Part shown: positions 1-64,000 of the stretch, piece by piece
How the letters are laid out: the number at the start of each line of letters is the position of its first letter
Position numbering within the stretch: position 1 is the first letter of the stretch
Assembly: GCF_001423295.1 (NCBI RefSeq)
Contig: NZ_LMNG01000034.1
Location: 243,291-307,290, forward strand
Direction: 5' to 3'
Length of the DNA stretch: 64,000 bases
From: Methylobacterium sp. Leaf112
Lineage (GTDB): Bacteria; Pseudomonadota; Alphaproteobacteria; Rhizobiales; Beijerinckiaceae
Notes under the pieces: model-generated
Told to the model about the DNA's origin: nothing
Databases searched by the model: none
The model's input: only the letters and a program-made list of their open reading frames with translations
Made by a program: the position numbers and the translations under genes

Positions 1-3000
1 CTGCCCGAAGGCCCGGTGCTGGCGATCCGCAAGACCTTCTCGGGCGACCTGCCCGAGGGCGGCACCGCCGGCTTCGAGGTCGCCATGGCGGCGCCCGATG
101 GCCGGCGCTTGTCCCAAGCGGGCGTCGCCTGGACCCTGCAGAAGGTCGAGAAGACCTACCAATGGTACCGCGAGGGCGGGCGTTGGTCGTTCGAGCCCGT
201 CACCAGCACCCGGCGCATCGCCGACGGGAAACTCGATCTCGCGTCCGACACCCTCGGGCGGATCAATTCCGTGGTGAGCTACGGCACCTATCGCCTGGAG
301 GCGAGCGTGCCGGGCCGGCCGCAGGCCACCGCGAGCGTCACCTTCACGGTCGGCTGGGGCGGGGGCGAGACGGCGGACGTGCCGGACCTCCTCGATCTGC
401 GCCTCGACAAACCGTCCTATGCCACCGGCGAAACCCTGCGGGCCCGCCTTCAGCCGCGCTTTGCCGGTCAGGCGACCCTGGCGGTGGTGAGCGACAAGGT
501 CCACGCCGTGCTGACTGTGGCGGTGCCGAGCGGCGGCACCACCGTCGACATCCCGGTCAAGCCCGAATGGGGTGCCGGTGCCTATCTCGTCGCCACCGCC
601 TACCGGCCCCTCGACCAGGCGGCCAAGCGCCTGCCGGGCCGGGCCCTCGGGGTGGCGTGGTTCGCCGTCGATCCGGCGAGCCGCAGCCTCGCCGTCACCG
701 TGGAGGCGCCCGCCAAGGTGCGGCCCCGCGAGACCCTCACGCTTCCGATCCGCCTCGCGGGCCTCGGCTCCGGAGAGACGGCCCGAGTCAGCGTGGCGCT
801 CGTCGATGTCGGCATCCTCAACCTGACGCGCTACGAATCCCCCGATCCGTTCCGGCACTTCTTCGGTCAGAAGGCCCTCGGCCCCGAGATCCGCGACGTC
901 TACGGCTACCTCATCGACGGCATGCAGGGGACGCTTGGCGCCATCCGCTCCGGCGGCGACGGCGGTGCGGCCGAACTCGCCGACACGCCCCCGACCCAGG
1001 CGCCCCTGGCGCTGTATTCCGGCCCCGTCACCGTCGGGCCCGACGGCCGGGCCAGCGTCAGCTTCCCGCTCCCGGCCTTCAACGGCACCGGCCGGGTCAT
1101 GGTCACGGCCTGGAGCCGGTCGAAGGTCGGCGCGGCCCAGGCCGACGTGATCATCCGCGATCCCGTCATCCTCACCGGCACCCTGCCGCGCTTCCTCAAC
1201 GTCGGCGACCGTTCGCGCTTCCACATCGCCATCGACAACGTCGAGGGGCCGGCGGGCGACTACACCGTCGATCTCGGCCTGACCGGTTCCGTGGTGGTGG
1301 GGGCCGAGGCCCTCCACAAGACCCTGCGACTGGAGGCGGGGGCCAAGGGGGCCCTGGTGATTCCCATCACCGCCGCCGGTCCAGGCACGACGCGCCTCGA
1401 CGTGACACTCACCGGCCCCGGCCTGCCGCCCGGCATCGGCCAGAGCTTCGCGCTCGGGATCGGCGCCGGCACCGGGCCCCTCGCGCGCCGCACGGTGCAG
1501 CCGCTCGCGCCCGGCGCGACCCTGCGGGTGACGGACGAACTCCTCGCCGACATCCTGCCCGGCACCGGGGCCGTCTCGGTCACGGCCTCGACGCTCGCCG
1601 GCCTCGACGTGCCGGCCCTGCTCCAGGCCCTGGAGCGCTACCCCTACGCCTGCTCCGAGCAGACCGTGAGCCGGGCGATGCCGCTTCTGGCCCTCAGCCG
1701 CGCGGCGCCCGGGGACCGGATGGGCGTCGACGACGCCGTGGACATCCGCATCCGCGAGGCCATCGACCGGGTGCTCGCCCGCCAGGGCTCGTCGGGCGAG
1801 TTCGGCCTGTGGTCCGTCGGCGGCCAGACCGATGTCTGGCTCAACGCCTACGTCACCGACTTCCTCACCCGGGCGCGCGAGCGAGGCTTTGCCGTGCCAC
1901 CCACCGCCTTCGCCAGCGCCCTCGACAGCCTGCGCAACGCGGTGGCCAACACGAGCGAGGTCCGGGACGGCGGCATGGACATCGCCTATGCGGCCTACGT
2001 GCTCGCCCGCAACGGCCGACCGGTGATGGGGGATCTGCGCTACCTCGCCGACACCAAGCTCGACGCCTTCGCCACCCCCCTCGGGCGCGGCCAGATCGCG
2101 GCGGCCCTCGCCCTGCTGGGCGACCGGGGCCGGGCGGCCAAGGCCTTCGCCTCGGCGGTGACGGCACTCAAGGGACCGGGACCCACGGACAGGCCGGATT
2201 ACGGCTCGCGCCTGCGCGACGGCGCCGGCCTCCTGACACTGGCCGCCGAGACCGGGCTCGCCCGCGACGCGGTCCAGCCCCTGGCGACCGTCATCGCCGA
2301 GGAGCGCCAGGCGGGGCGCCCGACGAGCACCCAGGAGAACGCCTGGATGGTCATGGCTGCGCAGGGGCTGGCCAAGGATTCCGACGCCCTGCGCTTCACC
2401 ATCGACGGCGCATCCGCGACCGGTGCCCTCGCGCGGCTCTATCGCGGCGATGCGCTGGCGGAAAAGCCCGTCGCCATCGTCAACGCCGGCACCACGACGG
2501 CGCAGATGGTGGTGAGCGTGATCGGCAACCCCATCGCGCCCGAGCCCGCCGAATCGCGGGGCTACGCCCTTGAGCGGACCTATCACCGCCTCGACGGCAG
2601 CCCCGTCGATCTCGCGCAGGGCATTCGCCAGAACGACCGCCTCGTAGTCGTTCTCAAGGTGACGGAAGCCAAGTCCAGCCCCGGCCGCCTGTTGCTGGTG
2701 GATCGCCTGCCGGCCGGCCTGGAGATCGACAACCCGAAGCTCCTCGACGCCGATGCGCTCACCGGTCTCGCCTTCGCCAAGTCCGACGTGGCACCGGTGT
2801 ACACGGCGTTCCGCGACGACCGGTTCGTCGCCGCCTACGAGCGGACGACCGAGCAGTCGGCGTTCTTCCGCGTCGCCTACACCGTGCGCGCCGTCTCGCC
2901 CGGCACCTACGTCCACCCGGCCGCCACCATCGAGGACATGTACCGGCCCGAGCGCTTCGGGCGCACGGGCTTCGGGTCCGTGGTCGTGAGCGCGAAGTAG
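1..3000 (+). CDS. Alpha-2-macroglobulin family protein, 5'-truncated by the window
   Basis: The frame is open from base 1, so the N-terminal part lies outside the window; about 999 codons are visible. Bacterial alpha-2-macroglobulins are periplasmic, lipoprotein-anchored protease traps. The thioester motif CSEQ is at bases 1651-1662 (context YPYACSEQTVSRAM), matching the family pattern C-x-E-Q. It is followed by the helical thioester domain (about 1600-2450) and a C-terminal beta-sandwich domain containing RLLLVDRLPAGLEID. The region before the thioester holds the repeated macroglobulin beta-domains and the bait segment. The stop at 2998-3000 is just upstream of pbpC, the classical partner gene: the pair is thought to protect and repair the envelope after protease or peptidoglycan damage. 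The presence of the thioester suggests an active trap. Family assignment is firm; the target protease is unknown. Confidence 0.93.
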   Translation: MPEGPVLAIRKTFSGDLPEGGTAGFEVAMAAPDGRRLSQAGVAWTLQKVEKTYQWYREGGRWSFEPVTSTRRIADGKLDLASDTLGRINSVVSYGTYRLEASVPGRPQATASVTFTVGWGGGETADVPDLLDLRLDKPSYATGETLRARLQPRFAGQATLAVVSDKVHAVLTVAVPSGGTTVDIPVKPEWGAGAYLVATAYRPLDQAAKRLPGRALGVAWFAVDPASRSLAVTVEAPAKVRPRETLTLPIRLAGLGSGETARVSVALVDVGILNLTRYESPDPFRHFFGQKALGPEIRDVYGYLIDGMQGTLGAIRSGGDGGAAELADTPPTQAPLALYSGPVTVGPDGRASVSFPLPAFNGTGRVMVTAWSRSKVGAAQADVIIRDPVILTGTLPRFLNVGDRSRFHIAIDNVEGPAGDYTVDLGLTGSVVVGAEALHKTLRLEAGAKGALVIPITAAGPGTTRLDVTLTGPGLPPGIGQSFALGIGAGTGPLARRTVQPLAPGATLRVTDELLADILPGTGAVSVTASTLAGLDVPALLQALERYPYACSEQTVSRAMPLLALSRAAPGDRMGVDDAVDIRIREAIDRVLARQGSSGEFGLWSVGGQTDVWLNAYVTDFLTRARERGFAVPPTAFASALDSLRNAVANTSEVRDGGMDIAYAAYVLARNGRPVMGDLRYLADTKLDAFATPLGRGQIAAALALLGDRGRAAKAFASAVTALKGPGPTDRPDYGSRLRDGAGLLTLAAETGLARDAVQPLATVIAEERQAGRPTSTQENAWMVMAAQGLAKDSDALRFTIDGASATGALARLYRGDALAEKPVAIVNAGTTTAQMVVSVIGNPIAPEPAESRGYALERTYHRLDGSPVDLAQGIRQNDRLVVVLKVTEAKSSPGRLLLVDRLPAGLEIDNPKLLDADALTGLAFAKSDVAPVYTAFRDDRFVAAYERTTEQSAFFRVAYTVRAVSPGTYVHPAATIEDMYRPERFGRTGFGSVVVSAK

Positions 3001-3004
3001 GGCG

Positions 3005-5335
3005 ATGACGCGCGAGGGTCCGCCCTTCGGTTCCTCAGCCGTCGAGGACGCTCACGCCTCCTCCACGGCGGGCGATGGCCGTCATGTCGAGGCCGGCGCG
3101 GGTCCCCTCTCCTGGGGGGAGAGGGACAGGGTGAGGTGTGTAACCTTTCCGGAGATGGACCACACCTCACCCCAACCCTCTCCTTCCAGGAGAGAGGGCC
3201 TGTCGCGGTCCAGGCGATCGACGAGGACAGTTGTCGCGGGGCTGTTCGTCTTCTTTCTGACGACGGTCGCCATCGTCACCCTCGCCCTCTGGCGATTCGT
3301 CGCCATCCTCCCGCCCCTCGATCTGACGCAAGCCGGCTTGCGCTCCACCGTGGTCCTCGACCGCGACGGCGGACTCCTGCGCCCGTTCGCCACCGTGGAT
3401 GGGCGCTGGCGCCTGCCGCTCTCCGCAGGGCAGGTCGATCCGCGCCTACTCGCCATGCTGACGGCCTACGAGGACAAGGGGTTCGACACCCATCCGGGCA
3501 TCGACCCGGCCGCCACGCTCCGCGCCGCCGGGCAATGGCTGCGGCACGGCCGAATCGTCTCGGGCGGCTCGACCCTGTCGATGCAGGTGGCCCGCCTCGT
3601 CGAGCCCCGCGCCGCGCGCTCGCTTACCGCCAAGCTGCGCCAGATGGTACGGGCGGTGGAACTGGAGCGCCGCCTCGGCAAGGCGGGGGTGCTCGACCTC
3701 TACCTTGCGCTCGCCCCCTATGGCGGCCCGGTGGAGGGCCTGCGGGCGGCGAGTCTGGCCTATTTCGGGCGCGACCCGGCCCGGCTTTCCTTCGCCGAGG
3801 CGGCTTTGCTCGTCGCCCTGCCACAGGCCCCCGAAGCGCGTCGGCCCGACCGCTTCCCCATGGCCGCCCGGCGTGCCCGCGACCGGGTCCTCGACCGTGT
3901 GGCCGCGCAAGGGATCATCACGCCGGCCGAGGCGAAGGCGGCCAAGGCCGAACCCGTGCCGCAGAGGCGAAAGCCCTTCCCGATGCTGGCGGCCCATGCG
4001 GCGGAGGCGGCGGTCGCGGCCGATCCCACTTCGAGGAGCATCCGCCTCACCCTCGATGGGCGCCTGCAGGCGAGCCTCGAGGCACTGGCCACGGAGCGTG
4101 CCGCCGCCCTGGGCCCAAGCCTGTCCGTCTCCATCCTAGCCCTCGACAACCGCACGGGCGCGGTGCTGGCCCAGGTCGGCAGCCCGGGCCACGGCGATGC
4201 CTCACGGTCGGGTGCCATCGACATGACGGTGGCGATCCGGTCGCCGGGCTCGGCCCTGAAGCCCTTCATCTACGCGCTGGCCTTCGAGCAGGGGATCGCC
4301 CATCCAGAGACCCAGCTCGACGACCGGCCCGTGCGCTTTTCCGGCGCCTACGCCCCCGAGAATTTCGACCTCGGCTACCAGGGTACGGTGACGGCGCGGC
4401 GCGCCCTCCAGCTCTCCCTCAACGTGCCGGCGGTGGAGCTGCTTCAGGCCGTCGGGGCGGCCCGCTTCATCGCCCGCCTGCGGGCGGCGGGGGCGCGCAT
4501 CGAGCTGCCGCGCGACACCGCCCCGGGCCTGCCCGTGGCCCTCGGTGGCCTGGGCATTACCCTCACCGACCTCGCGCGGCTCTTTTCCGGGATGGCGCGC
4601 GGCGGTCTGGTGCCGCCCCTCCTGCGCCGCCTCGACGGTCCCGCCCTCGGCTCTCCCGATGCCCGCATCGCCGAACCCGTGGCGGCTTGGTACGTGGCCG
4701 ATACCCTGCGGGGAGCCCCCCCGCCCGAGAACGCTCTTCCCAACCGCATCGCCTACAAGACGGGCACGTCCTACGGCTATCGCGATGCCTGGGCCGTGGG
4801 GTTCGACCGGCGCGTCACCCTGGCGGTCTGGGCCGGGCGCCCGGACGGCAACGCCGTGCCGGGCCTCGTCGGCCGGGTTGTGGCCGCCCCGGTCCTGTTC
4901 GACGCCTTCGCGCGCTTCGGTGGCGAGCCCGAGCCCGTGCCGCGTCCGGCCGACGCCCTGGTGACCACCAATGCCGGCCTGCCGCCGCCGCTGCGCCACC
5001 TCCGCCGCGACGCGGCGAAGACCGTCTCGGCCGCCCTGGGGGCCACCCTCAAGATCGCCTACCCGCCCGATGGCGCCCGGATCGATCTCGGTGTGCCGGA
5101 CACCGGTTTGGAAGGCGATCTAGCGGGCAGCGCGCCTGACACGGAACTCCGTGCGAGCCTCGCCCTCAAGGCTCTGGGCGGTGTTCCACCCCTGACCTGG
5201 ATGGTCGACGGCCTGCCCGTCGCCGGCGGTGCCCGGCGCCAGGCCGCGTGGCGCCCCGAAGGCGCCGGCTTCGCTCGCATCTCGGTGGTGGACGCCAGCG
5301 GGGCTTCCGATTCCGTCATGGTGCGGATCGAGTAG
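3005..5335 (+). CDS. pbpC: Penicillin-binding protein 1C (bifunctional peptidoglycan glycosyltransferase/transpeptidase)
   Basis: Class A PBP of the PbpC type, anchored in the inner membrane and acting in the periplasm. After a hydrophobic segment (VVAGLFVFFLTTVAIVTLAL) comes the GT51 glycosyltransferase domain with EDKGFDTHPG (from about 3470) and GGSTLSMQ (about 3563). The transpeptidase domain has SxxK (S at 4250, K at 4259), SxN (4415-4423) and KTG (4757-4765). The last about 90 residues form the C-terminal domain typical of PbpC. The start is uncertain: the first about 65 codons run through a palindromic intergenic repeat (3105-3198). An in-frame ATG at 3155, inside that repeat, gives a more normal 25-residue cytoplasmic tail and may be the true start. 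The gene lies 4 nt after the macroglobulin gene, supporting co-transcription. Its 3' end overlaps the convergent diguanylate cyclase gene. Confidence 0.92.
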   Translation: MTREGPPFGSSAVEDAHASSTAGDGRHVEAGAGPLSWGERDRVRCVTFPEMDHTSPQPSPSRREGLSRSRRSTRTVVAGLFVFFLTTVAIVTLALWRFVAILPPLDLTQAGLRSTVVLDRDGGLLRPFATVDGRWRLPLSAGQVDPRLLAMLTAYEDKGFDTHPGIDPAATLRAAGQWLRHGRIVSGGSTLSMQVARLVEPRAARSLTAKLRQMVRAVELERRLGKAGVLDLYLALAPYGGPVEGLRAASLAYFGRDPARLSFAEAALLVALPQAPEARRPDRFPMAARRARDRVLDRVAAQGIITPAEAKAAKAEPVPQRRKPFPMLAAHAAEAAVAADPTSRSIRLTLDGRLQASLEALATERAAALGPSLSVSILALDNRTGAVLAQVGSPGHGDASRSGAIDMTVAIRSPGSALKPFIYALAFEQGIAHPETQLDDRPVRFSGAYAPENFDLGYQGTVTARRALQLSLNVPAVELLQAVGAARFIARLRAAGARIELPRDTAPGLPVALGGLGITLTDLARLFSGMARGGLVPPLLRRLDGPALGSPDARIAEPVAAWYVADTLRGAPPPENALPNRIAYKTGTSYGYRDAWAVGFDRRVTLAVWAGRPDGNAVPGLVGRVVAAPVLFDAFARFGGEPEPVPRPADALVTTNAGLPPPLRHLRRDAAKTVSAALGATLKIAYPPDGARIDLGVPDTGLEGDLAGSAPDTELRASLALKALGGVPPLTWMVDGLPVAGGARRQAAWRPEGAGFARISVVDASGASDSVMVRIE
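3105..3198. repeat. Palindromic intergenic repeat with imperfect inverted arms
   Basis: Two arms of about 36 nt (3105-3140 and 3161-3198) are near-perfect reverse complements, about 85% by eye, sharing CCCTCTCCTGG and GGTGAGGTGTG, with a 20-nt spacer. When translated, these arms give peptides such as HLTPTLSFQERG on one strand and HLTLSLSPQERG on the other. That peptide signature is familiar from dispersed intergenic palindromes in many proteobacteria. The element sits at the pbpC start, so it either extends the coding sequence or forms a stem-loop in the leader. Element family membership is by pattern recognition only. Confidence 0.75.
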
Positions 5336-6502
5336 GCCACCGTCGGGGGCCGGCGCGCTTCCGCCGGGACCACCGCTCTCGACCCGGTTCCGGCCGTTGC
5401 GCTTGGCCGCGTAGAGGGCCGCGTCGGCCGCTCGCATGAGTCCGTCGAGGTCGTGGCCGCAGGCCTCCGTCGTCGCCAACCCCACGCTGACGCTGACGTG
5501 CAGGTCCGGCAGGGTCGGCACGGCGAGGCTCGCGACGGCCCGGCGCACCATCTCGGCGCGGGCACGCGCATCCTCGGTTCCGGTCAGCAGGCAGGCGAAC
5601 TCCTCTCCGCCCATGCGGCCGAAGATCGTGCCGGGGGGCACCAGGGCACCGGCGGTGTGGCAGAATCCGACGAGCACGGCGTCGCCGACGGCATGGCCGT
5701 AGGTGTCGTTGATGCGCTTGAAATGATCGAGATCGAACAGCAGCAGGGTCGCGGTCCGGTTCGAGCGGCTCAACGCCGACTGGGCTTCTGCCACGAAGGC
5801 CCGTCGGCTGGCGATGCCCGTGAGCGGATCCGTGTCGGCGGCGAGGCGCTGCAGCCGCTCCGCGCGTTCCTTCGTGAGTGCCATGAACACGAAGGCCAGG
5901 GCCAGGGTGAACAGCATCCCGAGGCAGGCGAGGATGGCGAACGCACTCGTCTGCAGGGGATGCACCCCCACGGGTTGGGGCGGGATGAGGAGGGCCATGG
6001 GAACGCGCACGGCGTACATCCCCCCATAGGCCAACAGCAGAAAGACGGCCGGGTAGCGGGAAACCAGGGGCTCGGTTCGCTTCTTCCAGATCAGGGCCGC
6101 CATGGCGAAGCAGAAGCTCGCGGCCATGCCGGAGGCCAGGACGATGCGCGCCGGAACGGAGGCGAAGAAATCCGGCACCAGGCATGCGCCGCTCCACAGG
6201 GCGACGCAGAGGATGACCGGCCGGGGGCGCAGGCGCCGCCCTTCGAAGGCGAGGATGCCGTTCCAGATCATCCCATACGCGCCGATGATCAGGGCGTTGG
6301 CGAGCCCGATGGACAGCGGATCCGAGATCAGTCCGCGCAGGGCGAGGAGCGCCGAGCCCACGCCGCCGACGAGGTGGGCGAGCCCCCAGATCGCCAGGGC
6401 GTGCATCCGTCGGGCCTGGCTCCACGACAGAAGAAACAGGATCCCGACCGTGAAAGTCAGGATGACCGTTACCAGGAGCAAGGTCGGGGCATCGAGCCGC
6501 AT
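5120..6502 (-). CDS. Membrane-anchored diguanylate cyclase (GGDEF)
   Basis: The protein has 460 residues. The N-terminal half has about six hydrophobic segments (first: LLLVTVILTFTVGILFLLSW). The C-terminal half is a GGDEF domain with the intact active-site motif GGEEF at 5597-5611, preceded by DLDHFKRINDTYGHAVGD, so synthesis of cyclic di-GMP from GTP is expected. Domains of this kind normally end near AKRNGRNRVE; here the frame runs on for about 100 more residues, and the last 216 bp are antisense to the end of pbpC. No stop codon occurs earlier in this frame, so the tail is real as sequence but may have no function. An upstream region of about 227 bp separates it from the histidine kinase gene on the same strand. 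Confidence 0.88.
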   Translation of the reverse strand: MRLDAPTLLLVTVILTFTVGILFLLSWSQARRMHALAIWGLAHLVGGVGSALLALRGLISDPLSIGLANALIIGAYGMIWNGILAFEGRRLRPRPVILCVALWSGACLVPDFFASVPARIVLASGMAASFCFAMAALIWKKRTEPLVSRYPAVFLLLAYGGMYAVRVPMALLIPPQPVGVHPLQTSAFAILACLGMLFTLALAFVFMALTKERAERLQRLAADTDPLTGIASRRAFVAEAQSALSRSNRTATLLLFDLDHFKRINDTYGHAVGDAVLVGFCHTAGALVPPGTIFGRMGGEEFACLLTGTEDARARAEMVRRAVASLAVPTLPDLHVSVSVGLATTEACGHDLDGLMRAADAALYAAKRNGRNRVESGGPGGSAPAPDGGLLDPHHDGIGSPAGVHHRDASEAGAFGAPRGLAPGTAGDGQAVDHPGQGWNTAQSLEGEARTEFRVRRAAR

Positions 6503-6729
6503 CGATCAGTTCCAAGCCGCAAGGCCTTCGCCTCCAAGCCACGAGGCTTTCGACTGCCTTCGCTTGCACGAGCAGGTTGCGCAGCGCAATCGTGAAGACG
6601 CTCGATCTACCTTCGCGAAAACAAAGCAACGGTGCCGCCTCGGCTCCTTTCCCGAGAGATCACGAGAATGTCATGCCGATACGGTGAATGCGCTTTCCGT
6701 GGCGAAACACGCAGGCATCGAATGCCGCC

Positions 6730-9663
6730 TCATGCCTGGACTTCGGTGATCAGGTCCCGGATCCGAACGGCCAGGGACTCCATGACGAAAGGCTTGGTCA
6801 GCACCTGCATGCCCGGTTCCAGGGTGCCGTTGCCCAGCACGGCGTTCTCGGCGTAGCCGGTGATGAACAGCACCTTGAGGCCGGGGCGGACGGCGCGGCC
6901 GGCATCGGCCATCTGCCGGCCGTTCATGCCGCCTGGCAGGCCGACATCGGTGACGAGGAGGTCGAGGCGCACGTCCGAGCGCAGGACCTTCAGGCCCGCC
7001 GCCCCGTCCGCCGCCTCGATGGCCGTGTAGCCGAGATCCTCCAGGACTTCGGTGACCAGCATGCGCACGGTGGGTTCGTCGTCGACGATGAGCACCGTTT
7101 GGCCCTGCTCGGCCCGGGGCGCATCGGCGAGATCGGCCGGCGTCTCGGCAGCCTCGGCCTGTCCGTAATGCCGCGGCAGGGAGAGGCACAGGGTCGTGCC
7201 CTGTCCGACTTCCGAATAGATTCGGACCTGCCCCCCCGACTGGCGGACGAAACCGTAGATCATCGACAGGCCGAGACCGGTGCCCTCGCCCAGGGGCTTC
7301 GTCGTGAAGAACGGGTCGAAGGCGCGCGCCGCCACCTCGGGCGTCATGCCCGTGCCCGTGTCGGTGACGCACAGGGACAGGTACTGGCCGGGCTCGAGAT
7401 CGCGCTCCCGGGCGCCGCGGGTGTCCACCCACGTGTTGGCGGTCTCGATGGTGATGCGCCCGCCCGCCGGCATGGCGTCGCGGGCGTTGATGCACAGGTT
7501 GAGGAGGGCGTTCTCGAGCTGGTTCGGGTCGACGAGCGCCGTCCACAGGCCGGCTGCGCCCACCACCTCGATGGTGACGGCCGGGCCGACGGTGCGGCGG
7601 ATGAGCTCCTCCATGCCGGCGACGAGGCCGTTGATGTTGGTCGGCTTCGGGTCGAGGGTCTGGCGGCGCGAGAAGGCCAGCAGGCGGTGCGTCAGCGCGG
7701 CCGCGCGCTTCGAGGCGCCCTGGGCCGCGTTGATGTAGCGGTCGAGATCCGTCAGCCGCCCCTGGCTCATCCGGGTCTGCAGCAGTTCGAGGCTGCCGGA
7801 GATGCCGGTCAGCAGGTTGTTGAAGTCGTGCGCGAGGCCGCCGGTGAGCTGTCCCACGGCCTCCATCTTCTGGGCTTGGCGCAGGGCTTCCTCGGTCTGG
7901 CGCTGCTCGGTGATGTCGCGCCCGACGATGTAGAAGTGGTCGCCGCCGGGGGCCGCATTCCACATGACCAAGCGCTGGCGGCCGTCCTTGCAGAAGATCC
8001 GGTCGACGAAGCCCGTGACCGTTTCGCCCGCGGCGAGGCGCCGGACCACGGTCGCGGTCTCGGCGTGGTCCGCCGGATCGATGAGGACGAGGAAAGGCTG
8101 CGCGAGAAGCTCCGTCTCGGACCAGCCGAGGGTCCGGCTCCAGGCCGGATTCACGGCCTTGAGGTAGCCATCGAGGCCGGCCGTGCCCATCAGATCGTGG
8201 GTGGTCTCCCAGATGCGGTCGCGCTCGCGCGTGCGGTGCTCGACCTGATCGGCGAGGCGGGCGTTGAGGCGGGTGAGTTCGGCCGATGCGGTGCGCTGAT
8301 CGTCGATGTCGGTGTTGGTGCCGACCCAGCGGACGATGCTTCCGTCATCGGCGCGGATCGGTTCGGCGCGCACCAGGAACCAGCGATGGACCCCGTCCCC
8401 GCGGCGGATGCGGAACGAGGTCTCGTAGGGCGTACCCGAGGCGAGCGCCGCGCCCCAGCTCACGACCACGCCACCGAGATCGTCGGGATGGATGATGCTG
8501 CCCCAGGCCGCCCCGTCGAGCTCGCCCGGCCCCGCGCCGCTATAGGCGTAGACCTGCGCGTTGAACCAATCGAGGTGTCCTTCCGCCGTCGCCGCCCAGA
8601 CGTGGTTGGGCACGGCCTGGGCGAAGGCGTGGAACTGCGCATCGCTGGCGCGGCGGGCGGCTTCGGCACGCACGCGCTCCGTCGCGGCCCGGACACGCTC
8701 GGCGACCTGGCGGATGAACGCCAGTTCTTCCGCCGGCCAGGCGCGCTCGGTGGCGTGGTTGAGATAGAGCAGGGCGACGAAGCCGCCATGCTCCGTCAGA
8801 GGCATGTTGACGAAGGACCGGGCCGAGATCGCCTTGAGCGCCTCGGCCGTGGCGGCGGTACGCGGATCGGTCTCCGCATCGACGCAGATGACGGTCTCGC
8901 CGCGCTTGAGGTCCTCGATATACGAGCCGTAATCGCGAAACCGCAGGATGCCGGCGAGGCTGGTGATGCCGGGTGCATTCCAGTCGCGCTCGATGGCGAT
9001 GGTTTCGGTGGCCCGGTCGATGGTGCCGTAGCCGGCGCGGCTCACCCCGAGGGTTCGCCCCAAAATCTCCGCCGCCACGAATGCCATCTGGGCCGTATCG
9101 TCGAGGTCGCGCAGGCGGTCGCCGAGGTCGGACAGCGCCAGGCGCCGGCTCTCCGCGGCGTGGCCCTCGCCGATATCGACCACGATGACGAAGAAAGTCT
9201 CGACCGTTCCGGCCGCGTTCCGGCGCGGCACGTAGTCGATGGTACAGGGCCGGCGCCGGCCGCCGCCATCCGGCAGAAACCCGGAGACGGTGATGGCCTC
9301 GCCCGCGAGCGCCCGGTCCATGAAGGGACGACGCTCGGCGAACGCCGCCTCGCCGAGGACGTCGCGGACGTGGGCCCCCGTGAGACCCTCGGCACGGCGC
9401 CCGAACCACGTCTCGTAGTGCCGGTTGTTGAAGCGGTACCGGTAATCGGGCCCGATCTGGGCGACCAGGGCGGGAAGGGCGTCGGACAGGAGCCGGAGAT
9501 CCCCCGTCTCCTGTCCGAGGGGCGACTCGCTCACCCGTGTCACCTCGGCCTCGAGTTCGCGCACGCGGCGGCGCAGGGCCTCGATCTCCGTGTCGCCCCG
9601 CGCCGAGGCGGCTTGTCCGGATGGATACGCGTGCGGAAGATCTGCGCCCGAAGCCGTGGTCAC
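6730..9663 (-). CDS. Hybrid sensor histidine kinase (PAS-GAF-PAS-PAS-HisKA-HATPase-REC)
   Basis: The protein has 977 residues and no clear membrane segment, so it is probably a cytoplasmic sensor. Order: short coiled coil (IEALRRRVRELEAEVTRV), PAS, GAF, two more PAS domains, then the kinase core with H-box LAHDFNNLL (phospho-His codon at 7828-7830), ATPase lobe, and a C-terminal receiver with VTDVGLPGG (phospho-Asp codon at 6945-6947) and the conserved Lys in LTKPF. The HDFNN form is typical of non-orthodox/hybrid kinases. The start is GTG at 9663, 4 nt after the aroB stop, so it appears translationally coupled to aroK-aroB, an unexpected partner. Signal and output are unknown; light, oxygen or redox sensing through PAS/GAF is possible, but no diagnostic cofactor residue was identified. 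Confidence 0.9.
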   Translation of the reverse strand: MTTASGADLPHAYPSGQAASARGDTEIEALRRRVRELEAEVTRVSESPLGQETGDLRLLSDALPALVAQIGPDYRYRFNNRHYETWFGRRAEGLTGAHVRDVLGEAAFAERRPFMDRALAGEAITVSGFLPDGGGRRRPCTIDYVPRRNAAGTVETFFVIVVDIGEGHAAESRRLALSDLGDRLRDLDDTAQMAFVAAEILGRTLGVSRAGYGTIDRATETIAIERDWNAPGITSLAGILRFRDYGSYIEDLKRGETVICVDAETDPRTAATAEALKAISARSFVNMPLTEHGGFVALLYLNHATERAWPAEELAFIRQVAERVRAATERVRAEAARRASDAQFHAFAQAVPNHVWAATAEGHLDWFNAQVYAYSGAGPGELDGAAWGSIIHPDDLGGVVVSWGAALASGTPYETSFRIRRGDGVHRWFLVRAEPIRADDGSIVRWVGTNTDIDDQRTASAELTRLNARLADQVEHRTRERDRIWETTHDLMGTAGLDGYLKAVNPAWSRTLGWSETELLAQPFLVLIDPADHAETATVVRRLAAGETVTGFVDRIFCKDGRQRLVMWNAAPGGDHFYIVGRDITEQRQTEEALRQAQKMEAVGQLTGGLAHDFNNLLTGISGSLELLQTRMSQGRLTDLDRYINAAQGASKRAAALTHRLLAFSRRQTLDPKPTNINGLVAGMEELIRRTVGPAVTIEVVGAAGLWTALVDPNQLENALLNLCINARDAMPAGGRITIETANTWVDTRGARERDLEPGQYLSLCVTDTGTGMTPEVAARAFDPFFTTKPLGEGTGLGLSMIYGFVRQSGGQVRIYSEVGQGTTLCLSLPRHYGQAEAAETPADLADAPRAEQGQTVLIVDDEPTVRMLVTEVLEDLGYTAIEAADGAAGLKVLRSDVRLDLLVTDVGLPGGMNGRQMADAGRAVRPGLKVLFITGYAENAVLGNGTLEPGMQVLTKPFVMESLAVRIRDLITEVQA

Positions 9664-9667
9664 CGGC

Positions 9668-10786
9668 TCAACCGGCGCGCAGTTCGTCGGCGAGGAAGGC
9701 CCGCACGTCGCCGGCGTCGATGCCGGGCGCGATGAAGCTCTGGCCGATCCCGCGGGCGAGGATGAAGGTCAGGGCCCCGTCGCGGACTTTCTTGTCCTGG
9801 GCCATGGCATCGAGGAGGGCATCGGCGTCGCCGCAACCGCCCGGCACCGCCCCGAGGGTGGTGGGCAGGCCTGCGAGCGCGAGGTGGTTGGCGACGCGGC
9901 CCGCATCCTGGCCCGGACACAGGCCGAGGCGGGCCGAGAACCGGAACGCGAGGGCGAGGCCGATGGCGACGCCCTCGCCGTGGACGAGGCGGGCGGACTC
10001 GTACCCCGTCAGGCGTTCGAGAGCGTGGCCGAAGGTGTGGCCAAGGTTGAGCAGGGCGCGTTCGCCGTCCTCGCGCTCGTCGCGCACCACCACGCCGGCC
10101 TTCGCGCGGCAGCAGATCGCCACGGCCTCGTCGCGTTCCGGACCGCCGGAGAAGAGACCGGCCCAGTTCGCCTCGCACCAGTCGAAGAACGCCGCGTCGG
10201 CGATGAGGCCGTATTTGGCGACCTCCGCGTAGCCGGCGCGCATCTCGCGCTCCGAGAGCGTGTCGAGGGTACCGGTGTCGGCCAGCACTAGGCGCGGCTG
10301 ATGAAAGGCCCCGATGAGGTTCTTGCCGAGGGGCGAATTGATGCCGGTCTTGCCGCCCACGGACGAATCGACCTGGGCGAGGAGCGAGGTCGGGGCCTGA
10401 ACGAAGCGGACGCCGCGCCGGAGGGTGGCGGCGGCGAAGCCCGCGAGATCGCCGACGACCCCCCCGCCCAGGGCCACGACGATGTCGCCGCGCTCGACCT
10501 TGTGGGCGAGGAGCCCGTCGCAGACCTCCGCGTAGGTGGCGTAGCTCTTCGAGGCTTCGCCCGGCGCCACGGTGACGAGGCCCGCGCGCAGGCCCGCCGC
10601 CTCCAGGCTCGCGCGCAGGCGGTCCGCGTAGAGAGCCGCGACGTTGGAATCCGTGACGATCACGGCAGCGCGTGCGCCGAGGGCCGCGATGCGCGTTCCG
10701 GCTTCGTCCAGGAGGCCCCGGCCGATGAGGATGCTGTAGGCACGGCCCTGGTCGAGGGGGACGTCCACCGTCAGGCGATCGGTCAC
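9668..10786 (-). CDS. aroB: 3-dehydroquinate synthase
   Basis: Second step of the shikimate pathway: DAHP to 3-dehydroquinate, NAD- and metal-dependent, cytoplasmic. The protein has 372 residues, normal length. Recognisable family blocks include SKSYATYAEVCDGLL, the glycine-rich GGGVVGDLAGFAAAT, QAPTSLLAQVDSSVGGKTGIN and the metal-binding LLNLGHTFGHALE and VHGEGVAIG. The start is GTG at 10786; its GTG overlaps the TGA of aroK as GTGA, giving tight translational coupling. It is followed after 4 nt by the histidine kinase gene. Confidence 0.96.
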   Translation of the reverse strand: MTDRLTVDVPLDQGRAYSILIGRGLLDEAGTRIAALGARAAVIVTDSNVAALYADRLRASLEAAGLRAGLVTVAPGEASKSYATYAEVCDGLLAHKVERGDIVVALGGGVVGDLAGFAAATLRRGVRFVQAPTSLLAQVDSSVGGKTGINSPLGKNLIGAFHQPRLVLADTGTLDTLSEREMRAGYAEVAKYGLIADAAFFDWCEANWAGLFSGGPERDEAVAICCRAKAGVVVRDEREDGERALLNLGHTFGHALERLTGYESARLVHGEGVAIGLALAFRFSARLGLCPGQDAGRVANHLALAGLPTTLGAVPGGCGDADALLDAMAQDKKVRDGALTFILARGIGQSFIAPGIDAGDVRAFLADELRAG

Positions 10787-11415
10787 TGGGCGGCGATTCC
10801 TTGCGGGTCGTGTCTTTGGGCGGGGCGCCCGCTCAGATGGGCGTCGAGGGCTTCCATCACGTCCTGCACCACCCGATCGTGGGCGACGTCGCGGGAGAGG
10901 ACCACCACGTCGGCACCGGCGTAGACCGGATGCCGGAGTTCCATCAATCCGCGCAGGGTCTCCTCGGGGTCTTCGGTCTGGAGGAGGGGGCGGCCGCCGC
11001 GCTTGCGCACCCGGCGCATGAGCACGTCGAGCTCGGCCTTGAGCCACACGGAGACGCCGCGCTCCGCGATCCGCTCGCGCGTACTCGCCCGCATGAAAGC
11101 GCCCCCGCCCGTGGCGAGAACGAGGGGGCCCTCGCGCATGAGCCGGGCGATCACCCGCTCCTCGCCATCGCGGAAGCTCGGCTCGCCGTAGATGGCGAAG
11201 ATGTCCGGAATCGTGAGCTTGGCCGCCGTCTCGATCTCGATGTCGGCATCCCGGAACATCAGGCCGAGGCGCGAGGCCAAGCGTCGCCCGACCGTGCTCT
11301 TGCCGGCTCCCATGAGGCCGACGAGCACGATGGATCGATCGCCCAGGGCACGGCGCAGGCGCAGTTCGATGGGGTCGCCCGGGGGCGGGGTGCCCTGAGG
11401 CTCGGCTTCGGTCAT
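10783..11415 (-). CDS. aroK: Shikimate kinase
   Basis: Phosphorylates shikimate at the 3-OH with ATP, in the cytoplasm. The protein has 210 residues, a little longer than the usual 170-190 because of a short N-terminal extension and a tail. Walker A is GLMGAGKST (residues 33-41); substrate-binding DADIEIE and GEPSFRDGEERVI follow, then the ATGGGAF loop and the lid segment RGGRPLL. It is the first gene of the aroK-aroB-kinase run and is divergent from the small membrane gene and xerD across about 250 bp, in which no clear promoter was picked out. Confidence 0.96.
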   Translation of the reverse strand: MTEAEPQGTPPPGDPIELRLRRALGDRSIVLVGLMGAGKSTVGRRLASRLGLMFRDADIEIETAAKLTIPDIFAIYGEPSFRDGEERVIARLMREGPLVLATGGGAFMRASTRERIAERGVSVWLKAELDVLMRRVRKRGGRPLLQTEDPEETLRGLMELRHPVYAGADVVVLSRDVAHDRVVQDVMEALDAHLSGRPAQRHDPQGIAAQ

Positions 11416-11664
11416 CGGTTTCTTCGCATCGTTGCGCCGGTCTTAGCGCGTTTTGCGAGGCGGGCGAAGCGGTGCGCGTGCGCGCCGCACGAAAACCCCG
11501 GGGCTGGTCCGGTCCCGTCATTGTGCGCCGGCCCCGGCGAATGCGGCGCACCCTGTGGCCGGGAAGTCATTGCCACGGCGCGTCCTGCATGGTGCAACCG
11601 ATGACTTTCATTGCGCACTCCGCGCCGCATTTCCCCTCACGCCCCGCGACCGAGGTTCGTCCGA

Positions 11665-11817
11665 GTGCCGACCCTGTTCCGTTTCCTCGCCACCCTCGCC
11701 ATCCTGGGTGGGCTCGCCTTTGCGGGCCTGTTCGCCCTGGCGACCCTGGTGGTGCCGACACCGCGCGAGATGAGCGTGACGATCCCCGCCTCGAAGCTCC
11801 AGCCGCCGGGCCGGTGA
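11665..11817 (+). CDS. Small single-span membrane protein upstream of xerD
   Basis: A 50-residue protein starting at GTG 11665. It has one hydrophobic segment (FLATLAILGGLAFAGLFALATLVV) followed by a short tail ending TPREMSVTIPASKLQPPGR. Small proteins of this shape are common next to xerD in Rhizobiales; their function is not known to me. Its TGA stop overlaps the GTG of xerD (GTGA at 11814-11817), so it is almost certainly translated. An upstream in-frame ATG at 11611 would add 18 basic residues and seems less likely. Confidence 0.65.
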   Translation: MPTLFRFLATLAILGGLAFAGLFALATLVVPTPREMSVTIPASKLQPPGR

Positions 11818-12767
11818 GCGCGGCGTCATCCTCGGAAGAGTCCTCGCCGGAAGACCCGTCGGGCGAGGCGCTGATCCAGGGCTACCTCGACATGCTCGCC
11901 GCCGAGCGTGGGGCGGCGGCCAACACCGTGAGCGCTTACCGCCGCGACCTCATCGATTACCTCGCCGCCCTGGCACGGGACGGGCACGATCCCGTCCGCC
12001 TCGAGGCCGGCCCCGTGCGGACCTACATGGCGGATCTGGAGACGCGGGGATTGTCCGCGGCGTCCGCCGCGCGGCGGCTGTCCTGCATCCGGGGCTTTCA
12101 CCGGTTTCTCTACGCGGAAGGCTTCGCCGAAGGCGACCCGAGCGCGCCCGTGGCCGCACCCCGCAAGGGCCGGACGCTGCCCAAGGTGCTGTCGGTCTCC
12201 GAGGTCGATACCCTTCTGGCCACGGCCCGAAATCTGGCCGAGGCGGACGGGACGGGGCGGAGCCGGCGGATGCTGTGCCTCATCGAACTCCTGTACGCCA
12301 CGGGCCTGCGCGTTTCCGAACTCATCGCCCTGCCGCGTGCGGCGGGATCGACGCGGGAACGCTACCTCGTGGTCAAGGGCAAGGGCGGGCGCGAGCGTCT
12401 GGTCCCGCTGACAGACATGGCGCGGGGCGCCATGCGCGACCACCTTGCCCACCTGGCCCTCGGGGGCACGTGGTTGTTTCCCGCCGACAGCGAGAGCGGC
12501 CACCTCACCCGGCAGGCCTTCGCGCGCGACCTCAAGAATGTCGCCACCCTCGCCGGACTTCGTGCCGACCGGGTCAGCCCGCACGTCCTGCGCCACGCCT
12601 TCGCCAGTCACCTCCTGCAGAACGGCGCGGACCTGCGCATCGTGCAGGAACTCCTCGGGCACGCCGACATCGCCACGACCCAGATCTACACCCACGTCCT
12701 CGACGAGCGCCTGAAGGGGATGGTCCGCGACCTCCACCCCCTGTCGGACGCCGAGGACGCGGAGTGA
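11814..12767 (+). CDS. xerD: Tyrosine recombinase XerD
   Basis: Site-specific recombinase that acts with XerC at dif to resolve chromosome dimers, normally directed by FtsK. The protein has 317 residues, close to the family length. The N-terminal core-binding (SAM-like) domain spans residues about 18-105. Catalytic residues are all visible: R166 (TGLRVSEL), a Lys at 188/190 (VVKGKGGRE), H257 and R260 (HVLRHAFASH), H283 (LLGHADI) and nucleophile Y292 (IYTHV). The GTG start overlaps the stop of the small membrane gene. There are no mobile-element neighbours, so it is a housekeeping recombinase rather than an integrase. It is convergent with the AI-2E family gene, with 52 bp between stops. Confidence 0.95.
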   Translation: MSAASSSEESSPEDPSGEALIQGYLDMLAAERGAAANTVSAYRRDLIDYLAALARDGHDPVRLEAGPVRTYMADLETRGLSAASAARRLSCIRGFHRFLYAEGFAEGDPSAPVAAPRKGRTLPKVLSVSEVDTLLATARNLAEADGTGRSRRMLCLIELLYATGLRVSELIALPRAAGSTRERYLVVKGKGGRERLVPLTDMARGAMRDHLAHLALGGTWLFPADSESGHLTRQAFARDLKNVATLAGLRADRVSPHVLRHAFASHLLQNGADLRIVQELLGHADIATTQIYTHVLDERLKGMVRDLHPLSDAEDAE

Positions 12768-12819
12768 TCGCGAGGTTTGGCCAGCAGGCGGCTTGCCCCG
12801 GCGAGGACGCTCGCCCGGC

Positions 12820-14001
12820 TCAGGCCTCGGCGTCCTCGTGCAGGGTGTCCTCGATGTAGAGCTGGGCGAGCAGCACCTTGATCACCGCCATGAGGGGCAG
12901 GGCGAGCGCGATGCCCCACAGGCCGAACAGCACGCCGAGGATGAGCTGCCCGGCGAAGATGGTGGCGGGCGGGATGTCCAGCGCCCGCTTCTGGATGTAC
13001 GGCGTCAGGCCGTAGCTCTCCAGGGTCTGCACGGCGAGGTAGACGCCGATGGCGCCGAGCAGAGCCGTGAGTCCCGAGGCCAGGGCCGCCAGCACGATCA
13101 CCACGCCCGCGATGAGCGGCCCGATGGTCGGGATGAAGGCGAGGAGGCCGGCCTGGAGGCCGAGGATCAGCGCCCCCCCGATCCCGAGGAAGCTCAGGCC
13201 CGCCCAGGTGCACAGGAAGATCACCGCCATGGTGATGAGCTGGCCGAACAGCCAGTGCCGCAGGGTCTCGCCCATGCCGTCGAGGAGGGCCCTGGCCCGT
13301 TCCCGGTGGCGGGGCGGCACGAAGCGCACGGCCCCGTCGCGGTAGGCCGCCGGATCGGCGGCGCACGAGAGGCCGAGGAACACGATGACCAGGACGTTGC
13401 CCAGGGCGCTGAACAGGGCGATCACCACACTGGCCGCGGGACCGAGGACGCTGCCGGCATCGGAGAGGATCGAGCCCGGACTCTCCATCGCACCCGAGGC
13501 GAGGCCGGCGAGGCCACCGGTCTTCTGGCCCTTCGGTTCGGTGGAATCCTTGTCGCCCTCAGGCGCGGCCTGCCCCTCCGGCGCCTTCTTGGGTGCGGAG
13601 AGGCCCGGCACGTCGATGCCGTAATCCTTGAGACGATCGCGCACGGTGCCGGCCTGCGAGGCCACGGTCTGACCGAGTTCGCGGCCCTGCTGCATCACCG
13701 TGGCGCCGCCGAACGCGATCATCGCCAGGCTCAAGCCCGCGAGCGCGAGACTGACGAGGCTGAGGCGCAGGCCGCGGCCGGCGGGCATCACCTTGCCGAG
13801 GAGCTGCGTGAGCCCATCGAGGAACACCCCGAGCAGGATGCCGGCGAAGACGAGGAACAGGGTCGAGACCGCACTCCAGGCCAGCGCCAGAAAGGCGGCG
13901 AACGCCACGATGGCGATGCCCGAGACGGCATGAGACCAGCCCCGCGGCTGCGGGCCGGCACCCTGGGGAGCCGCTTGGGAATCGGGCCTGAGGCTGGACA
14001 T
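12820..14001 (-). CDS. AI-2E family (PerM-like) membrane transporter
   Basis: The protein has 393 residues and about eight hydrophobic segments. The N-terminal pair is SGIAIVAFAAFLALAWSAVSTLF and the C-terminal block contains GPLIAGVVIVLAALASGLTALLGAIGVYLAVQ plus YIQKRALDIPPATIFAGQLILGVLFG, diagnostic of the family. Between segments lies a charged, lysine- and proline-rich loop (about residues 140-175) that is probably cytoplasmic. Members export autoinducer-2 or act as ion antiporters; the substrate cannot be told here. The start at 14001 is preceded by AAGGAGCT about 12 nt upstream. Confidence 0.88.
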   Translation of the reverse strand: MSSLRPDSQAAPQGAGPQPRGWSHAVSGIAIVAFAAFLALAWSAVSTLFLVFAGILLGVFLDGLTQLLGKVMPAGRGLRLSLVSLALAGLSLAMIAFGGATVMQQGRELGQTVASQAGTVRDRLKDYGIDVPGLSAPKKAPEGQAAPEGDKDSTEPKGQKTGGLAGLASGAMESPGSILSDAGSVLGPAASVVIALFSALGNVLVIVFLGLSCAADPAAYRDGAVRFVPPRHRERARALLDGMGETLRHWLFGQLITMAVIFLCTWAGLSFLGIGGALILGLQAGLLAFIPTIGPLIAGVVIVLAALASGLTALLGAIGVYLAVQTLESYGLTPYIQKRALDIPPATIFAGQLILGVLFGLWGIALALPLMAVIKVLLAQLYIEDTLHEDAEA

Positions 14002-14143
14002 GGAAATCGGGTGAGCTCCTTCGGATCGGGCGCAACCCGGCGCATGCGGGGCCGGCGGGCACAAGGTCCATCCGTCGGGTTGCCTGTGGATGCTCAGAGC
14101 AGGCCGCGCGAAAGCGGGTTCCGATTCTGCGACAAAAACCGGT

Positions 14144-14611
14144 TCAGGCCCATCGCGCGGCGGCGGCGTCGTCGGCCTGCGTCGCCTCGACCCAGCCGCC
14201 GATTGCGCCGCCGACGAGGTGCTCGCGCTTCCAGAACGGCGCCTGCGTCTTGAGGTAGTCCATGAGAAAGCTCGCCGCCTCGAAGGCCGCGATCCGATGA
14301 CCGGCGGCTGCCACCACGAGGACAATGCCGCCGCCCGGCGCCACGAGGCCGTGGCGGTGGATCACCCGAACCGCCTGGAGCGGCCAGCGGGCGCGGGCGG
14401 CCTCGACCACCCGGCCGATCTCCGCCTCGGCCATGCCGGGGTAATGTTCGAGTTCGAGGCCTGCGAGGCGCCCGTCCTCGTCGCGGCACAGGCCGGTGAA
14501 GGTCACGATGGCCCCGGCCCGGCCGTGGAGGTCGCGGGTCAGAACCGCGATCTCGTGCGCCACGTCGAAGGGCTCGGCCTGGATGCTGACGTCGGGGATC
14601 TGTGCAGTCAT
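14144..14611 (-). CDS. moaE: Molybdopterin synthase catalytic subunit
   Basis: MoaE inserts the dithiolene sulfurs into precursor Z/cPMP using thiocarboxylated MoaD. The protein has 155 residues, normal length. Conserved TFTGLCRDEDG, the ELEHYPGMAE block, RVIHRHGLV and the active-site lysines K121 and K128 in YLKTQAPFWKRE are present. I chose the ATG at 14611 because it gives the usual N terminus; an ATG at 14629 adds six residues. No moaD lies next to it. A user of the cofactor, the molybdenum hydroxylase operon, is encoded 26 kb away in this window. Confidence 0.94.
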   Translation of the reverse strand: MTAQIPDVSIQAEPFDVAHEIAVLTRDLHGRAGAIVTFTGLCRDEDGRLAGLELEHYPGMAEAEIGRVVEAARARWPLQAVRVIHRHGLVAPGGGIVLVVAAAGHRIAAFEAASFLMDYLKTQAPFWKREHLVGGAIGGWVEATQADDAAAARWA

Positions 14612-14803
14612 GGAAGCTCGCTGCGGCATGACGGTTGATCGAGGCGCGGCGACAGGAGCTTGCTAAAGCCCGCGCGTCACGCGACCCGTGTCCCGAACGC
14701 CCTTATCCGCCGCTTCGTGGCCGGGCATGTCCGCCCGGTCCCAAAGGACCTATATGCCCCTCGTCCCGGTCCGCGCCACCGGGCTTCGAAGGAGACCGTC
14801 CGC

Positions 14804-15823
14804 GTGACCCCCGACCTGATCCTGCCCCATGACGGGGTCCTCCCGGTCTTCTCCGCCCGTCCGGTCTGGTGCGGACGCGGCAGTACGGTGATCGGCACCG
14901 CCACCCTCGGGGCGCAGGCCTGGCTCGGGGACGACAGCGTGATTCGTGCCGACGGCCAAGTGGTGACCGTCGGTGAACGCTTCTGGCTCGGCCACCGCTC
15001 CACCGTCCACATCGCCACCAACACCTACGCGACCGTCGTCGGCGACCGGGTCACCGTGGGCCGCAATGCCGTGGTGCATGCCTGTACGGTCGGCTCGGAC
15101 GTTGTGATCGAGGACGACGTCATCGTCCTCGACGGGGCCACGGTAGAGGACGGCGTGCTCATCGAGGCCGGCGCGACGGTGTTCCCGCGCGCGCATCTGG
15201 CGGCGGGGTTTGCCTATGCGGGGAGCCCGGCCAAGCCTCTCCGCCCCATCTCCCTGCCGGAGATCGCCGAACGGGCCGAGCGTCTGCGCGAGGCGTCCGG
15301 CGACCTTCCTCCTCTGCCCGAGGCCGACACCCCCGAGATCGAGGCGAGCGTGTTCGTCGCCCGCACGGCCCGCCTGCGCGGCCGCATTGCTCTGGGGGCT
15401 GGGTCGAGCGTGTTCTTCTCGTGCGATCTGCAGGCCGAGGGCGGTGCCATCGTGGTCGGCGCCGACACCAATATCCAGGACAACACGGTGATCCGTGCCC
15501 GATCCGAAGGCGTCGTCATCGGCCGCGACACCACCATCGGCCACAACGTGCGGCTCGCCGATTGCCGCATCGGCGCCCGCAGCCTGATCGGGATCGGCTG
15601 CGTCGTCGCGCCCGGCACCGTGGTGGCCGACGACGTGCTCCTGGCGGCCGGTGCCACCACCGAGCCGGGCCAATTGCTGGAGGGCAGCCACCTCTGGGGC
15701 GGCCGACCTGCCCGGGTTCTAGGTCCCCTCGACGAGGACAAGCGCGCGATGATGACCCGCGTCGTCGAGGGGTACCGCGAGCACGGGCGTGCGTATCGCC
15801 TGGCGCAGGACGCGATGCAGTAG
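14804..15823 (+). CDS. Tandem gamma-carbonic-anhydrase-like left-handed beta-helix protein
   Basis: The protein has 339 residues with two hexapeptide-repeat (LbH) domains, about 12-147 and 180-325, joined by a charged helix-forming linker. Gamma carbonic anhydrases bind zinc with three histidines, Cam H81 and H122 from one subunit and H117 from the next. By eye, domain 1 keeps the H81 and H122 positions (H69 in STVHIAT; H92 in AVVHACTVG) but has R87 at H117. Domain 2 has R231, H247 and A252 at the same three places, so only the H117 equivalent remains. Domain 1 also keeps IRAD (R48, D50) and domain 2 keeps TNIQD (N223, Q225, D226). The ligand set is thus split between the halves. The GTG start has AAGGAG 9 nt upstream. 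Catalytic activity is unproven; it may be a scaffold or an acyltransferase-like protein. Confidence 0.85.
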   Translation: MTPDLILPHDGVLPVFSARPVWCGRGSTVIGTATLGAQAWLGDDSVIRADGQVVTVGERFWLGHRSTVHIATNTYATVVGDRVTVGRNAVVHACTVGSDVVIEDDVIVLDGATVEDGVLIEAGATVFPRAHLAAGFAYAGSPAKPLRPISLPEIAERAERLREASGDLPPLPEADTPEIEASVFVARTARLRGRIALGAGSSVFFSCDLQAEGGAIVVGADTNIQDNTVIRARSEGVVIGRDTTIGHNVRLADCRIGARSLIGIGCVVAPGTVVADDVLLAAGATTEPGQLLEGSHLWGGRPARVLGPLDEDKRAMMTRVVEGYREHGRAYRLAQDAMQ

Positions 15824-15924
15824 GGCGGCTCGGACCAAATCCGTTCGATCCCTTCGGGATGGCGGATGCGGGCGTCGCGCGGGCCTGCCGATCCGGGCTC
15901 CGCTTTGATCGAGTGGAGCCGCTC

Positions 15925-16548
15925 TCAGAGCGCCGGGGCGATCGCGTCGGCGTCCGCCTCGTCCTCGTCGATCTCTGCGTCGCCTTCGACCTCGTGGCCG
16001 AGGGCGCCGGAGATTTCGGCGAGATTGCGCGCGGCCTTGCGCAGGAGCTTGCGCAAGCGGCGGCGCTCCTTGCCGTCGAACCCGGCGAGCAGCTCCGCTT
16101 CGACCTCGTCTCCGATCCGCTCGATGGCCTCGGCCTTGGCAAGCCCCATCTCGGTCAGCCGGACACGTACGATCCGCCCGTCGCCAGCCTCGGCCCGCCG
16201 CTCGACGAAGCCGAGGGCAGCGAGGCGCGAAATCGTCTTCGACGCCGTCGGCGGGCGCACCCGGAGGGTGGCGGCCAAGTCGCCCATGGTCATGGTGCCG
16301 GAGGCCGCGAGTGCCTGGACCACCTGCTCCTGGCCCGCGAACAGATCGAGGGCCGCCAGCCGGTCGCCGACCCGAGAACGGTGAAGTCGGGCCGCCTGGA
16401 CCAGGGCCCAGCCGACACTCTTGGATCCAGGGACGCTCTTGGATCCAGGGACGCTCTTGGATCCAGGGACGCTTTTGGACCCGGGCGCGGTCTTTTCGGG
16501 GCCGTTCTTCGAACCCGGCGGGCGGATGCGCTTGTCCGACTTGCTCAT
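15925..16548 (-). CDS. MarR family transcriptional regulator with N-terminal PGSKSV repeats
   Basis: The protein has 207 residues. The winged-helix domain covers about residues 60-160, with recognition region MTMGDLAATLRVRPPTASK and wing ERRAEAGDGRIVRVRLT. The N-terminal about 45 residues are basic and low-complexity, containing four PGSKSV units encoded by an 18-nt tandem repeat. The C-terminal end is acidic (EGDAEIDEDEADAD). MarR proteins usually bind a palindrome near their own promoter and release it on binding a phenolic or redox ligand; none can be named here. The ATG at 16548 was chosen because the next upstream candidate adds 34 residues without family resemblance. It is divergent from rfbF. 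Confidence 0.85.
   Translation of the reverse strand: MSKSDKRIRPPGSKNGPEKTAPGSKSVPGSKSVPGSKSVPGSKSVGWALVQAARLHRSRVGDRLAALDLFAGQEQVVQALAASGTMTMGDLAATLRVRPPTASKTISRLAALGFVERRAEAGDGRIVRVRLTEMGLAKAEAIERIGDEVEAELLAGFDGKERRRLRKLLRKAARNLAEISGALGHEVEGDAEIDEDEADADAIAPAL
16423..16488. repeat. 18-nt tandem repeat inside the MarR coding region
   Basis: The unit GGATCCAGGGACGCTCTT occurs at 16423-16440 and 16441-16458, with a one-base variant at 16459-16476 and a degraded partial copy to 16488; half a unit precedes it. On the minus strand it encodes PGSKSV repeats. The unit length is a multiple of three, so copy-number change would keep the frame. Confidence 0.95.
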
Positions 16549-16858
16549 GGTCCGCTCGGTAGCCTTGGGGAGGTGAAGGGAAGGAGAGAGGCCGGCGGGG
16601 GATGGCGCGCGGTCCAGGACCGCCTCCGTTCGCTCGTCAGCCGCCTGCATTGCCGCGTCCTCTTCACATCATAGCGCGCAATCGGCGGTCGGGCGCCGGG
16701 GTTTCCAGACGCGTCCACCGCCGAACCGGCATCTGCCAGGGGAGTCGTGACGCCGATGTGACACGAGCCACGGTTTCCGCCCGCGTCCGCCTTGCCTGGA
16801 CGGGTAAGCCCCCCTCGACTAATCGTGGGCCGCGGAACGAGGGCGGACGCGGGAAACC
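16549..16858. promoter_or_regulatory. Divergent intergenic region marR/rfbF with a start-occluding inverted repeat
   Basis: About 310 bp without a gene. A purine-rich stretch with GGGAGG and AAGGAGAG lies near the marR start. An imperfect inverted repeat links 16772-16791 (GGTTTCCGCCCGCGTCCGCC) to 16841-16858 (GGGCGGACGCGGGAAACC): stems of 7 and 10 bp separated by a 3-nt bulge. The second arm ends at the base before the rfbF ATG and would cover its ribosome-binding region if transcription starts upstream of 16772. No convincing -35/-10 pair was found. Confidence 0.45.
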
Positions 16859-17626
16859 ATGAAGGCAGTGATCCTCGCGGGCGGTCTCGGGACGCGTCTG
16901 TCGGAAGAGACCGTGACGCGGCCCAAACCCATGCTGGAGATCGGCGGACGCCCGATCCTGTGGCACATCATGCAGATCTTCGCCGCCCACGGCGTGCGCG
17001 AGTTCGTGATCTGCCTCGGCTACAAGGGCTACGTCATCAAGGAGTTCTTCCTGAACTACCGCCTGCATCTCTCCGACGTCACCATCGACGTCGGGGCGGG
17101 CCATGTCGATTTCCACCGCAGCGCCGCCGAGGACTGGCGCGTCTCCCTCATCGAGACTGGCGAGACCACCATGACGGGCGGGCGCCTCAAGCGGGTGCGC
17201 GAGTATCTGGGCGACGACGACTTCTTCATGACCTACGGCGACGGCGTCGCCGATGTCGACCTCACGGCGCTCGCCGCCTTCCACAAGTCCCATGGGCGTC
17301 TGGCCACCCTCACGGCGGTGACGCCACCGGGCCGCTTCGGCGCCCTCGAACTCGACGATGGTGTGGTTCGGAGTTTTCGCGAAAAGCCGGCGGGCGACGG
17401 GGCGACCATCAACGGCGGCTTCTTCGTGCTGTCGCCGCGCGTCCTCGATCACATCGCCGGTGATTCCACCGTCTGGGAGGCAGAGCCCCTGGAGCGCCTC
17501 GCCCATGACGGGCAACTCTCGGCCTATGTCCACACGGGCTTCTGGCAGGCGATGGACACCCTGCGCGACAAGAACCACCTCGAGGCCCTCTGGGCCGGGG
17601 GCCACGCGCCGTGGAAGTGCTGGTAG
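16859..17626 (+). CDS. rfbF: Glucose-1-phosphate cytidylyltransferase
   Basis: Makes CDP-glucose from glucose-1-phosphate and CTP, the first step of CDP-deoxysugar synthesis. The protein has 255 residues, the usual length. The nucleotidyltransferase signature GGLGTRLSEET is at residues 8-18, followed by RPKPMLEIGGRPILWHIM, TYGDGVADVD (metal-binding Asp) and REKPAGDGATINGGFFV. The combination with rfbG directly downstream makes CTP specificity likely rather than the related dTTP or UTP enzymes. First gene of a five-gene cassette on the plus strand. Confidence 0.95.
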   Translation: MKAVILAGGLGTRLSEETVTRPKPMLEIGGRPILWHIMQIFAAHGVREFVICLGYKGYVIKEFFLNYRLHLSDVTIDVGAGHVDFHRSAAEDWRVSLIETGETTMTGGRLKRVREYLGDDDFFMTYGDGVADVDLTALAAFHKSHGRLATLTAVTPPGRFGALELDDGVVRSFREKPAGDGATINGGFFVLSPRVLDHIAGDSTVWEAEPLERLAHDGQLSAYVHTGFWQAMDTLRDKNHLEALWAGGHAPWKCW

Positions 17627-17686
17627 GCGCGAACTGACACCGGCGCCGTCCCGGTGTAGGGAGGCGCGATCCGGAGACACGACGGC

Positions 17687-18793
17687 TTGCAGACTCCTAT
17701 CCATACGCCGCCGAACGCGGGCGCCCGCAACCCCGACCCCGCCTTCTGGGCCGGACGCTCGGTGCTCGTCACCGGGCACACGGGCTTCAAGGGCGCGTGG
17801 CTGAGCCTGTGGCTCGAGCGCCTCGGCGCGCGGGTGAGCGGCCTCGCCCTGCCGCCCGAGACGAGCCCGAACCTGTTCGACCTCGCGGGCCTCTCCGGGC
17901 GGATGGATTCCCGGCTCGGCGACATCCGGTCCGCCGACACCGTGCGCGACGCCCTCGCGGCCACGCGCCCCGAGATCGTGATCCACATGGCCGCCCAGGC
18001 GCTGGTGCGTCCGTCCTACCGCGATCCCCTCGCCACCTACGCCACCAACGTGATGGGCACCGCCCACGTGCTGGAGGCCGTGCGCACCACTCCGTCCGTG
18101 CGCGCCGTGGTGGTGGTGACGAGCGACAAGGCCTACGCCAACCGCGAATGGCCCTATGGCTACCGCGAGACCGAGGCGCTCGGCGGCCACGACCCCTACA
18201 GCAGCTCCAAGGCCTGCGCCGAGCTGGTCACGAGCGCCTACCGCGCCTCGTTCCTCGCCGAACGCGCGTGCCACGTGGCGACGGCCCGGGCCGGCAACGT
18301 CATCGGCGGCGGCGACTGGTCCGAGGACCGGCTGATCCCCGACATCGTGCAGGCCTTCCTGGAAGGCCGCTCCGTCGAGATCCGCGCGCCCCACGCCACC
18401 CGGCCGTGGCAGCACGTCCTCGAACCCCTGAGCGGCTACCTGCGCCTCGCCGAAGCCCTGTGCGCGCAAGACGGCGCGGCCGTCGCCGAGGCCTGGAATT
18501 TCGGCCCGGCCGACGAGGATTGCCGCCCTGTGTCGTCCATCGTCGAGACCCTGGCGCGGGAATGGGGCGAGGGCGCCGCGTGGCATCTCTCGGAGAAGAC
18601 CCACCCGCACGAGGCGACCTTCCTCAAGGTCGATGCCTCCAAGGCACGCGCCTATCTCGGATGGGACCGGCGCCTGCGCCTCGACGCGGCGCTCGCCTGG
18701 ACCACGGCCTGGCACCGGGCCCAGGCGCAGGGGGCTTCGGCCCTCGACCTCACCCTGGCGCAGATCGGCGCCTACGAGACCCTGGGAGCGTGA
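17687..18793 (+). CDS. rfbG: CDP-glucose 4,6-dehydratase
   Basis: Extended SDR enzyme converting CDP-glucose to CDP-4-keto-6-deoxyglucose with bound NAD. The protein has 368 residues. The Rossmann motif GHTGFKG (residues 30-36) has the lysine form typical of RfbG. The catalytic Tyr/Lys are in PYSSSKACAE (Y171, K175) and the Thr is in VVTSDKAYAN. ARAGNVIGGGDWSEDRLIPD and RPWQHVLEP are also diagnostic. The start is TTG at 17687, with GGAG 10-13 nt upstream. It ends in GTGA overlapping the methyltransferase start, so the downstream genes are translationally coupled. Confidence 0.95.
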   Translation: MQTPIHTPPNAGARNPDPAFWAGRSVLVTGHTGFKGAWLSLWLERLGARVSGLALPPETSPNLFDLAGLSGRMDSRLGDIRSADTVRDALAATRPEIVIHMAAQALVRPSYRDPLATYATNVMGTAHVLEAVRTTPSVRAVVVVTSDKAYANREWPYGYRETEALGGHDPYSSSKACAELVTSAYRASFLAERACHVATARAGNVIGGGDWSEDRLIPDIVQAFLEGRSVEIRAPHATRPWQHVLEPLSGYLRLAEALCAQDGAAVAEAWNFGPADEDCRPVSSIVETLAREWGEGAAWHLSEKTHPHEATFLKVDASKARAYLGWDRRLRLDAALAWTTAWHRAQAQGASALDLTLAQIGAYETLGA

Positions 18794-20028
18794 GCACCGT
18801 GACCCGACCCGCCTGCCGCGCCTGCGGCGCGCCTCTCTCCCGCACCGTGGCCGATCTCGGCCTGTCGCCGCTGGCCAACGCCTACGTGCCGGCAGACCGT
18901 GCCGGAAGGGGCGAGATGTTCCACCCGCTCCACGCCTTCGTGTGCGACGTCTGCTTCCTCGTGCAGCTCGAAGCGTTCGAGACGCCGGAGGCGATTTTCT
19001 CGGATTACGCCTACTTCTCGGGCTTTTCCGCGGGCTGGCTGGCGCATGCCGAGGCCTATGTCGCTCGCATGCAGGCGCGCTTCGGCCTCGGACCCGACAG
19101 CAAGGTCGTGGAGGTGGCGAGCAACGACGGCTACCTCCTGCAATACGCCGTCGCGCGCGGCATCCCAGCGCTCGGCGTCGAGCCGGCGGCCAATGTCGCC
19201 AAGGTCGCCGTCTCGCGCGGCGTGCCGACCGAGGTCGCGTTCTTCGGCGCCGAGACCGCCCGGCGCCTCGTGGCGCAGGGTCATTCCGCCGATCTCACGG
19301 CGGCCAACAACGTTCTCGCCCACGTGCCCGATATCCACGATTTCGTGGAGGGGTTCCGCATCCTGCTGAAAGCGGAGGGCGCCGGCACCTTCGAGTTCCC
19401 GCACCTCCTGCGGATGATCGAGGAGCGCCAGTTCGACACCATCTACCACGAGCACTTTTCGTACCTCTCCCTCGGCGTCGTCTCGGGCATCCTGGAGCGA
19501 CACGGCCTGCGGGTGTTCGACGTCGAGGAACTGCCGACCCATGGCGGCTCCCTCAGGGTGTTCTTCTGCCATGCCGGGGCCGGCCACCCCACGAGCCCGG
19601 CAGTGGACCGGGTGCGGGCGGCCGAGCGCGACGGGGGCCTGTTCGCGCCGGATGGCTACGCGGCCTTCGCGGAGGACGTGGTGGCGATCAAATGCGCGAC
19701 GCTCACATTCCTGGCGGATCTGCGCGTGAAGGGCGCGAAGGTCTGCGCCTACGGGGCGGCGGCCAAGGGCAACACCTTCCTCAACTACTGCGGCATCGGC
19801 CCCGAACTCGTGGCAGCGGTGGCCGACCGGTCCCCGCACAAGCAGGGCACCCTGCTGCCCGGCAGCCGGATTCCCGTGGTCTCGCCGGAAGACCTGCTGG
19901 CGCTACGGCCGGACTACGTCCTGATCTTGCCCTGGAACCTCAAGGACGAGATCGCCCGCGAGATGGCCGCCATCCGCGATTGGGGCGGCCGCTTCGTCAC
20001 GGCGATCCCGCACCTGACCGTGACCTGA
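18790..20028 (+). CDS. NDP-hexose 3-C-methyltransferase-type SAM methyltransferase
   Basis: The protein has 412 residues with the three-part layout of TylC3-like sugar C-methyltransferases. An N-terminal zinc-binding domain has two CxxC pairs (C9/C12, C52/C55). The central SAM-binding fold contains VVEVASNDGYLLQ and the block AANNVLAHVPDIHDF, EFPHLLRM and YHEHFSYLSL, and the C-terminal Rossmann-like domain contains AYGAAAKGNTFLNYC. The HEH motif holds likely catalytic His/Glu residues in the known family. Expected reaction: methylation at C3 of a 4-keto-6-deoxy sugar; here the substrate should be the CDP sugar made by RfbG. GTG 18790 overlaps the rfbG stop; GTG 18799 is an alternative with better Shine-Dalgarno spacing. 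Confidence 0.9.
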   Translation: MSTVTRPACRACGAPLSRTVADLGLSPLANAYVPADRAGRGEMFHPLHAFVCDVCFLVQLEAFETPEAIFSDYAYFSGFSAGWLAHAEAYVARMQARFGLGPDSKVVEVASNDGYLLQYAVARGIPALGVEPAANVAKVAVSRGVPTEVAFFGAETARRLVAQGHSADLTAANNVLAHVPDIHDFVEGFRILLKAEGAGTFEFPHLLRMIEERQFDTIYHEHFSYLSLGVVSGILERHGLRVFDVEELPTHGGSLRVFFCHAGAGHPTSPAVDRVRAAERDGGLFAPDGYAAFAEDVVAIKCATLTFLADLRVKGAKVCAYGAAAKGNTFLNYCGIGPELVAAVADRSPHKQGTLLPGSRIPVVSPEDLLALRPDYVLILPWNLKDEIAREMAAIRDWGGRFVTAIPHLTVT

Positions 20029-20032
20029 CGCC

Positions 20033-20563
20033 ATGCGGTTCGAGGAAACGCCGCTGCCCGGGGCCTACCGCGTGTGGCCCGAACCCATCGCCGACGATCG
20101 CGGGTTCTTCGCCCGCACCACCTGCACGGACGAGTTCGCCGCCCGGGGTCTCGTGGGGGGCTTCGCGCAGTCGAGCGTGTCGTTCAACGCCCGGCGCGGC
20201 ACCGTCCGGGGGATGCACTTCTCGGTTCCGCCCCACGCCGAGACCAAGCTCGTGCGCTGCACGGGGGGCGCCATCCGCGATGTCATCGTCGATCTGCGGC
20301 AGGATTCTCCGAGCTATCTCAAGAGCTTCGCCGCCGATTTGACGGCGGGCAACCGTTGCGCCCTCTACATCCCGGCCGGCTTCGCCCACGGTTTCCAGGC
20401 CCTGACCGACGCGGCCGAGGTGCTCTACATGATCGACCGCGCCTACGTCGCCGGAAGCGCCAGAGGCCTGCGCTGGAACGACCCGGCCCTCGACGTGACC
20501 TGGCCCGAGCCCGTCACGGTGATCGCCGAGCGCGATCTCGCCTATCCGGACTGGAGCGCGTGA
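20033..20563 (+). CDS. rfbC: dTDP-4-dehydrorhamnose 3,5-epimerase family protein
   Basis: Cupin-fold sugar epimerase of 176 residues. It carries DDRGFFARTT, QSSVSFNARRGTVRGMHF (catalytic His in RGMHF, residue 62), the IPAGFAHGFQAL block and a Tyr in DRAYVAGSARGLRWNDP. In classical rhamnose synthesis it acts on the dTDP sugar. In this CDP cassette it probably epimerises C5, or C3 and C5, of the C-methylated 4-keto sugar. It starts 4 nt after the methyltransferase stop and overlaps the reductase gene by GTGA. The symbol follows family usage; substrate specificity is inferred. Confidence 0.9.
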   Translation: MRFEETPLPGAYRVWPEPIADDRGFFARTTCTDEFAARGLVGGFAQSSVSFNARRGTVRGMHFSVPPHAETKLVRCTGGAIRDVIVDLRQDSPSYLKSFAADLTAGNRCALYIPAGFAHGFQALTDAAEVLYMIDRAYVAGSARGLRWNDPALDVTWPEPVTVIAERDLAYPDWSA

Positions 20564-21480
20564 AGGTCCTCGTCACCGGCGCGTCCGGCTTCGTCGGGCG
20601 GCACGCGCTGCCGGCCCTGGCGGCGCGCGGGTTCGAGGTCCACGCCGTGGCGCGCAGTCCCATTCCGGGGGCCGTGGTTCATGCGGCCGACCTGCTCGAC
20701 GCGGCCGAGCGGCGGGCCCTCCTCGCCGACGTGGCGCCGAGCCACCTCCTGCATCTGGCCTGGGACGCCGAACCCGGTCGATACTGGACGTCGCCGAGCA
20801 ACCTCGACTGGGTCTCAGCCAGCCTCGACCTCGCCCGAAGCTTTCACGACATTGGCGGGCGTCGCTTCGTCGGCGTCGGCACCTGCGCCGAGTACACCTG
20901 GGGCGATCCCCGCTTCGACGAGGCGACGAGCCCTTGCCGCCCCGCGACCCTCTACGGGGCCGCCAAGGATGGGACCCGGAGAATACTCGCGGCCTACGCC
21001 GAGAGCGTCGGTCTGTCCTTCGCGTGGGGGCGCCTGTTCTACCTCTACGGTCCCGGCGAGCGGCGCGGCCGCCTCGTCTCCGACGCCGCCCACGCCCTCC
21101 TGACGGGTGCAGAGTTCCCCACCTCGCCGGGCCACCAGCGCCGTGATTTCCTGCATGTCGTTGATGCGGCGAGCGCTTTGGCCGCGCTCCTCGACGGTCC
21201 GGTGACGGGGGCCGTCAATATCGGCTCGGGGGAAGCGGTCCCGGTGCGGACCCTTCTCGATGGTCTGGCCACACGCACCGGCCGGTTCGATCTTGTGCGT
21301 TACGGGGCCCGGACGCTGGGTCCGTCCGAGCCGGCCGCGATCGAAGCCGCCGTTGCGCGCCTTTCCGGAGAGGTCGGGTTCCGGCCGCGCTTCACCCTGG
21401 AGACCGGCCTCGACGACACCCTGAGTTGGTGGCGGAACCGTCTCGGGGGCAGCCGGCTCAGCAGGGGAGTAACCCCTTGA
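20560..21480 (+). CDS. NAD(P)-dependent sugar reductase/epimerase (extended SDR)
   Basis: The protein has 306 residues. It contains the N-terminal Rossmann motif GASGFVG (residues 7-13), T108 in GVGTCAEYTWG, catalytic Y132 and K136 in LYGAAK, and the C-terminal RRDFLHVVDAASALAALL, as in NDP-sugar 4-ketoreductases. It is likely the last step of the cassette, reducing the 4-keto group of the CDP-3-C-methyl-6-deoxy sugar. The GTG start overlaps the epimerase stop. The 3' end overlaps the convergent receiver gene by 23 bp. No glycosyltransferase or transporter for the sugar is visible nearby. Confidence 0.88.
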   Translation: MKVLVTGASGFVGRHALPALAARGFEVHAVARSPIPGAVVHAADLLDAAERRALLADVAPSHLLHLAWDAEPGRYWTSPSNLDWVSASLDLARSFHDIGGRRFVGVGTCAEYTWGDPRFDEATSPCRPATLYGAAKDGTRRILAAYAESVGLSFAWGRLFYLYGPGERRGRLVSDAAHALLTGAEFPTSPGHQRRDFLHVVDAASALAALLDGPVTGAVNIGSGEAVPVRTLLDGLATRTGRFDLVRYGARTLGPSEPAAIEAAVARLSGEVGFRPRFTLETGLDDTLSWWRNRLGGSRLSRGVTP

Positions 21481-21847
21481 GCTGACTGAGGATGTCTTCG
21501 CCGGTGCACGGGCGGGCGATGAAGCGGGCGCCCGGCGGCATCCGCTCGGGGTCCGGCGCGGCCCGTCCCGAGACAATGACGATGGGCAGTTGCGGACGCG
21601 CTGCCGCGACCGCGTTGGCAAGCTCGAACCCGTTGGTTTTGCCCGACAATTCCACGTCGGTGACCAGGCCGCAGATGTCGGGCCGGGCCTTGAGGATGCC
21701 GAGCGCCCGCTCGGCGGAGGCGCATTGCACCGTCTCGTAGCCACCGTTCTCCAGGACGTCGCCGAGGTCCATGATGGTCAGCGCCTCGTCCTCGACCAGA
21801 AGGATCACCGGCCGATCGTCGCCTGGGCCCGTTGTCTCATCCACCAC
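21458..21847 (-). CDS. Single-domain response regulator (CheY-like receiver)
   Basis: The protein has 129 residues, only a receiver domain: ILLVEDEAL (acidic pocket), VTDVELSG (phospho-Asp), IVIVSGRA (Thr/Ser position) and ARPCTGED, where the usual conserved Lys-Pro is Arg-Pro. The Lys-to-Arg change at this normally invariant position could weaken phosphorylation-linked switching. There is no output domain, so it would act through a partner kinase or phosphorelay. The start is GTG at 21847, with GGAGGG 7 nt upstream. No cognate kinase is adjacent. Confidence 0.85.
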   Translation of the reverse strand: MVDETTGPGDDRPVILLVEDEALTIMDLGDVLENGGYETVQCASAERALGILKARPDICGLVTDVELSGKTNGFELANAVAAARPQLPIVIVSGRAAPDPERMPPGARFIARPCTGEDILSQLKGLLPC

Positions 21848-21954
21848 GATGCACCCTCCGCCCGTTCCATGGGATGCGGCCCGTAACGTTCCACGGGGTC
21901 GTGCGCCGCTCCCGACCCTGGTCCAACGAGAAAGCGCGCCGGGAGTTGCAGCGC

Positions 21955-23211
21955 TCAGGTCCGTGTCACGTCGCACACCACCGCGACGACCGCCTCGACG
22001 AGCCGGTCGAGGTCGGTCGAATCGATGGTGAGAGCCGGGGTGAGGTAGACGATGTCGCCGAACGGGCGGACCCAGACGCCGCGCGCGAGGAGGCGCCGCT
22101 TCAGGTCGGCGAGGTCCGGCACCTGCGTCCACTGCACCGCCCCGATGGCCCCGAGTACCCGGACGTCGGCGAGGCCGGGTCGGCCGCGCAAGGGGGCGAG
22201 GCCCGCCGCCAGGCGCGCCCCGATGGTCCGGACCTGGGCGAGGCGGGGTTCGGTCTCGAACAGGTCGAGGCTGGCGTTGGCGGCCGCGCAGGCGAGGGGG
22301 TTCGCCATGAAGGTCGGCCCGTGCATGAGGGCGGCGGCGGGGTCGTCGGAGAGGAAGGCCTCGAACACCGCGCCCGTCGCCACCGTGGCGGCGAGCGGCA
22401 GGGTGCCGCCGGTGAGCGCCTTCGACAGGCACAGGATGTCGGGCACGAGGCCGGCCTGCTCGCAGGCGAACAGGGTGCCGGTGCGGGCGAAGCCGGTGAA
22501 GATCTCGTCGACGATGAGGGGCAGGCCGTGGGCCCGAGCGAGGCGCGCCACCTCGGCCAGCACGTCGGGGGCGTGCATCCGCATGCCGCCGGCGCCCTGG
22601 ACCAGGGGCTCGACGATCACCGCCGCGAGGGTTTCGCGGTGTCGAGCGAGGCAGGCATCAAGGGCCGCGATCCGTTCGGCATCGGTCGGGAGGTCACAGA
22701 AGATCTGCTCCGGCAGGTAGGCGCCGAAGCGCCGGTGCATGCCGTCTTCGGGGTCGCAGACCGACATCGCCCCCATCGTGTCGCCGTGGTAGCCGCCCCG
22801 GAAGGCGAGGAAGCGGGTGCGCCCCTCCACCCCCCGGTTGAGCCACATCTGGGCGGCCATCTTCAGGGCGACCTCGACGGCCACCGACCCGGAATCGGTG
22901 AAGAACACGTGGTCGAGGTCGCCCGGCAGCAGGGCGGCGAGGCGGGCGGCGAGGCGTTCGGCCGGCGCGTGGGTGAGGCCGCCGAACATCACGTGCGGCA
23001 TCGCCTCCAGCTGGGCGGCGACGGCGGCGCGGATGTGGGGATGGTTGTAGCCGTGCGCCGCGGTCCACCACGAGGCGATGCCGTCCACGAGTTCGCGCCC
23101 GTCGGCGAGCACGATGCGGGTCCCATGGGTTCGCACCGCCTCCAGGGGCGGCACCGCCGTCTTCATCTGCGTGTAGGGCCGCCAGAGGTGGTCGCGCCGG
23201 GGTTCGCTCAT
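21955..23211 (-). CDS. bioA: Adenosylmethionine-8-amino-7-oxononanoate aminotransferase
   Basis: PLP enzyme of biotin synthesis: KAPA to DAPA with S-adenosylmethionine as amino donor. The protein has 418 residues. HLWRPYTQM and WWTAAHGYNHP near the N terminus are bioA-specific. Also visible are FFTDSGSVAVE, FRGGYHGDTMGAMSVCDPE, the PLP Asp in IVDEIFTGFARTG (D235) and Schiff-base Lys K264 in LCLSKALTGGTLPL. The first likely ATG is at 23211; an upstream extension lacks similarity. No bioB, bioD or bioF is adjacent; bioF lies 7 kb away on the other strand. Confidence 0.94.
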   Translation of the reverse strand: MSEPRRDHLWRPYTQMKTAVPPLEAVRTHGTRIVLADGRELVDGIASWWTAAHGYNHPHIRAAVAAQLEAMPHVMFGGLTHAPAERLAARLAALLPGDLDHVFFTDSGSVAVEVALKMAAQMWLNRGVEGRTRFLAFRGGYHGDTMGAMSVCDPEDGMHRRFGAYLPEQIFCDLPTDAERIAALDACLARHRETLAAVIVEPLVQGAGGMRMHAPDVLAEVARLARAHGLPLIVDEIFTGFARTGTLFACEQAGLVPDILCLSKALTGGTLPLAATVATGAVFEAFLSDDPAAALMHGPTFMANPLACAAANASLDLFETEPRLAQVRTIGARLAAGLAPLRGRPGLADVRVLGAIGAVQWTQVPDLADLKRRLLARGVWVRPFGDIVYLTPALTIDSTDLDRLVEAVVAVVCDVTRT

Positions 23212-23330
23212 GCGGCTTCGATGGAAGCCGGACGCGCTCGGGTCAAGGCGGTGCGTTCGCGCCCGATCCTGCCACGACGCTGCCGGCACGGCTCCGGCGG
23301 CACCGGCCCTCCGACGGTCCACCGGCGGAT

Positions 23331-23368
23331 CTGTCGGGACCGGGTGTACCTGTCGGGACCGGGGGTGC
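23331..23368. repeat. 19-nt direct repeat, two copies
   Basis: CTGTCGGGACCGGGTGTAC at 23331-23349 is followed directly by CTGTCGGGACCGGGGGTGC at 23350-23368 (2 differences). It sits between the P450 stop (23378, minus strand) and the bioA start, that is, just downstream of the P450 gene. Confidence 0.85.
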
Positions 23369-23377
23369 GCCGGCGCC

Positions 23378-24643
23378 TCAGACGGGGCGTACGGCGCGCA
23401 GGACGAAGCCGCTCCTCGGGCGCGCCGGAATGTCGGCGAGGTCGATCCCGAGATCCTGGGGCGGGACCTCGTAGCGCATCGACGTCGCCAGCAGGCCGGC
23501 CGCCGTGATCAGCAGGGTCTGGGTGATGCCCTCGCCGGGGCATCGGTGTCCGTCCACCGCCGCGCCGCCGCCATGGGAGATCAGGTCGAACGGATCGAGG
23601 GCTTCGGTGCCGAAACGGTCCGGATCGAAGCGTTCCGGCGTCGGCCATCGGCTCGGGTCGTGATTGGTGCCGTAGAGGTCCATGAGAGCCCAGTCGCCGA
23701 CTTCGAACGCATGGTCTCGCCAGGCGAAGGGCTCGCGGACCCGCCCGCCGATGAACGGGATGAACGGAAAGGCGCGCCGCACTTCCCAGGCGAAACGCTG
23801 GCGCGTGCCCGCGTCCGCGTCGGCGAGTGCCGCGACCCAGTGCGGGTTCTCGTGGAGCGCCAGGGCGGCGAACACCACGTAGCGCGCGTTCGCGACCGTC
23901 GGGCGCAGCAGGTTGATGAGTTCGACGCCGGCCGTCCTGACGTCGAGACGACGCCCATCGGCGTCGCGGTGGGTCGCGACGGTCCGGGCAGCGCCCGGGG
24001 GCACGTCGCGGCGACCGCTCCGGATGTCTTCGATCATGCGCCGGGCCCAGCGCTCGGTGCGGGCGCGAAGGAGATGCCCCCGCCAGTTGCGCGGTCCGAT
24101 CGCCCCCGTGCCGGCGACCATGGCGGCGAACTCGGCCGCCCGTGCCTCGATCTCGTCCGGGGGCAGGGCGAGGCCCACCCAAGCGCACACCGTGGCCGTG
24201 ATGACGCGGTGCGCCTCGTCGAGGAGCACCACGCTGTCCATCGTCGCCCAGCGCAGCACGGCGCGGCGCCAATGCTCGGCAAGCAGGTCGGAGAAGCGCC
24301 GGAGGGCGTCCGGCCCGACGAGCGACAGGAACATCTCCTTGCGGTGGCGATGGGCGTCGCCGTCGAGGACCATGACGCTCCCATTGTCCTGGATCAGCGC
24401 GAAGGTGGTCGGCGGCAGCGCGTGTCGTCGGGTGAAGCGATCGCCGTCGTAGAAGTGCGACGCCGCCTCCCGGCCGGACATGCAGATCACGGGACTCAGC
24501 ATGAGCCGGGCCGCGAACACATCCGATCCGTACCGTCGGCAACGGTTCGGGATGAAGGCATAGCCTTCGGAGAGAAGCGACAGCGTACTGTCCGGTGCCC
24601 GGTCCCGGGGAATCGCGGAGTCGTTCAGCCGCTTGGTCTTCAT
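23378..24643 (-). CDS. CYP152-type cytochrome P450 peroxygenase (fatty acid hydroxylase)
   Basis: The protein has 421 residues and resembles the bacterial fatty-acid peroxygenases P450-SPalpha/BSbeta throughout: DSTLSLLSEGYAFI, VLDGDAHRHRKEMFLSLV, VCAWVGLALP, YGTNHDPSRW and RCPGEGI. Instead of the acid-alcohol pair of oxygen-using P450s, helix I has Arg-Pro (R247-P248 in NLLRPTVANARY), the hallmark of enzymes that use H2O2 and need no reductase. The ExxR motif is E287-R290 and the heme thiolate is C368. Expected reaction: alpha or beta hydroxylation of free fatty acids. The ATG at 24643 gives family length; two in-frame upstream ATGs (24658, 24676) are alternatives. No redox partner gene is nearby, as expected. 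Confidence 0.9.
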   Translation of the reverse strand: MKTKRLNDSAIPRDRAPDSTLSLLSEGYAFIPNRCRRYGSDVFAARLMLSPVICMSGREAASHFYDGDRFTRRHALPPTTFALIQDNGSVMVLDGDAHRHRKEMFLSLVGPDALRRFSDLLAEHWRRAVLRWATMDSVVLLDEAHRVITATVCAWVGLALPPDEIEARAAEFAAMVAGTGAIGPRNWRGHLLRARTERWARRMIEDIRSGRRDVPPGAARTVATHRDADGRRLDVRTAGVELINLLRPTVANARYVVFAALALHENPHWVAALADADAGTRQRFAWEVRRAFPFIPFIGGRVREPFAWRDHAFEVGDWALMDLYGTNHDPSRWPTPERFDPDRFGTEALDPFDLISHGGGAAVDGHRCPGEGITQTLLITAAGLLATSMRYEVPPQDLGIDLADIPARPRSGFVLRAVRPV

Positions 24644-24718
24644 GGGGGATCCACTCATGTGGCTGATACAGGTCATGTCCTGGCACCGACTGCCGGCACC
24701 GACGCCGAGCGCGCGGGG

Positions 24719-24988
24719 TCAGCCCGTCCGGTCCTCGTCGTCCTCCTCCGGGACGATGTCGCCGAACGGCACCATCAGAACCCGCCGCGCCCGCTCGTCC
24801 TCGATCTCGAACGAGCAGGCAAACCAATCGCGCACCGCGAAGGAGGGGGACCCGGCGACCAGGTCGCGGGCGCATTGCAGGGCGTGCCGGCGTGCCGCCT
24901 CGTCGTCGGCGAGCTCATCGCCCTCGGGGTCGACGGCCAGTTTTTCGGTCCCGCGCCCGTACCGGAGGTGGAAGAAGTAGCGCGGCAT
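24719..24988 (-). CDS. DUF6894 family small protein
   Basis: An 89-residue protein beginning MPRYFFHLRYG, the signature of a small family abundant in Rhizobiales. The middle contains an acidic stretch (DPEGDELADDEAARRHALQ) and the C terminus ends in EEDDEDRTG. Function unknown. It starts one base after the stop of the Crp/Fnr regulator gene, so the two are an operon. A second DUF6894 gene lies at 27495-27734, next to the other Crp-type regulator. Confidence 0.75.
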   Translation of the reverse strand: MPRYFFHLRYGRGTEKLAVDPEGDELADDEAARRHALQCARDLVAGSPSFAVRDWFACSFEIEDERARRVLMVPFGDIVPEEDDEDRTG

Positions 24989-24989
24989 C

Positions 24990-25703
24990 TCAGGCCCCCT
25001 CGATCAGGCGGGCATACTCGGCCTCGGGCGTGCCATAGCCGCCATCCGCCATCTCCTCCAGGAGTTCGCGGTTCACCACGGTGATGCGCCCGCGTCTGGC
25101 TCGGATGCGGCCGGCCCCTTCGAGCTGCTGCATCGCCAGGGTCACGCCCGAGCGTCGCACGCCGAGCATCATCGACAGGAAATCGTGCTTGAGTAGGATC
25201 TCGTCGCCGTCCACCCGGTCGTGGCACATCAGCAGCCAGCGCGCGAGGCGCGCTTCGATCTCGTGGGTGGCGTTGATGAAGGCCGTCTGCCGCACCTGGA
25301 TCATCTCGGTCAGAACGTAGCGCAGGAGCAGCTTGCGCAGTGTCGGGCTCTCCTCCACCGCGGCGGTGAGGGCATCGGTTCGGATTTGCAGGGCACTGCC
25401 CGGCATCTGGATGAAGTGGTTGTGCGGGATCCGATCGGAGCCGAGCAGCACCGGGGTGATGCCCACCGCACCCTCCCGCCCGATGATCCCGACTTCGACC
25501 CGGCCGTTGGCCCCCTCGGCGGTGATGGACGCGATGCCGGTCTCGATGAAATGGATGTGTTCGGTCCGCGCGTTCGGAGCGAGCAGGATCTGTCCCGTCA
25601 GGAGATCCACCGGCTCCAGGTGCGGTCGGAGGCGGGCGAAATCCTCGGGCGGCATGACCTTCAGCAGGCGATTGTGGGCATCGCAGTGTCGACCGTGAGT
25701 CAT
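24990..25703 (-). CDS. Crp/Fnr family transcriptional regulator
   Basis: The protein has 237 residues. The N-terminal cyclic-nucleotide-binding-like beta-roll contains DLLTGQILLAPNARTEHIHFIETGIASI and VGIIGREGAVGITPVLLG. The C-terminal Crp-type helix-turn-helix contains FLSMMLGVRRSGVTLAMQQLEGAGRIRARRG, split here around a likely recognition helix at VRRSGVTLAMQQL. There is no FNR-type N-terminal cysteine cluster, so oxygen sensing by Fe-S is unlikely. Proteins of this subgroup often control stress genes in Rhizobiales. The ATG at 25703 was chosen because upstream residues do not fit the family. It is divergent from the receiver-Crp fusion gene across an AT-rich 311-bp region. Confidence 0.88.
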   Translation of the reverse strand: MTHGRHCDAHNRLLKVMPPEDFARLRPHLEPVDLLTGQILLAPNARTEHIHFIETGIASITAEGANGRVEVGIIGREGAVGITPVLLGSDRIPHNHFIQMPGSALQIRTDALTAAVEESPTLRKLLLRYVLTEMIQVRQTAFINATHEIEARLARWLLMCHDRVDGDEILLKHDFLSMMLGVRRSGVTLAMQQLEGAGRIRARRGRITVVNRELLEEMADGGYGTPEAEYARLIEGA

Positions 25704-26014
25704 GAGCCCTCGTCTCCACCTCGGAGCAAGAGCGCGCGCTGTCTCCCAAGCGCCCACGCTCTGATCCGTATGCGGACGATGGGAAGAAGATAGGATCGTC
25801 TCCGACAAGTGACAATACGGATTTTGGAGAATAAAAACGAATTGACATAGGTTATTGACGGATAAATCTAGGTTAGTCCTAGATATTGTGGAGGTTCGAT
25901 AGCGCACCGGACGTGAGAGTAGACTTTCGTGCGGCATAAAAGCTGCCTATAGCTGGGGCATCCAGCCTTGCCCGCGCCCGTGGCGGTCAAGTGCCACAAA
26001 TTCTGGAGCCTTGA
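25704..26014. promoter_or_regulatory. Divergent regulatory region between two Crp-type genes, with a 7-5-7 dyad
   Basis: About 311 bp, strikingly AT-rich between 25795 and 25890 compared with the rest of the window. It contains TTGACA at 25842-25847 and TTGACG at 25855-25860, both -35-like on the plus strand, and a perfect dyad ATCTAGG-TTAGT-CCTAGAT at 25866-25884. The dyad lies where a repressor would block plus-strand transcription. A clear -10 was not assigned. The downstream gene has GGAG 8 nt before its ATG at 26015. Confidence 0.55.
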
Positions 26015-27163
26015 ATGCATCTCACCGCCCAGCAGCCCCTCGTGCTGCTTGCCGAAGCCAACGCCCTGGTCGGCGTGGACCTCGGCGACGCTTTGGTGCA
26101 GGCGGGCTACCGTGTGATCGGTCCCTACGCGACGGCCCTCGACGCCTTGGATGCCCTGGAGCGCGAAAGTCCCGTCCTCGCCGTCGTGGACGTCGAACTC
26201 AAGGACGGCGTCTGCACCGCCCTCGGGCAGGAGTTGCGCCACCGTGGCATTCCCTGCCTCGTCCACTCGAGCCTGCTGCCGAACGAGCCCCAGGCCATCG
26301 GCTTTCAGGGCGTGCCCTGGATCTGCAAGCCGGCGTTCCCGGAGGATCTGATCGCCCTCCTGGACGAGTTGGCGTTCCTGCCGCCTCCGTCGGCGCGGAT
26401 CGAGGCCCTGCCCGTCGGGTTCGCCCGGCCGGCGGAGACAAGGGGCAATCCCCTCGTGCGCAAGCTCGAGGGCTTCGTCGCGCTCTCGGAGGCGGACCGG
26501 GCGATCCTGGAACGGATCAGCGCCGCTCCGCGCATCGTCGGACCGCGGACGGACCTGATCCGGGAAGGCGATACCCCCAGGGGCGTATTCCTGATCATGG
26601 ACGGCATGGCCTGCCGCTACAAACAGCGCAGGGACGGGGCGCGCCAGATTCTGGCCTACCTGCTCCCGGGAGATTTCTGCGACCTGGACGCGGCGCTCTT
26701 GAGCGCGATGGATCACACCATCAGCACCCTGTCCGGGTGCCGGGTGGTTCATATCGCGCCGGACCTCATCGCCGAGCTGATGCGCAACCATCCGCAACTC
26801 GCGCGGGCGATGCGCATGACGACCCTCGTGGACGAGGCGACCCTGCGCGAATGGCTGTTGAACGTCGGCCGCCGGTCCGCCCTGGAGCGGCTGGCGCACC
26901 TGTTCTGCGAGCTCTACCTACGCATGAAAGTGGTCGGGTTCGTCCATGACGAAAGTTACGGTCTGCCGATTACGCAGTCGGAGCTGGCCGACACCGCCGG
27001 CATCACGATCGTTCACGCCAATCGCAGCTTGCAGGAACTCCGCCGGCGCGGCCTCATCGAAATGAGGGGTCGGTCCCTGAAGATCCTGAACTTCGATCGG
27101 TTGAAGCAGCTTGCGGAGTTCCGGTCCGCGTACCTGCACCTGGACGGTCGTGCCGCCGCATGA
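26015..27163 (+). CDS. Receiver-Crp/Fnr fusion transcriptional regulator
   Basis: The protein has 382 residues with an unusual order: a receiver-like domain (about 8-118), then a cNMP-binding-like domain (about 135-265), then a Crp helix-turn-helix (about 300-365, ITQSELADTAGITIVHANRSLQEL). In the receiver the phosphorylatable Asp (D59 in VVDVELKDG) and conserved Lys (K105 in CKPAF) are kept, but the acidic pair is E14-A15 instead of two acids, which may weaken Mg binding. The Crp part lacks an obvious cAMP phosphate-binding Arg-Ser motif; it has GDFCDLDAALL. Such a protein could merge two-component and ligand inputs. It is coupled by ATGA to an 83-residue gene. Confidence 0.85.
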   Translation: MHLTAQQPLVLLAEANALVGVDLGDALVQAGYRVIGPYATALDALDALERESPVLAVVDVELKDGVCTALGQELRHRGIPCLVHSSLLPNEPQAIGFQGVPWICKPAFPEDLIALLDELAFLPPPSARIEALPVGFARPAETRGNPLVRKLEGFVALSEADRAILERISAAPRIVGPRTDLIREGDTPRGVFLIMDGMACRYKQRRDGARQILAYLLPGDFCDLDAALLSAMDHTISTLSGCRVVHIAPDLIAELMRNHPQLARAMRMTTLVDEATLREWLLNVGRRSALERLAHLFCELYLRMKVVGFVHDESYGLPITQSELADTAGITIVHANRSLQELRRRGLIEMRGRSLKILNFDRLKQLAEFRSAYLHLDGRAAA

Positions 27164-27411
27164 GTCTCCTCTTCCAGCCCGTGCAGGTTGCGACGGGGAG
27201 TTCCGACAGCGAGAGCCGCCTCGTCTTCGACGACGGTTTCCTCGTCGCGATCCTGGTGCAGCTGTGCGCGCAGCGTGGCGATCAGGCGGGCCGGTGGTTC
27301 CTGGAGGCCGGTTTCGGTCGCGTCGAGCATGCGAACCCGCCCACCTTCGCCGATCTCGACGTGGCGCAGGACTGGATCGAACGGCAACTCGCCAGTGCCG
27401 AGGACGTCTGA
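27160..27411 (+). CDS. Conserved small hypothetical protein coupled to the receiver-Crp gene
   Basis: An 83-residue acidic protein with no signal peptide or membrane span. Its ATG overlaps the TGA of the receiver-Crp gene (ATGA at 27160-27163), so co-translation is likely. The sequence contains FDDGFLVAILVQLCAQRGDQAGRWFLEAGF and ends DWIERQLASAEDV, looking like a compact helical fold. No family recognised. Its position suggests a partner or modulator of the regulator. Confidence 0.6.
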   Translation: MSLLFQPVQVATGSSDSESRLVFDDGFLVAILVQLCAQRGDQAGRWFLEAGFGRVEHANPPTFADLDVAQDWIERQLASAEDV

Positions 27412-27494
27412 TCCCGACGCCACGGCCCAGGGAAGGGGCCGGACCCGCGGCAGGTTTCGCGAAAGTGGTCACCGGTCTTGCGTCGAAGACCTGC

Positions 27495-27734
27495 TTAGCG
27501 GATGAGCCAGTTTCCGACGAAGGACAGCACGCCCGAATAGACCACGTGTCCGTCCTCGTCCGAGACGAGAACCGTGACCGCATGGTGCTCTCCGTCGGCC
27601 GGAACTTCGTCCAGTGCGATGACGGGCAGCAGCTTCTTGGCCTCGCGCACGGCGCTCTGAAGATCGGCGCAGATCACGCCCTCGTCGTCGCGCTCGTGAT
27701 GGCAGCCTTTGAGGTCGAAGAAATAACGCGGCAT
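27495..27734 (-). CDS. DUF6894 family small protein
   Basis: A 79-residue protein starting MPRYFFDLKGCHHERDDEG, the same family as the protein at 24719-24988. The C terminus (VTVLVSDEDGHVVYSGVLSFVG) also matches the family pattern of a short beta-rich end. Function unknown. The start at 27734 is fixed by the family signature; the frame stays open upstream without resemblance. It stands alone, convergent with the 83-residue gene. Confidence 0.7.
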   Translation of the reverse strand: MPRYFFDLKGCHHERDDEGVICADLQSAVREAKKLLPVIALDEVPADGEHHAVTVLVSDEDGHVVYSGVLSFVGNWLIR

Positions 27735-27875
27735 CGCAATCTTCGTGCACCCGAAACGGGAAGCCGCAGCATTCTTCAGCACGGGGTGGCGGTCAAGGGA
27801 CGCTCGGGTACCGCGCCGATATGACGAACGTCCGATAACCTGATCGCGCGGGAGTGCGGTGCGGGTCTGGGCCGA

Positions 27876-28826
27876 ATGAAGTCTGCGATCCGGAGGCGGA
27901 CGATCTTGGGAAACCTGGTAGCCGAAGCAGAGACCTTGCCGCTGGAGACACGCCCGCTCCAGGTTTTGGTGATCGCCGGATCGGCGAGGCGGCTCGACGG
28001 ATGCCCCGGCATGGACGGCAAGGCCCGCTTCCTCATGCACCGGATGCTCGGGCGCCTGCCGCCCCGCTGGCAGGTCGACCATGTCGACATCGGCAACGCG
28101 CACGGCAAGCCGAAGATCCAGGGCTGCAACGGCTGCGTCGGCTCCTCAATGGCGCTCTGCGTCTGGCCCTGCAACTGCTACGGTCCGGACAGCGACCACC
28201 AGCCCGACCTGATGTGGAACGAGAAGCTCTACCAGCGTCTCGCCCGGGCCGACGCTTGGGCGATCATCGGCCCTGTCTGGTGGTACGGGCCCTCGACCAA
28301 CCTCAAGGCGATGTTCGACCGGCTCGTCTGCATGAGCGGCGGCAACCCGCGCCCCGACCTCATCGACAAGAAGAGCACCCTGAAGGCCCAGGCCCTGGAG
28401 AAGAGCCCGCTCTGGAAGGAGCTGACCCGGAACCACCTGGAAGGGCGCACCGCCGGGTTCTTCTGCTACGGCAACGAAGGTGGCAACGAACTCGACGACT
28501 ACCGTCGTCCGCGCATCCTACGCCACAAGGCGTGGTTCGACCCGGCCCGAGAGCCGTACCAGGGCGACGAGCGGAACGCCTACCAGGGCCTCGTCTGGCA
28601 ATGCCGCTACAGCGGGATCGAGGTGCCGGACGACCTCTGGCGCCACGCCTCCGTCGGCCTCGGCCAGCCCTACGCCGACGATCAGGCCGACGACATGGTT
28701 CGCGAGCCCGAGGCCATGGCCTGCTTTGACGGGTGGGTCGATGCCTTCGTGGGGCACGTGACGGCCAAGGGCATCGTGCCCGGGACGACCGAGGCCGAAC
28801 GAGGCGCGCAATCCACGACGGATTGA
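27876..28826 (+). CDS. Flavodoxin-fold NAD(P)H-dependent FMN reductase-like protein with a Cys cluster
   Basis: The protein has 316 residues. The core is a flavodoxin-like fold: VLVIAGSARR (first strand and phosphate loop), IIGPVWWYGPSTNLKAMFDRLV (second FMN loop) and AGFFCYGNEGGNELDD. Between strand 2 and the second loop are five cysteines in 18 residues (C84 to C101, bases 28125-28178: GCNGCVGSSMALCVWPCNC). Some iron-sulfur flavoproteins carry a compact Cys motif in the same place, though with different spacing. A redox role is likely; substrate unknown. The gene is monocistronic, with 141 bp to the divergent DUF6894 gene. Confidence 0.78.
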   Translation: MKSAIRRRTILGNLVAEAETLPLETRPLQVLVIAGSARRLDGCPGMDGKARFLMHRMLGRLPPRWQVDHVDIGNAHGKPKIQGCNGCVGSSMALCVWPCNCYGPDSDHQPDLMWNEKLYQRLARADAWAIIGPVWWYGPSTNLKAMFDRLVCMSGGNPRPDLIDKKSTLKAQALEKSPLWKELTRNHLEGRTAGFFCYGNEGGNELDDYRRPRILRHKAWFDPAREPYQGDERNAYQGLVWQCRYSGIEVPDDLWRHASVGLGQPYADDQADDMVREPEAMACFDGWVDAFVGHVTAKGIVPGTTEAERGAQSTTD

Positions 28827-29085
28827 CGGCCCGAGCCCCGGGTCCTCTCCGCGATGCGGCCGCGGATGCGCGGCGCGAGCATCCCCGGTCATCCGCACCG
28901 TCTTTCGGAGAATGCGGGCGTCGGCCGGCCGGGGGAGCCATCCACCGAAGGCGTTAGGGCAAACGTCGAATGGCATAGGGATTAAAGCGGGCCGGTCGCC
29001 GGTACACGGTTGGGCGTGCCTCGGGGTTCGGTGCGCGCCCGCTTGCCCGGCCCCCGCTCCCCCGACCTCACCGGAGAGATCGCCC

Positions 29086-30180
29086 ATGACGCTCGTCCTG
29101 CGTCACCCCTTCTGGGAACGCCTGCTCGCGAGTTCCCCCCGGGGCATCGCCCTGGCGGTGTCCGGCCTCCTCCGGCATCCCGTCGCCCTGCGGCCGCTGC
29201 GCGAAGCCCGGCCGAACAGCGCCCTGGGCCGGCTCCTGAGGGGCCGCCCGGAGGTCTGGGGCATGGTCGCCACGCCCTACCTCTGCGCCCGCTGGAGCGC
29301 GGCCGAACGCCTGACCCGCATCGCCGGGCATTGCGCGGCGGTCGAGCGGCTCGGCCCCCTGCTCGATACGCCCCTCGACGCCTTCGTCGACCTGCTCGAC
29401 CTGCCTGAGATCGATTCCGCCCATCGCATCGTCCTCGACCAGCCGCACTGGCTCCTGCGCGACGGGCAGGCCACCTTCAGCCTGTGGGACGGCGCGGACC
29501 GGCTGATCTCGCTATCCTACTGCCTGTCCTTCGACGGCGACGGTCTCACGGCCTATGTCGGCGGCCTGCAGGGGCGCAGCGAGGCGGGCGTGCTCGACCG
29601 CTACCGCCGCTTCACGAAGCAGGCCGAAGGCCTGCGGCCGACCGACTTCACCATCGACCTGTTCCGGGTGTTCTGTCGCGGCCTCGGCGTGACGCGCCTT
29701 CTCGCGGTCTCGGACGCGATCCATCATCGCCGCAGCGCCTACTTCGCGCGCCGGTCGGATTCGACGGCGGCCCATCTGAGCTACGATGCGCTCTGGCACG
29801 GACGCGGCGGGGCGCTGCGGCCGGATGGCTTCTACGCCCTGCCCCTGGCCGATGCGCGGCGGCCCGCGGGCGCGATCCCGGCCAACAAGCGCGCGATGTA
29901 TCGCCGTCGCTACGCCATGCTCGACGCCCTGGCGGTCCGCCTCGATCGGATCACCCGCGACGGCGCCGATCCCGTGCGGGTGGGGTTTCACGGACGCGTC
30001 GGCCCGGCGAGTCCCGGCCCGTTCGGCCGCGGCCCCGGCCGCCCGGGGTTGCGCCCTTTCGCGGGTTCGGGTTCCGCAGCGGGCGCCGTCCCGGCCGCAG
30101 GGCGAGGGCGGCACTTGGAGTGGGGCTTGGGACCAGACTTCGGGACGGACCTGAGGCGCCCGCGGCCGGGGCCGCCTTGA
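29086..30180 (+). CDS. DUF535 (VirK/YbjX family) protein
   Basis: The protein has 364 residues. The middle is typical of DUF535: LLDLPEIDSAHRIVLDQP, FSLWDGADRLISLSYCLSF, AYVGGLQGRS and LFRVFCRGLGVTRLLAVSDA, ending in AIPANKRAMYRRRYAMLDAL. The family includes VirK and YbjX, linked to virulence or envelope traits in enterobacteria, but the biochemical role is not known. The last about 60 residues are a Gly/Pro/Arg-rich tail without resemblance to the family and probably reflect an open frame in GC-rich DNA. The ATG at 29086 has GGAGAG 8-13 nt upstream. The stop codon lies within a tandem repeat that leads to bioF. Confidence 0.82.
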   Translation: MTLVLRHPFWERLLASSPRGIALAVSGLLRHPVALRPLREARPNSALGRLLRGRPEVWGMVATPYLCARWSAAERLTRIAGHCAAVERLGPLLDTPLDAFVDLLDLPEIDSAHRIVLDQPHWLLRDGQATFSLWDGADRLISLSYCLSFDGDGLTAYVGGLQGRSEAGVLDRYRRFTKQAEGLRPTDFTIDLFRVFCRGLGVTRLLAVSDAIHHRRSAYFARRSDSTAAHLSYDALWHGRGGALRPDGFYALPLADARRPAGAIPANKRAMYRRRYAMLDALAVRLDRITRDGADPVRVGFHGRVGPASPGPFGRGPGRPGLRPFAGSGSAAGAVPAAGRGRHLEWGLGPDFGTDLRRPRPGPP

Positions 30181-30225
30181 CAAGGCTTGGGCCGGTGCGG
30201 CCTTGACAAGGCGTGGGCCGGGGGT
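30174..30225. repeat. Two tandem copies of a dyad-containing 26-nt unit upstream of bioF
   Basis: The 13-bp dyad GCCTTGACAAGGC (arms of 6 around one base) occurs at 30174-30186 and again at 30200-30212, each followed by a TGGGCCGG-like sequence, giving a 26-nt period. The first copy contains the DUF535 stop codon. Each copy includes TTGACA, a -35-like hexamer. The bioF ATG is 26 nt after the second dyad, so these could be operator or promoter elements. Confidence 0.7.
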
Positions 30226-30238
30226 GCCATCAGCCCCC

Positions 30239-31408
30239 ATGTTGCGCCCCCAGACACCCGGCCCGGACCCGTCCAGCCTCGACGCCTTCGCGGAGGCCGG
30301 CCTCGCCGAGCTCGACGCCAAGGCCCTGCGCCGGCGCCTCGTCGCGACGGCGCGGGCGCCGGAGGCCGGGGCGGAGCGGGACGGGCGCCGCCTCGTATCG
30401 TTCTCGTGCAACGACTATCTCGGCCTCAGCCAGGATCCCCGGGTGATCGCGGCGGGGCAGGCGGCGCTCGCGCGCCACGGCGCCGGGGCGGGGGCCTCGC
30501 GCCTCGTCACCGGCAACCACCCGCCGCTCGCCGCCCTCGAAGCGCGCCTTGCCGCCCACAAGGGCAAGGCGGCGGCCCTGGTCTTCGGCAGCGGCTACCT
30601 CGCCAATCTGGGGATCGTGCCGGCCCTGGCGGGGGCGGGCGACCTCGTCCTCGTCGATGCCCTCGGGCATTCCTGCCTGTTCGCCGGGGCGCAGCTCTCC
30701 GGCGCGACGCTGCTGCGGTTCCGCCACAACGACGTCGCCCACCTGCGCGCGATCCTGGCGGCGCGCCGCGCCCGGCACGGGCGGGTGCTGGTGCTCACCG
30801 AGCGGGTGTTCAGCATGGACGGCGACCGGGCGCCGCTCCCCGAGATCCTGGCTCTCGCGGCCGCGTACGACGCTTGGACCCTGGTCGACGACGCCCACGG
30901 CCTCGGGGTGGTCGAGGCGGGCGCCCGCGCGCCCCTCGAAATGGGCACCCTGTCGAAGACGCTCGGCTCCTACGGCGGCTATGTCTGCGCCTCGCGCGCC
31001 GTCGTCGACCTCCTCACGAGCCGGGCCCGCAGCTTCGTCTACACCACCGGCCTGCCCCCGGCCTCCGTCGCGGCGGCGCTGGCCGCCCTCGACATCGTGG
31101 AGACCGAGCCCGCGCGGGCCGCCCGGCCCCTCGCCCTCGCGCGCCGCTTCACCGCCCGCCTCGGGTTGCCGGAGGCCCAGAGTCCCATCGTGCCGATCCA
31201 CGTCGGCGAGGCCCCGGCGGCCCTGGCCCTCTCGGCGGCCCTGGAGGCGCGCGGCTACCTCGTCGTCGCCATCCGCCCACCGACGGTGCCGGCCGGCACC
31301 GCCCGCCTGCGGGTGGCGTTCTCGGCCGCGCACGACGCGGCGCAGGTCGACGGCCTCGCCGACGCGATCCTGTCCCTGCGGGCGGACGCCGACGCGCGGT
31401 CCGCCTGA
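30239..31408 (+). CDS. bioF: 8-amino-7-oxononanoate synthase
   Basis: PLP enzyme joining pimeloyl thioester and alanine to form KAPA, the substrate of BioA. The protein has 389 residues. Visible motifs are SFSCNDYLGLS, GAGASRLVTGNHPPLAALE, LVLVDALGHSCLFAGAQLSG, ERVFSMDGDRAPL, DDAHGLGV (D217, H220) and PLP-Lys K240 in GTLSKTLGSYGGY. The ATG at 30239 gives the standard N terminus; an upstream TTG at 30203 is in frame but falls in the repeat. No other biotin gene is adjacent. Confidence 0.93.
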   Translation: MLRPQTPGPDPSSLDAFAEAGLAELDAKALRRRLVATARAPEAGAERDGRRLVSFSCNDYLGLSQDPRVIAAGQAALARHGAGAGASRLVTGNHPPLAALEARLAAHKGKAAALVFGSGYLANLGIVPALAGAGDLVLVDALGHSCLFAGAQLSGATLLRFRHNDVAHLRAILAARRARHGRVLVLTERVFSMDGDRAPLPEILALAAAYDAWTLVDDAHGLGVVEAGARAPLEMGTLSKTLGSYGGYVCASRAVVDLLTSRARSFVYTTGLPPASVAAALAALDIVETEPARAARPLALARRFTARLGLPEAQSPIVPIHVGEAPAALALSAALEARGYLVVAIRPPTVPAGTARLRVAFSAAHDAAQVDGLADAILSLRADADARSA

Positions 31409-31450
31409 ACGGAGCCGGGCGGCGCGCCCTGCACCGGGAGAGCTTCGTTC

Positions 31451-31828
31451 ATGGGCGGCAGACGTGCGCTCCCGCCTTCCGGAGTATCGCCGGGGGGCGT
31501 GATCGTCTGGCCCATCCTCATATGGTGCTGCCTCATACCGGTGCCGCTCGGCAGCATCGCTTCCGGGCTGTGGCTCCGCCACCGCGCCTATCGGCAGGCG
31601 GCGCTGAACGCTCGCTCGCAAAGGCGGGGCACCGGCGGCCGGTCCACTCGCGGCGGGCCGTATGAAAACGGCCGCCGTTCGCCCGGGCCGCGGAGGTCCG
31701 CAGCGTTGCGCTCATCCGGGACCTCGACTGTCGCCGCCCCTATGCCGCTCGCTGCCCCGTCCCGCGCATCGGTCCGAGGGGCGAGGTCCCGGCGGTCGCG
31801 ACATCCGGATCGCGCCAGTCCCGCATGA
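31451..31828 (+). CDS. Possible small membrane protein
   Basis: A 125-codon frame with GGGAG about 9 nt before the ATG. The first 60 residues contain a plausible membrane span (VIVWPILIWCCLIPVPLGSIASGLWL) followed by a basic stretch, as in a type II small membrane protein. The rest is Arg/Ser/Pro-rich and looks like non-coding GC-rich DNA. No family recognised. It ends 5 bp before the end of the convergent NTF2-like gene. Coding status is uncertain. Confidence 0.35.
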   Translation: MGGRRALPPSGVSPGGVIVWPILIWCCLIPVPLGSIASGLWLRHRAYRQAALNARSQRRGTGGRSTRGGPYENGRRSPGPRRSAALRSSGTSTVAAPMPLAAPSRASVRGARSRRSRHPDRASPA

Positions 31829-31833
31829 CGACC

Positions 31834-32235
31834 TCAAACCGCGGGTGGATCGAGGAGCACCCAAAGGCGCGCGATCCGACCATCCACGATCTCGGCAACA
31901 TCCGCTCCGGTCACGAGGACGGGCCCGCCTTCCGGACCTGCCTGCCATTGCAGCGAACCCAAACCGTGATGGCCGACGGCCTTGCGGGTGGGCGTGAACC
32001 GGAACGTCGGACCGAACTGATCCAGGAGCTTGCCCGCCACGGTCGCGATGGCCGCGCGTCCCCGAACGACGCCCGTCGGTTCGTACATGACCGGCTCCTC
32101 CACGAAGAGGTCGGTCAGCGCCGAGGCCCGGCGGAGCGGGTCGCGCTCGTTGAAGACACGCTCCAGGTTCGCGCGGAGCAGCGCGTCGTGATCGGGTTCT
32201 CCCGCGGCTCCCATCGTCTGCTTGGACTCGGGCAT
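31834..32235 (-). CDS. NTF2-like (SnoaL-type) protein
   Basis: The protein has 133 residues and the alpha+beta cone fold expected for nuclear-transport-factor-2-like proteins. The helical start is DHDALLRANLERVFNERDPLRRASALTDLF; EEPVMYEPTGVVRGRAAI and the beta-strands through IVDGRIARLWVLL follow. Such proteins are hydrolases, isomerases or ligand-binding proteins; the active site cannot be assigned. The ATG at 32235 has GGAGG 6 nt upstream. A second unrelated NTF2-like protein lies at 40044-40427. Confidence 0.75.
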   Translation of the reverse strand: MPESKQTMGAAGEPDHDALLRANLERVFNERDPLRRASALTDLFVEEPVMYEPTGVVRGRAAIATVAGKLLDQFGPTFRFTPTRKAVGHHGLGSLQWQAGPEGGPVLVTGADVAEIVDGRIARLWVLLDPPAV

Positions 32236-32661
32236 GGGGGCCTCCTTCCGTCGGGATGCGACTGCGCGGCCTATCGGATCCGCCGCGGCGGAGCGCCGGC
32301 AGAGGGCTTCCGGGAAACTGCACGAACCGGCATCCGAGCGCGAGTGGTCCGAGGCCGGAAACCCGGGCCGGATCGTCGGCGCTCCGACCTTCGCCCACGT
32401 CGCGTCGCAATCGCCCGAGCGCACGGGGGTCTCGAGGCCAGCAGCGACAACCCTCCGCGCTGCCGTTCGCGGCAAGGGGCGCTCGGCCCGGCTGTCATCC
32501 GCACGTCGAACTCCACCGCGGCGGTCTCGACGACGGAGGTTTCACGAACCGGATGGCATGCCGTTCACGCGGCCAGGCCATCGTGCCTGTGCCCTGCCGG
32601 TGGGCTCGATGTCGCCGAGAACTCCCGAGCGCGGGCGTTTGCGCGCTCGGGGCGTGCCGAG
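32236..32661. other. Gene-poor stretch, nothing recognised
   Basis: About 426 bp between the NTF2-like gene and the small secreted protein gene. Frames on the plus strand are open but Arg/Ser/Pro-rich, with no domain resemblance and no good ribosome-binding site. No RNA gene, repeat or strong hairpin was seen. It may hold the promoter of the NTF2-like gene. Confidence 0.5.
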
Positions 32662-32931
32662 CTAGTTCGGGATCAGCTCACGGGCTGGCCCCCCGGTCTC
32701 CTCGCCCCGCCCCTGGGCATAGCCCGGCAGGGCCGGGTTCCGGGCGTTGCCGCTGTCGAGGTCCGGGCCGCCGAGCCAGTCCGCGGACCGAGCCTGCGGC
32801 CGGATCGAGCCGGTGATCGCCGGGCTCTCCAGCGAATGCGTGACGGTTCGGGCCTGGGAGACCCCGGTCAGAGCAGCGAGAGTGCAGGCGGACGCGAAAG
32901 CGACGGCAGAGACGGTCTTGAGCATCGTCAT
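32662..32931 (-). CDS. Small secreted hypothetical protein
   Basis: An 89-residue protein with a clear signal peptide (MTMLKTVSAVAFASACTLAALTGVSQA, likely cleaved after SQA). The mature part of about 62 residues is polar, with SLESPAITGSIRP and SGNARNPALPGYAQGRGEETGG, and is probably disordered. No family known to me with a function. The start is preceded by GGAGATCCGAC. It is divergent from the ECF sigma factor gene with 293 bp between starts, so it could share its control region. Confidence 0.6.
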   Translation of the reverse strand: MTMLKTVSAVAFASACTLAALTGVSQARTVTHSLESPAITGSIRPQARSADWLGGPDLDSGNARNPALPGYAQGRGEETGGPARELIPN

Positions 32932-33224
32932 GTCGGATCTCCGGTGTTTCCCGCCCGATCGAACGGCGCCGAGCAGGGATGCCGGACAGACGACGTCTTC
33001 GGCCGCTTATTCCCCATGCCGTCGAAGAATTCGGTTCTCGTCTTGAGCGCCGTCCCCCAGAGACTCGGTGTCCGGTGCGCGCGTGAGAAAGTTTGGTGCG
33101 AGCGTGGAATAATCCCGGACCGGCGGCGTCCATGCCTCTGTCGTCGGCTGTCATCGGCCGCGGATCAGGCTCGCACCGGTCGGCCTGCACACGGAGGAGC
33201 CCCGGCCATGCCAGGAGATCGGAC

Positions 33225-33755
33225 ATGACGGACATGATGCGCCTCATCGCGCCGCTGATCCCGGCCCTGCGCCGCTACGCCCGCGCCCTCCTGCGCAATC
33301 CCGCCGATGCCGACGACCTCGTGCAGGACTGCCTGGAGCGCGCCGTCGGCCGCTGGCACCAGCGTCAGGCGGGCGGAGACGCGCGGACCTGGCTCTTCGC
33401 CATCCTCCACAACCTGGCGGTGACGCAGATGCGCCAGCGTGCCCGCCGCGGTGCCCACATGCCGATCGAGGACATGGCGGAGGCCACCCTGGCGGTGGCG
33501 CCGACGCAGGAGAGCGCCCTGCGCCACCGCGACCTGATGTGCGCGCTCGACGCCCTGCCGGAGGAGCAGCGCAGCGTCCTGCTGCTCGTGACGGTGGAGG
33601 GTCTGTCCTATTCCGAGACCGCCGAGATCCTCGCCATCCCGACCGGGACCGTGATGTCCCGCCTGTCCCGGGCCCGGGACCGGATGATCCAGTCGATGGA
33701 CGGTGCCGAGGCGGCCGTTCCGGCCAAGCGCCCGCTCCTGCGGAGGGTGAAATGA
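33225..33755 (+). CDS. ECF RNA polymerase sigma factor
   Basis: The protein has 176 residues. The sigma-2 region has LRRYARALLRNPADADDLVQDCLERAV and the RTWLFAILHNLAV block. The sigma-4 helix-turn-helix contains ALDALPEEQRSVLLLVTVEGLSYSETAEIL and IPTGTVMSRLSRARDRM. It is a typical extracytoplasmic-function factor held by the anti-sigma protein encoded next (ATGA overlap at 33752-33755). The ATG at 33225 has GGAG 8 nt upstream. The operon content (catalase-like peroxidase, cytochrome b561) points to an oxidative-stress regulon that includes its own operon. No confident autoregulatory promoter was found upstream. Confidence 0.92.
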   Translation: MTDMMRLIAPLIPALRRYARALLRNPADADDLVQDCLERAVGRWHQRQAGGDARTWLFAILHNLAVTQMRQRARRGAHMPIEDMAEATLAVAPTQESALRHRDLMCALDALPEEQRSVLLLVTVEGLSYSETAEILAIPTGTVMSRLSRARDRMIQSMDGAEAAVPAKRPLLRRVK

Positions 33756-34528
33756 CCATGCGTCCGATCGGCGAAGACGACCTCCAGGGCTTCGTGGACG
33801 AACGGCTCGATACCGCCCGGAGGCGCGAGGTCGAAGCGTATCTCGCCGACCATCCCGAAGCGCGGGCGCGCGTCGACCGCCTCGTCGACATGGGCGACGC
33901 GATGCGGGCCGCCTTCGCCCCCATCGCCGCCGAGCCGGTTCCGGCGCGGCTGAACCTGACGCGGATCGTCGAGGCACGCCGTCGCCCGCAACGTCCAGTC
34001 TGGCAGGCGATGGCGGCCGGGCTGCTTCTTCTTCTCGGCGGGGCCGCAGGCTGGGGACTGCGCGACGTGGTCTCGCCGGTGCCGACCGGCATCGCGGCGC
34101 TGGCCCAGGCGGCGAGCATGAACTACGCGGTCTATGCCCCCGATCACACCCGGCCCGTCGAACTCGCTGCCGCCGACCGGAACGAACTCGCCGGCTGGTT
34201 CTCGGCCCGGCTGAAGCGAACGGTCGGCGTGCCGGACCTGAGCGGCGCCGGCTATCGCCTCATGGGCGGGCGCCTCGTCGCGACGCAGCAGGGGCCCGCC
34301 GGCCTCCTGATGTACGACGACGGGCACGGCGCCCGCTTCGTGATGCTCATGCGGCCCATGTCCGTGCCCGGGGACGCACCGATGCAGCCGCACACCTCCG
34401 GGACGTCGAACGGCTACGCCTGGGCCCAGGACGGGCTCGGCTACAGCCTGGTGGGAGCGGCCGACCCGGCCGTCCTGCACCCGCTCGCCGACGCGATCCG
34501 CCGCGCCACCAGCCCCAAAGCCATCTGA
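33752..34528 (+). CDS. Membrane-bound anti-sigma factor
   Basis: The protein has 258 residues. The cytoplasmic N terminus (DDLQGFVDERLDTARRREVEAYLADHPEARARV) is the usual sigma-binding helical region of proteobacterial anti-sigma factors. It lacks the HxxxCxxC zinc motif, so redox control through zinc is unlikely. One membrane span follows at about residues 87-103 (AMAAGLLLLLGGAAGWGL), then a periplasmic domain of about 150 residues with DLSGAGYRLMGGRLV that could sense the signal. It overlaps the sigma gene by ATGA and is followed 9 nt later by the catalase-like gene. Confidence 0.85.
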   Translation: MTMRPIGEDDLQGFVDERLDTARRREVEAYLADHPEARARVDRLVDMGDAMRAAFAPIAAEPVPARLNLTRIVEARRRPQRPVWQAMAAGLLLLLGGAAGWGLRDVVSPVPTGIAALAQAASMNYAVYAPDHTRPVELAAADRNELAGWFSARLKRTVGVPDLSGAGYRLMGGRLVATQQGPAGLLMYDDGHGARFVMLMRPMSVPGDAPMQPHTSGTSNGYAWAQDGLGYSLVGAADPAVLHPLADAIRRATSPKAI

Positions 34529-34537
34529 AGGCCCGCC

Positions 34538-35650
34538 ATGTCCCTCCTCGACGACCTCGCCGGCGCCGGTCCGGCGATGAGACCGCGCGCCGTCATCCTG
34601 CGGCTCGGCGCCATCGCGGCTCTGGTCGCCGGCACCGCCGGGGCCTTCGCGTATGCCGGCGGCTGGCTCTCGCCGCATGACCTGACCCCGGCGCGGATCC
34701 TCGACCGCTTCGAGCGGGTCAACGGACCGCATCCGGGGTTCCGGCGTAACCACGCCAAGGGGCTCTGCCTCGCCGGCCGCTTCGAGAGCAGCGGCCGGGG
34801 CGAGCGCCTGTCGAAGGCGTCGCTGTTCGCCCCGGGCCAGATCACCCCGGTCACCGGGCGCATCGCCCTCGCGGGCGGGCGGCCCTACGCCGCCGATGCG
34901 GCCACCACGGTGCGCAGCCTCGCGCTCCGCTTCCACCTCCCAGACGGCGAGGAATGGCGCACCGGCAACAACGACATCCCGGTCTTCCCGGTGCGGACCC
35001 CGGAGGCGTTCTACGCCCAGCTCCTCGCCGCCAAACCCGATCCGGCCACGGGCAAGCCCGATCCCGAGGCGCTCGCAGCCTTCTTCGCCGCGAACCCCGA
35101 CAGCGTGAAGGCGGCGGCCCTGATCAAGGCGCGGACCCTCACCGCCGGGTTCGCCGACGACACCTTCCGGGGCCTGAACGCGTTCCGGTTCGTCGCCAGG
35201 GACGGCAGGCAGACGCCGGTGCGCTGGGCGTTCGTGCCGGAGCACGCCGCAACGGCGGAGAGCCCGGCCCAGGGGGGCCGCGCGGACGAGAACTTTCTGT
35301 TCGACGGTTTCGCGTCCGCGGTCCGTCGCGCGCCCGTGCGCTGGCACCTCGTCGTCACGCTCGGCGAGCCTGGCGACCCCACGGCGGATGCGACGCGGGC
35401 CTGGCCATCCGAGAGACCGAGCCTCGATGCCGGGACGGTGATCGTTTCGGAGACGGAGGCCGAGGCGGACGGCAATTGCCGCGACGTCAATTTCGATCCC
35501 CTGGTTCTGCCCGCCGGCATCGAAGGCGGGGACGACCCGCTGCTCGGCGCCCGCTCGGCGGCGTACGCGCAGTCCTTCACGCGCCGCGCCGGTGAACCGA
35601 AGTCGCCGAGCGCCGTCCACGATGCCCCCGTTGCAGGAGCCGGATTATGA
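34538..35650 (+). CDS. Membrane-anchored catalase-related peroxidase (SrpA-like)
   Basis: The protein has 370 residues. An N-terminal hydrophobic segment (about 21-40) should hold the heme domain in the periplasm. The catalase core is present in short form: distal His H72 in RRNHAKGLC, Asn N214 in RGLNAFRF, and the proximal heme ligand Y343 in GARSAAYAQSFTRR with R339 close by. Small catalase-fold peroxidases of this kind reduce organic or hydrogen peroxide with an electron donor rather than disproportionating H2O2. It overlaps the cytochrome b561 gene by ATGA, a likely electron donor. A paralogue at 59823-60824 lacks the distal His. Confidence 0.9.
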   Translation: MSLLDDLAGAGPAMRPRAVILRLGAIAALVAGTAGAFAYAGGWLSPHDLTPARILDRFERVNGPHPGFRRNHAKGLCLAGRFESSGRGERLSKASLFAPGQITPVTGRIALAGGRPYAADAATTVRSLALRFHLPDGEEWRTGNNDIPVFPVRTPEAFYAQLLAAKPDPATGKPDPEALAAFFAANPDSVKAAALIKARTLTAGFADDTFRGLNAFRFVARDGRQTPVRWAFVPEHAATAESPAQGGRADENFLFDGFASAVRRAPVRWHLVVTLGEPGDPTADATRAWPSERPSLDAGTVIVSETEAEADGNCRDVNFDPLVLPAGIEGGDDPLLGARSAAYAQSFTRRAGEPKSPSAVHDAPVAGAGL

Positions 35651-36192
35651 GCAACACCACGCACTTCAACCGGCCGGCCCGGCTGCTGCACTGGACCATG
35701 GCCGGCATGATCCTGGCCATGCTGTTCATCGGCGTGGCGATGGTGACCTCCCTCGCGCACTATGACGCGCTCGTGGCGCTGCACCGCCCCCTCGGCATCG
35801 GCATCCTGATCCTCGCGGTGCTGCGCCTCGTCAACCGCTGGCGCCATCCGCCGCCGGCATTGCCGCCAGACCTTCCGGGCTGGCAGCGGCAGGCGGCACA
35901 CGCCTCGCACCGCCTGCTCTACGGCCTGATGCTCGGGCTGCCGCTGATCGGCTGGGCGATGCTGTCGGCGGCCGGCTATCCCATCGGGCTCGGCGGCTCG
36001 GTGGTGCTCCCGCCGATCCTGCCGCGCGATCCCGCGATCTATGCCTGGCTGCGTCCGGTCCACTCGGTGCTGGCCTACGCCCTGTTCGGCCTCATCCTCG
36101 CTCATCTCGGCGCCGCCCTGATGCATGGGCTGATCCGCCGGGATGGCGTCTTCTCCAGCATGGCCCTGCGCGCGACGGCGCCGCGCTCTTGA
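35647..36192 (+). CDS. Cytochrome b561 family protein
   Basis: The protein has 181 residues and four membrane helices. Heme-ligand histidines are expected in RPARLLHWTMAG and VALHRPLGIGI (helices 1 and 2) and in AAHASHRLLYG and RPVHSVLAYALFGLILAHLGAALMHG (helices 3 and 4). It transfers electrons from the quinol pool to a periplasmic partner. The ATGA overlap with the catalase-like gene suggests it feeds that peroxidase. Last gene of the sigma operon; the following monooxygenase starts 30 nt downstream and may also be read through. Confidence 0.9.
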   Translation: MSNTTHFNRPARLLHWTMAGMILAMLFIGVAMVTSLAHYDALVALHRPLGIGILILAVLRLVNRWRHPPPALPPDLPGWQRQAAHASHRLLYGLMLGLPLIGWAMLSAAGYPIGLGGSVVLPPILPRDPAIYAWLRPVHSVLAYALFGLILAHLGAALMHGLIRRDGVFSSMALRATAPRS

Positions 36193-36221
36193 CGACGATC
36201 CGGGCAACGAGGCGAGACGGC

Positions 36222-37355
36222 ATGGACGACAGCGCAACACGCCGGGTGCTCATCGCCGGGGGCGGCATCGCCGGCCTTGCCATGCGGCGAGCGCTGCAGC
36301 GACGCGGCCTTCCCTCGCTGACCCTGGAGCGACGACGGACGCCGGCCGATGCGGGCCTCGCCATCAATCTGCCGGGAAACGCGGTCCAAGCCCTGCGGCA
36401 GCTCGGCCTGAGCGACGCCCTGCGCAGGGTCGGCTCGCCCGTCCGCCGGCGCGAATACCGCACCGGGAGCGGGCGCCTCCTCTTCGCCATCGACGAGACG
36501 GCGTTCTGGGGGGAAGAGGCATGCCCGCATTGCCTGCGTCGCGCCGACCTGCTGCGCCTCCTGACCCGCGACCTTCCCCCGGCCGATCTCCGGCACGGAT
36601 CCGGGATTCACACCGTCCGGCAGGTGCCGAAGGGCGTCGCGATCGAGACCCGGGAGGGGATGGTCGAGACCGGCGGATTCCTCGTCGGCGCCGACGGCGT
36701 CCACTCGCGGGTTCGACGCGAGACGTTCGGTGATTCCGTGCTCGGCGCGGCGATGTTGGCCCCGGCGAGCTGGCGCTTCATGGCACCGAACCCAGGCCTC
36801 GACGCCTGGACGCTGTGGGCGGGATCGGACGGATTGTTCCTGCTCATCCCCGTCGACCACGGTGAGGTCTACGGGTGGGTCTCGTTGGGCGCGGCCGCCG
36901 GACGGGGGCGGGATCTGGCCGCCTTCCGGACGGCCTTCGCGTCGTTCCCGCGCCTCGTCCGCGACACCCTCGCGTTGGTTTCGTCCGAGCCGGGCGCGCT
37001 CCATCACTCGCCCCTCGAAGAGGTCCGCATTCCGACCTGGACCCGGGACCGGGTGGTGCTGGTCGGGGATGCCGCGCACGCGACGGCGCCGGTCTGGGCC
37101 CAGGGCGCCGCCATGGCTCTCGAGGATGCCCTCGTGCTGAGCTCACTGCTCGCCGGGAGGGCGGACTGGGGCACGGTCGGTCCGGACTACGAAGCCCTGC
37201 GCCGGCCCCGCGTGGCTCATGTCCAGGCCATGACCGATCGCCTGTCCCGCACCGCACGGATGCCGAATTGGGCCAGAAGCCTCTTGCTCCCCGTGATCGG
37301 GCCGCGCAGCTACCGCGCCACTTACGCTCCCCTGCGCACACCGGTCCCGGCCTGA
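36222..37355 (+). CDS. FAD-dependent monooxygenase (UbiH/PHBH type)
   Basis: The protein has 377 residues. It has the N-terminal dinucleotide-binding motif GGGIAGLAMRRAL, the DG-type motif LVGADGVHSRVRR and the GD motif VVLVGDAAHATAPVWAQGAAMALEDAL, the three fingerprints of group A flavoprotein monooxygenases. The usual Glu/Arg end of strand 2 is LTLERRRTP. Substrate unknown: aromatic compounds or quinone precursors are typical. The ATG at 36222 was preferred over a TTG at 36189 overlapping the cytochrome stop. Probably cytoplasmic; its location behind the sigma operon is suggestive only. Confidence 0.88.
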   Translation: MDDSATRRVLIAGGGIAGLAMRRALQRRGLPSLTLERRRTPADAGLAINLPGNAVQALRQLGLSDALRRVGSPVRRREYRTGSGRLLFAIDETAFWGEEACPHCLRRADLLRLLTRDLPPADLRHGSGIHTVRQVPKGVAIETREGMVETGGFLVGADGVHSRVRRETFGDSVLGAAMLAPASWRFMAPNPGLDAWTLWAGSDGLFLLIPVDHGEVYGWVSLGAAAGRGRDLAAFRTAFASFPRLVRDTLALVSSEPGALHHSPLEEVRIPTWTRDRVVLVGDAAHATAPVWAQGAAMALEDALVLSSLLAGRADWGTVGPDYEALRRPRVAHVQAMTDRLSRTARMPNWARSLLLPVIGPRSYRATYAPLRTPVPA

Positions 37356-37680
37356 GCACCGGGCCACGGCGATCCCGTGCATTCCCGACGGTCCCGGACG
37401 GGGCCGGACACGGAACCAGGATACTTCCCCGACGACGACAGCCGGATCCGTCCCTCGACGTCCGGCCGCGTCCTCGAATGTCGCGAGGCGGCTCCGACGG
37501 TGGATCGGCGCGCCGGATGTCGCTCCTCTCGATCATGCGGGCGACGTCTTTCGGGCGACGTCTTGGGGTGCCACGTCTTGGGGTGCCACGTCTTGGGGGG
37601 CGACGTCTTGGGGGGCGACGCTGGTTGCGTCGGACTCGGGGGCCGGCGATACCATGGGGCGGTGACCGAGGATCGAACCG
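37356..37680. other. Intergenic stretch carrying a 15-nt tandem repeat
   Basis: About 325 bp between the monooxygenase and an MFS gene. It contains a minisatellite at 37541-37624 (see the separate repeat entry). The rest has no open frame with protein-like composition and no clear promoter. The minus-strand frame through the repeat would give repeated PQDVA but has no resemblance to a protein. Confidence 0.6.
37555..37614. repeat. 15-nt tandem repeat, four copies
   Basis: Units GCGACGTCTTGGGGT, GCCACGTCTTGGGGT, GCCACGTCTTGGGGG and GCGACGTCTTGGGGG run head to tail from 37555 to 37614. A diverged copy lies at 37541-37554 and a partial one at 37615-37624. The period is exact, with one or two base differences per copy. 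Confidence 0.95.
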
Positions 37681-38973
37681 ATGCGCCGATGGCCACCGAG
37701 CCTCACGTCGTTGGGCTGGCGGTTGAGCCTCTTCACGCTCCTCTACCTCTACCAAGGCGTCGTCGCGGGCTTCGCGCTGATGGCCCTGGTCAACCACTTC
37801 GCCACGGCCGGTGCCTCCACGGCGGAGGTCGGCCGGCACCTTGCGATCGTCGGCCTGCCCTGGGTGCTGCAGCCGCTGCTCTGGGGGCCGGTGATCGATC
37901 GCGCGACCCCCGCCCGGATGGGGCCTCGCCGCTTCTGGCTCGTCCTGTCTCTGGCCTGCGCGCAGGTGGCTCTCGCGGGCCTTCTCCTGCTCGGCGCGGC
38001 CCCGAGCTTGACGGCCGTCAGCGCCGTGCTGTTCCTCCACAGCCTCGCGGCCTCCCTCGCCGATACGGCAACGGACCGCATGATCGCCGGCAGCGTACCG
38101 ACCGGCGAACTGGGACGCACCAGCGCCGCGACGCGGGCGGGCTTCGTCACCGGCGGTGCGGCGGGGGCTGCGATCTTCGCCTGGCTGCTCGCCGCGAACG
38201 GCTTGCCCGCAGCGGCCGGCATGCTCCTCGCCCTGACGACTCCGCTCGCCCTGGTGTCCGTTCTCGTGCGCGAGGCGCCGACCGACCGGCTTCTCTCCCT
38301 TCGCCGCGGACCCCCATCGCGGGCGCCGGACCGGGGTCGGGCGTCCGAGGCGGTCGCCTTCGCGCGTCGGCTCCTGACTGCGTTCCGGACGCGCGACGCG
38401 GCGACCCTCCTGGCGATGTGCTTCGCGATCGATCTCGGTCTCGCGGTGTTCCAGGTGCCCTTCGCCGTCGCGCTCGTGCAGGTCCACGGCTGGAACGCGG
38501 TCGATCTCTCGCGCCTTCAGGCGGGACTGGCTCTCCTCGGCGGGACCCTCGGCGCGGCGGGCCTCGGCACCGCCGTCGACCGCTTCGGGCCGCACCGTGC
38601 CCTCCGTGCCCTCCTCGTCGCCTGCGCGGGAGCGTTCGGGATCGCTGGATTGCTGATCGTGGCCGGATTGGAGGCTGCGGCGGGTCCGGTCATCCTCGGG
38701 CTGGCGAGCGTGGTGCCGGCCCTGCTCTACGTCGCCCTGCTGCCGACCGTCCTGCTGGCGAGCCGCACCGGACAGGCGTCGGCGACGCAGTTCCAGGTCT
38801 ACATGGCGGCCCTGAACTTCGGCGACGTCGTCGGGTCGGCGCTGGCCGGCGCGCTCGCCGCGGTGACGGCCCCGACGATCGTCGCCCTCGGCGTCGCGGT
38901 CGTGTTCCTGATCTGCGCACGCGTCGCCCCAACCTTCGGCCGGGGGCGGTTCCATCAGGCCGGCGCCGCGTAG
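37681..38973 (+). CDS. MFS transporter (AmpG-like)
   Basis: The protein has 430 residues and about 12 hydrophobic segments. The opening LSLFTLLYLYQGVVAGFALMAL and the VGLPWVLQPLLWGPVIDR motif, where MFS motif A occurs, resemble AmpG/acetyl-CoA-transporter relatives. FLHSLAASLADTATDRMIAGSVP and TQFQVYMAALNFGDVVGSALAG further fit that branch. AmpG carries muropeptides; here the substrate cannot be fixed. The ATG at 37681 gives a short cytoplasmic start. No neighbouring peptidoglycan gene. Confidence 0.85.
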   Translation: MRRWPPSLTSLGWRLSLFTLLYLYQGVVAGFALMALVNHFATAGASTAEVGRHLAIVGLPWVLQPLLWGPVIDRATPARMGPRRFWLVLSLACAQVALAGLLLLGAAPSLTAVSAVLFLHSLAASLADTATDRMIAGSVPTGELGRTSAATRAGFVTGGAAGAAIFAWLLAANGLPAAAGMLLALTTPLALVSVLVREAPTDRLLSLRRGPPSRAPDRGRASEAVAFARRLLTAFRTRDAATLLAMCFAIDLGLAVFQVPFAVALVQVHGWNAVDLSRLQAGLALLGGTLGAAGLGTAVDRFGPHRALRALLVACAGAFGIAGLLIVAGLEAAAGPVILGLASVVPALLYVALLPTVLLASRTGQASATQFQVYMAALNFGDVVGSALAGALAAVTAPTIVALGVAVVFLICARVAPTFGRGRFHQAGAA

Positions 38974-39029
38974 ATGGGTCCCGCCGAGGCGTGCCGCGAT
39001 GTCGCCGCATGATCGCTCGACCGAGCGTC

Positions 39030-39473
39030 CTAGAACATCGCCACGATGGCGACGCCCACGACCATGATCAGAGCCCCGAGGACGCGCCATAGGCTCGCCG
39101 GATGAACCTCGAAGCCGACCCAGCCGTAATGGTCGAGCACCAGCGAGGCGACGACGCCCACGGTGACGATGATGCCGAGGAACGAGGCGGCCCCGATGGC
39201 CGGGGATGCGTAGAGCTGGGCCAGGATCAGGAGGACGCTGAGGCAGCCGCCCAACCATCCCCACCACGGGACCTGGGCGAGTTGCTGCCCGGACGGAATT
39301 TCCAGTTTGCCGAGGGCAAGGCCGCCCACGAGCATCGTCCCCGTGCTCACGAAGAGGATGATGAGCGCGGCCGTGACCGGCATGGCCAGCGACTTCGAGA
39401 GAGTTGCGTTCTGGCCGGGTTGGATCGCATTCGCGAGACCGGCGAGGACCGTCAGACCATAGAGATACCACAT
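39030..39473 (-). CDS. DMT family transporter (DUF606/YdcZ-like)
   Basis: The protein has 147 residues and five hydrophobic segments, the half-size EamA-like form: [26 protein letters not shown] at the start, then [31 protein letters not shown] and [13 protein letters not shown]. Families of this size probably dimerise. Substrate unknown. It is convergent with the MFS gene (56 bp between stops) and stands alone. Confidence 0.88.
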
Positions 39474-40043
39474 GCTGTGACAGCGCCTCGGCAGGCCGCC
39501 AAGTTTCCCCGTTTTCGCTCCATGCGGCGTTTTGTAAGACCCGTTTGCGCGATCGGGGGGGCGTCCAGGGGCGCTCGAAACGAGCCGCTCCTCCGAGCGG
39601 GCGCGCCCGCGGCGGTGGCGGGGCCGGCACTACGGCGACCGGTTCACGCTCGATCACGGCACCGGCGCGGGCGCGTCCGTCCGTGTGCCGCCGACCGGGA
39701 CGCACGCGATGGTGCGACGGCGAGGAACATCGACGGGCGGCGCGTGGAGACCATCCCCGATTGCCGTCGCGTCCGGGTCCCGCGCCGGCTCGGTGGCGAT
39801 GGCGTGGAAAGCACCTCCGATCCGCCCGGTGCGCCGACGGGACAGCCTCGGCGGTCGCGATCCGCCGAGACTGTCCCGGCATGCGGCGGGGAGGGGCGGT
39901 CGGACCATGCCGAGCCGACGCCGAACACCGCTCCGCTGTGCCGTTGTGGTCCATTGCCCTTAGGTTCGTCTCGGACGGCCACGCACGACCGCTTCCACCG
40001 GCCGTTGCCCGGCATGGGCCGGCCTACCCGATCGGGGGACAGC
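39474..40043. other. 570-bp stretch without a supported gene
   Basis: Frames on both strands are open in parts but are Arg/Pro-rich. One short piece (39637-39714, plus strand) translates as [21 protein letters not shown], vaguely like the C-terminal end of a histidine-kinase ATPase domain; there is no continuing homology, so a decayed remnant is possible but weakly supported. The right end should hold the promoter of the NTF2-like gene, but no motif was pinned down. Confidence 0.4.
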
Positions 40044-40427
40044 ATGACGGACCTTTCGCGAAACAAGGCCACGGTGATCGCCTTCTACGAGCTGATGTTC
40101 AACGAAGGCCGGCCGCGCGAGGCCATCGCGCGCTATGCCGGCGACGTGTACATCCAGCACAACCCGCACGTGGCCACCGGCAAGGACGGCTTCATCGCGT
40201 ATTTCGCGCGCATGGCGCGGGCGTGGCCGGGCAAGCGGGTCACGGTGAAGCGCGCTCTCGCGGAGGGCGATTTCGTCGTGCTGCATTGCCTCCAGCACTG
40301 GCCGGGCGACCACGATTACGCCGCCATGGACATCTTCCGCCTCGATGCCTCCGGCCGCATCGTCGAACACTGGGACGTGCTCCAGATCCTGCCCGAAACG
40401 TCGGCGCACGAGAACGGGATGTTCTGA
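40044..40427 (+). CDS. NTF2-like (SnoaL-type) protein
   Basis: The protein has 127 residues. [39 protein letters not shown] is characteristic of the SnoaL-like subgroup common in proteobacteria, and it ends with [19 protein letters not shown], a very typical C terminus (strand plus EHWDV). The His/Asp residues QHNPH and DHDY may form the pocket. Function unknown; related proteins are ester- or lactone-acting or simply ligand-binding. ATG at 40044; an upstream extension has no similarity. Confidence 0.85.
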
Positions 40428-40428
40428 C

Positions 40429-40460
40429 GAACGACCCGCCCGAAGAACGACCCGCCCGAA
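40429..40460. repeat. 16-nt direct repeat, two exact copies
   Basis: GAACGACCCGCCCGAA occurs at 40429-40444 and 40445-40460, starting one base after the stop codon of the NTF2-like gene. The copies are identical. Confidence 0.9.
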
Positions 40461-40926
40461 GTACGGCGCGGTCTGGGCGGGCCGCCGTGCCGGCTCCCGT
40501 GCCGGTCGGGGAAGTTCCCGCGCCGCCGCTGAATTTTTTGTTGCCGATCCGTCTCATGGCGGCGCGCGTACGACAGTGATGGCGAAACATTCCGCGTTGT
40601 CGTGACGGTCCGATCCCTTCGAGGCTCTCGATTCCTCAAGTCGAACTTTTTCGGCCAGATGTTTTCGGTAGATAAGATCCATATTTACAATTCTCGTCGC
40701 GCCGACTGAAGAAATGGCGCCGACGCATATTTTGTTTACCTGATGAACCCAAGAATGAGCCGAACGTCCTCCGGGGCAAAGCCAGGATAACGGCCGTGGG
40801 ATTTCGGCGCGACGCTCCCGAGGGCGCCGTCGCGACGGGCCGCCCCGCGATCCTCGGTCGAGGGCGATGCGTGGGGGCACGGGGCATCCTGTCGGCCGCC
40901 ACGATCGATTGGGTTGAGGATCTACG
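40461..40926. promoter_or_regulatory. AT-rich upstream region of the molybdenum hydroxylase operon
   Basis: About 466 bp with no gene. Between 40640 and 40755 the base composition shifts to AT-rich (for example ATCCATATTTACAATTC and CATATTTTGTTTACC), unlike the surroundings, which marks a likely promoter and regulator-binding zone for the operon starting at 40927. No operator could be assigned. The operon's first ATG is preceded by GAGGATCTACG. Confidence 0.45.
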
Positions 40927-41760
40927 ATGAACATTTCGACCGTCGTCGAAGTCAAGCGGCCGACTTCGTTGAACGAACTCTCGGGCTGGCAAGACGGGTC
41001 TTCCTGGCAAGAGGGGGCTTCCTGGCTGGCCGGCGGAACCTGGCTGTTCGCCGAGCCGCAGACTGCCGTCGACACGCTCATCGATCTCGAGAGCCTGGGC
41101 TGGGCGCCGCTGACCGCGACGGAATCCGGCCTCGAGATCGCCGCGACCTGCCGGATCGTCGACCTGCACGGGTTCGAGGGTCCGCCGGCCTGGCGCGCGG
41201 TGCCGCTGTTCCGGCAGTGCATCGACTCGTTCCTGATGTCGTTCAAGATCTGGAACGCCGCCACCATCGGGGGCAACGTCTGCATGTCGCTGCCCGCCGG
41301 CGCGATGATCTCGCTGACCGCCGCCCTCGAAGGGGTCTGCACCCTGTGGCCGCGCGACGGCACGCCCCGCACGGTCACGGTGGCCGAGTTCGTGACCGGC
41401 AACCACGCGAACGTGCTCGCCAAGGGCGAACTGCTGCGCAGCATCCACCTGCCCGCCGCGGCGCTCGCGAAGCGCACGGCCATGCGCCAGGTCTCGCTCA
41501 CCCGCTACGGGCGCTCGGCCGCCCTGATCATCGCCACCGTGGGCGACGACGGCGCCGACTTCCTCCTCACCATCACGGCGGCGACGCCGCGGCCGGTGCA
41601 GCTGCGCTTCGCCACCCTGCCCTCCGCCGACGACCTGCGCCGCGCCATCGACGCGCGCCTGGCGCCGGACGCCTACTTCCCCGACGTGCACGGATCGGCG
41701 CCCTACAAGCGTCACGTCACGCAGTACCTGGCCGAACAGATCCGTACGGAGCTCGCGTGA
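40927..41760 (+). CDS. FAD-binding subunit of a molybdenum hydroxylase (xanthine dehydrogenase family)
   Basis: The protein has 277 residues. The FAD domain has WLAGGTWLFAEPQ (first FAD motif), WNAATIGGNVCMSLPAGAMI (second motif) and RSIHLPAAAL. The CO-dehydrogenase-like C-terminal domain follows. It accepts electrons from the [2Fe-2S] centres of the partner subunit. Just before the first FAD motif are two near-identical 18-nt units giving WQDGSSWQEGASW, an odd tandem duplication. The stop overlaps the next gene as GTGA. Substrate of the complex is unknown. Confidence 0.88.
   Translation: MNISTVVEVKRPTSLNELSGWQDGSSWQEGASWLAGGTWLFAEPQTAVDTLIDLESLGWAPLTATESGLEIAATCRIVDLHGFEGPPAWRAVPLFRQCIDSFLMSFKIWNAATIGGNVCMSLPAGAMISLTAALEGVCTLWPRDGTPRTVTVAEFVTGNHANVLAKGELLRSIHLPAAALAKRTAMRQVSLTRYGRSAALIIATVGDDGADFLLTITAATPRPVQLRFATLPSADDLRRAIDARLAPDAYFPDVHGSAPYKRHVTQYLAEQIRTELA
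40986..41021. repeat. 18-nt in-frame duplication in the FAD subunit gene
   Basis: CTGGCAAGACGGGTCTTC (40986-41003) is followed by CTGGCAAGAGGGGGCTTC (41004-41021), then a third start CTGGCTGG. It adds a repeated W-Q-[DE]-G-[SA]-S hexapeptide just upstream of the LAGGT FAD motif. Confidence 0.8.
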
Positions 41761-44459
41761 CCCAGTATTCCATCAACGGCCGCGCCTACGCCGCCGAGCC
41801 GGCGCCGGGCCAGTGCCTGCGCACCATGCTGCGCGACCTCGAGGTGTTCGGGGTCAAGAAGGGATGCGATTCCGGCGATTGCGGCGCCTGTACGGTGCAC
41901 ATCGACGGCAAGCCGTTCCATTCCTGCCTCGTCCCGGCCTTCCGGGCCGAGGGACGCGAGGTCACCACCATCGAGGGGCTGGCGCCCTGCGGCGAGCGCC
42001 ATCCGCTGCAGCAGGCGTTCCACGACGCGCAGGGATTCCAGTGCGGCTTCTGCACCGCCGGCATGATCATGACGGCCGTGACCTTCACGGACGCGCAGAA
42101 GGCCGACCTGCCGCACGCCCTCAAGGGCAACCTCTGCCGCTGCACCGGCTACCGCTCGATCAAGGACGCCCTGAACGGGGTCTGCAACATCGAGGCGGAC
42201 GTCGCCGGCAAGGCCCTCGGGGCGAGCCTGCCCAACCCCTTCACCGACACCATCCTGAACGGCACCGCCCGCTACACCATGGACTTGGCCGTCGAAGACC
42301 TGCTGCACCTCAAGGTGCTGCGCTCGCCCCACGCCCACGCGCGCCTCGTGTCCATCGACCGCCAGGCGGCGCTCGCCGTGCCGGGCGTCGTCGCCGTCTA
42401 CACCTGGGAGGACGTGCCCAAACGCCGGTTCAGCTCGGCCCTGCACGAGGATCACCTCGTCGATCCCGACGACATCCTGCTGCTCGACAACGTCGCCCGC
42501 TTCGCCGGCCAGCGCATCGCCGCCGTGGTGGCCGAGACGGAGGCCGCCGCCGAGGCCGGCTGCCGGGCCCTGCGGGTGGACTACGAGGTTCTGCCGGCGG
42601 TGTTCGACCCCGTCCTGGCCATGCGGCCCGACGCGCCGGTGCTGCACGACAAGGACGGGCTCACCGCGAGCACCAACATCTTCTGCACCCTCCAGGGTGA
42701 GATCGGCGATGTGGCCCGGGGATTCGCCGAGGCCGACGCCGTGCACGAGCAGACCTACTCGACCTCGCGCGTCCAGCACGTGCACCTCGAGACGCACGGC
42801 TCCATCGCCTGGAAGGGCGAGGACGGGCGCTGGCATGTCCGCACGAGCTCGCAGGGGCCGTTCGCCGTGCGCCAGAAGCTCGCCTACATCATGGGGATCC
42901 CGCACCGCGACCTCCACGTGTTCACGGAGCGGGTCGGCGGCGGGTTCGGCGGCAAGCAGGAGATGGTCTCGGAGGACCTCGTCCTGTTCGCCACGATGAA
43001 GCTCGGCCGCCCGGTCAAGTGGGAATGGACCCGCGAGGAGGAGTTCATCGGCGCGACCACGCGCCACCAGATGACCACCCGGGTGAAGATCGGCGCCCGC
43101 AAGGACGGGACCCTGACGGCCCTCGACGTCGCGGTGTTCTCCAACACCGGAGCCTATGGCGGCCACGGCAGCGAGACCCTGGCGGCCGCCATGGCGAGCC
43201 CGATCGCGGCCTACCGCTGCGCCAACAAGAAGGGCATCGGCCACGCCGTCTACACGAACATGACGCCGGGCGGCGGCTTTCGCGGCTACGGCGCCTCGCA
43301 GACCACCTTCGCGGTGGAATGCGCCATCGACGCCCTGGCCCGGCAACTCGGCATCGATCCCTTCACCATGCGGCGCCGGAACGTGGTGCAGCCGGGCGAC
43401 AACATCGAATCCATCTGGAAGGAGCCGAGCGACGCCAGCTTCGGAAGCCACGGCATCGGCGAGTGCCTCGACATCGTCGAGCGCGAACTCGCCAAGGGCA
43501 ACGGGGTCGCCAAGCCCGAGGGAGCGGACTGGGAAGAGGGCCGGGGCGTGGCGCTCGCCATGCTCGAATGCGGACCGCCGACCGAGCACCGCTCGGGCGC
43601 CGAACTCCACCTCAAGGCCGACGGCACCTACTTCCTCGCCTGCGGCTCGACGGAGATGGGCAACGGCATCACCACGGCGCACAAGCAGATCGCCGCCGCG
43701 ATCCTGGGGACCCGCGCCGACGATATCGGCATCATCAACGCCGACACCGACCGCACCCCCTACGACACCGGCACCTTCGCCAGCACCGGCGTCGTGGTCG
43801 GCGGCAAGGCGGTCCACCTCACGGCCGAGGCCATGGTCGAGGACATCCTGGACTTCGCCAGCAGGCACACGGGGGTGCCCCTGGAGCAGTGCCGCCTCGA
43901 CGCCGACGGGGTCGTCTGCGGCAACCAGCGCATCACCCTGGTGGATCTGCACGCGGCGGGCACGAAGGTCGACCACCGCTTCACCGTGAGCCGCCGGGCC
44001 TACCTCTCGCCCCGGACCATCGCGTTCAACGTGCAGGGCGTGCGCCTCGCAGTGCACCGCGTCACCGGCGAGATCCGGGTGCTGCACAGCGTCCATGCCG
44101 CCGATATCGGCCTGCCGATCAACCCGATGCAGTGCCGGGGCCAGCTCGATGGCGCCGTCTCCATGGGGTACGGCTGGGCGCTCGTGGAGAACATGGTCCA
44201 CGACGACGCGGGCCGGATGGTCAACGCGCAGCTGCGCAACTGCCGCATCCCGACCTTCGCCGACACTCCGCGCACGGACATCTTCTTCGCCGACACGACG
44301 GACCGGATCGGCCCCCTCGGGGCGAAATCGCAAGGGGAGTGCGGCATCAACCCCGTGGCCCCGGCGGTCTCGAACGCGCTGGCCGACGCCACCGGCGTCC
44401 GCTTCGCCCACCTGCCGTTCACGCCCGACCGCCTGTTCACGCAGCTCGCCGCCCGATGA
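41757..44459 (+). CDS. Fused [2Fe-2S]/molybdopterin subunit of a molybdenum hydroxylase
   Basis: The protein has 900 residues, with two normally separate subunits joined. N-terminal about 150 residues: plant-type [2Fe-2S] cluster (CDSGDCGACTVHIDGKPFHSC) and the second cluster (CGFCTAGM ... LCRCTGYRSI). The rest is the molybdopterin-binding large subunit with GGGFGGKQEM, GGGFRGYGASQTTF, YDTGTFASTGVVVGGK and the catalytic Glu region GAKSQGECGINPV. It oxidises an N-heterocycle or aldehyde by hydroxylation with water; electrons go via Fe-S to the FAD subunit. The GTG start overlaps the FAD subunit stop, and its stop overlaps the next gene by ATGA. Maturation needs Moco; moaE is in this window. 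The substrate cannot be read from sequence. Confidence 0.9.
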   Translation: MTQYSINGRAYAAEPAPGQCLRTMLRDLEVFGVKKGCDSGDCGACTVHIDGKPFHSCLVPAFRAEGREVTTIEGLAPCGERHPLQQAFHDAQGFQCGFCTAGMIMTAVTFTDAQKADLPHALKGNLCRCTGYRSIKDALNGVCNIEADVAGKALGASLPNPFTDTILNGTARYTMDLAVEDLLHLKVLRSPHAHARLVSIDRQAALAVPGVVAVYTWEDVPKRRFSSALHEDHLVDPDDILLLDNVARFAGQRIAAVVAETEAAAEAGCRALRVDYEVLPAVFDPVLAMRPDAPVLHDKDGLTASTNIFCTLQGEIGDVARGFAEADAVHEQTYSTSRVQHVHLETHGSIAWKGEDGRWHVRTSSQGPFAVRQKLAYIMGIPHRDLHVFTERVGGGFGGKQEMVSEDLVLFATMKLGRPVKWEWTREEEFIGATTRHQMTTRVKIGARKDGTLTALDVAVFSNTGAYGGHGSETLAAAMASPIAAYRCANKKGIGHAVYTNMTPGGGFRGYGASQTTFAVECAIDALARQLGIDPFTMRRRNVVQPGDNIESIWKEPSDASFGSHGIGECLDIVERELAKGNGVAKPEGADWEEGRGVALAMLECGPPTEHRSGAELHLKADGTYFLACGSTEMGNGITTAHKQIAAAILGTRADDIGIINADTDRTPYDTGTFASTGVVVGGKAVHLTAEAMVEDILDFASRHTGVPLEQCRLDADGVVCGNQRITLVDLHAAGTKVDHRFTVSRRAYLSPRTIAFNVQGVRLAVHRVTGEIRVLHSVHAADIGLPINPMQCRGQLDGAVSMGYGWALVENMVHDDAGRMVNAQLRNCRIPTFADTPRTDIFFADTTDRIGPLGAKSQGECGINPVAPAVSNALADATGVRFAHLPFTPDRLFTQLAAR

Positions 44460-45412
44460 GCGACGCGGCCCACAGCGTCAGCATCGTGACGCAGACTTCC
44501 GTCCGGCCCGAGAGCGCCGAGGCGTTCGCCCAGTGGCAGGGCGGCACCAGCGCGGTGATCTCGGGGTTTCCCGGCTTCATCGAACAGCGCCTGATGCCGC
44601 CCCACCCCCCGCTCCAGGTGGATTGGGTGATCCTGCAGCGCTTCGGCAGCCTCGCCGACGCCAAGGGCTGGCTCGCCTCGCCCGAGCGGCAGGCCCGCAT
44701 CGTCGGCGCCTCTCCGATGCTGGTGGGGCGCGACGATGTCCACATCGTCACGGACGACGCCAGCGCGGCCCGCACCGCGCCGGCCTCGGCGGTCATCAGC
44801 ACCCGGGTGAAGCCCGGGATGGAGGCCGCCTACCGCAAGTGGGAGCAGAAGGTCGCCGCCGCGCAGTCGAAGGCCGCCGGCCTGCAGGGCTATCGCTTCG
44901 AGCCGGCGGTGCCGGGCGTGCAGGAGGATTACGTCGCGATCCTGCGCTTCGACAGCGATGCCAACCTGAGGGCCTGGCTCAACTCGCCCCAGCGCCGGGA
45001 ACTGATCGAGGAGGCGGTTCCGCTGACGGCGGAATTCCACACCCGGACGGTGCAGAGCGGGTTCGAGCAGTGGTTCCGCGACGCCACGCCGGAGGGCGCC
45101 CCGCCGCCCGCCGCTTGGAAGATGAACATGATCGTCCTCCTGACGCTCTATCCCACGGTGTTCCTGTGGGGCCTGTTCGTCGGAACGCCGTTCCTCGGCC
45201 GCGTCCTGAACCTCGATTTCCCCGTCGCCCTGTTCATCGGCAACGTCTTCAGCGTGCTGGTGACGGCGCGGCTGGTGCCCTGGACCGCCAACCGGCTCGG
45301 CTGGTGGCTGTCGCCGCCGCCGGAGCGGCGCGCCGACACCGACCGCCGGGGCGCGGCCCTGCTGATCGCCGCCTACGCGATCATGATCCTGGTGTTCTGG
45401 AAGGTTCTCTGA
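44456..45412 (+). CDS. Double ABM-domain protein with C-terminal membrane helices
   Basis: The protein has 318 residues. Two antibiotic-biosynthesis-monooxygenase-like (ferredoxin-fold) domains occur in tandem, about 7-98 (IVTQTSVRPESAEAFAQWQ) and about 108-200 (ISTRVKPGMEAAYRKWEQ). Three membrane spans follow: MIVLLTLYPTVFLWGLFVG, FPVALFIGNVFSVLVTARLV and ALLIAAYAIMILVFW. Similar double-ABM membrane proteins are known only as hypotheticals. ABM domains act as cofactor-free oxygenases on aromatic rings or as quinone/heme-binding folds. The ATGA overlap with the molybdenum hydroxylase links it to the same process; it could process the product or anchor the enzyme. Confidence 0.8.
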   Translation: MSDAAHSVSIVTQTSVRPESAEAFAQWQGGTSAVISGFPGFIEQRLMPPHPPLQVDWVILQRFGSLADAKGWLASPERQARIVGASPMLVGRDDVHIVTDDASAARTAPASAVISTRVKPGMEAAYRKWEQKVAAAQSKAAGLQGYRFEPAVPGVQEDYVAILRFDSDANLRAWLNSPQRRELIEEAVPLTAEFHTRTVQSGFEQWFRDATPEGAPPPAAWKMNMIVLLTLYPTVFLWGLFVGTPFLGRVLNLDFPVALFIGNVFSVLVTARLVPWTANRLGWWLSPPPERRADTDRRGAALLIAAYAIMILVFWKVL

Positions 45413-45534
45413 GCCGCCCTCAGAGGTGACCGTGTTCACACATCGGGCAGGCAGCGCGGGTCACTTGGTCTCTCGGCGTTTCGCCGGTTCGACCGAACGG
45501 ACCCGTCGCGAAGACACGTTTGGGAAACTCGCAC

Positions 45535-46557
45535 ATGCTCGCGTTCGCGCCTCGCGCCGGCCGCCCGGTCCTGACGGCCCTCGGCTTCTCGGCGGCCCTC
45601 CTCGTCGCGGACGCCACCGGGGCGCACCCCATCGGGGCCGCCCGCGCGGCCGAGCCCCTGGCGGCAGCCACTGCGCTCGTCGCGCCGCCGTCCCCGCCGG
45701 GGTTCTTCAGCTTCTCCGACACCATCGTCAGCTACCGCTTCCAGGGGCCCTCGGCGGAGCCCGGCATCGGCGTGCAGCGCCCCGACGGCACGCCGACGGG
45801 CCGGCGGGAGCCCCGCGAGATCCCGAAGAACGTCGTCAACCTGTTCCATACCAACGCGTGGACCTACGGCACCAACCTCGTGTCCCTCGATCTCCTGCGC
45901 TCGGGCTCGCAGGACCCGGCCGGCAACGCCTTCGGCAGTTTCCCGGACATCGGCGCGACGGAACTGTACCTCATCTACCGGGGCACCCTGAGCCCGAACC
46001 GGATCTTCGACACCGACGTGTTCGCCATTCCGGGCCTCGTCAAGGATATCGGCCTCGCCTTTGGCGTCGACGCCAACGCCAAGAACACCACCTTCAACTC
46101 GCAGAAGCGCGCCGGCACCTTCGGCCTCAACTTCGCCTTCGACGTGCCGGCCGGATTCCTCAACCTGAAGGTCCAGGGCTACAAGGAATTCGCCCATAAC
46201 GGCTTCGCCGCCGGCCGCTTCCGCAGCGTCGAGTTCCAGATGACGCCCGAGTTCGAGCTCACCTACGCGATTCCCCTGCCGTTCACGGGCCTGCCCCTCT
46301 CGCTCTCGGGCTTCAACACCATCATCCTGCCCAAGGGCCGCTACGGCCGCACCAACGAGTACGAGACGCAGCTCGAATTCGTGTCGCAGACCAATCTGGT
46401 CCTCGATGTCGGGCAGCTCGCGGGCGGCCCGGCCCACCGGCTCGAAGTGTTCGCCGGGTTCCAGTACTGGCACAACAAGTTCGGCGCCGACCCCCGGCGG
46501 ACCATCAACACCGAGGAGAAGGCCCTGATCGCGGGCGTCTCCTACCACCTCCCGTAG
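45535..46557 (+). CDS. Secreted protein, probable outer-membrane beta-barrel (Tsx-like)
   Basis: The protein has 340 residues. Signal peptide about residues 1-38 (VLTALGFSAALLVADATGAHP, then AARAAEPLAAA). The mature part has alternating amphipathic strands such as YLIYRGTL, FGLNFAFDVPAGFLNLKVQGY, YETQLEFVSQTNLVLDV and a final aromatic strand ALIAGVSYHLP, as in porin-like barrels. NLFHTNAWTYGTNLVSLDLL resembles Tsx nucleoside channels, but the match is weak. The ATG at 45535 fits the signal peptide. It starts 122 bp after the ABM gene and could take up the substrate of the molybdenum hydroxylase. Confidence 0.6.
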   Translation: MLAFAPRAGRPVLTALGFSAALLVADATGAHPIGAARAAEPLAAATALVAPPSPPGFFSFSDTIVSYRFQGPSAEPGIGVQRPDGTPTGRREPREIPKNVVNLFHTNAWTYGTNLVSLDLLRSGSQDPAGNAFGSFPDIGATELYLIYRGTLSPNRIFDTDVFAIPGLVKDIGLAFGVDANAKNTTFNSQKRAGTFGLNFAFDVPAGFLNLKVQGYKEFAHNGFAAGRFRSVEFQMTPEFELTYAIPLPFTGLPLSLSGFNTIILPKGRYGRTNEYETQLEFVSQTNLVLDVGQLAGGPAHRLEVFAGFQYWHNKFGADPRRTINTEEKALIAGVSYHLP

Positions 46558-46598
46558 TAGAGGCAGCCCGCCGTAGGGACGGTCCGGGCGCCCCCGCC

Positions 46599-47555
46599 TC
46601 AGCTCCGTCCGGCGCGCAGGTCGCCGGGGGCGAGGCCGAAGCGCCGGCGGAACGCGCGGTTGAAGGTCGGCACGTCGGCAAAGCCGCACGCATACGCGAT
46701 GGTGGCGATCTTCAGCCCGTCGTAGCGCGACGCGGCGAGGCGGTGGTGCGCCAGGGCGAGGCGCGCCTCCCGGATGGCCGCCGCGATGCCGTCGGTCTCC
46801 GAGAACGCCCTGTAGAGATGGGCGCGGGACACGCCCAGCACCGCCTGGATCTCGTCGGGGCCCAGGGCCGGGTCGTGCAGCCGGCGCTCGATATGGGCGC
46901 GGGCGAGGGAAACCACCGCCGCGTGCGAGACGGGCACGGTCGACCGGTCGGCCGGGGCGCGGGGGAGGCCGCGCAGCATGTGGAGCACGCCCTCGACGGC
47001 GACCTGCGCCTCGCCCTCGGTCATCCACGCGACGGAGCGGGCGAAGCTGCGAAAGCATGCCTCGAACGCCGCGTTGGCGGGTTCGCCCGCGATGCAGAGG
47101 CCGGCGAAGCGGTCGACGTCGCCGATCCAGGCCTCGAAGGTCCGGCGCGGCACCGCGAGGCGGATCTCCTCGTAATCGGTCTGGGTGCCGGCGAGGAGGG
47201 GACGGCCGCGCGACAGGAAGCTGATGCCGCCGGTCGCGATCCGGGCGCCGCGATCGAGCTGCTCCTGATACCCGATCCCCTCAAGGGCGAGGCCGATCAC
47301 CACCATCTCGGGGGCACTTCGATCGACATGGCGCGACCCGACCTTCAGGCTCACCGGACTGCTCACCGTATGGGTGAGGGCCCAGTCCGCGGTGCCCACA
47401 CCGAGGCGCCGGGCCCGGAACGGCCCGCGCGGCTGCACGCGGGAGACGTCGCCGAAGGGCGCCAGGGCGGTGGAGCGCCAGAAATCGAAGGCCCATTTCG
47501 ATTCGACGTGATCCGTCGTTTCGACCACGCTGGGGACGATCGCCAGTCGAGACAC
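46599..47555 (-). CDS. AraC family transcriptional regulator
   Basis: The protein has 318 residues. The N-terminal half is an AraC-binding-like domain (VVIGLALEGIGYQEQLDRGARI, ISFLSRGRPL). The C-terminal half is the AraC helix-turn-helix pair: EIQAVLGVSRAHLYRAFSET and LKIATIAYACGFADVPTFNRAFRRRFGLAPGDLRAGR. It probably activates genes in response to a small molecule. GTG 47555 has GGAG 8 nt upstream. It is convergent with the outer-membrane gene (41 bp) and may control the molybdenum hydroxylase operon, which has an AT-rich control region, but this is inference from position. Confidence 0.9.
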   Translation of the reverse strand: MSRLAIVPSVVETTDHVESKWAFDFWRSTALAPFGDVSRVQPRGPFRARRLGVGTADWALTHTVSSPVSLKVGSRHVDRSAPEMVVIGLALEGIGYQEQLDRGARIATGGISFLSRGRPLLAGTQTDYEEIRLAVPRRTFEAWIGDVDRFAGLCIAGEPANAAFEACFRSFARSVAWMTEGEAQVAVEGVLHMLRGLPRAPADRSTVPVSHAAVVSLARAHIERRLHDPALGPDEIQAVLGVSRAHLYRAFSETDGIAAAIREARLALAHHRLAASRYDGLKIATIAYACGFADVPTFNRAFRRRFGLAPGDLRAGRS

Positions 47556-47631
47556 GTTGCAAGCTCCGGTGTCCCGCCGCCGGCCGATCGCGGGTGTTCG
47601 GGATGGGATCGCGTAGCACACATTACGCCGT

Positions 47632-47659
47632 GCGATTTCATCCGGGCGATTTCATCCGG
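47632..47659. repeat. 14-nt direct repeat, two exact copies
   Basis: GCGATTTCATCCGG occurs at 47632-47645 and 47646-47659, in the 264-bp region between the araC-type gene and the SMR transporter gene. Confidence 0.85.
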
Positions 47660-47819
47660 TCGCGAGAGGGGACGACGGTCCCGGCGGCATCGGGCGGTGC
47701 GCGGAGCGGGGTTCGTGCGCCGCGCCCACACGGGACATTAACGGCCCCGGTGGTCTTAATCCGGGCGCACGCGACATCCGGCGCTCCGTCGGCCGACCGC
47801 GTCCACGGACGCCCCAGGC

Positions 47820-48149
47820 ATGAACCCCTACCTGCTCCTCGCCTTCGCGATCACCGCCGAAGTCACCGCGACCCTCGCCCTGAAGGCCGCCGACGGGCTG
47901 ACCCGCCCGGTGCCGACGATCATCACGGTGCTGGGCTACGGCACCGCCTTCTGGCTGATGTCGCACAGCATGAACATGCTGCCGATCGGCGTGGTCTACG
48001 CGATCTGGGCCGGGGTCGGCATGGTCGGCGCGGCCCTCGGCGGCGCGCTCCTGTTCGGCGAACCGATCACCCTCCCGATGATGGTCGGCATCGGCGTGAT
48101 CGCCGTCGGCGTCACGATCCTGGCCTCGGGCCAGACCGCACCCCACTGA
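47820..48149 (+). CDS. Small multidrug resistance (SMR) efflux transporter
   Basis: The protein has 109 residues and four helices. The essential Glu of EmrE-type proteins is in AITAEVTATLALK (E14), preceding the TLALKAADGLTRP motif, and PIGVVYAIWAGVG carries the conserved WAG motif. It exports quaternary ammonium compounds or other cations by proton antiport as an antiparallel dimer. There is no second SMR gene next to it, so it is a homodimer type. ATG at 47820 directly after the intergenic repeat region. Confidence 0.92.
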   Translation: MNPYLLLAFAITAEVTATLALKAADGLTRPVPTIITVLGYGTAFWLMSHSMNMLPIGVVYAIWAGVGMVGAALGGALLFGEPITLPMMVGIGVIAVGVTILASGQTAPH

Positions 48150-48373
48150 CGAGGGTTCGCAGGAGCCGCCACCGGTTCTGCGCCGAGACCCTGCGTCGTG
48201 AGCCTGCGCCGGACCCGGGACCCGAGCGGGTCCGTCGTGGTACCGCCCGTCCGCATCGATAGCGCAGGGGTAGATGCGGCGGGATTCCTCTCCTGGTGAT
48301 CCTTGCCCTCGTGATCCTCCCCTTTGCGCTCCTTCCCTTCGCGCTTCTCGCCATCGAAAAGGGTTGCCTTCAG

Positions 48374-49564
48374 GTGTCTGCGAAACCCGGCCCGCGCGCG
48401 CGGCTCCGCCCCCGGCTCGTCGGCGCGGCCCTCGCCCTCGGCCTCCTCGCCGGGGCGGCCTGGGCGGCGACCGCCCTCCTCGCCGTGCCGAACCCCGTCA
48501 CCCTGGCGGCCCTGGCCGTCGTCGAGCCCTCCGCCGTGGGGACCTGGTTCGCGAGCCGGCCGGTGGCGGCGTCGGCGACACCGCGCATCCTGACGGTGCA
48601 GCCCCGCCCGCTGCCCGACCGGGTCCCTTGGAAGGGCGCCCTCGTGCCGATCGCCACCGTGCTGGAGGCGACGCGGACCAACGCGTTCCTGGTGTCCCAG
48701 AACGGCGTCCTCGTCCACGAATGGTACCGGCCGGGCTTCGAGGCGGCGACGCTGTTCCCGTCCTGGTCCGTGGCGAAGTCCGTGGTGTCGCTGCTCGTCG
48801 GGCAGGCCATCGCGGGCGGCCGCCTCAAGGAGACCGACCCCGTCTCGACCCTGCTGCCCGACCTGCAGCGGGTGCCGGTCTTCGGCCGCATCACGGTCCG
48901 CGACCTCCTCGACATGACGAGCGGCCTCGCGGTGCCGGAGAACTACGACCCCTGGAACCCCCTCGTCGGCACCGCCGGGATGTACCTCACCCGCGACCTG
49001 CCGGCCTTCGTCCGCGCGCATGCCGCCCTGTCCTCGAAGCCCGGCAGCAAGGGCGAGTACCGCAGCATCGACACGGAGGTGCTCGGCCTGATCCTCGCCC
49101 GGGTGCACGGCAAGCCGCTGGCCGAGATCCTGTCGGAGCAGATCTGGACACCCATGGGGGCGGGGGCCGACGCCACCTGGAACCTCGACGCGCCGGGCGG
49201 GACCGAGAAGGCGTTCTGCTGCCTCAACGCCGTCGCCCGCGACTTCGTCCGCCTGGGGCTGATGGTGGCCGATCGCGGCCGGGTCGGCGCGGTCGACGTC
49301 GTTCCGCCGCACTGGATCGAGCGGATCGAGACGCCGGCGCGGCGGGCCGTCGACGGCTGGCCCTACTCGGCCCAGTGGTGGCACGTGCCGGCCGGCGACG
49401 ACGACATCTCGGCCATCGGGGTCTACGGCCAGTACATCTACATCAACCGCGACACCGGAACGGTGATCGTCAAGCTCAGCGACCATGGCGCCGAGCAGGA
49501 CGAGGCCGACACCCTCGCGGCGATGCTGTCCCTCGCCCGCGGCCTCGCCCCGCCGCACCGGTGA
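48374..49564 (+). CDS. Serine hydrolase (beta-lactamase class C/6-aminohexanoate-dimer hydrolase fold)
   Basis: The protein has 396 residues. An N-terminal signal anchor (VGAALALGLLAGAAWAATALLA) suggests a periplasmic location. Motifs: SVAK (SxxK nucleophile) in FPSWSVAKSVVSLLVG, YRS (YxN-like, catalytic Tyr) in GEYRSIDTEVLGL, then LLPDLQRVPVFGRITVRDLLDMTSGL. A CC-containing stretch (KAFCCLNAVARDFVRLGLM) and GVYGQYIYINRD match 6-aminohexanoate-dimer hydrolase relatives. It acts on an ester or amide; no evidence for beta-lactamase activity. GTG 48374 is preferred; an earlier in-frame GTG (48296) would add a hydrophobic, repeat-like stretch (LPFALLPFALL). Confidence 0.82.
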   Translation: MSAKPGPRARLRPRLVGAALALGLLAGAAWAATALLAVPNPVTLAALAVVEPSAVGTWFASRPVAASATPRILTVQPRPLPDRVPWKGALVPIATVLEATRTNAFLVSQNGVLVHEWYRPGFEAATLFPSWSVAKSVVSLLVGQAIAGGRLKETDPVSTLLPDLQRVPVFGRITVRDLLDMTSGLAVPENYDPWNPLVGTAGMYLTRDLPAFVRAHAALSSKPGSKGEYRSIDTEVLGLILARVHGKPLAEILSEQIWTPMGAGADATWNLDAPGGTEKAFCCLNAVARDFVRLGLMVADRGRVGAVDVVPPHWIERIETPARRAVDGWPYSAQWWHVPAGDDDISAIGVYGQYIYINRDTGTVIVKLSDHGAEQDEADTLAAMLSLARGLAPPHR

Positions 49565-49692
49565 CGCGCGCCCGCGCCTTCCCCCTGGCCGCCGGGCTCA
49601 CGGGTCTGCCCGCCGACTCGTTCAGGGGCCGCGCCCGGCCGGCGTGGACCATCACGGCGCTCCCGCTCCACGCGGGCAGGGCGATCGCATCC

Positions 49693-49782
49693 GAATCGCC
49701 GCTATCCCGGGAATCGCCGCTATCCCAGGAATCGCCGCTATCCCAGGAATCGCCGCTATCCCAGGAATCGCCGCTATCCCAG
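49693..49782. repeat. 18-nt tandem repeat, five copies, at the end of the TetR gene
   Basis: GAATCGCCGCTATCCCGG at 49693-49710, then four copies of GAATCGCCGCTATCCCAG (49711-49782). The last copy contains the TetR stop codon (TAG on the minus strand, 49774-49776), so every copy carries an in-frame stop on that strand. The array lies downstream of the gene and ends about 210 bp from the hydrolase stop on the left. Confidence 0.97.
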
Positions 49783-50379
49783 GAACCGGCGCACGAGGAG
49801 CCGGGCGAGGTCGCGCGGGGGTTCGGGGGTCAGCACCGCGAGCTTGCGCGAGGTCGAGAGGGACGCGAGGCCGTGCAGGCCGGCCCACAGGGTCGCCACC
49901 GCCTGCCGGCGCTCGTCCTCCTCCGGGATCATCGGCTGCAGCACCCGGTCGACGAGGTCGGTGGTGCGCGCCAGGGCCTGGGCGTACCAGTCGGGAAACG
50001 CCGAGTCCGGCGCCAGGCTGTGCTCGAACACCAGACTCCACACCTGCGGGTCCGCCTGCACGAAGGCCAGGTAGGCATCCGCCAGGGCCACCGCGTTGTC
50101 GCGCGGCGGCGCATCGGGCGAGATCGCCGTCACCAGGGCATCGTGCAGGCGCTCCAGGGTGCGGGCGTTGACCCGCATCACCACCGTGTCGAGATCGCCC
50201 ACCGCGTTGTAGATCGAGTTCGGGGCGTAGCCGATCACTGCCGCGAGGCGGCGCATGCCGAGGCCGCGCAGCCCCTCCTGGCGCACCAGCCCCTCGGCGG
50301 CCTTGGTGACGAGGCTCTGGAACTCCTCCCGGTTGTGGTCGCCGCGCGGCCCCGTTCCGCGTCGTACCGTCTTGGCCAA
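49774..50379 (-). CDS. TetR/AcrR family transcriptional regulator
   Basis: The protein has 201 residues. The N-terminal helix-turn-helix (LVTKAAEGLVRQEGLRGLGMRRLAAVIG, with recognition helix APNSIYNAVGDLD) and the long ligand-binding helical domain (about 75-195) are typical. The start is taken as TTG 50379 (MAKTVRRGTG); a TTG at 50415 is also possible. It is divergent from the phospholipid acyltransferase gene, and a perfect 7-1-7 dyad sits before that gene, so it probably represses it and perhaps itself. Ligand likely a lipid or acyl compound by analogy, but this is inference. Its stop lies inside an 18-nt tandem repeat. Confidence 0.88.
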   Translation of the reverse strand: MAKTVRRGTGPRGDHNREEFQSLVTKAAEGLVRQEGLRGLGMRRLAAVIGYAPNSIYNAVGDLDTVVMRVNARTLERLHDALVTAISPDAPPRDNAVALADAYLAFVQADPQVWSLVFEHSLAPDSAFPDWYAQALARTTDLVDRVLQPMIPEEDERRQAVATLWAGLHGLASLSTSRKLAVLTPEPPRDLARLLVRRFLG

Positions 50380-50513
50380 GCCCCTGCGCTCCCCGTGTCT
50401 GTGTTGGACCCACAAAGGTTAGTCTGGCACAGAACGCCCGCTCAACCGTCGGGTTCAGGGCGGGAGCCGGCAAGGATCGGTGCGTTTTGTAAGGGCTTCC
50501 CCCTCAAGACGTA

Positions 50514-50559
50514 CGTCCGCGTCCCGCCCGTGCGCCGGCGCACGGGCGGGACGCGGACG
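50514..50559. other. 46-bp perfect palindrome in the tetR/aas intergenic region
   Basis: The bases 50514-50536 (CGTCCGCGTCCCGCCCGTGC... ) are exactly the reverse complement of 50537-50559, giving 23-bp arms with no spacer. It is GC-rich and not followed by a T-run, so it is not an ordinary intrinsic terminator. It lies between divergent promoters, 31 bp left of the operator-like dyad. It could form a cruciform or a very strong leader hairpin. Confidence 0.9.
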
Positions 50560-50589
50560 GTCACGGAGCGGATTGCGCGCCCCGATTTT

Positions 50590-50604
50590 TTGAACGACGT
50601 TCAA
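50590..50604. promoter_or_regulatory. Operator-like dyad for the TetR regulator
   Basis: TTGAACG-A-CGTTCAA is a perfect inverted repeat of 7+1+7 bases at 50590-50604, in an AT-richer patch that follows GATTTTTT. Its size and spacing are typical of TetR-family operators and it sits 74 bp before the aas ATG. It would overlap the promoter of aas, fitting repression by the divergent regulator. Confidence 0.65.
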
Positions 50605-50677
50605 TAAGCACGGGTCGTGGCGGGATTTGACGCTTCGCCGACCGCCGGGCAGTCATGGTGCCGCCAAGGAGACACCC

Positions 50678-53600
50678 ATGTTCCGTACGTTGATGACCAC
50701 GCGCCGGTTCGCGCCACTGTTCTGGTGCCAGTTCTTCTCGGCCTTCAACGACAATTTCCTCAAGAACGCCCTCGTGTTCCTGATCCTGTTCAAGGTCGGC
50801 GGCACCGGCGAGGGCTCGGGCATGCTCGTCACCCTGGCGGGCGCGGTGTTCATCGGGCCGTTCTTCATCCTGTCGGGCCTCGGCGGCGAGATGGCCGACC
50901 GCTACGACAAGGCGCTCATCGCCAAGCGGCTGAAATTCGCCGAGATCTTCGGCGCCGCCGCCGCCGCCGCGGGGTTCTGGCTGCATTCGGTGCCGGTGCT
51001 GTTCGTGGCGCTCGGCCTGTTCGGTACCATCGCGGCCCTGTTCGGCCCGATCAAGTACGGCATCCTGCCCGACCACCTGAAGCGCGAGGAGCTCACCGCC
51101 GGCAACGCGCTCGTGGAGGCCGCGACCTTCCTCGCCATCCTGCTCGGCACCATCGTGGCCGGCCTCGCCACCGCCATGGGCGGCGACGCCCTCGCGTTCA
51201 GCGCCCTCATCATGGTGTTCGCGGTCCTGTGCTGGCTCTCGGCCCGGGCGATCCCCGCCACGGGCGAGGCGGCGCCGGGCCTGCGGGTCGATCCCAACGT
51301 GGCGCGCTCCACCGCCGCCCTCCTGCGCGACCTCTGGCGCGACACGCGGATGTGGCGCGGCGCCGTCATCGTCAGCTGGTTCTGGCTCGTCGGCGCCGTG
51401 ATCCTGGCCCTGCTGCCGGTGCTCGTGCGGACCAGCCTCAACGGCTCCGAGACCGTGGTGACCCTGCTGCTCGCCGTGTTCTCGGTGGGCATCGCGGTGG
51501 GCTCCGGCCTCGCCTCGTGGCTAGCGAGCGGGCGCATCGTACTGCTGCCGACCCCCATCGGCGCCCTGCTCATGGGCGTGTTCGCCCTCGATCTGGCCTG
51601 GACCGTCGCCCATCTGCCTCCCATCTCGGGCGCCGTCCTGGGTGTAGGCGACTTCCTCGCCACGGGCACGGGCCTGCGCATCACGGTCGCGTTCGCCGGG
51701 CTCGCGGTGGCGGGCGGCCTCTACATCGTGCCGTCCTTCGCCGCCGTGCAGGCCTGGACCGACAAGGACCGGCGCGCCCGGGTCATCGGCGCCGTGAACG
51801 TGCTCACCGCCGCCTTCATGGTGGCGGGCGCGCTCGGCCTCGCCGCCCTGCAGGGGGCGGGCTGGTCCATGGCCGCCCTCCTCACCCTCATCGGCGTGCT
51901 CAACCTCGTGGCCGGCGTGGTGATCCTCCTCGTCCTGCCCACGAGCCCGTTCCGCGACTTCCTCTCCATCGTGTTCCGGGCGTTCTACCGCTTGGAGGTG
52001 CGCGGCCTCGACAACGTCGACAAGGCCGGCCCCAACGCGATCATCGCCCTCAATCACGTCTCGTTCCTCGATGCGCCACTGGCCCTCTCGCTCCTCGACC
52101 GGGAGCCGGTCTTCGCCGTCGATCACGGCATCGCCCAGCGCTGGTGGGTGAAGCCGTTCCTCGCCATGACCAAGGCGATGCCCCTCGACCCGACCCGGCC
52201 GCTCGCCACCCGCACCCTGATCAAGGCCGTGCGCGACGGCGAGACCCTGATCATCTTCCCCGAGGGCCGGCTCACGGTCACGGGCAGCCTGATGAAGGTC
52301 TACGACGGCGCCGGCCTCATCGCCGACAAGTCCGACGCCATGGTGGTGCCGGTGAAGATCGAGGGACTGGAGAAGACCGCGTTCTCGCGCCTGTCGAAGG
52401 ATCAGGTGAAGCGCCGCTGGTGGCCGAAGGTCACCGTGACGATCCTGGCCCCGGTCAAGCTCGCCATCGACCCGGACCTGAAGGGCAAGCACCGCCGCCG
52501 GGCGGCGGGCGCCGCCCTCTACGACGTGATGTCGGACCTCGTGTTCGAGACCGCCGACATCGACCGCAACGTCATGAGCGCCCTCATCCAGGCCGGCAAC
52601 GACCACGGCTGGCGCCGCAACGCCCTCGAAGACCCGGTCACCGGCAAGCTCAGCTACGCCCGCCTGGTGATGGGCGCCAACATCCTCGGCCGCAAGCTCA
52701 TGCCGCTCGCCCCCGAGGGCAGGCCCATCGGGCTGATGCTGCCCAACGCCAACGGCGCGGCGGTGACATTCTTCGCGCTCGCCAGCGCCGGCCGGGTGCC
52801 GGCGATGATCAACTTCTCCGCCGGCCCCGCCAACGTGCTGTCGGCGTGCCGGGCGGCGCAAGTCGAGACGATCCTGACCTCCCGCGCCTTCATCGAGAAG
52901 GGCCGCCTCGGCCCCCTCGTCGAAGCGATCCAGGGGTCCGTGAAGCTCGTCTACCTCGAGGACGTGCGCGCCACCGTGACCACGGGCGACAAGATCCGGG
53001 GCTTCCTCGCCCCCCGCAAGCCCCTGGTGGCCCGCCGCGGCGACGACCCGGCCGCGATCCTGTTCACGTCGGGCTCGGAGGGCGCGCCGAAGGGCGTGGT
53101 GCTGGCCCATCGCTGCATGCTCGCCAACACCGCCCAGGTCGCCGCCCGCATCGATTTCGGGCCGACCGACAAGGTGTTCAACGTGCTGCCGGTGTTCCAC
53201 GCCTTCGGCCTCACGGCGGGCCTGATCCTGCCCCTCGTCTCCGGGGTCCCGGTCTACCTCTACCCCTCGCCGCTGCATTACCGGATCGTGCCGGAACTCG
53301 TGTACGGCTCGAACGCCACGGTCCTGTTCGGCACCGACACCTTCCTCACGGGCTACGCCCGGATGGCCCATTCGTACGACCTGCGGAGCTTGCGCTACAT
53401 CGTGGCCGGCGCCGAGCCGGTGAAGCAGACGACCCGCAAGACCTATTCCGAAAAATTCGGCCTGCGCATCCTGGAGGGCTACGGCGTCACGGAATGCGGG
53501 CCGGTGGTGGCCCTCAACACGCCGATGTTCAACCTCTTCGGCTCCGTCGGCCGCCTGCTGCCCGGCATCCAGTATCGCCTGGAGCCGGTCCCCGGCATCG

Positions 53601-54091
53601 ACGAGGGCGGACGCCTCCACGTGAAGGGGCCGAACATCATGCTCGGCTACCTGCGGGCGGAGAAACCCGGCGTGCTGGAGGCCCCCGTGGACGGCTGGCA
53701 CGACACCGGCGACATCGTCGCCATCGACGCCATGGGCTTCGTCACCATCAAGGGCCGGGCCAAGCGCTTCGCCAAGATCGGCGGCGAGATGGTGTCGCTC
53801 GCCGCCGTCGAGTCCCTCGCCGCCGAGCTCTGGCCCGACACGCCCAGCGCCGTCGCCGCCGTGCCGGATGCCCGCAAGGGCGAGCGCCTGATCCTGTTCA
53901 CCGAGCAGGCGGACGCCACGCGGGCCGCCTACCTCACCTTCGCCAAGTCCCGGGGCGCCACGGAGATCGCGATCCCCGCCGAGGTGGTGGTCGGCAAGGT
54001 GCCGATGCTCGGCACCGGCAAGGTCGACGCCGTGAGCGTGAGCCGGATGGCCCGCGAGCGAGCGGGCAGCGACGCCACCGCGGCGGCCTGA
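50678..54091 (+). CDS. aas: Three-domain acyl-ACP synthetase/2-acyl-GPE acyltransferase with LplT-like transporter
   Basis: The protein has 1137 residues. Residues about 1-410 form an MFS-type transporter domain similar to LplT (FFSAFNDNFLKNALVFLILFK). Next is a phosphate acyltransferase domain, NHVSFLDAPLAL (HxxxxD, near base 52056) and FPEGRLTVTG. The C-terminal third is an AMP-binding acyl-activating enzyme with ILFTSGSEGAPKGVVL (near 53061), GYGVTECGPVVALN and GWHDTGDIVAIDAMGF. Together it imports lysophospholipids and re-acylates them, using ATP-activated fatty acids. In E. coli LplT and Aas are separate, so this is the fused form seen in many proteobacteria. The ATG at 50678 has AAGGAG 6 nt upstream. 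Probably controlled by the divergent TetR protein. Confidence 0.92.
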   Translation: MFRTLMTTRRFAPLFWCQFFSAFNDNFLKNALVFLILFKVGGTGEGSGMLVTLAGAVFIGPFFILSGLGGEMADRYDKALIAKRLKFAEIFGAAAAAAGFWLHSVPVLFVALGLFGTIAALFGPIKYGILPDHLKREELTAGNALVEAATFLAILLGTIVAGLATAMGGDALAFSALIMVFAVLCWLSARAIPATGEAAPGLRVDPNVARSTAALLRDLWRDTRMWRGAVIVSWFWLVGAVILALLPVLVRTSLNGSETVVTLLLAVFSVGIAVGSGLASWLASGRIVLLPTPIGALLMGVFALDLAWTVAHLPPISGAVLGVGDFLATGTGLRITVAFAGLAVAGGLYIVPSFAAVQAWTDKDRRARVIGAVNVLTAAFMVAGALGLAALQGAGWSMAALLTLIGVLNLVAGVVILLVLPTSPFRDFLSIVFRAFYRLEVRGLDNVDKAGPNAIIALNHVSFLDAPLALSLLDREPVFAVDHGIAQRWWVKPFLAMTKAMPLDPTRPLATRTLIKAVRDGETLIIFPEGRLTVTGSLMKVYDGAGLIADKSDAMVVPVKIEGLEKTAFSRLSKDQVKRRWWPKVTVTILAPVKLAIDPDLKGKHRRRAAGAALYDVMSDLVFETADIDRNVMSALIQAGNDHGWRRNALEDPVTGKLSYARLVMGANILGRKLMPLAPEGRPIGLMLPNANGAAVTFFALASAGRVPAMINFSAGPANVLSACRAAQVETILTSRAFIEKGRLGPLVEAIQGSVKLVYLEDVRATVTTGDKIRGFLAPRKPLVARRGDDPAAILFTSGSEGAPKGVVLAHRCMLANTAQVAARIDFGPTDKVFNVLPVFHAFGLTAGLILPLVSGVPVYLYPSPLHYRIVPELVYGSNATVLFGTDTFLTGYARMAHSYDLRSLRYIVAGAEPVKQTTRKTYSEKFGLRILEGYGVTECGPVVALNTPMFNLFGSVGRLLPGIQYRLEPVPGIDEGGRLHVKGPNIMLGYLRAEKPGVLEAPVDGWHDTGDIVAIDAMGFVTIKGRAKRFAKIGGEMVSLAAVESLAAELWPDTPSAVAAVPDARKGERLILFTEQADATRAAYLTFAKSRGATEIAIPAEVVVGKVPMLGTGKVDAVSVSRMARERAGSDATAAA

Positions 54092-54100
54092 GGCCGTCGT

Positions 54101-54137
54101 CGCCGGTTCGGGCCCCTCGTACGGGCCGGAACCGGCG
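54101..54137. terminator. Strong hairpin after aas
   Basis: Arms 54101-54115 (CGCCGGTTCGGGCCC) and 54123-54137 (GGGCCGGAACCGGCG) pair with a single mismatch around a 7-nt loop, 9 nt after the aas stop. No clear T-run follows, so it may act as a processing or Rho-independent-like barrier rather than a classic terminator. The next gene (MFS) starts at 54167. Confidence 0.5.
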
Positions 54138-54166
54138 CCGCCCAGGAGCCCCCCCGGAGCCGCCCG

Positions 54167-55567
54167 TTGAGCCAAGCCCACGTCGACACCGTCGTGCCCG
54201 ATGCGGGCCCGCGCGTTCCCACGGGCGAATCCGTCGCCACGGTGGCCCAGCGCCTCGACGGCCTGCCGCTCACCTGGCTCCACGGGGCGATCCTCGCCGT
54301 CTGCACCTTCGGCCTGTTCACGGACATCGCCGAAGTCGCCCTGAGCAACGCGCTCGCGGCGATCTTCAGCGCGCCGCCCCACGACATGCCGCGCGGCGGC
54401 CTCGCCCTGCTCCTGGCGTCGGTCTTCGCCGGCGGGGCGGTGGGCGCGCCCGTGTTCGGCCTGCTCGGCGACCGGATCGGGCGTCGGCGCGCCCTCCAGG
54501 CCTCGCTCGCGCTGATGGCCGTGGGGTCGCTCGCCGCCGCCCTCAGCCCCGGCCCCGCGTCGCTCACCCTGGCGCGCGCCCTGTCGGGCTTCGCCATCGG
54601 CGGCTTCCCGCCCCTCGCCGCCACCTACCTCACCGACGTGATGCCGCCGCGCCGGCGCGGGGCGATGCTGCTGGTCTGCACCGGCCTCGGTTCCCTCGGC
54701 GGTGCCGCCGTCCTCGGGCTGGTCTACGCCCTGGCGCCGGAGCCTCCCCTCGGCGTCGAGCCCTGGCGGTGGGCGCTCGGCCTCGGCGCGGCCCTGGCGC
54801 TCTTCGGGGCCGGGCTGTTCGGGCTGATGCCGGAATCGCCGCGCTGGCTCGCCCTTGTCGGCCGCAGGGCGGAGGCCGACCACGCCTGCCGGCGCTTCGA
54901 GCGCGCGGCCCGGATCATGCCGCCGCCCGTGGCGGACGGGGCCGGACCGGCACCGGCGCCTCCCGTGCGGGCGGGGTTCGCCGCGCTCCTGGCCGACCCC
55001 GGCCACCGGCGCAGGACCGGCCGGTTCCTGGCCCTCTACGCCATCGCCCCCTGGGCGACCCTGGGGTTTCCCCTGCTCAGCACGGTGGTGATGCTGCAGA
55101 AGGGGTTCCGGATCCACGAATCCCTCGTCTTCGGTGCCCTGTCGCTCCTGGGGCCGCCCCTCGGCACCACCCTCACGGCCCTCGTCGTCGACCGCCTGGA
55201 GCGGCGCGCCTGCCTCGTCGCCCTGGCGGCGGCCATGGCGGCCTTCGGCACGGTCTTCGCCGGGGCGAGCACCTTCCCGGTCCTGGTGGGGGCCGCCATC
55301 GCGTTCAACACCGCCGCGTCGATCTACGGCGGCATCCTGGCGATCTACGCGACGGAACTCCTGCCGACGCCCGTGCGGGCCACGGCCCTCGCCTGTGCCT
55401 GGGCCGGGGGGCGGGTCTCGGCCGCCCTGGCGCCCATCGTCCTGCTGCCGATCCTGGCGGCCTTCGGGGCCCACGCCATGTTCGGCGCGATCACCCTCGC
55501 CCTGGTGCTCAGCGGCCTGCTGCTGCTGCGCGGGCCGGGTGGCCTGTCCGGCCGGGCGGTGACCTGA
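54167..55567 (+). CDS. MFS transporter (sugar/aromatic-acid porter-like)
   Basis: The protein has 466 residues and 12 hydrophobic segments. The start HGAILAVCTFGLFTDIAEVALSNAL, GLLGDRIGRRRAL (motif A after helix 2), LSGFAIGGFPPLAATYLTDVMPPRRRG and FGLMPESPRWLALVGRRAEAD fit the metabolite:H+ symporter branch (sugar and aromatic acids). Substrate not identifiable. The start is TTG 54167 with GGAG upstream. The gene follows aas by 75 bp across a strong hairpin, so it may be expressed separately. Confidence 0.85.
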   Translation: MSQAHVDTVVPDAGPRVPTGESVATVAQRLDGLPLTWLHGAILAVCTFGLFTDIAEVALSNALAAIFSAPPHDMPRGGLALLLASVFAGGAVGAPVFGLLGDRIGRRRALQASLALMAVGSLAAALSPGPASLTLARALSGFAIGGFPPLAATYLTDVMPPRRRGAMLLVCTGLGSLGGAAVLGLVYALAPEPPLGVEPWRWALGLGAALALFGAGLFGLMPESPRWLALVGRRAEADHACRRFERAARIMPPPVADGAGPAPAPPVRAGFAALLADPGHRRRTGRFLALYAIAPWATLGFPLLSTVVMLQKGFRIHESLVFGALSLLGPPLGTTLTALVVDRLERRACLVALAAAMAAFGTVFAGASTFPVLVGAAIAFNTAASIYGGILAIYATELLPTPVRATALACAWAGGRVSAALAPIVLLPILAAFGAHAMFGAITLALVLSGLLLLRGPGGLSGRAVT

Positions 55568-55711
55568 GCGGGCCGAAGCGCCGGCGCGAACCCACCGTGT
55601 TCGGCGCGACCCCGCCGCGTCCGGCGGGGCCTCGGGGATTCACCAGCCGTTGGCGTCTTTGCACTAAGGGTCGATCCGGTGACGCGTCGCGCGGCCGGTT
55701 GGGAGACGAAC

Positions 55712-56569
55712 ATGCTCTTGGGGCTCTGGCTCGATCAGCCGATGTGGCTGATGGTGGGCCTGATCATCCTGTTCTTCGTGATCGTTTCGGGGATCATGAT
55801 CGCGATCACCGCCCTGCCGTTCACCCGGCCGACGTTCCTGCGCGTCGTCGACGGGGTCGTGCCGGCCTTCTTCAGCTCGATCAGCATCCTGCTCGCCCTG
55901 CTCACCGGCTTCGTCGCCAACGACGCCTGGGAGCGCCAGAAGCAGGGCGCCCACGTGGTGGAGAAGGAGCGCGCGAACCTCATCGCGGCCTTCGACCTCA
56001 GCATCGAGACAGCCTCGAACATGGCCGGCATCCGCCAGGCGCTGCTCACCTACACCGAGCGGGTCATCGACGACGAGTGGGCGAAGATGGCGAATGGCGG
56101 CCAGAGTTCGGAATCCGCCGGCGCGGCCTTGAGCGGCCTCATGCGGATCCTCGCCGATCCCGCTCTCACGAGCGAGGCGGGAACCGTCGCCCACACGGCC
56201 CTGATGACCGTGGCCATGACCCTGCGCGACGCGCGCGGCGAGCGCCTGGCCCTGAGCGCCTCCAAGGAGGACGATTCGAAGTGGCTGACCCTGCTCTTCC
56301 TCGCCGCCCTCACCCTGGTGTCCATCGGGATGGTGCACGGCGACAAGCACCGCGCGCAGGTCCTGACGCTGTTCCTGTTCTCGGCGGCGATGGTCGTCAC
56401 CCTGTGCGTGATCGCCCTGCACGAACGTCCGTTCGACGGACCCCTGGCCATCGGGCCCGGGGCGCTCGAGCGGGCCAGGCAGGTGATGCTCGCGCACCAG
56501 GCCGGCCAGATCGGCGGCCTCGCCCCGGCGCCGCTCCCCGGGAGCGGCGGCCCGCCGGTGCCGCGTTGA
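55712..56569 (+). CDS. DUF4239 (bestrophin-like) membrane protein
   Basis: The protein has 285 residues. Two N-terminal hydrophobic segments (MWLMVGLIILFFVIVSGIMIAI and FFSSISILLALLTGFVANDAWERQ) are followed by a soluble helical region and two C-terminal segments (TLLFLAALTLVSIGMV and LTLFLFSAAMVVTLCVIALHERPF). This arrangement, with F-V-A-N-D-A-W-E-R, is the hallmark of DUF4239 proteins, often called bestrophin-like, with channel activity not proven. GGGAG lies 6 nt before the ATG at 55712. A 15-nt repeat array starts 8 nt after its stop. Confidence 0.8.
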   Translation: MLLGLWLDQPMWLMVGLIILFFVIVSGIMIAITALPFTRPTFLRVVDGVVPAFFSSISILLALLTGFVANDAWERQKQGAHVVEKERANLIAAFDLSIETASNMAGIRQALLTYTERVIDDEWAKMANGGQSSESAGAALSGLMRILADPALTSEAGTVAHTALMTVAMTLRDARGERLALSASKEDDSKWLTLLFLAALTLVSIGMVHGDKHRAQVLTLFLFSAAMVVTLCVIALHERPFDGPLAIGPGALERARQVMLAHQAGQIGGLAPAPLPGSGGPPVPR

Positions 56570-56576
56570 CCGTCGT

Positions 56577-56621
56577 GTTCCGAACCTGCGCGTCCCGAAC
56601 CCGCGCGTCCCCAACCCGCGC
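56577..56621. repeat. 15-nt tandem repeat, three copies
   Basis: GTTCCGAACCTGCGC, GTCCCGAACCCGCGC and GTCCCCAACCCGCGC run head to tail at 56577-56621, just after the DUF4239 stop codon. Each differs from the next by one or two bases. Confidence 0.9.
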
Positions 56622-56852
56622 GCGCCAGATCGGCGCGCCCACGCCGACACCGGCGGAGATGGGACAGGGTGGACAACACTCCCGCTTGCCCGGACAAGAT
56701 CCCGGCAGGACATCATTCCGTCGGCGCGGGACACCGGCGGCCGCGACCCCTTCGCCGAGGGATCCGTCGCGGCGGTGTTTCTTTGCTGCGTCGCGGCGGC
56801 GTGTCCTTCGTCCGTCACGTCCGGTGGCCGGCGCGCCCGGGGGAGTGTTCGC

Positions 56853-58346
56853 GTGACCCACCCGTCGAATCCGAGCCGCCGGAGCGAGGCCGCGCCCGGC
56901 CCGGCCCCCCTCAGCCCGCCGCCCCTCAGCCCAAAGGAGCAGGGCCTCCTGGGCCTCGCCGCGGGGGCCCCCGCCGCCGCGGGTGTTCCGGCGGGCCGGT
57001 CCGGGGCCTGGACGCCGCGGGCCCTCCCGCTCTGGCTGCTGCTGGTCGGACGCGAGGCGGTCCACCGGCGCTGGGGGTTCGTCGCCGGCGTCGGGCTGGT
57101 GTGGACCGGGCTCGGCGGCGCCCTGGTGATCGATGCCCTCGACGGCGCCACCCACGTCCCCGATCGCTGGTTCGGCCTGCTCCTCGTGGTCGAGGCGGTG
57201 ACTTCCCTCGTGCGCGGCCTCGTCGCCACCGGGGCCGCGCGCCGCCTGCGCCTGCTCAAGGCCGGCATGCTCCTCGTGGTGGCGGTGCTGACGATGCTGG
57301 CCTCGGCCTCGAGCACCTTCCTCCTCGCGATGCTGTTCGGCACCGCCTTCCTGTTCGACGGCCTGTCGCGGATCGTCCTCGCGCACGTCCTGCGCTTTCC
57401 CGGCTGGCGCTGGTCGGTGGCGTACGGGGGCCTCGGCGCGGTCCTCGGACTCCTGACCCTGCAGCCCTACCCGACCTGGTACGCCGGCACCGTCGGCTTC
57501 AGCATCGGCGCCTTCCTGGTGCTGTCCGGGATCAAGGTCACCGTCCTCGGCCTGCGCCTGCGCCGTCCGCCGGACACCCTCGGGGACGCCGCGTCGGGGG
57601 CGGGCTCCGACACGCTCACGGTCCATGTCTGGACGCCGACCGGAACGGCGACGATCCCGGCCCGGCAACGCCTCGTCCACCGCTACGTCGTCTCGGTGAA
57701 CGGGGTCGGGCACGTCTCCACCGGCCACGCCGCCCTGGAACTCGCGGGCGCGCCCGGGGAAAGCCCCCTCTATCTCAGCCACTATCCCGCCGTGGAGATC
57801 GACCGCTCGCCCGACAACCTGCGGGCGATCCTGCGCGCCGGCCCCGAGAACGACGTGCCGGGCCGCTTCCTGCCGAGCTACCGCGCGGAGGCGGACGATT
57901 GGTGCGAGGCGACCGTGACGGTCACCCTCCAGGGGGTCGACGGGGCCCGCCTGCGCGCGTTCTGGGACGGGTATCGCCGGGACGTCACCTACAATCTCGT
58001 CGGCCGGAACTGCTCGACGGGGGTCGCCAACGCCCTCGACGCCGCCGTCGAGGGCAGCTTCGCCCGCGACGGCACCCCGTGGCGCCGGCTGGTCCGGGCG
58101 GTGCTGAGCCCGGAATTCTGGGCGGCCGCCCTCATGCGCAACGGCGCCGGCGCGATGACGTGGACCCCCGGACTCGTGCTGGACTACGCCCGCGCCCTCA
58201 GCGCCCTCATCGATCCGGTCTCGCCGGTGCCGGCCATCCGCTGGCAGGGGGTCCGGCGGCGCCTGCTGCGCAACTGGCGGGCCGAGACCGTCGCGCGCAA
58301 GCGCGGACTGGTGGCCAGGACCGAGCCGGCCACCCGCGCGGCCTGA
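56853..58346 (+). CDS. HdeD-like membrane domain fused to a permuted papain-fold (DUF4105-like) domain
   Basis: The protein has 497 residues. Proline-rich start, then a helical bundle of about six spans (about 55-240), with VLTMLASASSTFLLAMLFGTAFLFDGLSRI and GTVGFSIGAFLVLSGIK, as in HdeD-type DUF308 proteins. The C-terminal about 230 residues are soluble and carry His in VSTGHAALELAG and Cys in YNLVGRNCSTGVANALDAA. This order (His before Cys, with the NC motif) is characteristic of permuted NlpC/P60-like folds such as DUF4105. The predicted Cys-His pair could be a thiol hydrolase or acyltransferase site. The GTG start at 56853 has GGGGGAG 7 nt upstream. Function unknown. Confidence 0.72.
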   Translation: MTHPSNPSRRSEAAPGPAPLSPPPLSPKEQGLLGLAAGAPAAAGVPAGRSGAWTPRALPLWLLLVGREAVHRRWGFVAGVGLVWTGLGGALVIDALDGATHVPDRWFGLLLVVEAVTSLVRGLVATGAARRLRLLKAGMLLVVAVLTMLASASSTFLLAMLFGTAFLFDGLSRIVLAHVLRFPGWRWSVAYGGLGAVLGLLTLQPYPTWYAGTVGFSIGAFLVLSGIKVTVLGLRLRRPPDTLGDAASGAGSDTLTVHVWTPTGTATIPARQRLVHRYVVSVNGVGHVSTGHAALELAGAPGESPLYLSHYPAVEIDRSPDNLRAILRAGPENDVPGRFLPSYRAEADDWCEATVTVTLQGVDGARLRAFWDGYRRDVTYNLVGRNCSTGVANALDAAVEGSFARDGTPWRRLVRAVLSPEFWAAALMRNGAGAMTWTPGLVLDYARALSALIDPVSPVPAIRWQGVRRRLLRNWRAETVARKRGLVARTEPATRAA

Positions 58347-58421
58347 GGCGGTGGCCGCCGCGACCCGCGACCGATCCGATCCCCCGGACGCCGCGTGGGT
58401 CCCGGCGCGGTGCCGGCACCC

Positions 58422-59666
58422 TCAGCCGATGGCCCCGGCCGCGCGCAGGGCCGCCAGGGCCGGGGCGTCGAGGCCGAGCCAGTCGGCCAGCACCGCCCCG
58501 GTGTGTTCCCCCAGGGACGGGGGCGGACTCGCATAGGTGACGGGCGTGCCCGAGAGGTTGAGGGGGTTCGCCACCAGCGCCACGGTGCCGGCCCGGGGAT
58601 GGGGGAGATCGACGCGCAGGCCGCGGGCGATCACCTGGGGATCAGCGAACACGTCCGCCAGGGTGTTCACCGGCCCGCACGGCACGCCGACGCGCTCCAG
58701 GGCCGCCACCCATGCGGCGGTGCTCCGCTGCCGGGTCGCGGCCCCCATGAGGGGCACCAGCAGGGTGCGGTGTTCCACCCGCGCCCGGTTGGTGGAAAAG
58801 CGCGGGTCCGTGCCCCATTCGGGAAAGCCCAGCACCGCGCAGGCCCGCGCGAACTGCCCGTCGTTGCCCACCGCCAGGATCATGGCGCCGTCCTGCGTCG
58901 GGAAGTCCTGATAGGGCACGATGTTGGGATGCGCGTTGCCGAGTCGCCCCGGCGCCACCCCGGTGGTGAGGTAGTTCATCGCCTGGTTGGCGAGGCTCGC
59001 CACCTGGGTGTCGAGGAGGGCGAGGTCGATGTGCTGGCCCGTGCCCGTGCGGGCGCGGGCGGCGAGCGCCGCCAGGACGCCGATGGTGGCGTAGAGGCCG
59101 GTCACGATGTCGGTGATGGCCACGCCGGCCTTCTGCGGTCCGGCGCCCTCCGCGTCCCCCGGCGCGCCCGTGATGCTCATGAGCCCGCCCATGGCCTGGA
59201 TCAGGAAATCGTAGCCGGCCCGCGCCGCATACGGGCCGGTCTGGCCGAAGCCCGTGATGGAGCAGACGACGAGGCGCGGGTTCAGGGCCCTGAGGGCGGC
59301 GTGGTCGAGGCCGTACTGCGCCAGGCCCCCGACCTTGAAGTTCTCGATGAGCACGTCGGCGTGCGACGCCAGCGCCCGGATCAGGTCCTGGCCCTCCGGC
59401 GTGGCGATGTCGACGGCCACGGATTTCTTGTTGCGGTTGGCGCAGAGGTAATAGGCGGCGACATCGGTCTCGCGGCCCTCCGCGTCGCGCAGGTAGGGCG
59501 GCCCCCAGCGGCGGGTGTCGTCGCCCTCGTCCGGCCGCTCGACCTTGACCACCTCGGCCCCGAGGTCGCCCAGGACCTGACCGGCAAAGGGACCGGCCAG
59601 GATGCGCGACAGGTCGAGGACCCGAAGCCCCGCGAGCGCCCCGCCGGGGGCCGGAATGCTGGTCAT
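58422..59666 (-). CDS. CaiB/BaiF (family III) CoA-transferase
   Basis: The protein has 414 residues. GLRVLDLSRILAGPFAGQVLGDLGAEVVKVERPDEGDDTRRWGPP, split here, is the diagnostic N-terminal block. RNKKSVAVDI, the GQTGPYAARAGYDFLIQAMGGLMSITG region and the catalytic Asp in VAITDIVTGLYA follow. It transfers CoA between acyl-CoA and a carboxylic acid by ping-pong chemistry through an Asp-CoA thioester. Substrate not identifiable; there is no acyl-CoA ligase or dehydrogenase next to it. ATG at 59666; it stands alone in its own unit, convergent with the HdeD-like gene. Confidence 0.9.
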   Translation of the reverse strand: MTSIPAPGGALAGLRVLDLSRILAGPFAGQVLGDLGAEVVKVERPDEGDDTRRWGPPYLRDAEGRETDVAAYYLCANRNKKSVAVDIATPEGQDLIRALASHADVLIENFKVGGLAQYGLDHAALRALNPRLVVCSITGFGQTGPYAARAGYDFLIQAMGGLMSITGAPGDAEGAGPQKAGVAITDIVTGLYATIGVLAALAARARTGTGQHIDLALLDTQVASLANQAMNYLTTGVAPGRLGNAHPNIVPYQDFPTQDGAMILAVGNDGQFARACAVLGFPEWGTDPRFSTNRARVEHRTLLVPLMGAATRQRSTAAWVAALERVGVPCGPVNTLADVFADPQVIARGLRVDLPHPRAGTVALVANPLNLSGTPVTYASPPPSLGEHTGAVLADWLGLDAPALAALRAAGAIG

Positions 59667-59768
59667 GTGCGTCGCCCCGCGCGCCGGTGTCGTCGAGGGG
59701 GCGCGCCGGCCCCCGAACGGAGGCTCGCCGGAGCCCCGAAAGCGCACCGACCGTAGCGAAGTTTCGCG

Positions 59769-59801
59769 CGGTCCACGACAGCGGGATGCCGTCGTGGACC
59801 G
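59769..59801. terminator. Hairpin downstream of the catalase-fold gene
   Basis: A perfect 11-bp stem (CGGTCCACGAC at 59769-59779 with GTCGTGGACCG at 59791-59801) and an 11-nt loop, 22 nt after the stop of the minus-strand catalase-fold gene. There is no T-run, so it is only a probable transcription end or RNA-stabilising stem. Confidence 0.45.
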
Positions 59802-59822
59802 GCCGAGCCCGTGCGACCCGGG

Positions 59823-60824
59823 TCAGTTCGCCCGGCGCGACAGGGACACGGCGTAGGCGGGCGAGCGGACCGCGAACATCGGATCGGTGGCCGGTCCGGC
59901 GACGCCCTCGGGCAGGTCGACCACGGGATCGAAGGTGGCCGCGTCGCAGGTGGCGTCGGGCTCGATCGCCGCGATGGCGACGGTGCCGAGCTTGATTGCC
60001 TTGCGGTTCTCCTCCGGCCACGCGACGGTGGGGTCGTTCACCGGATCGTTCGGCTCGCCGAGCAGTGCCACGAGGTCGAAGCTGGCCGGACCCTTCGCCA
60101 GGCGCTCCTTCAACTCGTCGGTGTAGAAGCTGTCGGGCTTGGCCTTTAGCTCGTCGTCCGTGAGGCCGAGCTGGCCGGCGCTCGCGACCCATTTCAGCTT
60201 CGCCACCGTGGCCGCGCCCTTGGCGTTCGTCAGGGTGTAGGCATGCACGCCCCAGTAATCGACGCCGGCGAAGCTCGCCGGCACCGGACGCGCGTTGAGC
60301 CACGCGCCCTGGCGCGTCGTCTCGGGGTTGGCGGCGGCGAACGCCTTGATCTTCTCGGCATCCGGCTTCCCGTCCGGGCCCGGAGCCCGCACGGTGGCGA
60401 AATCGAGGAGCTGCTGCGGGGTCTTCGTCGAGAACACCGGCGCGGAGATCACGACGAAGACCATGTCGCCCGACGGGTCGTTCATCCGCATGGCGAAGCC
60501 GCGGGTGACGGGCTTGGCCTTGTCTGAGATCTTCGCGTTGCTGCCGCCCATGGAGAAGCGGGCCGTGACCGGCACGGTCTTGGTGAAGTGCGGGGCCTTC
60601 GACAGGCCGGGCGCCTCGGCGGACGGCGTGAAGCTGCCCTTCACGCAGACGCCCTTGGCGCCGCTCGCGCGCACCTTCGGCTGGTTGCCGCCCGCCGTGA
60701 CCAGGGCGTTCACGATCGCGCCCGGATCGGCGTCCTGGGCCTGCGCCGCCCCGGTGACGCCGCCGCCGGTGAGCAGGCCACCGGCCAGTACGACGACACC
60801 GAGATGGGAATACGATCGTGACAT
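59823..60824 (-). CDS. Secreted catalase-fold protein lacking the distal histidine
   Basis: The protein has 333 residues with a Sec-type signal peptide (VVVLAGGLLTGGGVTGAAQAQ). It aligns along its length with SrpA-like peroxidases: KVRASGAKGVCVKGSF at the distal side, GFAMRMNDPSGDMVFVVISAPVF, and AVRSPAYAVSLSRR at the proximal end with heme-ligand Y324 and R320. But the distal His is Gly (G55, codon bases 60660-60662), and the distal Asn position appears to be His (H194 in WGVHAY). A normal catalase/peroxidase reaction is therefore doubtful. It is divergent from hemP-hmuTUV, suggesting a role with heme. GGAAAGG lies 6 nt before the ATG. Confidence 0.85.
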   Translation of the reverse strand: MSRSYSHLGVVVLAGGLLTGGGVTGAAQAQDADPGAIVNALVTAGGNQPKVRASGAKGVCVKGSFTPSAEAPGLSKAPHFTKTVPVTARFSMGGSNAKISDKAKPVTRGFAMRMNDPSGDMVFVVISAPVFSTKTPQQLLDFATVRAPGPDGKPDAEKIKAFAAANPETTRQGAWLNARPVPASFAGVDYWGVHAYTLTNAKGAATVAKLKWVASAGQLGLTDDELKAKPDSFYTDELKERLAKGPASFDLVALLGEPNDPVNDPTVAWPEENRKAIKLGTVAIAAIEPDATCDAATFDPVVDLPEGVAGPATDPMFAVRSPAYAVSLSRRAN

Positions 60825-61168
60825 GAAATGCCTTTCCGCGACGGGATTCTGGACGCGGCCCTTCCGTTCGGGCTCGGCGCACGCGTCACCATGGAGTGAT
60901 TCTAGATTGTGCGCAATTTTTCTCTGCGCGTCCGGACCGTGATTTCGTCGGACCGGGCAGGGGCGCGCCGGATCCCCTCGCTCGGGCCGCGGCGTTCGAG
61001 GCGTCCCGGTGGGACCGCAGGCCATTCCCAACGCCGATCTGCCGCCATACTGTTCGAAAAAGTCTTCGTTGCTTGTCGTCATGGGCGCGGAAAGGTTTTA
61101 CGGTGGTGTGACGATGGAAGCTCTTTAGATCGATTGAAAAATAGGTTCGAACTTGGAATGATGACAGT
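60825..61168. promoter_or_regulatory. Divergent promoter region of catalase-fold gene and hemP, with an Irr-like box
   Basis: About 344 bp without a gene. Near hemP, TTTAGAT-CGA-TTGAAAA at 61124-61140 matches the Irr (ICE) box TTTAGAA-N3-TTCTAAA at about 11 of 14 fixed positions. It overlaps TTGAAA at 61134-61139, a -35-like sequence, with AATGAT 17 nt downstream (61157-61162). The start codon at 61169 is close enough that the hemP message could be nearly leaderless. No box was seen for the other strand. Confidence 0.5.
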
Positions 61169-61372
61169 ATGTCCGACGTGAGCGACGCCGGCCGTGGCGA
61201 CCCCGGCGCTTCGGGCCGGACGGGGGGGCAGCCCGGACAGCCGTCCCTGCCGGAGGGCGGCATCCCGTCGGCGGCCCTCCTGCAGGGCCGGCGCGAGATC
61301 GTCATTCTCCACGCCGGCTCCCTCTACCGCCTGCGGGTGACCGCCAACGACAAGCTGATCCTCACCAAATGA
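61169..61372 (+). CDS. hemP: Hemin uptake protein HemP
   Basis: The protein has 67 residues. The C-terminal block GGIPSAALLQGRREIVILHAGSLYRLRVTANDKLILTK matches HemP; it is split here for length, with RGREIVI-like and YRLRVTANDKLILTK as the signature. The N-terminal about 30 residues are variable. HemP is a small regulator/accessory protein that promotes expression of heme uptake in several proteobacteria. Its stop overlaps hmuT by ATGA, so it leads the heme import operon. Confidence 0.85.
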   Translation: MSDVSDAGRGDPGASGRTGGQPGQPSLPEGGIPSAALLQGRREIVILHAGSLYRLRVTANDKLILTK

Positions 61373-62256
61373 CCGGGCCGCACCTCATCCCCCCGTCCCG
61401 CCGCGCGGTGCTCGCGGGCGCCTTAGGCTGCGCCCTGGCGGGCCGGCCCGCCATGGCTGCGACGCCGGCCACCCGCATCGCTTCCCTGGGCGGCGCCGTG
61501 ACGGAGATCCTGTGGCGCCTCGGCGCCGGGCCGCGCATCGCCATCGTCGACACCACCAGCGTCTACCCGGCCGAGGTCCTGCGCGAACGGCCGAATGCCG
61601 GCTATCTCCGCGCCCTCTCGGCGGAAGGCCTGCTCTCCGTCGGCCCCGATCTCGTGCTCGCCACCGAGGGTGCCGGGCCGCCGGCGGTGCTGGCCCTGCT
61701 GCGGGAGGCCGGCGTGCCCGTGGAGACGATCCGCGAGCCGTCGACCGCCGAGGGCGTCCTCGACAAGATCGCCACGGTCGCCCGCCTCGCCGGGCTCGAG
61801 TCGCCGGCCGAGACGTTGAGCCGGGCGGTCGCCGCCCGCTTCGCGACCCTCGCCGGGCAGCGCGCCCGGGTGACCCGGCCGGCCCGGGCCCTCGTGGTGC
61901 TGTCGCAGACCGGCGGGCGCGTCATGGTCGGCGGGCGCGGCAGCACGGCGGACGGCATCCTGGCCCTCGCCGGCCTCGTCAATGCCGCCGAGGGCATCGA
62001 GGGCTTCAAGCCCATCACCGACGAGGCCATCGTCGGGGCCGCCCCGGACGCCGTGATCATGATGGTGACCGAAGGGCGCACGCCGACGCCCGAGGGCGTG
62101 TTCGCGAGCGGCACGGCGCTGGCCCAGACGCCGGCCGCCGCCCGCCGCGCCCTCGTGACCATGGACGGCCTCGCGCTGCTCGGCTTCGGCCCGAGGACTC
62201 CGGAGGCGGCCGCAGATCTCATGCGGGCGATCTATCCCGACCTGCCGCGTGACTGA
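61369..62256 (+). CDS. hmuT: Hemin ABC transporter substrate-binding protein
   Basis: The protein has 295 residues. A Tat-like/Sec signal (SRRAVLAGALGCALAGRPAMA) is followed by a class III periplasmic binding protein fold with RIASLGGAVTEILWRLG, VDTTSVYPAEVL, LSAEGLLSVGPDLVLAT, and LVVLSQTGGRVMVGGRGSTADGIL. It delivers heme to HmuU in the periplasm. Length and domain order are normal. It overlaps both neighbours: hemP by ATGA, and hmuU by 8 nt. Confidence 0.93.
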   Translation: MTGPHLIPPSRRAVLAGALGCALAGRPAMAATPATRIASLGGAVTEILWRLGAGPRIAIVDTTSVYPAEVLRERPNAGYLRALSAEGLLSVGPDLVLATEGAGPPAVLALLREAGVPVETIREPSTAEGVLDKIATVARLAGLESPAETLSRAVAARFATLAGQRARVTRPARALVVLSQTGGRVMVGGRGSTADGILALAGLVNAAEGIEGFKPITDEAIVGAAPDAVIMMVTEGRTPTPEGVFASGTALAQTPAAARRALVTMDGLALLGFGPRTPEAAADLMRAIYPDLPRD

Positions 62257-63298
62257 GTCCGCCGTGCCGAACCGGCCCGGCGCCCTCGTGTTCGCCGGTC
62301 TCGGCGTTCTCGTGCTCGTGGCGATCCTGCTCTCGCTGGGGCTCGGGGCGGTGCGGATCGCGCCGGCCCGGGTTCTCGAGATCCTGACGCCCGGCGCGGC
62401 GGAGGCGGGGCGGGATGGCCTGGTGGTGCTCAACATCCGCCTGCCCCGCACCCTGCTGGGCCTGATGGTCGGCGCCGGCCTCGCCGTCTCGGGCGCCCTG
62501 ATGCAGGGCCTGTTCCGCAATCCCCTGGCCGATCCGGCCCTCGTCGGCGTCTCGGCGGGCTCGGGCCTCGCCGCCGCCGCCGTCATCGTCCTCGGCGACC
62601 GCCTCCTCGCCGGACTGGGGCTGCCGGGGCCGCTGCCCTACGCGGCCCTGCCCGTCGCGGCCTTCCTCGGGGGGCTCGGCGCCACCCTCGGGCTCTACCG
62701 GATCGCCACGCGGGCGGGCCGCACCTCGGTGGCCACCCTGCTCCTCGCCGGCATCGCGCTGGGCGCCCTCAGCGGGGCGCTGACGGGCCTCCTCGTCTAC
62801 GCCAGCGACGACCGGCAATTGCGCGACCTCACCTTCTGGTCCCTGGGCAGCCTCGGCGGGGCGACCTGGACCAAGGTCTGGGCCACGGCGCCCGCCGTGC
62901 TGCCGGTCCTCGTCCTCGTGCCGTTCCTGGGGCGCGGCCTCAACGCCTTGGTGCTGGGCGAGGCGGAGGCGTTCCACCTCGGCGTGCCGGTGGAGCGCCT
63001 GAAGCGCCTCGCCATCCTCCTCGTCGCAGTGGCGGTGGGGGCCGGGGTCGCGGCGAGCGGGGTGATCGGCTTCGTCGGCCTCGTGGTGCCGCACGCCCTG
63101 CGCCTCGTCATCGGCCCGGACCACCGGCGCCTGCTGCCGGCCAGCGCACTCCTGGGGGGCGCCTTCCTCGTCCTGGCGGATGTGGCCGCCCGCCTCGTCG
63201 TCGCCCCGGCCGAACTGCCCATCGGCATCGTCACCGCCTTCGTCGGCGCGCCGGTCTTCCTGTGGCTGCTGCTGGGGCGGCGACATGGCGTTGCCTGA
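62249..63298 (+). CDS. hmuU: Hemin ABC transporter permease
   Basis: The protein has 349 residues and about ten membrane helices. It contains the FecCD/BtuC-type signatures IRLPRTLLGLMVGAGLAVSGALMQGLFRNPLADPALVGVSAGSGL (in pieces) and VVPHALRLVIGPDHRRLLPASALLGG. The cytoplasmic coupling loop carries GVPVERLKRLA. The GTG start at 62249 lies inside hmuT, and its end overlaps hmuV by 14 nt, showing tight translational coupling. Confidence 0.94.
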   Translation: MTESAVPNRPGALVFAGLGVLVLVAILLSLGLGAVRIAPARVLEILTPGAAEAGRDGLVVLNIRLPRTLLGLMVGAGLAVSGALMQGLFRNPLADPALVGVSAGSGLAAAAVIVLGDRLLAGLGLPGPLPYAALPVAAFLGGLGATLGLYRIATRAGRTSVATLLLAGIALGALSGALTGLLVYASDDRQLRDLTFWSLGSLGGATWTKVWATAPAVLPVLVLVPFLGRGLNALVLGEAEAFHLGVPVERLKRLAILLVAVAVGAGVAASGVIGFVGLVVPHALRLVIGPDHRRLLPASALLGGAFLVLADVAARLVVAPAELPIGIVTAFVGAPVFLWLLLGRRHGVA

Positions 63299-64000
63299 CG
63301 TCGCCTCCAGGGATGAGCCTGCGCTTCTGGCCGCCCGCGACCTCGCCTACGTCACGGGCGGTCGCCGCCTCATCGACGGTGTCTCCCTCGACGCCACGCC
63401 CGGGACCCTCCAGGTGATCGTCGGCCCGAACGGGGCCGGCAAGTCCACCTTCCTGAAGCTCCTGAGCGGGGAGCTCAAACCCACCCACGGCACCGTCGCG
63501 TATGCGGGCGAGGCCGTGGCGGCGATTCCGCCCTGGCGGCTCGCTGGCTTACGCGCCGTGCTGCCGCAGGCCGCGCACCTCGCCTTTCCCTTCACCGCCG
63601 CGGAGGTGGCCCGGATCGGCCTCGACGGGATCGGCCGGGGTCTCGGGCCGCGCGACCGCGCCGCGATCCTGGCCGAGGCCCTGGCGCGCGCCGACGCCAC
63701 GCATCTCGGGCCCCGCGCCTACCCGACCCTCTCGGGTGGCGAGCAGGCCAGGGTGCAGTTCGCCCGGGTGCTGTGCCAGCTCGCCGCCGGGCGCACCCTC
63801 GCGCCCGCGCAGGTGCTGCTCCTCGACGAACCGACGGCCAGCCTGGATCTGCGCCACCAGGGCGCGCTCCTCGACGCCGCCCGCGACCTCGCCCGGCGGG
63901 GCACCGCCGTGATCGCGATCCTGCACGACCTGAACCTCGCCGCCGCCTATGCCGACGCGATGCTGGTGCTGGAGGACGGCCGCCGCGTCGCCCACGGGCC
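63285..64000 (+). CDS. hmuV: Hemin ABC transporter ATP-binding protein, 3'-truncated
   Basis: Visible to base 64000, about 238 codons of an expected about 260, so only the C-terminal end is missing. Walker A GPNGAGKST, signature LSGGEQARVQFARVL, Walker B VLLLDEPTASLDLRHQ and switch His in AILHDLNLAAAY are all intact. It powers the HmuTU importer. Start ATG 63285 overlaps hmuU. Whether a TonB receptor or heme-degrading enzyme follows lies outside the window. Confidence 0.93.
   Translation, partial: MALPDVASRDEPALLAARDLAYVTGGRRLIDGVSLDATPGTLQVIVGPNGAGKSTFLKLLSGELKPTHGTVAYAGEAVAAIPPWRLAGLRAVLPQAAHLAFPFTAAEVARIGLDGIGRGLGPRDRAAILAEALARADATHLGPRAYPTLSGGEQARVQFARVLCQLAAGRTLAPAQVLLLDEPTASLDLRHQGALLDAARDLARRGTAVIAILHDLNLAAAYADAMLVLEDGRRVAHG

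Follow-up and report, generated by a model that had tools for sequence, protein, structure and literature searches.

The gene at 14804-15823 on the + strand of the window (the whole 64,000-nucleotide stretch that was analysed) encodes a protein with two γ-class carbonic anhydrase (γ-CA) domains, and it raises the question of whether two domains that each lack part of the zinc site could together hold one complete active site. The original prediction, made by eye, was that the halves are complementary, as if a single site were built only where domain 1 (D1) meets domain 2 (D2). The gene and its parts are as follows.

14804..15823, + strand: tandem γ-CA-like gene, 339 amino acids (P0001), from the translation; orthologues in 37 of 37 genus genomes searched
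14789..14794, + strand: Shine-Dalgarno-like AAGGAG, 9 bases upstream of the GTG, read directly
14813..15301, + strand: D1, residues 4-166, a left-handed β-helix with a short C-terminal helix (151-165), from the NCBIfam profile and AlphaFold2
15323..15811, + strand: D2, residues 174-336, a left-handed β-helix with a long C-terminal helix (311-337), from the NCBIfam profile, AlphaFold2, and a structure match

The GTG at 14804 is a good start because AAGGAG lies 9 bases upstream, the starts of homologues coincide with it, and one homologue has ATG there. Profile search and AlphaFold2 give two γ-CA domains with a short linker between them. The NCBIfam γ-CA model NF050158 matches two stretches of P0001 (5.7e-50), with a score that does not reach the model's 250-bit equivalog threshold, and D1 and D2 each match solved γ-CAs. 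The left-handed β-helix and C-terminal helix of the γ-CA fold are found in the models and structure matches. However, neither domain has the three His ligands, D1 having H, R, H and D2 having R, H, A at these places, and the full set is present only across D1 and D2. The proton-shuttle loop of Cam is missing from P0001, as it is from the CamH subclass, and so activity is not to be assumed. The gene is under purifying selection, with dN of 0.08-0.09 versus dS of about 0.55 in close pairs. Database records label the protein only as a gamma carbonic anhydrase (family protein) or as acetyltransferase-like.

The residues that distinguish the two domains, with the corresponding Cam residues, are listed below. 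The translation contains R48, D50, H69, R87, and H92 in D1, and N223, Q225, D226, R231, H247, and A252 in D2, just as they had been read by eye.

14945..14953, + strand: R48 and D50 (Cam R59, D61), invariant in D1 and lost in D2, from the homologue alignment
15008..15010, + strand: H69 (Cam H81), zinc ligand retained in D1, 72/72
15062..15064, + strand: R87, the Cam H117 position, lost in D1; R, E, A, S, T, N, or V among relatives, from the alignment
15077..15079, + strand: H92 (Cam H122), zinc ligand retained in D1, 72/72
15470..15481, + strand: N223, Q225, and D226 (Cam N73, Q75, D76), invariant in D2 and lost in D1, 72/72
15494..15496, + strand: R231, the Cam H81 position, lost in D2, from the alignment
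15542..15544, + strand: H247 (Cam H117), zinc ligand retained in D2, 72/72
15557..15559, + strand: A252, the Cam H122 position, lost in D2, from the alignment
15773..15775, + strand: Y324 in the D2 helix, equivalent to Tyr159 of γ-CaCA, with no Tyr at the equivalent place in D1, from column comparison (PMC12648627)

The register was taken from a single alignment of D1, D2, and 58 single-domain γ-CAs, in which D1 and D2 share the same column at each of the eight positions; the register assigned by eye was thus right. The split was counted over 72 distinct two-domain homologues of 33-88% identity, with the 58 single-domain γ-CAs as the reference set. Cam R59, D61, H81, and H122 are kept in D1 of all 72, and N73, Q75, D76, and H117 in D2 of all 72. 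By contrast, the counterparts vary: across the 72 proteins, the H117 place in D1 holds R (61), E (3), A (3), S (2), or others, the H81 place in D2 holds R (52), H (6), D (5), or others, and the H122 place in D2 holds A (44), G (12), or others. Each of the eight positions is kept in 56-58 of the 58 single-domain proteins. Three tandem proteins borne on unrelated plasmids show the same split, giving 75 relatives in total, and independent variation of the three histidines, which would have spoken against a shared site, is seen in none of the 72 distinct homologues or the three plasmid proteins. Chance or a misread register is ruled out by the coinciding columns and by the invariant residues set against varying counterparts.

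The split is wider than the zinc ligands, with R59 and D61 on one side and N73, Q75, D76, and the helix Tyr on the other. When the 27 columns conserved in single-domain γ-CAs were compared in 27 cluster representatives, those conserved in D1 only were exactly R59, D61, H81, and H122. The columns conserved in D2 only include N73, Q75, D76, H117, and the C-terminal helix Tyr, together with structural positions that are explained by the greater divergence of D1. The helix Tyr is present in D2 of 26 of the 27 representatives, and the remaining one is a fragment that ends earlier. One exception was found on the 'lost' side, homologue L060, which has all three zinc histidines in D2; there is none on the 'kept' side. 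The split is genuine, and comparative evidence gives good support to its core reading: co-conservation in the 72 homologues and three plasmid proteins strongly supports the predicted complementary halves with one site where D1 and D2 meet. D1 also has conserved residues of its own near the site (window 14954-15013 region), G51, T67, and I70 in all and G63 in 25 of the 27 representatives, which are rare or absent in single-domain γ-CAs.

In Cam-type trimers, one subunit contributes H81 and H122 to the zinc site and its neighbour contributes H117 (PMC4519908, PMC7199487). A composite site fits P0001 because the sets retained by D1 and D2 mirror this division. From the pattern of conservation, we consider it probable that P0001 is a tandem (fused) γ-CA with one active site divided between its two β-helix domains. 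D1 would give the side with Cam H81, H122, R59, and D61, and D2 the side with H117, N73, Q75, D76, and the helix Tyr; we take the subunit side of N73, Q75, and D76 to be that of the Cam structure. A single zinc (or Fe/Co) could then be bound only at the D1-to-D2 interface, and the D1-D1, D2-D2, and D2-to-D1 interfaces would be without ligands in nearly all members. The Tyr of γ-CaCA is about 3.9 Å from the zinc, and the residues engineered at the Cam E62 and E84 places of that enzyme touch the adjacent subunit's helix (PMC12648627). For these reasons, a Tyr on the domain that carries H117 fits the composite site. L060 counts against it, as a D2-D2 site is conceivable in that protein.

AlphaFold2, run on P0001 with 27 sequences, gave a pLDDT of 95.3 and a pTM of 0.93, and D1 and D2 are predicted to dock in a defined arrangement, since domains lacking a fixed relation would be expected to score much lower over the whole chain. 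The docking seems not to depend on a rigid linker, because a 36%-identical homologue with a long disordered linker gave a pTM of 0.89. The D2 model matches solved γ-CAs with VIA Z scores up to 28.7. Among the matches listed, 3c8v_B is the sole chain that spans most of both domains together, with 292 residues at 3.2 Å (Z 27.9) for the P0001 model and 298 residues at 2.8 Å (Z 29.6, top rank) for the model of the 36%-identical homologue. This chain is from a putative acetyltransferase of Desulfovibrio desulfuricans G20. It resembles P0001 in being a solved two-helix chain that superposes on D1 and D2 at once, but its identity to the tandem γ-CA is about 15% and it is undetected by sequence. A description of 3c8v was sought and none was found; it may be an independent tandem β-helix protein.

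How would such chains assemble? A three-domain ring is not evenly filled by two-domain chains, which counts against the composite site and had led to the suggestion that the assembly is novel. That idea is weakened by 3c8v, since a solved two-helix chain superposes on both domains. The D1-to-D2 contact could lie inside one chain, which the pTM favours, or between chains. Assemblies that would fit are a single chain whose two domains leave the third position of the ring vacant, two such units paired as a dimer, or three chains that build two mixed rings, each with a single site. The interface may lie within a chain and bind metal, and the reaction may be CO2 hydration or else a related hydrolysis by zinc-bound water, e.g., of a CoA thioester. 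A second γ-CA as the third member of the ring was considered and rejected: the organism's own genome has no other match to the γ-CA model above 41 bits, and the weak matches resemble other hexapeptide proteins. The window genome also has two β-CAs.

The named loci nearest to the window gene are from Methylobacterium, and the gene was found in all 37 Methylobacterium genomes searched, at 60-84% identity. The two-domain relatives are mainly in Alphaproteobacteria, with some in Beta- and Gammaproteobacteria. Within the order, seven sampled genomes from further families have such relatives, and elsewhere in the class so does one genus from a different family. Others come from marine Alphaproteobacteria, Bosea, Pseudorhodoplanes, and Burkholderiales and gammaproteobacterial MAGs (MAG host labels as deposited); three genes are plasmid-borne, in Xanthobacter, Agrobacterium, and Methylibium. 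D1 is monophyletic and so is D2 (support 1.0 and 0.997); the fusion and the split thus probably have a single origin, in a common ancestor, and have been retained since.

The plasmid copies lie in a common gene order. In Xanthobacter pXAUT01, Methylibium RPME01, and the Agrobacterium plasmid, the order is GntR, hcmB, acyl-CoA ligase, meaB, hcmA, the tandem gene, and cobalamin adenosyltransferase; by its layout, hcmB-hcl-meaH-hcmA in the published operon (PMC7176365), and by domain checks, this set is the B12-dependent 2-hydroxyisobutyryl-CoA mutase operon. In Methylibium, a gene for a 2-hydroxyacyl-CoA lyase is interposed (NF058623, above cut-off). Mutase-operon genes also adjoin the homologues L060, L061 (a mutase relative of 62% identity about 11 kb off), L073, L080, L087, L088, L089, L092, L093, L095, and L096 (at a contig end, where only the ligase is present). 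These homologues, with L154, L155, and L156, make the tandem γ-CA a common member of the mutase operon. In the neighbourhoods examined, no such genes were seen beside L062, L063, L072, L076, L083, L091, L094, L098, or the Methylobacterium copies; around the window gene there is no mutase operon, and the best mutase in its own genome is 44% identical. In a FastTree tree of the tandem proteins that included the plasmid copies, the two main clades each include operon-linked copies, and Methylobacterium is nested in one that has them (0.96). Given this distribution, linkage to the operon may be the ancestral state, with later loss. The mutase operon was rejected as an obligatory partner, since the tandem gene is present in only one of the six genomes of the order that encode a mutase of at least 74% identity.

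Upstream of the window gene, and divergent from it, are moaE (14144-14629, - strand) and a gene for an AI-2E family transporter (12820-14325, - strand). Their order beside the tandem gene is conserved through Methylobacterium and not elsewhere, and a function drawn from this neighbourhood was rejected, as the adjacency is limited to that genus. An 18-bp tandem repeat of 3.7 copies at 16414-16479 lies within a MarR-family gene (15925-16650, - strand), where it encodes repeated VPGSKS in the N-terminal part of the product.

Could the residues be kept for something other than a metal? As a scaffold or binding protein without metal, P0001 would have domains conserved for structure or to bind acyl-CoA or a partner protein, with roles other than metal binding for the retained His, Arg, and Asp. 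Many copies do lie within an acyl-CoA operon, and γ-CA-like proteins can be inactive (PMC7199487), as several single-domain ones are. However, the retained set is exactly the three zinc ligands with N73, Q75, R59, and the helix Tyr, each kept once, and a scaffold would have no reason to retain that set while the other copies drift, so we consider this explanation improbable. The simplest assembly of two-domain chains would be a two-layer trimer, with D1 and D2 as separate homotrimers that have no complete site and are both decaying. A D1 trimer would lack H117 and a D2 trimer would lack H81 and H122, leaving no selection on the ligands, yet these are invariant down to 33% identity; such an arrangement is hardly credible.

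A different question is which reaction the composite site would catalyse. It could be that of a PaaY-like zinc acyl-CoA thioesterase, clearing dead-end or mis-activated CoA esters. The operons contain acyl-CoA ligase and acyl-CoA mutase genes and, in Methylibium, that for the lyase, and the PaaY and CaiE models match 27 of 27 scanned members, although the window protein is below both cut-offs (112 bits against 319.6 for PaaY and 80.8 bits against 305 for CaiE). But the gene is kept across all the Methylobacterium genomes searched, while the window genome lacks the mutase, and N73, Q75, and R59, which are important for CO2 hydration by Cam, are invariant. We regard the thioesterase as a possibility to be taken seriously, if not one to be favoured, and give carbonic anhydrase a slight edge as the predicted reaction. 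A fuller scenario for the composite site is that three-fold symmetry has been abandoned for an open two-domain unit or dimer with one composite site per D1-D2 pair, after a single fusion, probably in B12-mutase operons, and with a role in CoA-ester catabolism; taken together, these steps are speculative and we hold them with some doubt.

A tandem γ-CA with a split site was described in none of the papers (open-licence literature) or database records that were searched. P0001 shares with the CamH subclass (YrdA, γ-CaCA) and with Cam of Methanosarcina the fold, the three zinc ligands, and R59, D61, N73, Q75, and D76, and its helix Tyr is of the CamH type; it differs in having two domains per chain, with every catalytic residue retained in one domain only. 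PaaY and CaiE are likewise γ-CA-like proteins from CoA-ester catabolic operons. PaaY is a single-domain protein with all ligands and has a CoA-thioesterase role. The 2-hydroxyisobutyryl-CoA mutase operon is the setting of many two-domain relatives but is missing in the window organism. The main text of PMC7176365 does not contain the word 'carbonic', and the tandem γ-CA is apparently an undescribed component of this pathway operon; generic record names hide both the split site and the operon membership. The closest parallel in unequal ligand loss is the γ-CA/γ-CAL heterotrimer of plant mitochondrial complex I, in which only one of the three interfaces is zinc-capable (PMC7447434, PMC7567890), although there the three subunits are products of separate eukaryotic genes within a respiratory complex, whereas here there is a clean two-way split in one chain. 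P0001 thus looks like a bacterial single-gene counterpart of that heterotrimer, one active site divided between duplicated domains and preserved in many lineages, which raises a concrete question of how a two-domain chain assembles and provides a natural test of an interface enzyme turning asymmetric.
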